This document shows, one piece after another, positions 1-32,226 of a DNA stretch of 32,226 nt. This DNA is from Defluviitaleaceae bacterium. GTDB taxonomy: Bacteria > Bacillota > Clostridia > Lachnospirales > WRAX01. Both the position numbers and the translations under genes were made by a program. Each line of letters begins with the position of its first letter. The first letter of the stretch is position 1. Below the pieces are notes generated by a model. The model saw nothing but the letters and a program-made list of their open reading frames with translations. It was not told the origin of the DNA and searched no databases. The stretch is from contig WRBJ01000019.1 in the NCBI GenBank assembly GCA_009784615.1, forward strand, positions 1-32,226. The letters are read 5' to 3'.

Positions 1-21
1 CAAAAAGCTCGAGACCTTGCA

Positions 22-81
22 CTTTCGCTGTGCGAAAGCGACGCATAGCGTCGGTTTTCCGTAGGAAAACTGCAGTGCTGC
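22..81. repeat. Row of four adjacent short hairpins
   Basis: Four perfect hairpins follow each other with almost no spacer. CTTTCGC/GCGAAAG (22-38) has loop TGT. CGACGC/GCGTCG (39-53) has loop ATA. GTTTTCC/GGAAAAC (54-70) has loop GTA. GCAG/CTGC (72-81) has a 2-nt loop. The row lies downstream of lepB on the minus strand and has no U-run, so it is not a standard terminator. It may be an mRNA 3'-end stabiliser or part of a dispersed repeat whose left end is outside the window. The structure is read directly from the sequence; the function is unknown. Confidence 0.75.
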
Positions 82-118
82 GCCAAAAGAAATTGTGTAA
101 GGCAGTTTCAGAACAGGT

Positions 119-667
119 CTATTCTACAAATCCAAATCTATTAAATGGAAAAAAGCGAAAATTAACACGCCCAATTATATTATCAATATGAACATTTCCA
201 ACAGTATTAAGCCTACTATCTTCGCTTATCGGCAAATTATCACCCAGTACAAAATAATAATCATCACCAAGCGTCATAGGAAAATGTACATTACCAGCAA
301 AAACATTGTGTACATCCCTAAAACGTATATCGTCCAACACTTCTCCATTAATGGTAATTCGCCCACGTCTAATATCAATTGTATCGCCAGGCAAGCCCAC
401 AACACGCTTTATATAGTTCTGAGATGGGTTATCAACAGAAGGAAAAGCAACAATATCCCCAAAAACAGGCTCTCGAAAACGAAATGTAAGACGATTAACA
501 ATAACACGGTCGCCATCAAAATATGTAGACTCCATCGATGTACCAAAAACCCTTGCTGGTCTTGCCACAAAACCTATCAACATCCAAAATACGAAAAGGG
601 CTATGACAACCGCCAAAGCCCATTCAAGTATATTTTTAAGGATAGGGTTGTTAATTTTTTTTAACAA
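119..667 (-). CDS. lepB: Signal peptidase I
   Basis: This 182-residue protein is a type I signal peptidase, which cleaves signal peptides from exported proteins at the outer face of the membrane. One N-terminal membrane segment (about residues 12-34) is followed by the catalytic serine in GTSMES (Ser44) and the general-base lysine in YIKRVVGLPGD (Lys87). The late box GDN...SEDSR is present near the C-terminus. The length matches Gram-positive SipS-type enzymes. The open frame continues upstream into rplS. I place the start at a TTG at 667 because AGAGGTG lies 8 nt before it and this leaves 22 nt after the rplS stop. The gene probably shares a transcript with rplS, a common arrangement in Firmicutes. 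Confidence 0.93.
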   Translation of the reverse strand: MLKKINNPILKNILEWALAVVIALFVFWMLIGFVARPARVFGTSMESTYFDGDRVIVNRLTFRFREPVFGDIVAFPSVDNPSQNYIKRVVGLPGDTIDIRRGRITINGEVLDDIRFRDVHNVFAGNVHFPMTLGDDYYFVLGDNLPISEDSRLNTVGNVHIDNIIGRVNFRFFPFNRFGFVE

Positions 668-689
668 TTTTACAACACCTCTATAAAAA

Positions 690-1052
690 TTACTTAGCTC
701 TTCTTCTAATATCCTCTTTAATTTTGGCTTTTTTGCCCACTCTATCACGAAGATAGAAAAGTTTAGCACGGCGTACAATACCTTTACGCACAACCTCAAT
801 TTTTTCTACACGAGGCGAATGTATCGGCCAAGTTTTCTCTACGCCAACACCAGATGAAAAACGGCGCACAGTAACAGTTTCACGAACCCCACCCTGCTGA
901 CGTTTAATAACATAGCCTTCAAAAATTTGGATACGTTCACGGTTGCCCTCTACAATTTTATTGTGTATGCGAATAGTATCGCCCACGCTAAACTGCGGCA
1001 CCTCTGCCTTTAGTTGCTCTTTTTCAAGCTCTTTGATGATGTTCTGGTTCAT
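690..1052 (-). CDS. rplS: 50S ribosomal protein L19
   Basis: The 120-residue product is ribosomal protein L19, located at the interface between the 30S and 50S subunits. Family hallmarks are visible: the N-terminal helix with [29 protein letters not shown], the [25 protein letters not shown] block, and the basic C-terminal tail. Length is typical. An AGGAGG site sits just before the ATG. The gene leads a two-gene unit with lepB. A promoter about 75 nt upstream leaves a leader long enough for autoregulatory structure, but I could not identify a specific L19 leader motif. Confidence 0.97.
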
Positions 1053-1126
1053 TTTGTTTCCTCCTAGTTATGATAGACATTCATTCACGACAATGCGCCA
1101 GCGGAATATCCCTTATACAAAAAATA

Positions 1127-1155
1127 ATTCTACCATAGCTCAACCAAAAGCGCAA
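1127..1155 (-). promoter_or_regulatory. Probable promoter of rplS-lepB
   Basis: On the minus strand TTGCGC (1155-1150) and TAGAAT (1132-1127) are separated by 17 nt, upstream of rplS and leaving a leader of roughly 70 nt. The -10 is good and the -35 moderate. Confidence 0.5.
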
Positions 1156-1162
1156 GCCCTTT

Positions 1163-1191
1163 TTGCAAATTTTGCCGATAAATTTTATAAC
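1163..1191 (+). promoter_or_regulatory. Probable promoter of the resolvase gene
   Basis: TTGCAA (1163-1168) and TATAAC (1186-1191) are 17 nt apart, each one base from consensus. They are followed within 10 nt by AGGAGGG (1201-1207) and the GTG start at 1215. Confidence 0.65.
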
Positions 1192-1214
1192 GTACAAACT
1201 AGGAGGGATTTTGC

Positions 1215-1805
1215 GTGGTTTATGGATATGTACGCACTTCAACAAAAGAACAAAATACAGACAGGCAAGTATTAGCAATGCTTGATTTCGGCATAGAAAC
1301 CGAAAATATTATTACGGAAAAAATTTCTGGCGCAAATTTTAACCGACCATTATATCAAGGACTGATAACAAAATTACATATAGGCGACGTGCTTGTAATT
1401 AAAAGTATCGACCGCCTAGGACGAGATTACGAAGAGATTTTAAGCGAATGGAGGCACATTACCAAAGAAATTGCAGCAGATATTGTGGTGCTGGATATGC
1501 CACTGCTTGACACCCGCAAAAAAGACAACGACCTAACAGGAACATTTGTTGCCGATTTGGTATTGCAAATTTTAAGCTATGTCGCAGAAACCGAACGCAA
1601 TTTCCTGCGCCAACGCCAAGCAGAAGGCATTTCCGCCGCCCGCAAAAAAGGCATAAAATTTGGCAGACCAAAATGCCAAGTACCAAAAGACTTCCACATA
1701 ATAGTAGAAAAATGGCGACGAAAAAACCTAACCCTTAACGAAGCCCTAAAACAAGCAAAAATCGGACGCTCTACCTTTTTCCGATACCTACAAAACTTTC
1801 AATAA
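1215..1805 (+). CDS. Small serine recombinase (resolvase/invertase family)
   Basis: The 196-residue product has the catalytic domain of the resolvase/invertase family. The nucleophile is Ser9 in YGYVRTSTKEQ. The conserved IDRLGRDYEE stretch follows, then the long E-helix (SYVAETERNFLRQRQAEGI) and GIKFGRPK, and a C-terminal helix-turn-helix (KIGRSTFFRYLQ). Such enzymes resolve or invert DNA between short crossover sites. The start is GTG with AGGAGGG 7 nt upstream. No transposase or partner gene adjoins it; it sits alone, divergent from rplS. A 16-bp perfect hairpin lies 23 nt past its stop. It may be a domesticated remnant or a site-specific inversion enzyme. Confidence 0.92.
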   Translation: MVYGYVRTSTKEQNTDRQVLAMLDFGIETENIITEKISGANFNRPLYQGLITKLHIGDVLVIKSIDRLGRDYEEILSEWRHITKEIAADIVVLDMPLLDTRKKDNDLTGTFVADLVLQILSYVAETERNFLRQRQAEGISAARKKGIKFGRPKCQVPKDFHIIVEKWRRKNLTLNEALKQAKIGRSTFFRYLQNFQ

Positions 1806-1828
1806 CGAAGCAGAAAAACGCCTCACTT

Positions 1829-1863
1829 ACCCAAACGAGCGAGCAATGCTCGCTCGTTTGGGT
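1829..1863. repeat. 16-bp perfect hairpin with 3-nt loop after the resolvase gene
   Basis: Arms 1829-1844 (ACCCAAACGAGCGAGC) and 1848-1863 are perfect complements around loop AAT. No U-run follows on either strand, so it is not a classic intrinsic terminator. It may still end convergent transcription from the resolvase gene and the gene at 1898-2242, or be a recombinase site. Confidence 0.85.
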
Positions 1864-1897
1864 GTCCGGCAAACAAGAACATACCCACAGCCATCAA

Positions 1898-2242
1898 TCA
1901 TCTACGACTTCTACGCCATAGCCACAGCCCAAACAAAACAGCCGCAACAATACCAGCAACCGTAAAAATCTTTCTACGCATAACAGCACCCGGATAAATA
2001 GCAAAAACACCCTTATCAAGGTCAATAGCAATATCCAAACCCTTGATATTATCATAATGTCCCGATTGTTTAAACTCCTCAATACCCAACTCACCCAAAG
2101 CCAACAAAGCGGTAATTCCTTTACCAACTACAGGTATGCGGGCAGCCTGTGCAAGGTCGCCCTCAATCTTTGCAATCTCCTCAAGCAAGCGGGTTTCTTG
2201 CTCCGTATTCTCAACAGAATCCAAATACTCAGTAAACAACAT
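1898..2242 (-). CDS. Small tail-anchored membrane protein, unknown
   Basis: I do not recognise this 114-residue protein. The N-terminal half is acidic and helical (YLDSVENTEQETRLLEEIAK). A glycine-containing middle (RIPVVGKGITALLALGELG) follows. The C-terminus has one hydrophobic segment (FTVAGIVAAVLFGLWLW) ending in WRRSRR, typical of a tail anchor with the N-terminal part in the cytoplasm. GGAGG lies 8 nt before the ATG at 2242. A TTG five codons earlier overlaps that ribosome site and is unlikely to be used. The gene stands alone between the resolvase gene and the DNA-repair pair. Confidence 0.7.
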   Translation of the reverse strand: MLFTEYLDSVENTEQETRLLEEIAKIEGDLAQAARIPVVGKGITALLALGELGIEEFKQSGHYDNIKGLDIAIDLDKGVFAIYPGAVMRRKIFTVAGIVAAVLFGLWLWRRSRR

Positions 2243-2310
2243 TTTATTATCCTCCAAAAATATTAATTAAAGTAATTATAGCACAAAATTCAATAAATAA
2301 CAACCTTAAT

Positions 2311-3060
2311 TCAATCGACAAACTCCGTCATATGCTTGCGATACCGCTTCGGCAAATTGCCCCTTTGCAATTTAGGATTAATTCTGCCCTTTATCGCAAT
2401 GGTAGTATAAAACCGCTTCCAAAGCCGACGATACATTTCCTCATCTTCCCCAGCCTCGGGCAATTCAAAATTATCCAACGGCATCAAATTATGCTCGCCT
2501 TTTTCATAAACAAATACATACTTATGCGTTTTATCGTATATCAAAAACTGCTCGCTAGGCAATCTATCACAAAAATGTGGCGCAATCACAGGCAATATAA
2601 AATTCTTAGGCTCAATAACAGCCGCCAAAGCCCCATTATATTCGCCAAACCGCAAAAACCCTGTAAAAAGATGGCTTTCGCCCGCAACATTTTTTGCCGC
2701 ATTAACAACAACACGCACCACATCATTAGCAAGCATATCCATAACATCCGCACCAATTTTATAGCCCATACGCAAAAACCGCAATATAGCAAGCTCACGC
2801 TCATCAATCCTAGACAAATAGCACATATGCACCAACTTCAACGCATCACTAGAAATCTTTTCGGCAATAGATTTTTCAACCTTCTCAGCCTTAACTTCGT
2901 CAGTAAAAATCTCCTTCACCACAAAAAGTGTTTCCTGCTCCTCATCATAATTAAAAATCGCAAAAGGCATTTCCCGTGCATAATAACTTTCATAAACACA
3001 GCACAAAAGCCCATAAAAAGAACCGTCATACAAATATGCTATATCTGTCCGGTAAGGCAT
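2311..3060 (-). CDS. Radical-SAM-partner DNA metabolism protein (TIGR03915/DUF4130-like)
   Basis: This 249-residue protein matches the family that accompanies a radical SAM DNA modification/repair protein. Visible features are an N-terminal YLYDGSFYGLLCCVYE block, a central DFx-poor helical part, and a C-terminal stretch with EMYRRLWKRFYTTIAIKGRINPKLQRGNLPKRYRKHMTEF. Its start overlaps the end of the radical SAM gene by 22 nt, so the two are translated together. The pair's chemistry is not established; family naming suggests a uracil-glycosylase-like or DNA-repair context. The family call rests on recall of these features and the invariant pairing. Confidence 0.82.
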   Translation of the reverse strand: MPYRTDIAYLYDGSFYGLLCCVYESYYAREMPFAIFNYDEEQETLFVVKEIFTDEVKAEKVEKSIAEKISSDALKLVHMCYLSRIDERELAILRFLRMGYKIGADVMDMLANDVVRVVVNAAKNVAGESHLFTGFLRFGEYNGALAAVIEPKNFILPVIAPHFCDRLPSEQFLIYDKTHKYVFVYEKGEHNLMPLDNFELPEAGEDEEMYRRLWKRFYTTIAIKGRINPKLQRGNLPKRYRKHMTEFVD

Positions 3061-4352
3061 TTTACCAAATCCTCCCTTGTGCTTTCAACACCCGTTACAC
3101 CATTATCAAACAACGACAATTGTTCAGAAGATTGTATCAAAGACACACTGCGCTCCGACAAAAGCCCCCACAAAACCGACTCTGGACTTGCAGCAATCCC
3201 CGTCATCGTCCTGCCATTACATTTAATAAAATACTGCGCCCTTTTCAAAACAACATTCATCTTCTTTAAATCCACAAAATCTAACCTACCAACCCTCCGT
3301 GCCTGTATAATCTTTTGCGCACTTCGTACACCAATCCCTGGCACACGCAACAATATCTCGTATGGCACAGTATTAATCTCGACAGGAAACATACCATAAT
3401 TATTCAAAGCCCAATTGCATTTCGGGTCTATAAGCAAATTAAAATTGGGGTTGCCTTCATCTAAGAGCTCCTGTGCTTCAAATTTATAAAACCTTAGCAA
3501 CCAATCCGCCTGATACAGCCTATGCTCCCGCAACAATTGCGGCTTGGTGTCAATAGCTGGCAAATTACTGCCATCCAAAACAGGCATATACGCCGAATAA
3601 AATACCCTTTTTAACTCATATTTTTTATATAAAGCCGACGTAAGGTTAATTATCTGATAATCCGTTTCTGGCGTTGCCCCTATAATAATCTGCGTACTTT
3701 GTCCCGCTGGCACAAACTTAGGTGCACCTCTATATTTTACTATATCCGTGCGGTTTTCTTTTATGCCCGTCTTTATCATCCCCATAGGTTCAAGTATGCT
3801 TTCACGGCTTTTGTCAGGTGCCAATAATTTCAAGCTATCATTAGACGGCAATTCTAAATTAATACTCATCCTATCTGCCAGCATACCCAAAGCTGTCAAT
3901 AGCTTATCATCCGCCCCCGGTATAGCTTTAACGTGAATATACCCACGAAAACGATATTCATTGCGTATAAGCGACAAAGCCTCAATCATCTGCTCGCAGG
4001 TATAATCAGGGCTACGCACCACAGCAGAGCTCAAAAACAACCCTTCAATATAATTGCGCCGATAAAACCCCATCATAAGCTCCGCAAGTTCTCGTGGTGT
4101 AAACGTCGCCCGCCGCACTTCATTAGTTCTCCTATTAACGCAATAATTGCAATCATAAACACAAGCATTGCTAAGCAACACTTTCAAAAGCGCAACACAT
4201 CTGCCATCAGCCGAAAAGCTATGGCAAATACCACTGGCAACAGCATTGCCAACAGAACCCGCCTCGCCCTTACGGTCAATACCGCTGGACGTACAAGCCA
4301 CATCATATTTTGCCGCATCTGTTAAAATCGCCAATTTATCAAGCGTATCCAT
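3039..4352 (-). CDS. Radical SAM DNA modification/repair protein (TIGR03916-like)
   Basis: The 437-residue product carries the radical SAM cluster motif CVYDCNYC (CxxxCxxC) after LLKVLLSNA. A C-terminal helix-hairpin-helix DNA-binding motif (VPGIGVRSAQKIIQARR) supports action on DNA. It belongs to the family named putative DNA modification/repair radical SAM protein, which is nearly always beside the 249-residue partner found just downstream. I place the start at ATG 4352, preceded by GAGGAA, rather than the in-frame ATG four codons upstream that overlaps that site. The start follows the permease stop by one nucleotide, which implies translational coupling. The substrate is unknown. Confidence 0.88.
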   Translation of the reverse strand: MDTLDKLAILTDAAKYDVACTSSGIDRKGEAGSVGNAVASGICHSFSADGRCVALLKVLLSNACVYDCNYCVNRRTNEVRRATFTPRELAELMMGFYRRNYIEGLFLSSAVVRSPDYTCEQMIEALSLIRNEYRFRGYIHVKAIPGADDKLLTALGMLADRMSINLELPSNDSLKLLAPDKSRESILEPMGMIKTGIKENRTDIVKYRGAPKFVPAGQSTQIIIGATPETDYQIINLTSALYKKYELKRVFYSAYMPVLDGSNLPAIDTKPQLLREHRLYQADWLLRFYKFEAQELLDEGNPNFNLLIDPKCNWALNNYGMFPVEINTVPYEILLRVPGIGVRSAQKIIQARRVGRLDFVDLKKMNVVLKRAQYFIKCNGRTMTGIAASPESVLWGLLSERSVSLIQSSEQLSLFDNGVTGVESTREDLVKCLTGQI

Positions 4353-4353
4353 C

Positions 4354-5715
4354 TTATTCCTCATTTATACCATTTTTACGGTATTTTTTATAAGCACTAA
4401 CCAAAATATGTAGCACAACACCGGTTATCAAACCTTCTGCCGCACCTCTTGTAAAAATTATAATGCTCATTATTGCGGCAATGCCTTGGTCTTCACGATT
4501 TTTAAGCATACCAATCGCCACATATGCACAAGCAAAACCCGTCAAAATCAATGTAATAAGCATAGCAACGGGAAAAACCGGCTGCAACAATGTTACAAGC
4601 GGACGAGCAAGGGCGGCAACAGCCATTGCAAAAATAAACGAACTCAACCCATCGTGTAAAGAGTTCATCCCCTTCTTGCCCTGCTTATACCTCTCTACTG
4701 TCGAAACCGTACCGCCGACCCAATTCGGCCCAGCCATAGGCGGATAAGGTGCAATTAATGCCAAAATAGCGTTGCGTATACCTATTATCACATTAGTGCG
4801 GTTTACATTATAATCCACAATTTCATCTTTGCGAACCTCGCCAGCCTCTTTTATAACTGTTTGGGTAACAACAATTTCACCAAACGCAATTAAATAAAGC
4901 AAAATAGCCCACGGTGCCGCATCAATAAAAAACTGCAAGCTAGGAAAACCTAGACCAAACACAGTAAAATTGGCAAAAAGTTCGCCAAAAGGTAGCGGAG
5001 AAATACCCCATTCAACAACAGGCATAGGTAATTCGCCAATAGCAACACCAACAACCATAGCCACTATCAAACCAGCCAACATACCCGATTTGCTAATAAG
5101 CCTAAAAAACCAATTTCTATTCTTAAAAGGAGCAAATTTTAGCGAGTATAAGATAACGATACAAACAACCATCCCGATAATTCCACTAACTTCTATACCT
5201 ATAAGGCGTGATGTATCTGGGTTTACCACATTAAAAACCGCAGTTATTGCAGCGGCTAAAATAACGCCGCCCCTTACCGAAGCGGGAACAAAGGATGTTA
5301 TTTTTTTCGCAAGACCACTTGCACCTAAAAATATAAATAAAAATGCAACGAGCAACTGCAAAGCGACAAGCGCATAAATACGGTCTGCCCCCATCTCAAA
5401 ATTACCTAAAAAACCCAATGTCAAAGGTATGCCCGCCGTTATCCACCCAGGAAAAACACTATCCCCCAACGTCGGATGTAGCATATATAGCATACTAAAC
5501 ATAAAAACCATCAAAACCGCAACATCAGGCGATGCACCAATCCCATCTTGAATAAATCCAACCGCCGCCAAAGCCACAGCCACCAAAACAAAACCCTGTA
5601 TCCCTTCAGGCCACGACCACCGCCAATGATAAAACGGTATGCGTATCTTAAACAACCCCGCCTTAATATGCGGCTGTTCTTCACCATCAATTCTCTCTGG
5701 TCTAAATTTTGCCAT
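4354..5715 (-). CDS. NCS2/SLC23-type permease, substrate uncertain
   Basis: This 453-residue polytopic protein has about 12-14 hydrophobic segments starting near residue 40. Features include SVRGGVILAAAITAV, a charged cytoplasmic stretch with TQTVIKEAGEVRKDEIVDYNVNR, and PPMAGPNWVGGTVSTVERYK. The overall plan resembles nucleobase (xanthine/uracil) or related NCS2/SulP carriers, but I cannot fix the substrate. The start is ATG 5715 with AGGAG upstream; the open frame runs further but lacks a ribosome site. It leads the unit with the radical SAM repair pair, one nucleotide apart. That raises the question of base salvage linked to DNA repair, which is inference only. Confidence 0.75.
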   Translation of the reverse strand: MAKFRPERIDGEEQPHIKAGLFKIRIPFYHWRWSWPEGIQGFVLVAVALAAVGFIQDGIGASPDVAVLMVFMFSMLYMLHPTLGDSVFPGWITAGIPLTLGFLGNFEMGADRIYALVALQLLVAFLFIFLGASGLAKKITSFVPASVRGGVILAAAITAVFNVVNPDTSRLIGIEVSGIIGMVVCIVILYSLKFAPFKNRNWFFRLISKSGMLAGLIVAMVVGVAIGELPMPVVEWGISPLPFGELFANFTVFGLGFPSLQFFIDAAPWAILLYLIAFGEIVVTQTVIKEAGEVRKDEIVDYNVNRTNVIIGIRNAILALIAPYPPMAGPNWVGGTVSTVERYKQGKKGMNSLHDGLSSFIFAMAVAALARPLVTLLQPVFPVAMLITLILTGFACAYVAIGMLKNREDQGIAAIMSIIIFTRGAAEGLITGVVLHILVSAYKKYRKNGINEE

Positions 5716-5861
5716 ATCTTTTTTCTCCTTAGAATTTATTTCAATCAAACAAAATACCGACTTTTGCACACTACCATTATACCACACATAAGACTAACAA
5801 ACAATCTCATCTTTTAAAAGATTAAACTTCGTCATTGCAGGTTTTGCGGAGTTCATTATGC

Positions 5862-6215
5862 TTATTGCGATTGCCCATCAAAACGCTCTGAAATTTGAGA
5901 GTCATATAAAGGGCAATCATACTCAAATAGAATATCAATGATTTTATTTATATCCTCTTGTGATACGCTGTAGCAGTCAAATCTCACAAATTGTTCGGTT
6001 ATAAAAATCCGAAATGCAGTATTCTCTTTTTCAAAATCACACTTTGATAATTTTTCCCAACCTTTAAAAGCTATCTCAATATCTTTTAAAATTTGCGAGA
6101 TAGGAAGCTCTTCCAATCCATCGACGCTATAACCAGCACTTAGTTTTTCGTACACAGCTTGATTGTCAAGATAAACATTCTCTTTATATTTCCAAAAATT
6201 CAAATCTATGCTCAT
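5862..6215 (-). CDS. Small cytosolic protein, unknown
   Basis: This 117-residue protein has no membrane segment or signal peptide. Visible parts are MSIDLNFWKYKENVYLDNQ, then ELPISQILKDIEIAFKGWEKL, then TAFRIFITEQFVRFDCYSVS, and near the end ILFEYDCPLYDSQISERFDG. The compact, acidic style resembles immunity-type proteins of polymorphic toxin systems, but no toxin gene is adjacent and I do not claim the function. The start at 6215 has GAGAGGTG upstream. The frame extends to 6296, but that part runs through a 12-bp inverted repeat and is unlikely to be coding. Confidence 0.7.
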   Translation of the reverse strand: MSIDLNFWKYKENVYLDNQAVYEKLSAGYSVDGLEELPISQILKDIEIAFKGWEKLSKCDFEKENTAFRIFITEQFVRFDCYSVSQEDINKIIDILFEYDCPLYDSQISERFDGQSQ

Positions 6216-6245
6216 CACAGCACCTCTCACATTAGAGCAACCTAC

Positions 6246-6278
6246 AAACAGCATTTGTGCAAAGCCCAAATGCTGTTT
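6246..6278. repeat. 12-bp perfect inverted repeat
   Basis: AAACAGCATTTG (6246-6257) and its complement (6267-6278) flank a 9-nt loop, just upstream of the gene starting at 6215. It could be a transcript hairpin or part of a small palindromic element with the neighbouring repeat at 6289-6333. Confidence 0.8.
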
Positions 6279-6288
6279 GCGTTCATAT

Positions 6289-6333
6289 AACTTCATAACA
6301 GCTCAAGGCTTTGCCTTGTATTGTTATGAAGTT
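6289..6333. repeat. 45-nt symmetric hairpin after prdF
   Basis: The outer stem is AACTTCATAACA (6289-6300) with its complement at 6322-6333. Inside are a 3x3-nt internal loop and a second stem CAAGGC/GCCTTG (6304-6309, 6313-6318) around loop TTT. It is 56 nt past the prdF stop, with no U-run. It may be the 3' end or a processing hairpin of the prd transcript. Confidence 0.8.
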
Positions 6334-6386
6334 AATTCACTATATATAAAATTCTGTGAAGTTCACATATTGTTATGAACAGCTAA

Positions 6387-7388
6387 CTATAAGATAAACC
6401 CGTGTTTAACAGGGTCGCGTTCGTCAATAACAATTTTATTAAACCCCGTAATATAAGCCGACCCCGTTATCTCTGGTATAATCGCATTATAGTCATCCAA
6501 GCTCATTGTATCAATAATTTTACCTTTAAACTTTGTACCCAATATGCTCTCATATACAAAGGTTTCACCCTCTTTTATCTCGCCCTTGGCATAAAGAGTC
6601 GCAAGTTTGGCACAAGTCCCCGTCCCACAAGGCGAACGGTCAATCTGTCCATCTCCAAAAATAACCACATTGCGTGCATCCGCTTCTTTGCTGACAGACT
6701 CATCATAAAATTCTACCAAATCACAAGTCTTTATGCGGCTTAGTATAGGGTGTTGCATATCAATTTGCTCATTAACAGCTTTGCGTATTTTTAGCCCAAG
6801 TCTTACCAATTGCGACGCATTTTCAGGCACAATTTCCACATTCAAATCTTTCGCACGCACAAGAGCAAAAAACGACCCGCCAAAGGCAATGTCCACAGTC
6901 AGTTTACCAACTTTTGGCACATCAATCTCCACATCGCCTTTGTATAAAAACGATGGCACATTTACAAAAGAAACCTCGCCAACCAACCCGTCACTAACCG
7001 TCGCCCTTGCCTTAACCAACCCCGCAGGCGTATCCAACACAACCTCCGTTATAGGCTCAACAACATCTATCATACCTGTTTCAATAGCAGCGGTTACCGT
7101 GCCAATCGTACCATGTCCACACATATTAAGATAACCACCGCCATCCATAAAAATAACGCCAAGGTCGGCACCCTCTGCACAAGGCTGTGCAATTATCGCC
7201 CCAAACATATCCTTGTGCCCGCGTGGTTCGTGCATTAGCAAAGTGCGGATATAATCCATATTATCCACCAAATACTGCTTCTTTTCCACCATAGAATTGC
7301 CCTTTAAGCTAGGCACGCCCGTAACAATACGTGTCGGCTCGCCCATTGTGTGCGTATCTATCGTGCTTATCATCTTCGAGAATTTCAT
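6387..7388 (-). CDS. prdF: Proline racemase
   Basis: The 333-residue product interconverts L- and D-proline, supplying the D-isomer to the reductase. It has the proline racemase fold signatures: the start SKMISTIDTHTMGEPTRIV, the first catalytic cysteine in MCGHGT (Cys90) and the second in SPCGTGTCAK (Cys254). Both are present, which favours a true racemase over a hydroxyproline epimerase or dehydratase with a substituted residue. It is the last gene of the prd operon and overlaps the preceding 119-residue gene by 4 nt (ATGA). Location in the cluster agrees with prdF of Clostridioides and Clostridium. Confidence 0.95.
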   Translation of the reverse strand: MKFSKMISTIDTHTMGEPTRIVTGVPSLKGNSMVEKKQYLVDNMDYIRTLLMHEPRGHKDMFGAIIAQPCAEGADLGVIFMDGGGYLNMCGHGTIGTVTAAIETGMIDVVEPITEVVLDTPAGLVKARATVSDGLVGEVSFVNVPSFLYKGDVEIDVPKVGKLTVDIAFGGSFFALVRAKDLNVEIVPENASQLVRLGLKIRKAVNEQIDMQHPILSRIKTCDLVEFYDESVSKEADARNVVIFGDGQIDRSPCGTGTCAKLATLYAKGEIKEGETFVYESILGTKFKGKIIDTMSLDDYNAIIPEITGSAYITGFNKIVIDERDPVKHGFIL

Positions 7389-7744
7389 AATTTGTCACCG
7401 TCGCCAAATTGATTTTCTAGCTCTTTTAATTTATCTAATTCTTTTAGTTGTTCCAAATTTTCCCATCCGTCGCCTACCGTAACATTTTGTATACGCTCAA
7501 AAAATCTCGTTTGTTTAAACGCCTTAATATCGGCGGAATTTTTACATTCTGCCAAAGCTATAAAAGCATCCATATGTCCGTCAGTAAACCTCAAAACCAA
7601 TCTTGCAATAACGCCGCCAATGCCACCTTTATTTCTAATTGCATCAATATGCTCAAGATTTTTAAGATGAGCAAGATGTTGTATTTTACCCTCATTTTCA
7701 GGTCTTTCTAAATAATCCAAAATTTCTGCGACGGTTCTGTCCAT
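7385..7744 (-). CDS. Unknown 119-residue protein within the prd operon
   Basis: I do not recognise this soluble protein. It begins MDRTVAEILDYLERPENEGK and has a helical, Leu/His-rich first part (IQHLAHLKNLEHIDAIRNK). A GGIGGVIARLVLRF turn follows, and the tail is charged and coiled-coil-like (NLEQLKELDKLKELENQFGDGD). GGAGG lies 7 nt before the ATG. It overlaps prdF by 4 nt and follows the GNAT gene by 33 nt, so it is co-transcribed with proline reductase. It is not one of the standard prdD, prdE or prdR products. A role in proline metabolism is inferred from position only. Confidence 0.75.
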   Translation of the reverse strand: MDRTVAEILDYLERPENEGKIQHLAHLKNLEHIDAIRNKGGIGGVIARLVLRFTDGHMDAFIALAECKNSADIKAFKQTRFFERIQNVTVGDGWENLEQLKELDKLKELENQFGDGDKL

Positions 7745-7777
7745 AAAAATTCCTCCACAATATATAAATTTTTCGTT

Positions 7778-8269
7778 CTATAGAGCCAAACGTGCAATCA
7801 TTTCTCCATTTTCTTCACATTCTGTTTCTTCAAAACCCAATGCAAAATACATCTTTTTAGCAACTTCGTTATCAGGCTCATAACATACTGTTATAGAGCA
7901 GGCTTTGCCTTGTGGTTGTGTCTTTAAAAAGTCTATAATTTTTTCTAATGCTTGCTTGCCATATCCTTTGCGTTGGTGTTTTTCGTCAATCATAAAACGA
8001 AAGAAATTGTATGTGGTTGTATCACCAAATTTTTCATACAAAATTTCGTCGTCATCTATATCGTTAAATTCCATCGCACACAGACCAATAACCTCGTCGT
8101 CTTTATTAATAGCAAAAACCATCGGTGGCTTGTCGTTGTTTATCAAATCTTTATACGCTTCTGCCAAAGTAAAAATATTAGGCGCAACAAACCTTTCTTG
8201 CTCTTTAGGCAATTTTAGCTTCAAAATGTCATCAAAATTATCGTGGGTTACTTTCCTTAGCTCAATCAT
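7778..8269 (-). CDS. GNAT-family N-acetyltransferase
   Basis: The 163-residue product has a GNAT fold: an N-terminal IELRKVTHDNFDDILKL strand-helix, a beta strand FRFMIDEKHQRKGYGKQALEKI with the acetyl-CoA pyrophosphate loop (QRKGYGKQ), and the C-terminal CYEPDNEVAKKMYFALGFEETE. The VIGLCAMEF and NDIDDDEILYE segments lie between. These enzymes transfer acetyl groups from acetyl-CoA to amines; the substrate here is unknown, and spermidine-type or small-molecule targets are possible. GGAGA precedes the ATG. The gene lies 11 nt after prdB in the same operon, an unusual neighbour for the reductase. Confidence 0.9.
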   Translation of the reverse strand: MIELRKVTHDNFDDILKLKLPKEQERFVAPNIFTLAEAYKDLINNDKPPMVFAINKDDEVIGLCAMEFNDIDDDEILYEKFGDTTTYNFFRFMIDEKHQRKGYGKQALEKIIDFLKTQPQGKACSITVCYEPDNEVAKKMYFALGFEETECEENGEMIARLAL

Positions 8270-8280
8270 AGCTTTATCTC

Positions 8281-8994
8281 CTAAATTTGCGCCGTGTATT
8301 GGTATGGCAAAGCAATATGTGTACCCGCTACACTAATATCTACCAAATGTTTCAAACTATCCTTTAAAATAGCCGTTTGCATTTCCTTATCATTAGGCGC
8401 ACCTGCATTTGCCCCCATTGGCACAAGGGGTGCAACAGCCCTTGGTGCACCATTTTGTCTTGTAACAGGCGGCAAAGCCGAAATTATAATCGTGGGTATG
8501 CCCGCTTGCTCTATAGCTCTTTGCACGACGACCGCCGTGCGGTGGCATGTTCCTCAGCCGCCCGTTAGCACAACAGCGTCTACGCCATTTTCAATCAAGC
8601 ATTTTGCAATCTCTGGACCTGTTTGTTTTGCAAAAGCCTCTTGGTCGCCGCCACCGCCCATAAAGCCGTAATGAAGGGGTGCGGCAGCCTTGATAAAGCC
8701 TTCCGCTACAAGCTCGTTAAGCCTATCTACTGGAAACATACAGTTGATGTCTTTGTTGACATCTGCATTGTCGTACCCGCCGTGGGATACCATCATTTCG
8801 TCCACGCTGGCACTGTTTGGCACAACGCGGTAACCAGTGTCACCCGCCAAATTAAACCTTGTGTCGCTTTTTAAATGAACACCTGCGGCAGTAGCCAAAG
8901 CCACTGTCATATCCTTTAATTCCTTAGTAACCGCCGTCCAAACGGGCGGTGGTGTTATTGGCACAAATATCTCTGATTGTAATCCTTTTATCAT
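8281..8994 (-). CDS. prdB: D-proline reductase subunit PrdB, selenoprotein
   Basis: This is the selenocysteine subunit that, with the pyruvoyl subunit from PrdA, reduces D-proline to 5-aminovalerate. Two open frames (8557-8994 and 8281-8553) are joined by an in-frame TGA at 8554-8556. Reading TGA as selenocysteine (residue 147) gives one 237-residue protein with the family active site GGUGTCHR, a Sec-x-x-Cys motif. Length and Sec position match the known PrdB (about 240 residues, Sec near 150). GGGGGDQEAFAKQTGPEIAK-like and PLVPMGANAGAPNDKEMQ blocks are also family-typical. A 5-bp hairpin with a 3-nt loop begins 10 nt past the UGA. Conventional gene calling would truncate or split this gene. 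Confidence 0.96.
8531..8556 (-). promoter_or_regulatory. prdB Sec codon with candidate SECIS hairpin
   Basis: The UGA is at 8556-8554 on the minus strand. After 10 nt come ACCGC and GCGGT (8543-8531) around loop ACG. Bacterial SECIS elements lie just 3' of the UGA within the coding sequence, as this one does. The hairpin is seen; SelB binding is inferred. Confidence 0.65.
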
Positions 8995-9023
8995 AACCTA
9001 TTCTCCTTTTCGCTTTATTCCTC

Positions 9024-9059
9024 TTTGGTATGGACACAATATATTGTGTCCATACCAAA
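9024..9059. repeat. 36-bp perfect palindrome between the CBO2463-type gene and prdB
   Basis: Each 18-nt arm is perfectly complementary (left arm 9024-9041 begins TTTGGTATGGACACAATA), with no unpaired centre in DNA. It starts immediately after the TGA stop of the 60-residue gene and ends 29 nt before the prdB start. There is no U-run. As RNA it would form a long hairpin between prdA and prdB; as DNA it is a dyad operator candidate. Confidence 0.9.
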
Positions 9060-9242
9060 TCATCCTCTTGTGTCAACCACTTCGGGGTAGCTTAACATAA
9101 ACCGCACGGTTTGCCCAACTGCAAGCGGATGGTGGTTTATTATCATCCGCAATGGCAGTTTCATTTGCCCCAGTCGCCCGTTGATGTCGATTGTTACAGA
9201 ACCGCCCGTTACCTCCACAATAACACCTTCGTATTGCGCCAT
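9060..9242 (-). CDS. CBO2463/CBO2479-domain small protein of the prd cluster
   Basis: This 60-residue protein has a single small beta-rich domain: YEGVIVEVTGGSVTIDINGRLGQMKLPLRM, then a hydrophobic strand and HPLAVGQTVRFMLSYPEVV. I recall small proteins with this CBO2463/CBO2479-type domain between prdA and prdB in other clostridia; their role is not known. It resembles an SH3/OB-like barrel. GAGGTGG inside the end of prdA serves as ribosome site, and the ATG directly precedes the prdA stop region with no gap. The stop is TGA, followed at once by the 36-bp palindrome. Confidence 0.85.
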   Translation of the reverse strand: MAQYEGVIVEVTGGSVTIDINGRLGQMKLPLRMIINHHPLAVGQTVRFMLSYPEVVDTRG

Positions 9243-11045
9243 TTATTCCACCTCGTAAATTTCTGCACGCTTTTTGCTTTTCGGCAAGGTTTGTTCGTTA
9301 TCTGTAAGCTCTATTTTTTTACCTGTGGCGGCTTCAATGGCGGTTATGTTGTTTGCCTTTACCTGCGGTGTCCATTTCTTTTCGGCAGGTTTAATTTCTT
9401 CGCCTGCAATAGCTGATTTCATCATATACATTGCACGTATAGCGTCCTCTTTTGTTAGGGTGTTGTTGCAAAGTATCTCATTTTCAATACCTTGTGTGCT
9501 TTTATTTAAATCTACCATATATTTCATATGTTTGTTGCCCACAACCAAAGCACCTTGTTTTGCAGAATAAGTAACGCCGACAACCTTAACGCCGCGTTCG
9601 CCAATTTGCTCTATATGCGAAGCAAAATCTATATGATTGTTGCCGAAGCCTTCTGTAGTAACGATTGCGCCATCAATATCCATAGCTTCTATCATCATCC
9701 CTAGACGTTTGGAAACATAGAATTTATCACTATTAGCCTGTGGAGAGCCTATGAAGATAATGCCTGACAAATCTACATCCTCATCCGCCATAGCTTCCAT
9801 AACCAAAGGCTCTCTAAAATAATGCCTTGTGTTTTCTTTGGAAGCAGGTCCAATGCAGGTTAGGGCGTGTATTGCTCCATCTAACACCTCTAACGGCGAA
9901 AGTACGACGGGCAAATTGCCCAAGTCCACATTAGGCACAGCACCTAGCGTTCCCGCAGGTTCGTATGGCAGTATTAAATTATCGTGCATTGCGCCCTGCC
10001 CCATTACTTCTTTAACAATAACCATTTTGGGTTTGCCAGCACGACGGGTTTGTGCAAAATTTTCTTCACGAACACATAAAGAGTTTTCGGCGTTTTTTAA
10101 TGCTTTGCGGATTTCGTCCATAATATAGTCAGATGCTAAATGTGCCGCAAGCGGCCCTGGTCTTTCCATATTTGCTCCTGATTTTATTGTTACCTGTGTT
10201 TTAATGAAAATCTCACCTTTATCAGGTGCGCCGGGTCTGCCCCACATAATATTTTTGTCCATTTCGCCTTCGGACGAACCAAATTCGCCAATCTGCACAC
10301 CATCTGCATCTGTGCCGGTTATAACGAAAACCACACCGTCGATGACCCTTGTAATACCCGAACCTAGCTCGCCATCTTCTTTGCAAGCGATAGGCAAAAC
10401 ATCCATAATGGTTTCGGAATAGCGTCCGTATTCTGCCGGAGTAATAATTTCGAGCTTAATATCCTCAACAAGATTTACAGAAGCAATAGCGTCTTTGCAT
10501 AGTTCGCCCATATTGCGCAAAACAAGCGTGGTGCCATCAATCTTTGTTTTTTCGCCAAAAATAACATTATCAATTTTAAAATACCGTCGCTTTAGACTGC
10601 GCAACACCTTTGCTGCAGGGGTGACAGCCTGTTCCACCTGCGAAGATTGCACCTGCGGCATATACCCCATAGGTATTGTAAATTCTATATTTTTGCCTTC
10701 GCCGATAAAAACCCTAATATCTCCAGTGTTTACAGTAGATTTAGAAGTCGTTTGAGTATAAGTTTGCGCATCAATATTAATGTTTTCGCCGCCACCGATA
10801 ATTTCCGCATATTCCGATGTTATAGGTGTTAGGGCGTTAATTGTTTTAATGATTTTTGCACCCATAACTTGTCCTATTGTTAAGCAGTTTTTGGGAATAG
10901 ATAAAAGCCCACTGTCCTCTAAATCTACAAACAAAGCGGGGTCTTCTAAATTAGAATGGTCGATAATGGTACCCGCTTCAAACCTGCAACAGCTTACCGC
11001 TGGCGAGCTTGCATATTCTTTTACACTTTCTGCACTAATAGCCAT
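9243..11045 (-). CDS. prdA: D-proline reductase proprotein PrdA
   Basis: This 600-residue proprotein is cleaved to give the pyruvoyl subunit and a second subunit of D-proline reductase. The cleavage and pyruvoyl-forming cysteine is Cys397 in ALTCIGPASKENTRHYF, matching the known PrdA site (Cys421 in the longer Acetoanaerobium protein). The pyruvoyl group binds the substrate amine, and PrdB selenocysteine attacks it. Other family blocks are MGQGAMHDNLILPYEPAGT, IFIGSPQANSDKFYVSKRLG and TTEGFGNNHIDFASHIEQ. GGGAGG precedes the ATG, and the gene starts 3 nt after the true prdC stop. prdA, the small gene and prdB are tightly linked. No separate prdD/prdE paralogues are in the window. Confidence 0.96.
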   Translation of the reverse strand: MAISAESVKEYASSPAVSCCRFEAGTIIDHSNLEDPALFVDLEDSGLLSIPKNCLTIGQVMGAKIIKTINALTPITSEYAEIIGGGENINIDAQTYTQTTSKSTVNTGDIRVFIGEGKNIEFTIPMGYMPQVQSSQVEQAVTPAAKVLRSLKRRYFKIDNVIFGEKTKIDGTTLVLRNMGELCKDAIASVNLVEDIKLEIITPAEYGRYSETIMDVLPIACKEDGELGSGITRVIDGVVFVITGTDADGVQIGEFGSSEGEMDKNIMWGRPGAPDKGEIFIKTQVTIKSGANMERPGPLAAHLASDYIMDEIRKALKNAENSLCVREENFAQTRRAGKPKMVIVKEVMGQGAMHDNLILPYEPAGTLGAVPNVDLGNLPVVLSPLEVLDGAIHALTCIGPASKENTRHYFREPLVMEAMADEDVDLSGIIFIGSPQANSDKFYVSKRLGMMIEAMDIDGAIVTTEGFGNNHIDFASHIEQIGERGVKVVGVTYSAKQGALVVGNKHMKYMVDLNKSTQGIENEILCNNTLTKEDAIRAMYMMKSAIAGEEIKPAEKKWTPQVKANNITAIEAATGKKIELTDNEQTLPKSKKRAEIYEVE

Positions 11046-11048
11046 AAT

Positions 11049-12335
11049 TTACCTCCCTAGTCGTCTATATAATCTATGATTTGTTGCACGTAAAACGTGG
11101 TCTGTAGAATGATACACCGAAACCCCTAACCTAGGGGCTATGTCCATAACGGTATTCGTTCAGTCCTCGCAAGTGCCAACGACAACCGCCTGCGCTCCTG
11201 CATTTTTTAACGCAAGAATTTTTTCAGCTTGCCCAGGGCAATTGCCTGGTTCTTCGCATCTGTATCTTTCATTTACTTTCGTCATACGCTTGCATTTTGC
11301 GTAGGCTACAACCTCGCCGCCCATACCGGCAACTATCTCATTTAATCTATCTTCACCTGCACCACATTCGCAGGCTAAAACGCCGAATTTATTATCATTA
11401 TTTGGATATGGCATAGCCACAAAAATACCGACTAATGTTTTGGTAATAACGGATTGTTCATCTCCGCTAATTCCTGTAAAAGGGCCACCGAGCAATATCT
11501 CACCGTGCGGTTTTATGTATCCGCCGCAATCATCAATATATTTTTTAACAGGCATACCAATAGGCTCGTCCAAATAAATCCGCACGTCAGAATTTATTCG
11601 ACCAGCCACGGTAAAATCTTTTGTGATGACAGGCTTGCGTAGCTCTATGGCTTCTACAACCCGCTTAATGGTTTCCACATTAGAAACAATAGCGTTTACA
11701 AAAGATGGAAGTTGACCAGGCGCAAGCGTAATGCCCAAAACCTCCCGTACAATAGCCCTTTCATCGCCAATGGGGTATACATCTGGCAAATATTTTATTT
11801 CGATATTAGGCTCATTTTTACAAGCCCTAGCAATAGCTATCATTTCTTTCAAATGCTTAGGTTTTATCGCAATATATCCTACTTTTGCATTAACAATATC
11901 CATTGCATATTTAATTCCACGCACAATTAAATCAGGTTGTTCGCTTAAAACACGTAAATTATGCCCTAAAATAGGCTCACATTCTGCGGCATTAAGTATA
12001 AAAACGCCGCCGTCCAAATCCACATCAAATTTAACGTGAGTAGGAAAACCAGCCCCGCCAGCACCCACAACGCCTGCTTCTTTAATGGCTTCAAGATGTG
12101 TTGTTGTATCTTTTATCTTTACAAATTCATCAGGCTGGTGTTCGTCGGCAACTATCTTTACAAAGCCCCCGTCAGCTTCATAAACAACACCATACACGCT
12201 GGAATGAATATTAGCACCCAAACCATCACAAACAGCAATTAACTGCCCTTTTTTAACGTTATCACCAACCGATACAATCGGCGTAGCACCAACGCCAATA
12301 TGCTGTTTTAATCCAATATTTACATAATCTAACAA
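11049..12335 (-). CDS. prdC: Proline-reductase electron-transfer protein PrdC, selenoprotein
   Basis: PrdC is the RnfC-like protein thought to carry electrons from NADH to the reductase. A biotinyl/lipoyl-like N-terminus (GDNVKKGQLIAVCDG) precedes the FMN/NADH-binding part with GVVGAGGAGFPTHVK and NAAECEPILGHNLRV. The frame stops at TGA 11160-11162, but reads on to TAA at 11049. Decoding TGA as selenocysteine (residue 392) gives 428 residues with the conserved CEDUTNTVMDIAPRLGV stretch, a Cys-x-x-Sec motif. A 6-bp hairpin lies 22 nt past the UGA. The start is a TTG with AGGAGG 7 nt upstream. It is first in the operon, directly behind a TATAAT promoter. Confidence 0.95.
11123..11162 (-). promoter_or_regulatory. 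prdC Sec codon with candidate SECIS hairpin
   Basis: UGA at 11162-11160 is followed after 22 nt by CCCCTA/TAGGGG (11137-11123) around loop GGT. The distance from the UGA to the loop fits bacterial SECIS geometry. The stem is seen directly; its use is inferred from the conserved reading frame beyond the UGA. Confidence 0.7.
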
Positions 12336-12367
12336 CCCATCACCTCCTCGGTAACATTACTAAGGAT

Positions 12368-12396
12368 ATTATAACACAAAAAATCCCTCTCCGCAA
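12368..12396 (-). promoter_or_regulatory. Probable prd operon promoter, nested in a terminator
   Basis: A perfect TATAAT (12373-12368) is preceded at 17 nt by TTGCGG (12396-12391), which is weak as a -35. The -35 lies inside the terminator hairpin of the upstream gene remnant. Transcription would start about 25 nt before the TTG of prdC. No -12/-24 sigma54 element is evident here, although prd operons elsewhere are controlled by the sigma54 activator PrdR. Confidence 0.6.
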
Positions 12397-12414
12397 TAGT
12401 ATGGAAAGGGATTT
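12381..12414 (-). terminator. Terminator after the ABC substrate-binding remnant
   Basis: On the minus strand ATCCCTTTCC and GGAGAGGGAT pair over 10 bp (one G-U) around a 10-nt loop and run into six T residues. It lies just past the remnant gene and just before prdC. Confidence 0.85.
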
Positions 12415-12418
12415 TCAA

Positions 12419-12997
12419 TTATCTTGAATTTTCTGCAAAGCCATTATCAACCAATGTATCAAACGGCACACGATTGGACAGTTCGCCGCCGTGCTGCATT
12501 ATATCTTGTAATAGATAAAAGCCTGCGTGGTCTACAATAGGGTCTATTTTCCACGTGTCTTGGCTTTGATAGCGATTGACAATAAATGTTAAATCTTCAA
12601 GCGAAGAATGTGGGAAAAACGGCGCAATAACCGCCGCAATTTCGGCAGGTGTGTTGTTAGCGGTCCATTCCATACCACGGCGCATTGCATTTGTAAACGA
12701 CTGAACAAGTTCGGGATTGGCTTCTATAAATGATTTATTAGCCATAAACACGGTATATGGAATAGCCCCCGTATAATTAGCAAGCCCCGTTACAACCGTG
12801 CCGTGTCCACTATGCTCAATTTCTAATGCCGCTGGGTCAAATTCTGCCGTAAAATCGCCGATGCCACCGACAAATGCTCCTGCTGTAGTGGTAAATGCCA
12901 GATTTGTGATGATTTCCACATCAATTCCCGGTACAATGCCGTGCAAATATAGAACATACTCTAAAACCATCTGCGGCATACCACCATCTAGGCGCAT
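12419..12997 (-). pseudogene. C-terminal remnant of an ABC transporter substrate-binding protein (SsuA/ThiY-like)
   Basis: The 192 residues match the second lobe of periplasmic-type nitrate/sulfonate/thiamine-precursor binding lipoproteins. GGMPQMVLEYVLYLHGI, TAGAFVGGIGDFTAEFDP and IPYTVFMANKSFIEANPELVQSFTNAMRRG are visible, and the end is VPFDTLVDNGFAENSR. The first lobe and the lipoprotein signal, about 130-150 residues, are missing. The coding similarity stops about 30 nt from the end of the TnpX-type recombinase gene, so the element or an associated rearrangement probably removed it. The first lobe is not found on the other side of the element in this window. The remaining ORF has no good ribosome site, so it is called a pseudogene. 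Confidence 0.85.
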
Positions 12998-13028
12998 ATA
13001 ACGATACTATTTAATACCGACTGTCAAC

Positions 13029-14780
<1,752 letters not shown>

Positions 14781-14803
<23 letters not shown>

Positions 14804-15002
14804 AACGCACACCCCCATAATGTGTACGTATATATATCTTGTCTAATTCCAAATAAAATACGAACCCCCAAGGATGCCCTAATCTAGGGCTTACTCCGCT
14901 CGACTTATTTTCGGAAGCGGCTTCCAATTCCACTAATGTCACAGTTTTTGTGACATCCTTCCAGTTGTAGGTGATGGCTGGCTCGTCATCGTATAGGGAC
15001 AC
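14781..15002 (-). CDS. Possible small ORF at the right end of the TnpX element
   Basis: This 73-residue frame opens at a GTG without a clear ribosome site and overlaps the TnpW-like gene by about 20 nt. Its content (AITYNWKDVTKTVTLVELE, PRLGHPWGFVFYLELDKIYI) looks more protein-like than a random shadow, and no competing frame lies opposite. I do not recognise it. It may be the end of a gene cut off at the element boundary. Confidence 0.35.
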
Positions 15003-15035
15003 CTATCGGTTTTGCTCGAAACCAAAAATTTTTTC

Positions 15036-15064
15036 TTGTGTTGGTGGGTTGGTTGTGATATACT
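15036..15064 (+). promoter_or_regulatory. Possible promoter of the CPBP gene
   Basis: TTGTGT (15036-15041) and TATACT (15059-15064) are 17 nt apart, 66 nt before the ATG at 15131, which has CGGAGGA upstream. Confidence 0.45.
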
Positions 15065-15130
15065 AAAATTTATACTTACACCGTTTTTTTGTGTGTATGC
15101 TGTTAAAAATTAACATCGGAGGATTGTTTT

Positions 15131-15925
15131 ATGGACGGCAAAAACCAACTTCTACACAAAGAGAATGTTGCAAAATACACCAAGAAAGATATTGTAGTTG
15201 TCTTGTGTGTTTTCCTTTTCGTTTTAGTGGCATATTTTATTGTGCCGACATTTGATGTGGGATTTGATATACCACAAGATGGCAGACCTATAGTAGCTAA
15301 AGGTATTTGGATTGTTGCCTTCGCTGTAATTTTTACCGTGATTTTACGCAAAGACAAAAGTCTTGCTTCCATTGGTATTCACTCAAAAAACCTATTTCGT
15401 TCTTTAAGATTGGGGTTTGCCTTTGCCTTTATACCAGTTGGTTCAATGTTGGTGCTAGGAATTGTAAATGGGTGGGAGTTTAACACCCCTCAAAATATGT
15501 TGTTTGCATTATTGCCAGTAGCTTTTTTTGCCGCAAGCGAAGATATTTTGTTTGTTGGATTTTTTCAGACAAGATTATCGGGATTTTTTATAAACAAAAA
15601 TGTAGCAATATTTATAGGTGGTGCATTGTTCGTAATTCTCCATTACCCCACAAGGATTATAGGCGGTTATTTCTTTGATGTATCCACCATTTTTCAGACA
15701 TTTGGCTGGTTCTTTATGCACTTGACGTTTTATTCACTTTTCAAAAGATACTCATCGGTTTTTGCTACCATCGTTGTACATACTCTGCTTAATTGGTCAA
15801 CACGAATATGGATAATTCCTGCCGAGAGCGAATGGGTTATACCTATATGGATGGCTGTTTCCGTAGCGATGCTTTTCTCTGTAAAATACCTTTGGGAGTG
15901 GCGTTTGAACAAAAGTAAGGCATAG
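15131..15925 (+). CDS. CPBP-family intramembrane metalloprotease (CAAX/Abi type)
   Basis: The 264-residue protein has about seven to eight membrane segments and the CPBP motif set in its C-terminal half. Motif 1 is SEDILFVGFFQTRL (the usual EExxxR appears as ED, so one Glu is replaced by Asp). Motif 2 is ALFVILHYPTR, with the His. Motif 3 is HTLLNWSTRIW (HxxxN). The family includes CAAX-prenyl endopeptidases, bacteriocin-immunity and abortive-infection proteins; which role applies here is unknown. It diverges from the TnpX element and could be cargo or host sequence. A terminator follows 19 nt after the stop. Confidence 0.88.
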   Translation: MDGKNQLLHKENVAKYTKKDIVVVLCVFLFVLVAYFIVPTFDVGFDIPQDGRPIVAKGIWIVAFAVIFTVILRKDKSLASIGIHSKNLFRSLRLGFAFAFIPVGSMLVLGIVNGWEFNTPQNMLFALLPVAFFAASEDILFVGFFQTRLSGFFINKNVAIFIGGALFVILHYPTRIIGGYFFDVSTIFQTFGWFFMHLTFYSLFKRYSSVFATIVVHTLLNWSTRIWIIPAESEWVIPIWMAVSVAMLFSVKYLWEWRLNKSKA

Positions 15926-15944
15926 CGATAATATCTCCATATGT

Positions 15945-15981
15945 AAAAGGCGGATACCTCGTATGAAGTAACCGTCTTTTT
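15945..15981 (+). terminator. Terminator of the CPBP gene
   Basis: AAAGGCGG and CCGTCTTT pair, with an inner TAC/GTA step around a 10-nt loop, and the hairpin ends in a five-T run. Confidence 0.75.
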
Positions 15982-16000
15982 GTTATCGTTGGGGCTGTGC

Positions 16001-16189
16001 CTACTTTACCAACCGCTTCAATTTCTCATAAATGCGATAAGCAAGTTCGTAATTGATACCGCCATACTTCACATCATAGCCGAATATGCCACGTAAATAT
16101 TTATGTTGTAGCGGCTTTACGTGCAGGAAATGCTGTAAAAACAGCTCAAGAGAATCTAAGGCACAATACGGCGCATTTATAGACAGCAT
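16001..16189 (-). CDS. Possible small ORF of 62 residues, unknown
   Basis: An ATG with AGGATTT upstream opens 62 codons: MLSINAPYCALDSLELFLQH, then KYLRGIFGYDVKYGGINYEL and a basic end KLKRLVK. No family is recognised. It could be a real small protein or the tail of a decayed gene between the CPBP gene and tRNA-Ser. An overlapping plus-strand frame is less convincing. Confidence 0.3.
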   Translation of the reverse strand: MLSINAPYCALDSLELFLQHFLHVKPLQHKYLRGIFGYDVKYGGINYELAYRIYEKLKRLVK

Positions 16190-16239
16190 AAATCCTGTAA
16201 AGGGTAAATTAAAGGGTAATTATGTATTTTTGAATATGA

Positions 16240-16272
16240 AAAAGCCCATAAATGTTGAATTTACGGACTTTT
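16240..16272 (-). terminator. Terminator of tRNA-Ser
   Basis: Directly after the tRNA 3' end, AAAAGTCCGTAAAT and ATTTATGGGCTTTT pair over 14 positions (two G-U) around a 5-nt loop, followed by T residues on the minus strand. Confidence 0.8.
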
Positions 16273-16279
16273 CTTGAAT

Positions 16280-16367
16280 CGGAGTTGGGGAGATTTGAAC
16301 TCCCGCGCCGCTTTCACGACCTACCCGCTTTCCAGGCGAGCCTCTTAAGCCACTTGAGTACAACTCC
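16280..16367 (-). tRNA. tRNA-Ser (GGA)
   Basis: The acceptor stem GGAGTTG/CAACTCC closes a class II tRNA with a long variable arm (between the anticodon stem and GGGAGTTCAAATCTCCC). The anticodon loop CTGGAAA gives anticodon GGA. The discriminator base is G, as expected for serine. CCA is not encoded. It has its own consensus promoter and terminator. Confidence 0.97.
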
Positions 16368-16380
16368 AAACGCAAAAGTC

Positions 16381-16409
16381 ATTATAATATAAGCCGTTTG
16401 GTTTGTCAA
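16381..16409 (-). promoter_or_regulatory. Consensus promoter of tRNA-Ser
   Basis: TTGACA (16409-16404) and TATAAT (16386-16381) are separated by exactly 17 nt, 14 nt upstream of the tRNA 5' end. This is a perfect housekeeping promoter. Confidence 0.93.
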
Positions 16410-16503
16410 GCATTTTTGCACGACTTTTCTATTATGAACAAAAAGGGGTTGACTTTACGCCTTAAATATGATACGTTATAGTAAAACAAAGGGGAGAATT
16501 AAT

Positions 16504-17325
16504 ATGGAATGTATTATAAATAATCTACCAATCTATTATGAAGAATACGGCAAGGGCAAGCCCGTCTTATGCATACACAGGTTTACAGAAGACCACGGGT
16601 TGATGAAGGGTTGCCTTGAGCCTATTTTTAAAAACCTTGACGGTTACCGCAGAATTTACCTAGATATGCCAGGTATGGGCAAAACACCGTCGGCAGATTG
16701 GATTACAAATGCTGATATTATGCTGGATACACTAAAAAAATTTGTTTCGCAAATAATTGGTGATGAAGGTTTTTTGTTAGTCGGTGCGTCTTATGGCGCA
16801 TATATGTCGCTTGGTATGGCGTATGATGCTGATATTAATATTGATGGCATGTTTTTGTTTAACCCTTGCACAGTGCCAAATTATGACGAGCGTAACCTGC
16901 CTGATGATGAAGACACCTTTGAAGAAGATGGTATTGAGGAATTTGTTGAAGGCGAGAATATCGAGGGCTCTGACCGCTTTTTTGATGAGGCGATTGTTGT
17001 TACAAAAATAAATTGGGAGCGATATAAAAAAGAGATTTTGCCCGCATATTCTCTAACCGATATGGGATTTTGTGAAAAGTACCGTGCAAGCGGTTATGCT
17101 CTTTCGTTTCATTCTAAACTAAAGGGTTTGGATTTTGCAAAACCCATTACCGTATTAACGGGGCGTTATGATGACAGTGCGGGTTATGAAGATTCTTTTA
17201 ATCTTTTAAAACATCTTCCACGTCTTACTTTTGTAACACTAGAAGGCGTTGGTCCTTTAATGCAAATAGAAAATCCAAATGCATTTAATTTTCACTTAAA
17301 AGATTGGTTAAGCAAAATCAATTAA
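16504..17325 (+). CDS. Alpha/beta-hydrolase family protein with altered catalytic motifs
   Basis: The 273-residue protein has an alpha/beta-hydrolase fold. The nucleophile elbow GASYGA (Ser96), the DMPGMGKT loop after strand 4 and the acid-bearing strand ITVLTGRYDDSAGYED are present. Two hallmarks are changed: the oxyanion HG motif reads IHRFTEDH (Gly to Arg at 26), and the position normally holding the catalytic histidine (GHNLQIE in relatives I recall) reads GPLMQIE (Pro251). An acidic lid insertion (DDEDTFEEDGIEEFVEGENIEG) is also unusual. It may be inactive or have a non-hydrolytic role. GGGGAGAA precedes the ATG; the longer frame to 16468 is not needed. A TTGACT lies 55 nt upstream. Confidence 0.88.
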   Translation: MECIINNLPIYYEEYGKGKPVLCIHRFTEDHGLMKGCLEPIFKNLDGYRRIYLDMPGMGKTPSADWITNADIMLDTLKKFVSQIIGDEGFLLVGASYGAYMSLGMAYDADINIDGMFLFNPCTVPNYDERNLPDDEDTFEEDGIEEFVEGENIEGSDRFFDEAIVVTKINWERYKKEILPAYSLTDMGFCEKYRASGYALSFHSKLKGLDFAKPITVLTGRYDDSAGYEDSFNLLKHLPRLTFVTLEGVGPLMQIENPNAFNFHLKDWLSKIN

Positions 17326-17329
17326 AATA

Positions 17330-17364
17330 AAAATGACGGCAAATTAAATTGTCGTCATTTTTTT
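17330..17364. terminator. Bidirectional terminator between the hydrolase gene and tex
   Basis: AATGACGGCAA (17332-17342) pairs with 17349-17359 over 11 bp (one G-U) around a 6-nt loop, with T residues on one side and A residues on the other. It can end both convergent transcripts. Confidence 0.85.
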
Positions 17365-17411
17365 ATTGCATATGCAAGTTTTTACTTATCATATTTTGCA
17401 GTTATAGTAAT

Positions 17412-19514
17412 TTATTTTCGCATTGACAAACTAATACGTTTTTTTGCTACATCCACCGAAAGCACAGTAACGTCAACCACATCACCGACGGCTACTACTT
17501 CAAAGGGATGTTTGATGAATTTGTCGGCTAATTGGGATATATGAACAAGCCCATCTTGATGTACGCCAATGTCAACAAATGCACCAAAATCCATTATATT
17601 ACGCACCACACCTTTTAAGGTCATACCTTCTTGTAGGTCTTCCATAGTTAGCACATCACTGCGTAGCATTGGTTTTTCGGCATCTTCACGTGGGTCACGA
17701 CCGGGTTTTTCTAGCTCTGCAATAATGTCTTTTAGGGTTGGTTCGCCGACCTCTAGCATTGCCGCCAAGGCTCTAGTGTCCAGCTTTTTAACATCGGGTT
17801 TTACGCCTATTTGCCCTATTAATTTTTGTGCTACGTCATAACTTTCGGGATGTACTGCCGTGTTATCCAACGGGTTTTCGCCGTCTGTTATGCGCAAAAA
17901 CCCTGCGCATTGCTCGAAAGCCTTTGGTCCCAGCCCTTTTACTTTTAGTAACTGTTTGCGGTTTTTAAATTTACCGTTTAAAGCACGATGTGTTAAAATA
18001 TTTTTGCTAACAGTGCCAGAAATACCTGCAATATATGACAAAAGCGAAGCAGAAGCTGTATTAAGGTCAACGCCAACGCTATTTACACAATCTTCTACAA
18101 CGCCTCCTAAAGTTTCTGCAAGACGCTTTTGGTTCATATCGTGCTGATATTGCCCAACGCCAATGCTTTTTGGGTCGATTTTAACAAGCTCTGCAAGCGG
18201 GTCTTGCAATCTGCGGCCGATGGATACGGCGGAGCGCAACGCCACATCAAAGTCTGGAAATTCTTCCGCCGCCAGTTTAGAAGCGGAATAGATTGATGCA
18301 CCGCTTTCGTTTACAATAGTATAGTACACTTTGCGGTCTATTTCACGCAACATTTCTGCCACAAACGCTTCTGTTTCACGTGAAGCCGTGCCGTTTCCGA
18401 TGGCGATAATATCCACATTATTGTTAATAATTTGTGGGATTAGTATCTTTTTTGCTTCTTCGGTTTTGCCTGTTGTAGGGTATACAACGCCTGTGTATAG
18501 CACATTTCCTATGCCATCTATAATTGCAACCTTGCAGCCTGTGCGATAGCCAGGGTCCAGAGCAAGCACAACTTTATCCTTTATCGGTGCGGCTAGAAGC
18601 AGTTGACGCAAGTTTTGCCCAAACACTTTTATTGAGCCTTCTTCACTTACTTCGCTTAAATCATTGCGGATTTCACGTTCTATGCTTGGCTCGATAAGGC
18701 GTTTATATGCGTCCTCTATGGTTTTGGCTATAAGTTCATTGGTATGTGTATTTTTTAAATTTATATTCTTATCCAAGACAGCAATAATTTCTTCTTCATT
18801 AACATCAACCGAAACCCGCAAAAATCCTTCTTTTTCGCCACGGTTAAGGGCAAGTACCCTATGACCTGCTACTTTTTTAATGGGTTCACTGTATTCGTAA
18901 TACATTTCGTATACAGATTCTGCTTCTTTGTCTGTTGCAACGCTTGTGAGCATAGCGTTGTTTGTGAAAATGCGCCGCACTACGGCTCTATGCCCTGCGT
19001 CATCTGAAATTATCTCGGCAATAATGTCCAATGCACCTGCAATGGCTTCATCTATCGTTTCGACACCTTTTTCTTCGTCTATATACTCTTGCGCAAAGTT
19101 TTCTACGGGTTGCATTAAATCTTGTGCAAAAATTAATAATGCGAGCGGCTCTAAGCCTTTTTCCTTTGCGATTGTTGCTCTTGTGCGACGTTTTGGTCTA
19201 AATGGTCTATAAATATCTTCTAATACAGTAAGGGTCATTGCTTTGTCTAAATCTGCGGCTATTTCTGGTGTCATTTCGCCCATTTCTTCTATCAAATTAC
19301 GGTAATTTTCACGTGTTTCTTCCAGTTTGCGCAAATACGCCAGTCTATCGGCAAGCTCCCTTAGCACTTGGTCATCAAGCGAACCCGTTGCTTCTTTACG
19401 ATACCTTGCAATAAACGGTATTGTATTGCCTTCGTCAATCAGCGCAATTGTCGCTTTTAAATAATTTTCTTTTATACCAAATTCCTTGGCTAAAATCTGT
19501 ATAATATCATCCAT
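17412..19514 (-). CDS. tex: Tex-family RNA-binding transcription accessory protein
   Basis: This 700-residue protein is a full-length Tex homologue. It has the N-terminal Tex helical part (AKEFGIKENYLKATIALIDE, TIPFIARYRKEATGSLDD), the YqgF-like RNase H fold (LALDPGYRTGCKVAIID), tandem helix-hairpin-helix motifs (YIAGISGTVSKNI, LLKVKGLGPKAFEQCAGFLR) and a C-terminal S1 RNA-binding domain (RNIMDFGAFVDIGVHQDGLV). Tex binds nucleic acids and affects transcription; its precise role is debated. I use ATG 19514, with GGAGGG upstream, rather than the frame start at 19544. It has its own promoter and is convergent with the hydrolase gene. Confidence 0.95.
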   Translation of the reverse strand: MDDIIQILAKEFGIKENYLKATIALIDEGNTIPFIARYRKEATGSLDDQVLRELADRLAYLRKLEETRENYRNLIEEMGEMTPEIAADLDKAMTLTVLEDIYRPFRPKRRTRATIAKEKGLEPLALLIFAQDLMQPVENFAQEYIDEEKGVETIDEAIAGALDIIAEIISDDAGHRAVVRRIFTNNAMLTSVATDKEAESVYEMYYEYSEPIKKVAGHRVLALNRGEKEGFLRVSVDVNEEEIIAVLDKNINLKNTHTNELIAKTIEDAYKRLIEPSIEREIRNDLSEVSEEGSIKVFGQNLRQLLLAAPIKDKVVLALDPGYRTGCKVAIIDGIGNVLYTGVVYPTTGKTEEAKKILIPQIINNNVDIIAIGNGTASRETEAFVAEMLREIDRKVYYTIVNESGASIYSASKLAAEEFPDFDVALRSAVSIGRRLQDPLAELVKIDPKSIGVGQYQHDMNQKRLAETLGGVVEDCVNSVGVDLNTASASLLSYIAGISGTVSKNILTHRALNGKFKNRKQLLKVKGLGPKAFEQCAGFLRITDGENPLDNTAVHPESYDVAQKLIGQIGVKPDVKKLDTRALAAMLEVGEPTLKDIIAELEKPGRDPREDAEKPMLRSDVLTMEDLQEGMTLKGVVRNIMDFGAFVDIGVHQDGLVHISQLADKFIKHPFEVVAVGDVVDVTVLSVDVAKKRISLSMRK

Positions 19515-19534
19515 ATTAATCCCTCCGTTTTTAT

Positions 19535-19563
19535 ATCGTATCACAGGCTTGTTTCGTTGTCAA
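19535..19563 (-). promoter_or_regulatory. Probable tex promoter
   Basis: TTGACA (19563-19558) and TACGAT (19540-19535) are 17 nt apart, about 20 nt before the tex ATG. Confidence 0.7.
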
Positions 19564-19574
19564 TTGGCAATAGC

Positions 19575-19612
19575 ACAAAACCCCACAAAGCAATATGCCT
19601 TGCGGGGTTTTG
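19575..19612. terminator. Strong hairpin terminator between the small membrane gene and tex
   Basis: ACAAAACCCC pairs with GGGGTTTTGT, and the stem continues inward with small mismatches (CAAaGC/GCcTTG). It lies 16 nt past the stop of the 46-residue gene and ahead of the tex promoter. Confidence 0.75.
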
Positions 19613-19628
19613 TATTAAATTTTTGTTA

Positions 19629-19769
19629 TTACGATGCTAAAATGTTAGTTTCTATTGCTGTTGCAGAACTTCCTTCTTCTGACGGTGCCAAAACAAGAAA
19701 GTGTATTAAAGCCGCCGCAATTAACAAGAGTACCGCAATAGCTACCATTATTATCGTAAATTTTTTCAA
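19629..19769 (-). CDS. 46-residue single-span membrane peptide downstream of spoVS
   Basis: A TTG at 19769 with AAGGAG 8 nt upstream opens 46 codons: MKKFTIIMVAIAVLLLIAAA, then LIHFLVLAPSEEGSSATAIE and TNILAS. It has a short basic N-terminus, one hydrophobic span of about 22 residues and an acidic, small-residue tail, as in small membrane peptides. It starts 14 nt after the spoVS stop and is followed by a terminator, so it is probably co-transcribed with spoVS. No known family is recognised. It is short enough to be missed by standard callers. Confidence 0.65.
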   Translation of the reverse strand: MKKFTIIMVAIAVLLLIAAALIHFLVLAPSEEGSSATAIETNILAS

Positions 19770-19783
19770 GTCTCCAACTCCTT

Positions 19784-20044
19784 TTACCGTCTTTCCACCA
19801 CAAATTTGATGGAGGTTTTAGACTCTCCGTCAATGTCAATTTGAGCAAACGCAGGGATGCTGATAAGGTCTATACCATTTGGTGCAACATAGCCACGGGC
19901 AATAGCAATAGATTTAACTGCTTGGTTGACAGCGGCGGCACCGATTGTTACCACCTCTACAGATTCTCCAGTACGCACAACGGCGGCGATTGCGCCTGCT
20001 ACAGATTTTGGCACAGAGTTTGCTGAAACCTTTAATGTTTCCAT
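19784..20044 (-). CDS. spoVS: Stage V sporulation protein S
   Basis: The 86-residue protein is SpoVS, a small nucleic-acid-binding (Alba-like) protein needed for spore development in Bacillus. Nearly the whole sequence is family-typical: METLKVSANSVPKSVAGAIA, GESVEVVTIGAAAVNQAVKS, and an end with a FVVERR-type strand. AGGAGG lies 7 nt before the ATG. Its presence supports an endospore-forming lineage. It diverges from the LD-carboxypeptidase gene; the shared 81-nt intergenic space is AT-rich, and I could not assign a sigma-H or sigma-A promoter with confidence. Confidence 0.96.
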   Translation of the reverse strand: METLKVSANSVPKSVAGAIAAVVRTGESVEVVTIGAAAVNQAVKSIAIARGYVAPNGIDLISIPAFAQIDIDGESKTSIKFVVERR

Positions 20045-20125
20045 AAAAATCCTCCTCTAAGGTATAATGTTCCCTGGCAATATATATAATACTACAATAA
20101 TGTCGATTTGTAAAGAGGGATTTTT

Positions 20126-21043
20126 ATGTATGGATTATTTCGTCCAAAAATGCTTACGTTGGGGCAAAAGGTGGCTTTGATAGCACCATCATCACCCCCT
20201 GCTTCAACACATTTGATAGATTTTGCGGTATCTTACATAAAATCTATAGGTCTAATACCTGTCTTAGGCAAAAATTGCAAAGAGCAATATGGATATTTGG
20301 CAGGTGATGATAGTTTACGTGCCGAAGATGTTAATTGGGCTTTTAGCAATGGTGATATTGCTGGCGTTTTTTGTTTACGCGGCGGCTATGGCACACAACG
20401 TATTTTGGATAAGCTGGATTTTGACATTATACGCAAAAACCCTAAATTTTTTTGTGGTTATAGCGATATTACCGCATTGCATACCGCTATTAACCAAATA
20501 GCAGGTTTTGTAACATATCACACACCAATGCTTGCAACGCACGATTTTGCAAAGGCGGGCGAATATACCTTGCGCAGTTTTCATCATCAAATTTTTAAGG
20601 CAACACCAAATGTATACAGAAATCCAACAAGACAAAAATGGGAATTTTTGTCTACAGGCTTTGCGGCGGGGCAACTTTGCGGCGGCAATTTATCGGTTAT
20701 TTCGGCGGGTATTGGTACAGAATTTGAAATTCAAACATCTGGCAAAATCCTTTTCATAGAAGAAATTGGCGAAGAACCTTATAAAATTGACCGTATGTTG
20801 AACCAATTACGCCTTGCAGGCAAATTTGACGAGCTTGAAGGGATGATTTTCGGTGCATTTACCGACTGCGAGCCTTCTGATAAGCAAAGCCTTACCATCC
20901 CACAAATCATCAAAAATTTGCGGCTGGATATTCCTATACTATATAATTTTGCTTGCGGACATACATATCCCACGGCAAGCCTGCCAATGGGTGCAAAAGC
21001 TAGGTTAGATTCCGCAACGGATTTATTTGAGGTGCTTACGTGA
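20126..21043 (+). CDS. ldcA: LD-carboxypeptidase (peptidase family S66)
   Basis: The 305-residue enzyme belongs to S66 (LdcA/MccF/YkfA). These remove the terminal D-Ala from murein tetrapeptides or act on related peptides in the cytoplasm. The triad is visible: Ser113 in GYSDITALH, a Glu in FIEEIGEEPYKIDR (about 212) and His279 in CGHTYP. The strand RGGYGTQRIL and the domain-opening GQKVALIAPSSP are typical. GAGGG precedes the ATG. The next gene, an NlpC/P60 peptidase, overlaps the stop by 4 nt. The pair resembles ykfA-ykfC in the Bacillus murein-peptide recycling operon. Confidence 0.93.
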   Translation: MYGLFRPKMLTLGQKVALIAPSSPPASTHLIDFAVSYIKSIGLIPVLGKNCKEQYGYLAGDDSLRAEDVNWAFSNGDIAGVFCLRGGYGTQRILDKLDFDIIRKNPKFFCGYSDITALHTAINQIAGFVTYHTPMLATHDFAKAGEYTLRSFHHQIFKATPNVYRNPTRQKWEFLSTGFAAGQLCGGNLSVISAGIGTEFEIQTSGKILFIEEIGEEPYKIDRMLNQLRLAGKFDELEGMIFGAFTDCEPSDKQSLTIPQIIKNLRLDIPILYNFACGHTYPTASLPMGAKARLDSATDLFEVLT

Positions 21044-21855
21044 AGGCGGTTGTAAAAATGCCGATTGCGCCATTGCACAGCGAACCAAATGCGCAGTCAG
21101 AGCGTGTTGACGAGATATTGCACGGTTGGCAAGTTACAATAAACGACACCATCGGCGTTTTTTTTAACATTACAACAGATTATGGCTATAAAGGATTTGT
21201 AGAGGGCGATTTTTTAGCTTTTGACGCAAATCTCGCTTATTTTGCAACGCCCAGCAAATTGCAAACCATAATATCAAATTTTGCCGATGTTACGACCGAG
21301 CCAGATGTTAGGGCAAGCATAATAGCGACCCTTCCACGTGGCGGCTTTGTGCTAACACACGAAAAATTTGCTAACCATACCGCAATAACGCTTGCAAACG
21401 GCACAACAGCCTATGTGCGCAACAACACAATACATCAAAACAATACAATAAATTCTGACGAAAAAACTTTGCGCAAAAATCTGGTTGACTGCGCAAAAAT
21501 TTATCTAGGCACACAATACCGCTGGGGCGGCAAAAGCCCATTGGGTATAGATTGTAGCGGTCTTACATTTATGTCATACCGTTTTAATGGCATAACGATA
21601 TGGCGCGATGCGCATTATAAGGATGGCTATCCGCTAATAAAAATACCACCCGAAACCGCAAAAAAAGGCGATTTGCTATACTTTCCACGCCATATTGCAA
21701 TGCTGGCAGAGCACGATACAATAATTCATAGCGCATTTGCAAACAACGGCGTTGTGATGGAAGCATTAAGTAAAAATATCAAGCTATCGCAAAGCGTATT
21801 ATATGCCACGACATTTTTTGAGAGATGCGAACCAACTGGAGTATTTCCTCCATAA
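21040..21855 (+). CDS. NlpC/P60 family murein endopeptidase with SH3-like repeats
   Basis: The 271-residue protein has two SH3-like regions (about residues 5-65 and 75-130) and a C-terminal NlpC/P60 domain. The domain has Cys172 in GIDCSGLTFMSY, His218 in FPRHIAML and His230 in TIIHSAF, preceded by YRWGGKSP. Relatives such as YkfC cleave the gamma-D-Glu to diamino acid bond of murein peptides. No signal peptide is visible, so it is probably cytosolic and acts in recycling with the upstream LD-carboxypeptidase. The GTG start overlaps that gene's TGA. A strong terminator follows. Confidence 0.92.
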   Translation: MKAVVKMPIAPLHSEPNAQSERVDEILHGWQVTINDTIGVFFNITTDYGYKGFVEGDFLAFDANLAYFATPSKLQTIISNFADVTTEPDVRASIIATLPRGGFVLTHEKFANHTAITLANGTTAYVRNNTIHQNNTINSDEKTLRKNLVDCAKIYLGTQYRWGGKSPLGIDCSGLTFMSYRFNGITIWRDAHYKDGYPLIKIPPETAKKGDLLYFPRHIAMLAEHDTIIHSAFANNGVVMEALSKNIKLSQSVLYATTFFERCEPTGVFPP

Positions 21856-21880
21856 TTATGGATTAAAAATTCCAAATAAA

Positions 21881-21909
21881 ATCCCCATCAGCGTTATGCT
21901 GATGGGGAT
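21881..21909 (+). terminator. Terminator of the ldcA-NlpC unit
   Basis: ATCCCCATCAGC pairs perfectly over 12 bp with 21898-21909 around loop GTTAT, followed by AATTTT. It also faces the end of the specificity-subunit region from the minus strand. Confidence 0.85.
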
Positions 21910-21913
21910 AATT

Positions 21914-22058
21914 TTAAGCAAATATAATTTTGTACATTGCGGATATAATTTTTTCAAAGCGAGCTTTTTCGTCTGCTATGACAAGTTTTTGCTGGGCTTT
22001 GATATATGCCGCCATATAGCCATAATCAGGCATTGGTTCTTGCAGGGGTGAGCAAGGA
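21914..22058 (-). pseudogene. Detached C-terminal helix of a specificity subunit
   Basis: On the minus strand this segment encodes QEPMPDYGYMAAYIKAQQKL and a charged helix ending at TAA (21916-21914). The pattern DYxYMxAYI matches the conserved helix inside the adjacent specificity gene (NWDYMTAYIRKLELERL). It has no start of its own. It is in continuous open frame with the sequence that follows the CA repeat in one of the two alternative frames, so it is either the C-terminus of one phase variant or a recombination remnant of another S gene. Confidence 0.7.
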
Positions 22059-22074
22059 TTACCTGTTTGCGTAT

Positions 22075-23169
22075 TTAAGCAATTTGATAAGGTTGGTTTT
22101 TTCGATTGCTTGGATGTAGCGTTGCATATATTGGAAATCTGGCGATGTGTGTGTGTGTGTGTGTGTGTGTGGTTGAGAGAGGTAATTGGATTAATAGGTC
22201 GTGGCTCTTGGAAGAACGCAACTTGTATCCGTAGCTAAACCTCCCCTTTAATGCTATATTTATTGAGCCGCATAAATATAGCATTACTTCCTTTGGAAGC
22301 GGGCTAAATTCATTCCAATAAACACCTGTATCATCTCCTGCAGCAAAGTTGTAACTGCGGTAAAACGCATTACCAAAAATATCTATAGTTATAGAGTTTT
22401 TTGGAAATTTCTTTGCTTCTTCATTGTTAATATAGCTCACAATTCCAGTATTGGTTACGCCTGACATAACAAATGGCAAATTGCCTGTTTTATGGTCGTC
22501 TTTTTTAAGCCTAGCGCCTTGTTCAATTTTATCAAAAAGTTTACCAATCTGAAACTTGCCCCATTCGGGTTGGTGGCTTAGTGCGGCTTGGTCCTCGGGG
22601 GTTAGCTCGTGGTTGTCAATATCTGCCGTATGCCCCATTGCCGCAAGGCGGGCTTTGGCTTCACGCTTAATTTCTGCCAGTCTTTCCAGCTCTAGTTTGC
22701 GGATATAGGCTGTCATATAATCCCAATTAGGCTCACTTTTTTTGTGTATTGGGAGTTTTATAATTGTATTTCTTGCATTTTGTCGATTGAATTTTGTTCC
22801 ATAATTATATAGTCCTTTAACTGCTCGTCGAAATGATGCAACAAAGAACAAGTATGTTTGCGAATTCCAAAAATCAAAATAATTTATGGGATACATCCCT
22901 TGTACGTGTGAGTAACCCACGAAAGGATTGGGTTGATAAAAAATCGCTTCGTCTGTTGTGGTGTCAGAAAAAGTTACCATATTGCCATTTTCGGTGGGTG
23001 ACAAAGAAACAAAATTTGCAATTCCATTGTTTCTTGAACTGTTACTGACGACAGGGGTTTTGCCTTCGGTCGAAAATAAGTCCCAATTAGTTAAGCCGTA
23101 ACTTTTGGTTGGGCTTATTTCAAACAAATCACCAATCCTAAATTCGCCCCATTCAACCTCTTTTTGCAA
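22075..23169 (-). CDS. Specificity (S) subunit of a BcgI-like restriction-modification system, phase-variable C-terminus
   Basis: The 364-residue protein has two target-recognition half-sites, each opened by a like phrase: VEWGEFRIGDLFEI near the start and PEWGKFQIGKLFDKI near residue 205. The first ends in a conserved helix (DYMTAYIRKLELERLAEIK) and linker. The second should end likewise, but (CA)13 near the 3' end encodes a THTHTHTH run and the present frame then gives an unrelated tail ending YQIA. The other two frames after the tract contain specificity-type helices. Length is near that of the BcgI B subunit (about 340). The start is probably the TTG at 23169, 21 nt after the methylase stop, with a poor ribosome site, so coupling is likely. 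Confidence 0.88.
   Translation of the reverse strand: MQKEVEWGEFRIGDLFEISPTKSYGLTNWDLFSTEGKTPVVSNSSRNNGIANFVSLSPTENGNMVTFSDTTTDEAIFYQPNPFVGYSHVQGMYPINYFDFWNSQTYLFFVASFRRAVKGLYNYGTKFNRQNARNTIIKLPIHKKSEPNWDYMTAYIRKLELERLAEIKREAKARLAAMGHTADIDNHELTPEDQAALSHQPEWGKFQIGKLFDKIEQGARLKKDDHKTGNLPFVMSGVTNTGIVSYINNEEAKKFPKNSITIDIFGNAFYRSYNFAAGDDTGVYWNEFSPLPKEVMLYLCGSINIALKGRFSYGYKLRSSKSHDLLIQLPLSTTHTHTHTHIARFPIYATLHPSNRKNQPYQIA
22146..22171. repeat. (TG)13 dinucleotide repeat inside the S-subunit gene
   Basis: Thirteen uninterrupted TG units (CA on the coding strand). A change of one unit shifts the frame by 2 nt. With 13 units translation ends at 22075. With 14 or 11 it reads SPDFQYMQRYIQ and ends at 22059. 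With 12 or 15 it stays open for 76 codons to 21914. Confidence 0.95.
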
Positions 23170-23192
23170 GATGGTTGGGTCAAATGGGGCTG

Positions 23193-25202
23193 TTATTTTC
23201 CCAGGTCGCCCTCTTTATCGGGTGTCCAGTCTGTTTTTAACAGCTGGTCAACCTCCCACGCCATATAGTCTGCCACGGTTTTTCTAAAATCCGCTTCGGT
23301 TGGGCGTGTGTCAATTATTTTGTGTTTTTCAAAGTTCCAATCGTTGCCGTGTTCTCTGCCTTCTAATTTTATTATATCCTCTACATATTCCTCTTTTGTA
23401 AATATGTTAAGATATTTTTCGCCATAAAGCACAAGGTCTACAAGCTCTGCATAGCGGGCTTTGGCGTTGTCTACATCACGCAGGTTTATAGACTTGTCTT
23501 TTGTTTTGCGATTGCTACGTTTGTATCCGTCGTTGCGAAAGTCGATAAAACGCACAGGCTGTTTTGCTTCGTGCGGTTTTGCAGCATCAAAAACATAAAC
23601 TGAAGTTTGCACGCTGCTTTTGCCAATAAAAACATCAACAGGCATTTTTATGCTTGCCACGAGAGTGTTATTTTGAAGTATGTTTTTGTTTATTTCTGTT
23701 GCTTTTCCGCTACCTGCACTATCTTGAACTATTATAACGGCACGCCCTTTTTTCATCATAGAAAGGGCTTTTTTAACAAATATCATACCATTACCATCGG
23801 CAGAATACGGCGGGTTTAGCAAAAACACATCGGCTGGGAAATCGCCTTCATTTTCAAATTGTGTTAGAGAGTTTGCTTGCAAAATTCTTGATGAGCCGTC
23901 ACCGACCAAGAACATATTAAGAATAGCCAACATTTGTATATCTGGGCGAATTTCTATACCTAGTAGTTGGTTTTCTTTAATATGTTTAATTTTTGTTTTA
24001 CGTTCACTTTCGTTGGTGATGTTTTGTGCGTCGTGTATTGCTTCGTTAAGTGCAGAGATAAGAAAGCCGCCGCTACCTAGGGCAAAGTCCCATACATAGC
24101 TATCTTTATTAACTTTAGCAAGTTTTACCATTAAATCTATAATATAGCGAGGGGTAAGCACAACGTCGTTTGCTTCATCATCTGCTAACGACATCCACGT
24201 TGTAACTTCGTTATACACAGCCCCTGCAAAGTCTATCATTTTATATTCTACAAATTGCATAATGTTTTCTTTAACTTCACTATAAATAGATTTTAAGACG
24301 GTTTCTGTGGCTGTAGTTTTTGTGTTTATTGTAGTGTCGTGTTTTAATGTGCCAGTTAAGCCGTGCATAATGTGATTTAGTTTGTCGGCTGGTAGATTGC
24401 GGCTTTGCAAAACGGAACGCACCTTTCGCAAAATAATGTCGGCATCTGTGTTGTCTGTCATATGCGAGCCTTTAAGGTCTTCGATTTTAAGGGGTCCATC
24501 GGCATCTCCAAGACCGGCAAGCACCATACCAACAAAAATGCTTATACGCCATTTTGCATCTATTTTATACTCGCTCCACATTTTTTCATTAAGAGAGGAA
24601 AGTGCGGCTTTTACTTGGTTTTCGTTTTGCAGGCGTATTTTTTCTTTTTGTTCTTCGGGTATATGCAGAGTTTTTATTGCCTGCATTGTGCCATCTAAAT
24701 TTTCGGCATACAAAAAAGAAAGATTATTAGTAGTTATGTAATGAATAGCTTCGCCGCCTGTTTCGTTGCTTAGCACGTAGCACTTTACTTGTAATTCATA
24801 TTTTCCAAATGAATTTTCTTCACCACAAGCACCGATAACGAGGTAATTTTTGTATTCTGTATCACGAAAACAGTTTTTTGCATAATACAGCGCACCGTTT
24901 ACAGCAAATTTGTTTATGTTGCTTTTGCCGCTGTTGTCCATAAGACCGTCCTTTAGCTTTTCCATATCTGCAAATTTTGCTTTATTTTCCACAATGCCAA
25001 ACCACACTTCGCCATTGTGGCGAAGTGTGAAATGGGTATCGGGTATGCCGCCGCCTGCTCCGCCTTGTTTGGAAGGGTTTTTCTTAAAAGATGCTGTTAA
25101 GGCGGTGTTTACGCCTTCATCCCGTTCAAGTCTATATTCTAGTTTAGTCTTTTTAAGTTCGTTAGTTATTTCGACAGTTACGTTACTTTCGGATTTTTTC
25201 AT
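23193..25202 (-). CDS. BcgI-like fused restriction endonuclease/N6-adenine methylase
   Basis: This 669-residue protein joins a nuclease to a DNA methylase. Near the N-terminus GGGIPDTHFTL (Asp55) and WFGIVENKAKF (Glu72, Lys74) form a PD-(D/E)xK nuclease motif. A helical type I-like M region follows, then motif I VWDFALGSGGFL (about 371-381) and motif IV LLNPPYSADG (Asn463). Length and order match BcgI A (about 640 residues). BcgI-type enzymes cut on both sides of a bipartite site and need the separate S subunit encoded next. I use ATG 25202, with AGGAG upstream. No separate HsdR gene is present, which supports a fused type IIB-like system over type I. Confidence 0.9.
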   Translation of the reverse strand: MKKSESNVTVEITNELKKTKLEYRLERDEGVNTALTASFKKNPSKQGGAGGGIPDTHFTLRHNGEVWFGIVENKAKFADMEKLKDGLMDNSGKSNINKFAVNGALYYAKNCFRDTEYKNYLVIGACGEENSFGKYELQVKCYVLSNETGGEAIHYITTNNLSFLYAENLDGTMQAIKTLHIPEEQKEKIRLQNENQVKAALSSLNEKMWSEYKIDAKWRISIFVGMVLAGLGDADGPLKIEDLKGSHMTDNTDADIILRKVRSVLQSRNLPADKLNHIMHGLTGTLKHDTTINTKTTATETVLKSIYSEVKENIMQFVEYKMIDFAGAVYNEVTTWMSLADDEANDVVLTPRYIIDLMVKLAKVNKDSYVWDFALGSGGFLISALNEAIHDAQNITNESERKTKIKHIKENQLLGIEIRPDIQMLAILNMFLVGDGSSRILQANSLTQFENEGDFPADVFLLNPPYSADGNGMIFVKKALSMMKKGRAVIIVQDSAGSGKATEINKNILQNNTLVASIKMPVDVFIGKSSVQTSVYVFDAAKPHEAKQPVRFIDFRNDGYKRSNRKTKDKSINLRDVDNAKARYAELVDLVLYGEKYLNIFTKEEYVEDIIKLEGREHGNDWNFEKHKIIDTRPTEADFRKTVADYMAWEVDQLLKTDWTPDKEGDLGK

Positions 25203-25242
25203 AGCCAAAAATCTCCTTCTAAAATATCAAGTGATGTTTTCA

Positions 25243-25271
25243 ATTATATCATTTTTTGTAATATTGTGCAA
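25243..25271 (-). promoter_or_regulatory. Probable promoter of the restriction-modification operon
   Basis: A perfect TATAAT (25248-25243) is preceded at 17 nt by TTGCAC (25271-25266), about 40 nt before the ATG at 25202. Confidence 0.65.
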
Positions 25272-25293
25272 TATCTAAAACAAGAAAACAAAT

Positions 25294-25344
25294 AAAAAAC
25301 GAACCATTCGCAACCTATATGGGTTGGTGAAGTGTTCGTTTTTT
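25294..25344 (-). terminator. Terminator of the tRNA-Asp-tRNA-Val unit
   Basis: AAAAAACGAAC and GTTCGTTTTTT pair, with an inner CAACC/GGTTG stem, just past the tRNA-Val 3' end. The T-run is suitable on both strands. Confidence 0.8.
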
Positions 25345-25350
25345 ATTTAA

Positions 25351-25423
25351 TGGGAACTACTGGACTTGAACCAGTGACCCTCCGCTTGTAAGGCGGATGC
25401 TCTCCCAGCTGAGCTAAGCTCCC
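25351..25423 (-). tRNA. tRNA-Val (UAC)
   Basis: A 73-nt cloverleaf with acceptor stem GGGAGCT paired to AGTTCCC (one G-U) and discriminator A. The anticodon loop CTTACAA gives anticodon UAC, and the T-loop is GGTTCAAGTCC. CCA is not encoded. It is the second gene after tRNA-Asp on the minus strand. Confidence 0.97.
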
Positions 25424-25432
25424 GTTCAATGT

Positions 25433-25497
25433 GCAAAACACGACAGGTATCAATGGCGTGTTTTGCGAATGATTTTTTCGAGTTTTGCTCGAAAAAA
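25433..25497. repeat. Two hairpins in the spacer between tRNA-Asp and tRNA-Val
   Basis: GCAAAACACG (25433-25442) pairs with 25457-25466. TTTTTTCGAG (25473-25482) pairs with 25488-25497 around a 5-nt loop. In the tRNA transcript these may act as processing or partial-termination signals. Confidence 0.7.
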
Positions 25498-25508
25498 GAT
25501 TTACTTAA

Positions 25509-25582
25509 CGACCCAGAAGGGACTCGAACCCACGACCTCCAGCGTGACAGGCTGGCGTTCTAACCAACTGAACTACTGGGCC
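25509..25582 (-). tRNA. tRNA-Asp (GUC)
   Basis: A 74-nt cloverleaf with acceptor GGCCCAG/CTGGGTC and discriminator G. The anticodon loop CTGTCAC gives anticodon GUC. The T-arm is GTGGGTTCGAGTCCC. CCA is not encoded. It is first in the two-tRNA unit, behind a strong promoter. Confidence 0.97.
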
Positions 25583-25611
25583 AAACGGGCTTTTCTGAAC
25601 CCGACTTTGCT

Positions 25612-25640
25612 AGTATACAACATATGGTCTTTCTTGTCAA
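25612..25640 (-). promoter_or_regulatory. Promoter of the tRNA-Asp-tRNA-Val unit
   Basis: TTGACA (25640-25635) and TATACT (25617-25612) are 17 nt apart, about 30 nt before tRNA-Asp. Confidence 0.9.
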
Positions 25641-25675
25641 CACTTTTTTTCAAAAAAATTAAATTTTTTTTCGAT

Positions 25676-25710
25676 GGCTATAAAATGCCTATTTTCGGCG
25701 TTTTATAGCC
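25676..25710. repeat. 14-bp hairpin between divergent promoters
   Basis: GGCTATAAAATGCC (25676-25689) pairs with 25697-25710 (one G-U) around a 7-nt loop. It lies between the outward-facing tRNA and carbonic anhydrase promoters, where it cannot terminate either of them. It may be an operator, a remnant, or a terminator for antisense transcripts. Confidence 0.7.
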
Positions 25711-25721
25711 AAAAATTTTTC

Positions 25722-25750
25722 TTGACAAGTGGTATAGATTAGTTTATACT
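25722..25750 (+). promoter_or_regulatory. Promoter of the carbonic anhydrase gene
   Basis: TTGACA (25722-25727) and TATACT (25745-25750) are 17 nt apart. The leader is about 60 nt before the ATG at 25820, which has AAGGAGG upstream. Confidence 0.9.
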
Positions 25751-25819
25751 TAATTTGTTGGGCAAATTGCCCATATGAATTAATGGTAAAATACTTATTT
25801 ATTATAAGGAGGAATTATT

Positions 25820-26389
25820 ATGAAACATCAAGACCCTGCTGTAAAGGTAACTTGTCCTGACGAGGCTTTAAAACTTCTTAAAGAAGGTAATGAAAGATTC
25901 GTAGCTAATGGTCATTTTTCTGCTGACCATCCATTGCATTTGGAAAAAACCGCTACTCAACAAAGCCCATTTGCATCCATTTTGACGTGTGCAGACAGCC
26001 GTTGTGCTCCTGAAATTTATTTCGACCAAGGCATCGGTAACTTGTTTGTTGTACGCAATGCAGGTAACTTTGCCGACAGAGAAGCAATTGGCTCTTTCCA
26101 ATTTGCGGCTAATGTTTTGGGTTCTCAAATTATTATTGTTGTTGGTCATACCCAATGCGGTGCTGTTAAAAATGCTCACGCTAAAACAGATGTTAGCTCG
26201 CTTCCTGAGCTTCAAGGTATTTTGGACGACCTTTATCCTATCGTTAAAGATGCCGCTGATTGGGAAAAAGACGGCGTTGGTATGAATGTTAAAGCCCAAG
26301 TAGAAGCTATCAAAAATGCACCTGGTATTAATGTGCCTGTTTATGGTTGCGAATATGATGTTGCTTCAGGCAAAATCCTTTGGCACTAA
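25820..26389 (+). CDS. Beta-class carbonic anhydrase
   Basis: The 189-residue enzyme interconverts CO2 and bicarbonate. The zinc ligands and active-site pair are all visible: Cys57, Asp59 and Arg61 in TCADSRC, and His110 and Cys113 in VGHTQCGAV. The N-terminal LLKEGNERFVANG helix and FVVRNAGN strand are typical. It is somewhat short at the C-terminus for the class but ends in the expected YDVASGKILW strand. It has its own strong promoter and AAGGAGG site, which suggests high expression. The next gene, for a DUF1275 membrane protein, is 119 nt away across a hairpin. Confidence 0.95.
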   Translation: MKHQDPAVKVTCPDEALKLLKEGNERFVANGHFSADHPLHLEKTATQQSPFASILTCADSRCAPEIYFDQGIGNLFVVRNAGNFADREAIGSFQFAANVLGSQIIIVVGHTQCGAVKNAHAKTDVSSLPELQGILDDLYPIVKDAADWEKDGVGMNVKAQVEAIKNAPGINVPVYGCEYDVASGKILWH

Positions 26390-26435
26390 AATTATGCTTA
26401 GGTTTTAATTTGTGATTTTATGATACGGGCTTGTT

Positions 26436-26473
26436 ACGTAGGTCGAGGGGTAGTTTAGCTTTTCGACCTACGT
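26436..26473 (+). terminator. Hairpin after the carbonic anhydrase gene, possible terminator
   Basis: ACGTAGGTCGA pairs perfectly over 11 bp with 26463-26473 around a 16-nt loop. Only a short T stretch follows, so termination may be partial, with read-through into the DUF1275 gene. Confidence 0.55.
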
Positions 26474-26508
26474 TTCAATTAAAACTAATTTAAGGGTGAT
26501 GTAAAAAT

Positions 26509-27450
26509 ATGCTGACAGCTCACGTTGAAGATAAAGGCAATACTTTTAGAATCGCTTTTTTGACAATGATGTCAATATTTATAATGGGCTATGTAAATGC
26601 TCTTGCTATTAATACGCTTGATTTGGGTACTATGATTACACCCCAAACTGGTAATGTTATTTGGCTTGGTATAACAATTGCATCTGGCGACTGGCCGTTA
26701 TTTATTCAATATTTAGGTCTGTTTGGCGGTTTTGTAATTGGTGCTATATTTGCTCTTTTTACTCAGAATCTATTTAAAGAAAGACCCTCTCAGTTTTATT
26801 GGAATTGGACATTTTTCATTTTGCCTATAGTCATTTATCCTATTTTTCTAAAATATAACGGTTATCCCGTTTATTCGTTTCTTGCTTTAGGTTTTTCGGC
26901 TGGTGCTGCGCTTGGATTTTTTAGAAAAGTTTACCATATGGAATTAAATAACTCTATGGCAACTGGCAATGTACGCTTTTTTGGCATACATTTTGCCCAA
27001 GCGTTTTTTAAAAAATATAAACCAGAAAATAGAGCTCAAAGAAACAAAGAAATCACAGCTATGTTGATATTTTTAATTGCAATTGTTTCTTTTGCTGGCG
27101 GTGCGGCTACATATGTAAGACTCGCCTTAATCGATTTCAATGTTCCGCATAGCAGAGCAATAAGACTCAGCATTAACGACTATGATGTGTTTATTGAAGA
27201 TTTCTATGACGCAGAGGGCAACTTTATAGAAAGCAGAAGTACGTCTGTTGGTTTTATGCGCCAAACATATGGTGCGGGCGACTTTGAAGGACGTTCTGTT
27301 GCAAGCAATATTTATAGAGTGGGTGGGTTAATAATCCTTTGTGTTATCCCCTACTTATTTGCTCCAAGGCATTGTATTATAATTGAGGTAGAAAAAAAGA
27401 GCAAAGACCCCGAAGAGGAAAATAAGAGCAATAATAAAAAGGCGAAATAA
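26509..27450 (+). CDS. DUF1275 (YoaK-like) membrane protein
   Basis: The 313-residue protein has six to seven membrane segments and the DUF1275 core: MGYVNALAINTLDLGTMITP, QTGNVIWLGI, and later MELNNSMATGNVRFFGIHFA. The function of the family is not known; transport has been suggested. Compared with the usual length of about 220-240 it has an extra soluble stretch of some 70 residues before the last segment (LSINDYDVFIEDFYDAEGNF and onward), which would face outside or inside as a small domain. The C-terminus is highly charged. GGGTGATG precedes the ATG. A perfect terminator overlaps the stop codon. Confidence 0.85.
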   Translation: MLTAHVEDKGNTFRIAFLTMMSIFIMGYVNALAINTLDLGTMITPQTGNVIWLGITIASGDWPLFIQYLGLFGGFVIGAIFALFTQNLFKERPSQFYWNWTFFILPIVIYPIFLKYNGYPVYSFLALGFSAGAALGFFRKVYHMELNNSMATGNVRFFGIHFAQAFFKKYKPENRAQRNKEITAMLIFLIAIVSFAGGAATYVRLALIDFNVPHSRAIRLSINDYDVFIEDFYDAEGNFIESRSTSVGFMRQTYGAGDFEGRSVASNIYRVGGLIILCVIPYLFAPRHCIIIEVEKKSKDPEEENKSNNKKAK

Positions 27451-27462
27451 TCGCCTTTTTTT
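27436..27462 (+). terminator. Terminator overlapping the end of the DUF1275 gene
   Basis: AAAAAGGCGA pairs with TCGCCTTTTT over 10 bp around loop AATAA, followed by a T-run. The stop codon lies in the loop, so the 5' arm is coding. Confidence 0.88.
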
Positions 27463-27476
27463 GTGCTGTTTTATAA

Positions 27477-27734
27477 TTAGTCTTCCCAACATACTTTTTT
27501 TACACTGACGCTTTCGATAGCTTCTAGTTTTGCGGATAGTGTTTGGATGTCTTCTTTTGTTGCTTCCACTATTACACTGATAATGGTTTTTCTAACTATG
27601 CTGCACTGGTTGCCGCAAGGCAAACCCAAACGTGCAATTATTTTGTCAGAAAAAGTATGTAGCACTTGATTAATTTCTGTAGCTTTTTCTGTGTCTTTAA
27701 CCATAATAGACACAACAGCAACTTTGTTTTCCAT
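27477..27734 (-). CDS. TM1266-type iron-only hydrogenase system regulator (ACT-like)
   Basis: This 85-residue protein has the ACT-like fold of the putative iron-only hydrogenase system regulators: KVAVVSIMVKDTEKATEINQ, then SDKIIARLGLP, then KTIISVIVEATKEDIQTLSA and an EAIESVSVKKVCW end. The family is found next to hydE/hydG/hydF in Firmicutes and Thermotoga, as here (about 0.8 kb from hydE, on the opposite strand). Its ligand and mode of action are not established. A CGNQC pair within the central loop is notable and could bind metal or a thiol. The start has GAGGTGATG upstream, and a TTGACA promoter precedes it. Confidence 0.88.
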   Translation of the reverse strand: MENKVAVVSIMVKDTEKATEINQVLHTFSDKIIARLGLPCGNQCSIVRKTIISVIVEATKEDIQTLSAKLEAIESVSVKKVCWED

Positions 27735-27795
27735 AACATCACCTCATAAGATTTGGCTGGCGCAATGCGCAATTGGAGGTTACTAACACAACAAC

Positions 27796-27824
27796 ATCTT
27801 AGCACACAATTAACATATTGTCAA
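27796..27824 (-). promoter_or_regulatory. Promoter of the TM1266-type gene
   Basis: TTGACA (27824-27819) and TAAGAT (27801-27796) are 17 nt apart. The leader of about 55 nt contains the palindrome TGCGCA flanked by ATTGCGC repeats. Confidence 0.7.
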
Positions 27825-27849
27825 ACATTTTTTTGCAAAATATTACTAA

Positions 27850-28242
27850 TTATTTTTTAAAGTTAATGCCTATTGCACCGCCAACACCGCCGCCTACCAG
27901 CGATAGAGCAAGTAGCGTAAGCTGGCGCATATCTGGAATAAATCCATCTGCCACCCAAACTATAATGCCTATGAAAACTATGGCATATAAAAGACCCGCT
28001 ACCATACCCCAAAGCCACCCTTTGTTGTCGGCTTTTCTAGCAGAGTCAAACCCCGCAACCAACACAGATAAAACAACGCTTATCATCACAATAGCCGGCA
28101 GTGCCGTTTCTTGCAAATTTGTATACGTTATTGCAATAGCCGCGCCTATAAAGGAAATCGCAGTTATAGCGTACGCAATTACGACCCCCATTATCACACC
28201 AATAACTTGTTCTCGTCTAATCTTTTCAAAGATTTTTTTCAT
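27850..28242 (-). CDS. Four-span membrane protein (TIGR04086-like)
   Basis: The 130-residue protein has four predicted membrane segments, with a basic N-terminus (KKIFEKIRREQ). It shows the pattern of the small TIGR04086 membrane family: a charged loop FDSARKADNKGWLWGMVAGL after the second span and a glycine-rich last span (LVGGGVGGAIGINFKK). Function is unknown. It lies back-to-back with hydEGF, separated by 249 nt that hold the hyd promoter and leader. Its own stop is near the TM1266-type promoter, so the two are probably separate transcripts. Confidence 0.75.
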   Translation of the reverse strand: MKKIFEKIRREQVIGVIMGVVIAYAITAISFIGAAIAITYTNLQETALPAIVMISVVLSVLVAGFDSARKADNKGWLWGMVAGLLYAIVFIGIIVWVADGFIPDMRQLTLLALSLVGGGVGGAIGINFKK

Positions 28243-28311
28243 TAAATATCCCCTTCTTGTCTTTTTTTATTATTGTACTACCTATAACCAAAATTTAGAA
28301 TAAAAAAGTGC

Positions 28312-28340
28312 TTGACAAATGATTTTTACTATGTTATGAT
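28312..28340 (+). promoter_or_regulatory. Promoter of hydEGF
   Basis: Perfect TTGACA (28312-28317) and TATGAT (28335-28340) are 17 nt apart. Transcription would start near 28347, about 145 nt before the hydE start, leaving a long structured leader. Confidence 0.92.
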
Positions 28341-28346
28341 AATACC

Positions 28347-28460
28347 AAGTAAATATATAGGAATAGTTCCTGACACCAAGCCCCCGTAATGGGCGCAAGG
28401 AAAAAGGTGCAAATGACTTGTGATTTGAGTTTTAATGCGCCTTTTTGGGCGCATTTTTTA
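28347..28460 (+). promoter_or_regulatory. hydEGF leader: candidate riboswitch or attenuator
   Basis: The leader can fold as a stem TTCCT/AGGAA (28367-28371 with 28398-28402) that encloses a second stem GCCC/GGGC (28380-28383 with 28391-28394). The enclosed CACC (28374-28377) can pair with GGTG (28406-28409) outside the stem, forming a pseudoknot. An intrinsic terminator follows at 28434-28459. GGGCGCA occurs both at 28391-28397 and in the 3' arm of that terminator, so the upstream copy can capture the terminator's 5' arm (TGCGCC). This is the layout of transcriptional control by alternative pairing. I do not recognise a known riboswitch class. Confidence 0.6.
28434..28459 (+). terminator. Intrinsic terminator before hydE (attenuator)
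   Basis: AATGCGCC (28434-28441) pairs with GGGCGCATT (28447-28455; core TGCGCC/GGGCGCA) around loop TTTTT and ends in a six-T run. It stands between promoter and gene, 33 nt before hydE, so it must be bypassed for expression. Confidence 0.88.
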
Positions 28461-28491
28461 ATGCGCTACATACAAAAAGGAGGTAGATATT

Positions 28492-29523
28492 TTGAAACAT
28501 TTAGTTGATAAGTTAATAGAGTGCAGACATCTCTTGCCTGACGAATACAAGCAATTGCTTGTAACGACAGACCCATATCTGCGACAGAAGGCAAATGAGG
28601 TTCGTAAACAGGTTTTTGGTAATAAAATATTTGCTCGTGGGTTGATTGAATTTACTAATTATTGTAAAAACGATTGTTATTATTGCGGCTTACGTTTTAG
28701 CAACAAAAATTGCAATAGGTATCGTTTAAGTGTTGATGAGATTTTAGAAAGCTGCGCCGAAGGTTATGCCTTGGGGTATCGCACATTTGTGTTGCAAGGC
28801 GGCGAAGACCCGCATTATAACAGTGATGAACCGCTTTTACAGCTTGTAAAGTCTATACGTGTGCAGTTTCCCGATTGTGCGATAACCCTATCTATAGGCG
28901 AACGCAGTTATGATAGCTACAAAGCCTTATATAATGCGGGTGCGGATAGGTTTTTGCTTCGGCACGAAACGGCTAATGACGAGCATTATGCAAAGCTACA
29001 CCCAAAAGCAATGACATTAGCAAACCGCAAACAGTGTTTGTATGATTTAAAAGAAATTGGTTTTCAGGTGGGTTGCGGTATGATGATTGGCTCGCCGCAC
29101 CAAACCCTTGACCACATTGTGGAAGATTTGAATTTTATTAAAGAGCTTGACCCCGAAATGGTTGGTTGCGGTCCGTTTTTGCCGCACAGCGACACGCCTT
29201 TTGGCAAAGAGTCAGCGGGCAACAAAGAAATAACCCTTAATGTGCTTGCTATATTGCGTTTGATGAAACCGAATTTAAACTTACCAGCGACAACGGCACT
29301 TGGTACATTAGAAGATGATGGGCGTGAACAAGGCATTATGTGCGGTGCAAATGTGGTTATGCCCAATATTTCGCCAACAGAAGGGCGTAAGAAATATCAG
29401 TTATATGATGGCAAAATTGGGACGACAGACAACGCAACAGACAGCGGTATAAAAATGGCAGAAAGAATGAAAAAAATAGGCTGTGAGATAGCCGTAAATA
29501 GAGGGGATTACATAAATGGATAA
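28492..29523 (+). CDS. hydE: [FeFe]-hydrogenase maturase HydE
   Basis: The 343-residue radical SAM enzyme helps build the dithiomethylamine bridge and iron precursor of the hydrogenase H-cluster. The SAM cluster ligands are Cys58, Cys62 and Cys65 in TNYCKNDCYYCGLR. GGEDPHYNSDEPLL, a RFLLRHETAN block and MIGSPHQTLDHIVEDL are HydE-like. Length is typical. AGGAGG lies 8 nt before a TTG start. The stop overlaps the hydG start by 8 nt. It is first in an operon with hydG and hydF, behind a leader with a terminator. Confidence 0.95.
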   Translation: MKHLVDKLIECRHLLPDEYKQLLVTTDPYLRQKANEVRKQVFGNKIFARGLIEFTNYCKNDCYYCGLRFSNKNCNRYRLSVDEILESCAEGYALGYRTFVLQGGEDPHYNSDEPLLQLVKSIRVQFPDCAITLSIGERSYDSYKALYNAGADRFLLRHETANDEHYAKLHPKAMTLANRKQCLYDLKEIGFQVGCGMMIGSPHQTLDHIVEDLNFIKELDPEMVGCGPFLPHSDTPFGKESAGNKEITLNVLAILRLMKPNLNLPATTALGTLEDDGREQGIMCGANVVMPNISPTEGRKKYQLYDGKIGTTDNATDSGIKMAERMKKIGCEIAVNRGDYING

Positions 29524-30919
29524 AATTACTGCAAATTTTATTAACCATCAAGAGATTTTGGATACATTGAAGTGGGCGGACGAAAATGTGGATAATCACA
29601 CCTTGATTGATGAGATTTTGACGAAAGCGGCGACTAATAAAGGGTTAAATCATCGTGAGGCTTCGCTTTTGCTTATCAGCGATAAAAAAGACGAACTTTT
29701 TGCCCTTGCCCAAAAGGTTAAACGTGATTTTTACGGCAACCGTGTTGTATTGTTTGCTCCGCTTTATCTTTCTAATTATTGCGTAAACGGCTGTGTTTAT
29801 TGCCCTTATAAGCTGGAAAATAAAGAAATGCCACGCCGCAAGCTAAACCAAGAAGAAATTGCAAAAGAGGTTGTCGCCCTGCAAGATATGGGGCATAAGC
29901 GCATTGTTATTGAAGCAGGCGAACATCCGACAGAAAACAGTATGGATTATATCGTGCAATCCATAAAAACCATTCAAAACACCAAATATAAAAACGGCTC
30001 AATACGCCGTGTTAATGTAAATATCGCTGCCACAACGGTGGATGAATACCGCAAGCTAAAAGCCGCAGAAATTGGCACATACATATTGTTTCAAGAAACC
30101 TATCACAAACAAACCTATGAAGCATTGCACCCATCGGGACCAAAGGCTGATTACGACTGGCATACAACGGCACACGACCGTGCAATGCAAGCGGGTATTG
30201 ATGATGTAGGCATTGGTGTGTTGTTTGGGCTGTACGATTATCGTTATGAATTTTGCGCATTAATGATGCATGCCGAACATCTTGAAAACACATACGGCGT
30301 TGGACCGCATACGGTAAGCGTACCACGCATACGAAACGCCCACGACGAAGTTAGTATTGATGACTTCCCGCACGCCATTGATGATGAAATGTTTGCACGT
30401 ATTGTTGCTACTGTGCGTGTTACAATGCCGTATACAGGCATTATTGTGTCCACACGTGAAACCGAAGCAAACCGCCTGCGTGGCTTGCAATTGGGCGTTT
30501 CACAGATTTCTGGCGGTTCCAAAACCACGGTAGGCGGTTATAACGAAGGTGATGAAGAGTACGAAAACACTGACCAATTCGAGCTTTACGACAACCGCAC
30601 GCTAGGCGAGATTGTGGAATGGCTTGTTGCAAATGGCTACATCCCCAGCTTTTGCACAGCTTGCTACCGTTTAGGCAGAACGGGCGACCGCTTTATGGAG
30701 ATTTGCAAATCAGGACAAATTCAAAACAGTTGCCATCCAAACGCACTTATGACTATGAAAGAATATTTGCTCGATTATGCCGCAAGCCGTGAAGCAATAC
30801 AAGCCGCCAATGAGGTTATAGAAAGGGAGCTTCCGAAGATTCCTAACGAGCAATTACGTGCCACTGTAGCAGAATATCTTAACAAAATAAATAATGGAGA
30901 GAGGGATTTTTACGTATGA
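29516..30919 (+). CDS. hydG: [FeFe]-hydrogenase maturase HydG
   Basis: The 467-residue radical SAM tyrosine lyase makes the CO and cyanide ligands and an iron synthon for the H-cluster. The N-terminal cluster is Cys89, Cys93 and Cys96 in SNYCVNGCVYCPYK. The C-terminal auxiliary cluster motif CX2CX22C is present as Cys380, Cys383 and Cys406 (CTACYRLGRTGDRFM onward), which separates it from ThiH. Conserved HPSGPKADYDWHTTAHDRAM and ISGGSKTTVGGY blocks are intact. Translation is coupled to hydE by an 8-nt overlap and to hydF by a 4-nt overlap. Confidence 0.97.
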   Translation: MDKITANFINHQEILDTLKWADENVDNHTLIDEILTKAATNKGLNHREASLLLISDKKDELFALAQKVKRDFYGNRVVLFAPLYLSNYCVNGCVYCPYKLENKEMPRRKLNQEEIAKEVVALQDMGHKRIVIEAGEHPTENSMDYIVQSIKTIQNTKYKNGSIRRVNVNIAATTVDEYRKLKAAEIGTYILFQETYHKQTYEALHPSGPKADYDWHTTAHDRAMQAGIDDVGIGVLFGLYDYRYEFCALMMHAEHLENTYGVGPHTVSVPRIRNAHDEVSIDDFPHAIDDEMFARIVATVRVTMPYTGIIVSTRETEANRLRGLQLGVSQISGGSKTTVGGYNEGDEEYENTDQFELYDNRTLGEIVEWLVANGYIPSFCTACYRLGRTGDRFMEICKSGQIQNSCHPNALMTMKEYLLDYAASREAIQAANEVIERELPKIPNEQLRATVAEYLNKINNGERDFYV

Positions 30920-32097
30920 ACAAAACACCGACAAGCCATAGGCTACACATAGGGATTTTTGGGCGGCAGTCTGCTGGCAAATCCAGCTTGCTAAACGCCA
31001 TCACGGGGCAAGATACCGCCGTTGTTTCGGAAATTAAAGGCACAACAACCGACCCCGTTTTTAAACCTATGGAAATCCTTCCCATTGGTCCCTGTGTTCT
31101 GATAGACACGCCCGGCATTGACGACACAAGCGAGCTAGGCGAAAAACGCATACAGCGCACCAACAAGATATTGCGCCGCACAGACCTTGCATTGCTTGTT
31201 GTTGACAGTGCCGAAGGCATAAGCGATTATGACACAGAGCTAATAGCAATCTTTAACGAAAAAAATATAAAACATATAGTAGTGTACACCAAAACCGACC
31301 TGCACCGTGGTTTGCACGCAGTAGCTAACAATGAAATCCACGTATCGTCCATAACAGGCGAAAACATCCACGAACTAAAAGAAAAGATTGCCGAAATAGG
31401 CAAAATGGACGAAGAACCAAAGCTGGTAGCAGATTTGCTTGACGAAGGAGATGTTGTGGTGCTTGTTGTGCCGATTGACAGCTCTGCACCAAAAGGCAGG
31501 CTTATTTTACCACAACAGCAGACCGTGCGTGATATTATTGACGCTGGCGCAGTTAGCATAATCTGCCAGCCAGAACAATTGGCGCAAACCCTGCAAAATC
31601 TAGCCAACCCGCCAAAGTTGGTTATTGCAGACAGCCAAGTCTTTGGAATGGTGTCGGGCATTGTTCCGAAAGAAATTCCGCTAACGGCATTTTCTATACT
31701 TATGGCACGTTTAAAAGGTGTATTAAAAGAAGCAATTGAGGGTGCATATCATATAGACAACATTAAAAACGGCAATAAAATCCTTATAGCCGAAGGTTGC
31801 ACACATCACCGCCAATGCGACGACATAGGCACGGTTAAAATACCAACGTGGATAGAAAAACACACGAGCCAAAAACCTATTTACGAATTTACATCAGGTG
31901 GAGATTTTCCTGATAACCTTGACGATTACCGCCTTATAATCCATTGCGGTGCGTGTATGCAAAACACCCGTGAAATGCAGTACCGCAAAAATAAAGCGGC
32001 AGATTATGACGTGCCAATGACAAATTACGGCATAGCCATAAGCCATATGCACGGAATATTGCCCCGTATTATTTTGCCTTTTGTAGATGTTCTTTGA
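30916..32097 (+). CDS. hydF: [FeFe]-hydrogenase maturation GTPase HydF
   Basis: The 393-residue protein is the scaffold that assembles the diiron subcluster and passes it to the hydrogenase. The GTPase domain has the P-loop GRQSAGKSS (16-24), DTPGIDDTSELG and TKTDL (NKxD-like). A dimerisation domain follows. The C-terminal [4Fe-4S] site is EGCTHHRQCDDIG (Cys295, His297) with IHCGACMQNTREM (Cys344, Cys347). All key residues are intact. The ATG overlaps the hydG stop (ATGA) with GGAGAGAGGG upstream. It is the last gene of the operon in this window; the hydrogenase itself lies elsewhere. Confidence 0.97.
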   Translation: MNKTPTSHRLHIGIFGRQSAGKSSLLNAITGQDTAVVSEIKGTTTDPVFKPMEILPIGPCVLIDTPGIDDTSELGEKRIQRTNKILRRTDLALLVVDSAEGISDYDTELIAIFNEKNIKHIVVYTKTDLHRGLHAVANNEIHVSSITGENIHELKEKIAEIGKMDEEPKLVADLLDEGDVVVLVVPIDSSAPKGRLILPQQQTVRDIIDAGAVSIICQPEQLAQTLQNLANPPKLVIADSQVFGMVSGIVPKEIPLTAFSILMARLKGVLKEAIEGAYHIDNIKNGNKILIAEGCTHHRQCDDIGTVKIPTWIEKHTSQKPIYEFTSGGDFPDNLDDYRLIIHCGACMQNTREMQYRKNKAADYDVPMTNYGIAISHMHGILPRIILPFVDVL

Positions 32098-32156
32098 TGG
32101 ATGACCCCCGACTGGATTGCTTCGGGCTTGATGTGCATTGGCTTAGGTATTTAGTA

Positions 32157-32226
32157 GCCCTCGCAATGACGGTTCATCTTGGCAAGGGTTGACCAACACC
32201 AACACGCTACGTCATTGCGAGGGACG
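32157..32226. repeat. Inverted repeat of a dispersed-repeat type after hydF
   Basis: CCCTCGCAATGACG (32158-32171) and its perfect complement CGTCATTGCGAGGG (32210-32223) face each other across 38 nt. The neighbouring GGATTGCTTCGGG is also typical of dispersed repeats with a CGTCATTGCGAGG core seen in many bacterial genomes. The element runs past the window edge. Confidence 0.75.

Follow-up and report, generated by a model that had tools for sequence, protein, structure and literature searches.

The specificity (S) subunit of a BcgI-like restriction system appears to end in one of three ways, depending on the length of a CA repeat within its own gene. From sequence comparisons, we consider it rather probable that the repeat acts as a slipped-strand contingency switch which chooses the CR2 helix of S, and that S itself is produced through a -1 frameshift at the end of the RM gene. 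Slippage between two CR2 tails is likely, a view which rests on a comparison of three genomes. The broader proposal is held more tentatively, as one that could well be true: a conserved epigenetic switch in which slippage picks between CR2 helices encoded in overlapping frames on a frameshifted RM-S product, with states that differ in assembly, methylation or specificity. We infer that the tract slips in the population, that the tails are expressed, and that assembly and methylation are affected.

The analysed window is a whole contig (C19; 32,226 nucleotides) of the 1.58-Mb genome of a Defluviitaleaceae bacterium, a metagenome-assembled draft of 43 contigs that is 86.5% complete. Judged by its genes, the locus is a BcgI-like (type IIB, RM + S) restriction system, for which bilateral cutting and (RM)2S assembly are predicted. 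A single RM polypeptide carries both the endonuclease and the N6-adenine methyltransferase, with matches to PADLOC REase_MTase_IIG (1.3e-161, residues 9-663) and Pfam N6_Mtase (4e-26). The S frame is separate, contains two target-recognition domains (TRDs) and the conserved helices, and matches Methylase_S (3.8e-26, in two stretches) as well as Specificity_II. It is the one S gene of the BcgI-like kind in the source genome, and a genome of the same genus (G001, 68% complete) contains no copy. The coordinates of the features are listed in Table 1.

Table 1. Features of the RM/S locus, with positions in the window.
Feature	Position	Strand	Details
RM subunit, fused restriction endonuclease / N6-adenine methyltransferase	23193-25208	-	671 aa from TTG; C-terminal end DLGK, then stop
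Slippery heptamer G GGA AAA	23196-23202	-	RM TAA stop (23193-23195) directly after
Stem-loop, putative frameshift stimulator	23146-23190	-	13-bp stem; 5-nt spacer from heptamer
Stem 5' arm, GCCCCATTTGACC	23178-23190	-	
Stem 3' arm, GGTTGAATGGGGC	23146-23158	-	
S (specificity) frame, 13-unit state	22078-23190	-	frame -1 relative to RM
TRD1 of S	about 22726-23190	-	
CR1 helix between the TRDs, WDYMTAYIRKLELERLAEIKREAKARLAAMGH	22627-22725	-	model helix 156-188 and CR1 profile score
TRD2 of S	about 22180-22599	-	ends in LLIQLPLSTT
(CA)13 simple sequence repeat	22146-22171	-	boundary of TRD2 and C-terminal helices
Helix A (CR2-A), frame a	22059-22145	-	n = 11, 14, 17; 28 codons and stop
Tail B, frame b	21914-22144	-	n = 9, 12, 15; linker, helix B, stop
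Helix B (CR2-B), inside tail B	21917-22030	-	
Tail c	22075-22143	-	n = 10, 13, 16; 22 codons and stop; no CR helix
Terminator-like hairpin	21881-21909	-	12 pairs, 7 of them G-C; T-rich tail

The (CA)13 tract near the 3' end of S, to which the initial annotation had drawn attention, is far beyond chance: 100 dinucleotide-preserving shuffles of the window never reproduced it, it is the sole dinucleotide run of at least five units in the window, and no other CA run of such length occurs in the 1.58-Mb assembly. Reading frames were recomputed for n = 8 to 17 CA units. When n = 2 mod 3 (11, 14 or 17), S continues for 28 codons past the tract, giving SPDFQYMQRYIQAIEKTNLIKLLKYANR and a stop. When n = 0 mod 3 (9, 12 or 15), a 76-codon tail reaches PDYGYMAAYIKAQQKLVIADEKARFEKIISAMYKIIFA and a stop; its first part is a linker of 38 residues, rich in S, T, N and P, which comes from the out-of-frame reading of the helix-A DNA. 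When n = 1 mod 3 (10, 13 or 16), the product is ARFPIYATLHPSNRKNQPYQIA and a stop, 22 codons without a CR-like helix, and the assembled state (n = 13) thus has this tail c. The open lengths of 28 and 76 codons were given exactly in the initial annotation, whose observation is confirmed and whose interpretation is supported in part. The frame-b stop (21914-21916) lies 4 nt upstream of the terminator-like hairpin, and therefore tail B makes use of the whole transcript; terminator-like sites in the region are as many as the shuffle mean, so that the argument rests on position and not on count. Overall, as in a contingency locus, a repeat beyond chance, with a unit that is not a multiple of three, lies within the gene, and its alternative frames lead to different products (helices A and B) that are conserved in three genera.

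In S subunits of type I and type IIB systems the domains follow the order TRD1-CR1-TRD2-CR2. In these subunits CR1 and CR2 pair antiparallel, and the C-terminal tails that the methyltransferase subunits contribute complete a four-helix bundle with them (cryo-EM structure of BsaXI, PMC11997821). The C-terminus of S in 34 homologues from bacterial genomes has the form LP..PDY..METFISAIQKLVIKDVVLYADRKIAATK, and profiles of CR1 and CR2 were made from the homologue helices with the three focal genes left out. Helix A scored 24.7 bits with the CR2 profile and 15.0 bits with the CR1 profile; the corresponding scores of helix B were 30.6 and 3.6 bits. By these scores helix B is a canonical CR2, and helix A is a shorter CR helix, intermediate between the CR1 and CR2 types, which bears out the earlier suggestion that both out-of-frame tails are of the conserved helix type. 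A chance match of either helix is ruled out by the profile scores and by their recurrence.

A comparison with relatives, which the initial annotation had also suggested, covered one genome per species. It shows the arrangement of two tails behind a repeat again in two genomes from other genera of the same family (G015 and G006), whose tracts at this position are G9 and G7. In G015 (L039/L052), whose RM is 73% identical, G9 stands immediately past LLPI; the assembled n = 9 leads to TPDYKYMSAYIKAQQKLAIADVAGCFEKQIAATEF in a 453-aa open frame (helix B), and the frame entered at n = 10 leads to YPDYQYMSSYITVLEKQNLLKLLNYVNARL and a stop (helix A). In G006 (L041/L050), whose RM is 60% identical, G7 stands immediately past the LP motif of TRD2; the assembled n = 7 frame leads to TPDYDYMAAYIRVQQKLTIADIAA (helix B), and the next frame to IDYVYMHKYMHSIETLQLLRVWRYANARL and a stop (helix A). 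Both genomes are assembled in the helix-B frame, and in both the end of helix A runs into the first helix-B codons in another frame. Helix A has homologues in the two genomes, and tail B matched them with E values of 3.5e-23 (G015) and 2.9e-21 (G006), both being part of the query alignment. From gene to gene the TRDs and the repeat unit are different, while the pair of helices is conserved.

A repeat at the TRD2/CR2 boundary occurs in 3 of 46 S genes, exactly the two-tail ones, and in 0 of the 43 others (one-sided Fisher 1/15180, not corrected for relatedness); the three two-tail genera are mutually related and hence are not independent cases. The G7 tract of G006 is short for a fast contingency tract. 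No further two-tail genes were found with the CR2-B profile in 295 order-level genomes or with the CR2-A profile in the family. RM searches of the order and class retrieved relatives without the second helix. A search of viral contigs gave no relatives, and a search of phages gave weak TRD-level matches only.

An alternative that is unlikely, and still deserves serious attention, is a plain on/off switch, in which one tail is functional (likeliest A, or else the canonical B) and the other is a relic of recombination of TRD2-CR2 cassettes. Helix A is attached to TRD2 directly, like the CR2 of the homologues, and tail B needs its linker of 38 residues; in a relative (L012) helix B by itself forms the usual C-terminus; and the TRDs differ in the three genera, so that cassette exchange has occurred. 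However, both helices are kept in all three genera, among which DNA identity is 48-63% for helix A and 56-70% for helix B. Two of the three genomes are assembled in frame b, and therefore B is no mere relic, while A is kept there though unread. Frame b is, moreover, open across helix A in 3/3 genes, and it should often close if helix A alone were under constraint. When the helix-A protein was fixed and synonymous codons were redrawn from the RM/S codon use of each gene, the chance of an open frame b through helix A was 0.034 for the source genome, 0.0027 for G015, and 0.297 for G006; with uniform codons it was 0.050, 0.017, and 0.34, respectively. Differences among the three genes fall on frame-b codon positions 1/2/3 as 28/26/57 in helix B, the third-position pattern of a coding helix. 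For helix A the counts by codon position are 35/33/48, a weak third-position excess, which is expected if two frames constrain helix A and is by itself no proof of selection. Therefore, purifying selection on helix A rests on the conservation of its motif and on the profile scores.

Under the proposed exchange of helices, tract length modulo 3 would pick the CR2 helix that ends S: A joined directly, B on a flexible linker, or none. S would thus have three states, namely CR2-A, linker + CR2-B, and no CR2. CR2 would lie antiparallel with CR1 and, together with the C-terminal tails of RM, form the bundle that holds (RM)2S. Since CR2 would hold this bundle, assembly should be altered or lost when the switch changes state, and methylation and cutting along with it. 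The AlphaFold model of the state-B S from G015 has a mean pLDDT of 83.8 and pTM 0.74, with pLDDT of about 92-97 in the CR1 and CR2-B helices (93-95 in CR1); for the source-genome S in the 13-unit state pTM is 0.54, the distal CR1 has 65-75, and the tail has pLDDT 34-52, although the two models are of different proteins and the comparison is therefore suggestive only. The alignment of the G015 model placed LPF of the linker on the conserved LP; the linker region is unreliable, and the helices alone were used. Foldseek matches of S were HsdS subunits and the S chain of BsaXI (8w0p_C).

The 13-unit protein may be inactive, or it may be differently assembled rather than off. It is distinctly doubtful that an S lacking CR2 is functional through a different assembly or at a different site, in the manner of higher BcgI-type oligomers and half-S proteins, so that the switch would alter oligomeric state or specificity. 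In its favour, the authors of the BsaXI structure proposed that a missing or skewed CR2 pushes BcgI-like enzymes into larger assemblies (PMC11997821), and in HpyUM032XIII the methylated motif is CYAN7TRG with S1 alone and CYAN7TTC with the S1-S2 fusion (PMC4450513). However, half-S proteins are without TRD2 as well, no direct precedent was found for a TRD2 without its helix, and the tail-c model is of low confidence. A decayed gene or an assembly artefact, meaning a consensus or sequencing error in the tract or frame or else a dying S, is very improbable. The assembly is a draft, and in a relative (G011) both RM and S are visibly broken; yet RM, the remaining S and the frameshift element are intact here, and G015 and G006 show the same layout with other repeats.

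The second part of the proposal concerns the junction of RM and S, CTG GGA AAA TAA, where S continues in the -1 frame. S has no ATG near the junction, and its sole TTG lies 23 nt past the RM stop. The stem-loop after the heptamer folds with -22.9 kcal/mol (z -3.2), and the RNA covariance model R1 matches 23142-23202 (-) with an E value of 6.6e-12. An X XXY YYZ heptamer stands at the same site in 41/42 distinct RM/S junctions (GGGAAAA in 29, GGGAAAG in 8, AAAAAAG in 3, and AAAAAAA in 1). The element is present in Neisseriales, Campylobacter, cyanobacteria, Pasteurellaceae, Bacteroidota, Treponema, Lentisphaeria, Chloroflexi, Actinomycetaceae, and Clostridia, the loci lying within the sets L004-L069, L089, L092, L093, and L095-L100. 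In all junctions with the element, the second frame is at -1. Many have no ATG, GTG or TTG near the overlap and some have a TTG or ATG; internal initiation of S may operate in some members.

The stem is better conserved as a structure than the protein would demand. In 38 aligned sequences, 93% of cells are paired and 7/12 pairs are altered on both sides; the covariation score was reached by 0/500 shuffles, and pairing fell to 34-48% when the partner was shifted by 1 to 3 columns. The mean contiguous stem is 12.8 bp versus 5.98 (sd 0.24; maximum 6.83 in 2000 rounds) after synonymous recoding of the S frame, and therefore the stem is no by-product of the protein. In 399 genomes of the phylum, the covariance model found two more RM/S junctions and had no match elsewhere at E 0.001; it also matched an RM/S junction on an Acinetobacter haemolyticus plasmid. 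The hairpin has no matching family in Rfam 15.

Relatives in lambdoid prophages of E. coli, found in 31/5426 genomes, have two types of junction. One has A AAA AAG and a hairpin of unrelated sequence (ACTCCCG..CGGGAGT; z -4.7 and -3.7), and the other has GGGAAAG and the usual hairpin. RefSeq places the start of S in these prophages about 70 nt downstream or splits S; in E. coli SCU-104 the -1 frame of S is intact (395 aa) despite the RefSeq annotation. These prophage systems (L095-L100) adjoin the Q antiterminator and hok genes. L051 (G264:C136) has a true in-frame RM-S fusion at the junction site, and in the divergent L035, L061, L066/L070, L. salivarius, and L. gasseri the overlapping second frame is instead at +1 with an ATG.

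The most economical interpretation of these comparisons is that -1 programmed ribosomal frameshifting at GGGAAAA-TAA, with the hairpin, probably yields both RM and an RM-S fusion in what would be a set ratio, a mode of expression that the initial annotation missed. Therefore, it is probably an RM-S fusion that ends in the phase-variable tail. In EcoKI an M-S fusion with added M gives a working enzyme (PMC3510504). Two other origins of S were considered. A start at TTG 23169 is possible and probably not real, as homology of the S frame extends upstream of this TTG as far as the RM-S overlap, and in G264 RM and S are fused in frame at this spot; transcription slippage at the junction was rejected, since GGGAAAA is too short, and would be applicable at most to the A7 members. 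The open-licence literature on programmed frameshifting and restriction fusions gave no earlier report of an RM/S frameshift element, although absence is not proof. As for the CA tract, slippage of ribosome or RNA polymerase giving several tails from one DNA is the least credible reading, for although the same gene very probably frameshifts at its other end and G-runs can be slippery, CA repeats are no known ribosomal slippery sequence, no conserved stimulator lies past the tract, and the repeat unit varies among genera as expected for DNA slippage.

The initial annotation knew of no BcgI-type case with alternative tails. Phase-variable BcgI-like S genes are in fact published: H. pylori HP1471/JHP1364 have G13/G14 between the TRDs (PMC3936762, PMC4209511), and in HpyUM032XIII a G12/G11 tract in S, likewise between the TRDs, alters the recognition site (PMC4450513). 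As far as searched, what is new is the alternative CR2 helices and the frameshift element. The H. pylori systems HP1471/HP1472 and JHP1364/JHP1365 resemble the present one in having a BcgI-like RM and S, a simple sequence repeat that changes how much of S is made, and an S that lacks a usable start codon past the RM stop, a point made by Krebes et al. (PMC3936762, PMC4209511). In contrast, their tract lies between TRD1 and TRD2 and not at TRD2/CR2, alternative CR2 helices are not described, and no frameshift element was proposed, S having been expressed with an added start codon and ribosome site. HpyUM032XIII is likewise BcgI-like, and a change of one base in its G tract alters both the S product and the recognition site; however, it alternates between half-S and full S, whereas here the main states would keep both TRDs and the last helix alone would change. 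In the truncation switches of type I HsdS (NgoAV, Hpy99XVI), which PMC4450513 names as similar cases, tract length alters the length and specificity of S (PMC9577141 for M.NgoAV), but these are type I systems with a separate R, and they are not known to have a second helix in another frame.

BsaXI (type IIB) is comparable through its (RM)2S assembly, which is predicted here, its TRD1-CR1-TRD2-CR2 order and the fold match of S (PMC11997821); it differs in an RM with knob and paddle and in showing no phase variation. In the EcoKI fusion, obtained by artificial removal of a frameshift, M-S plus free M is active, and a -1 frameshift would produce the same combination here; natural EcoKI relies instead on translational coupling through an overlap of 1 nt (PMC3510504). 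The element is like dnaX-type -1 frameshifting in its X XXY YYZ heptamer, which is A AAA AAG in some members, and its downstream hairpin, and unlike it in joining two subunits of a restriction enzyme, with a hairpin that has no counterpart in Rfam.

Known simple-sequence switches in restriction systems are either on/off or cause loss of a target-recognition domain, whereas an exchange of helices is proposed here, the second helix lying in another frame of the same DNA and being kept in three genera despite the change of TRDs and repeat unit. If this is true, the locus is a natural three-way test of CR2 function in type IIB enzymes. The frameshift element would account for the synthesis of S in a widespread family where S has no start codon of its own, including the H. 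pylori systems that worked only once a start codon had been added, and is a possible means of fixing the ratio of RM to RM-S; it also implies that annotations of this family routinely give S genes a wrong start or break them into fragments.

Other S genes of the family show further repeats. In three of them the tract lies between the TRDs, as in H. pylori HP1471: G10 in Gallibacterium anatis (L036:5656-5665), G12 in G264 (L051), exactly at the contig end, and (AG)8 in the divergent Actinobacillus porcinus gene (L035:5463-5478). S is split between the TRDs in the two Pasteurellaceae genes (L036 and L035), which are candidates for more phase-variable S genes. In EcoR124, 4-aa repeats change the spacing of the TRDs. 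CR1 heptad (7-aa) tandem repeats, for example ELEAERIA x2 and ELEEERVA x4, vary in number in L004, L009, L010, L023, L028, L033, L056, and L093, and a change in their number could alter TRD spacing. At L012, an Oscillospiraceae locus of termite-gut type, two S genes flank the RM gene, both with a C-terminus of the helix-B type. At L040 (G011:C25), in a relative from the same family, RM is broken and S is truncated past TRD1, and the frameshift element is kept (R1 match).

Elsewhere in the window, the frame at 8302-8994 (-) has an in-frame TGA in VVLTGGUGTCHRTAVV, resembling the selenocysteine site of the D-proline reductase PrdB, and PrdA-like, proline racemase-like, and RnfC-like frames lie nearby. 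A large serine recombinase-like ORF of 536 aa (13029-14639, -) interrupts an apparent ABC substrate-binding protein gene region, and a second, small resolvase-like ORF lies at 1215-1805.
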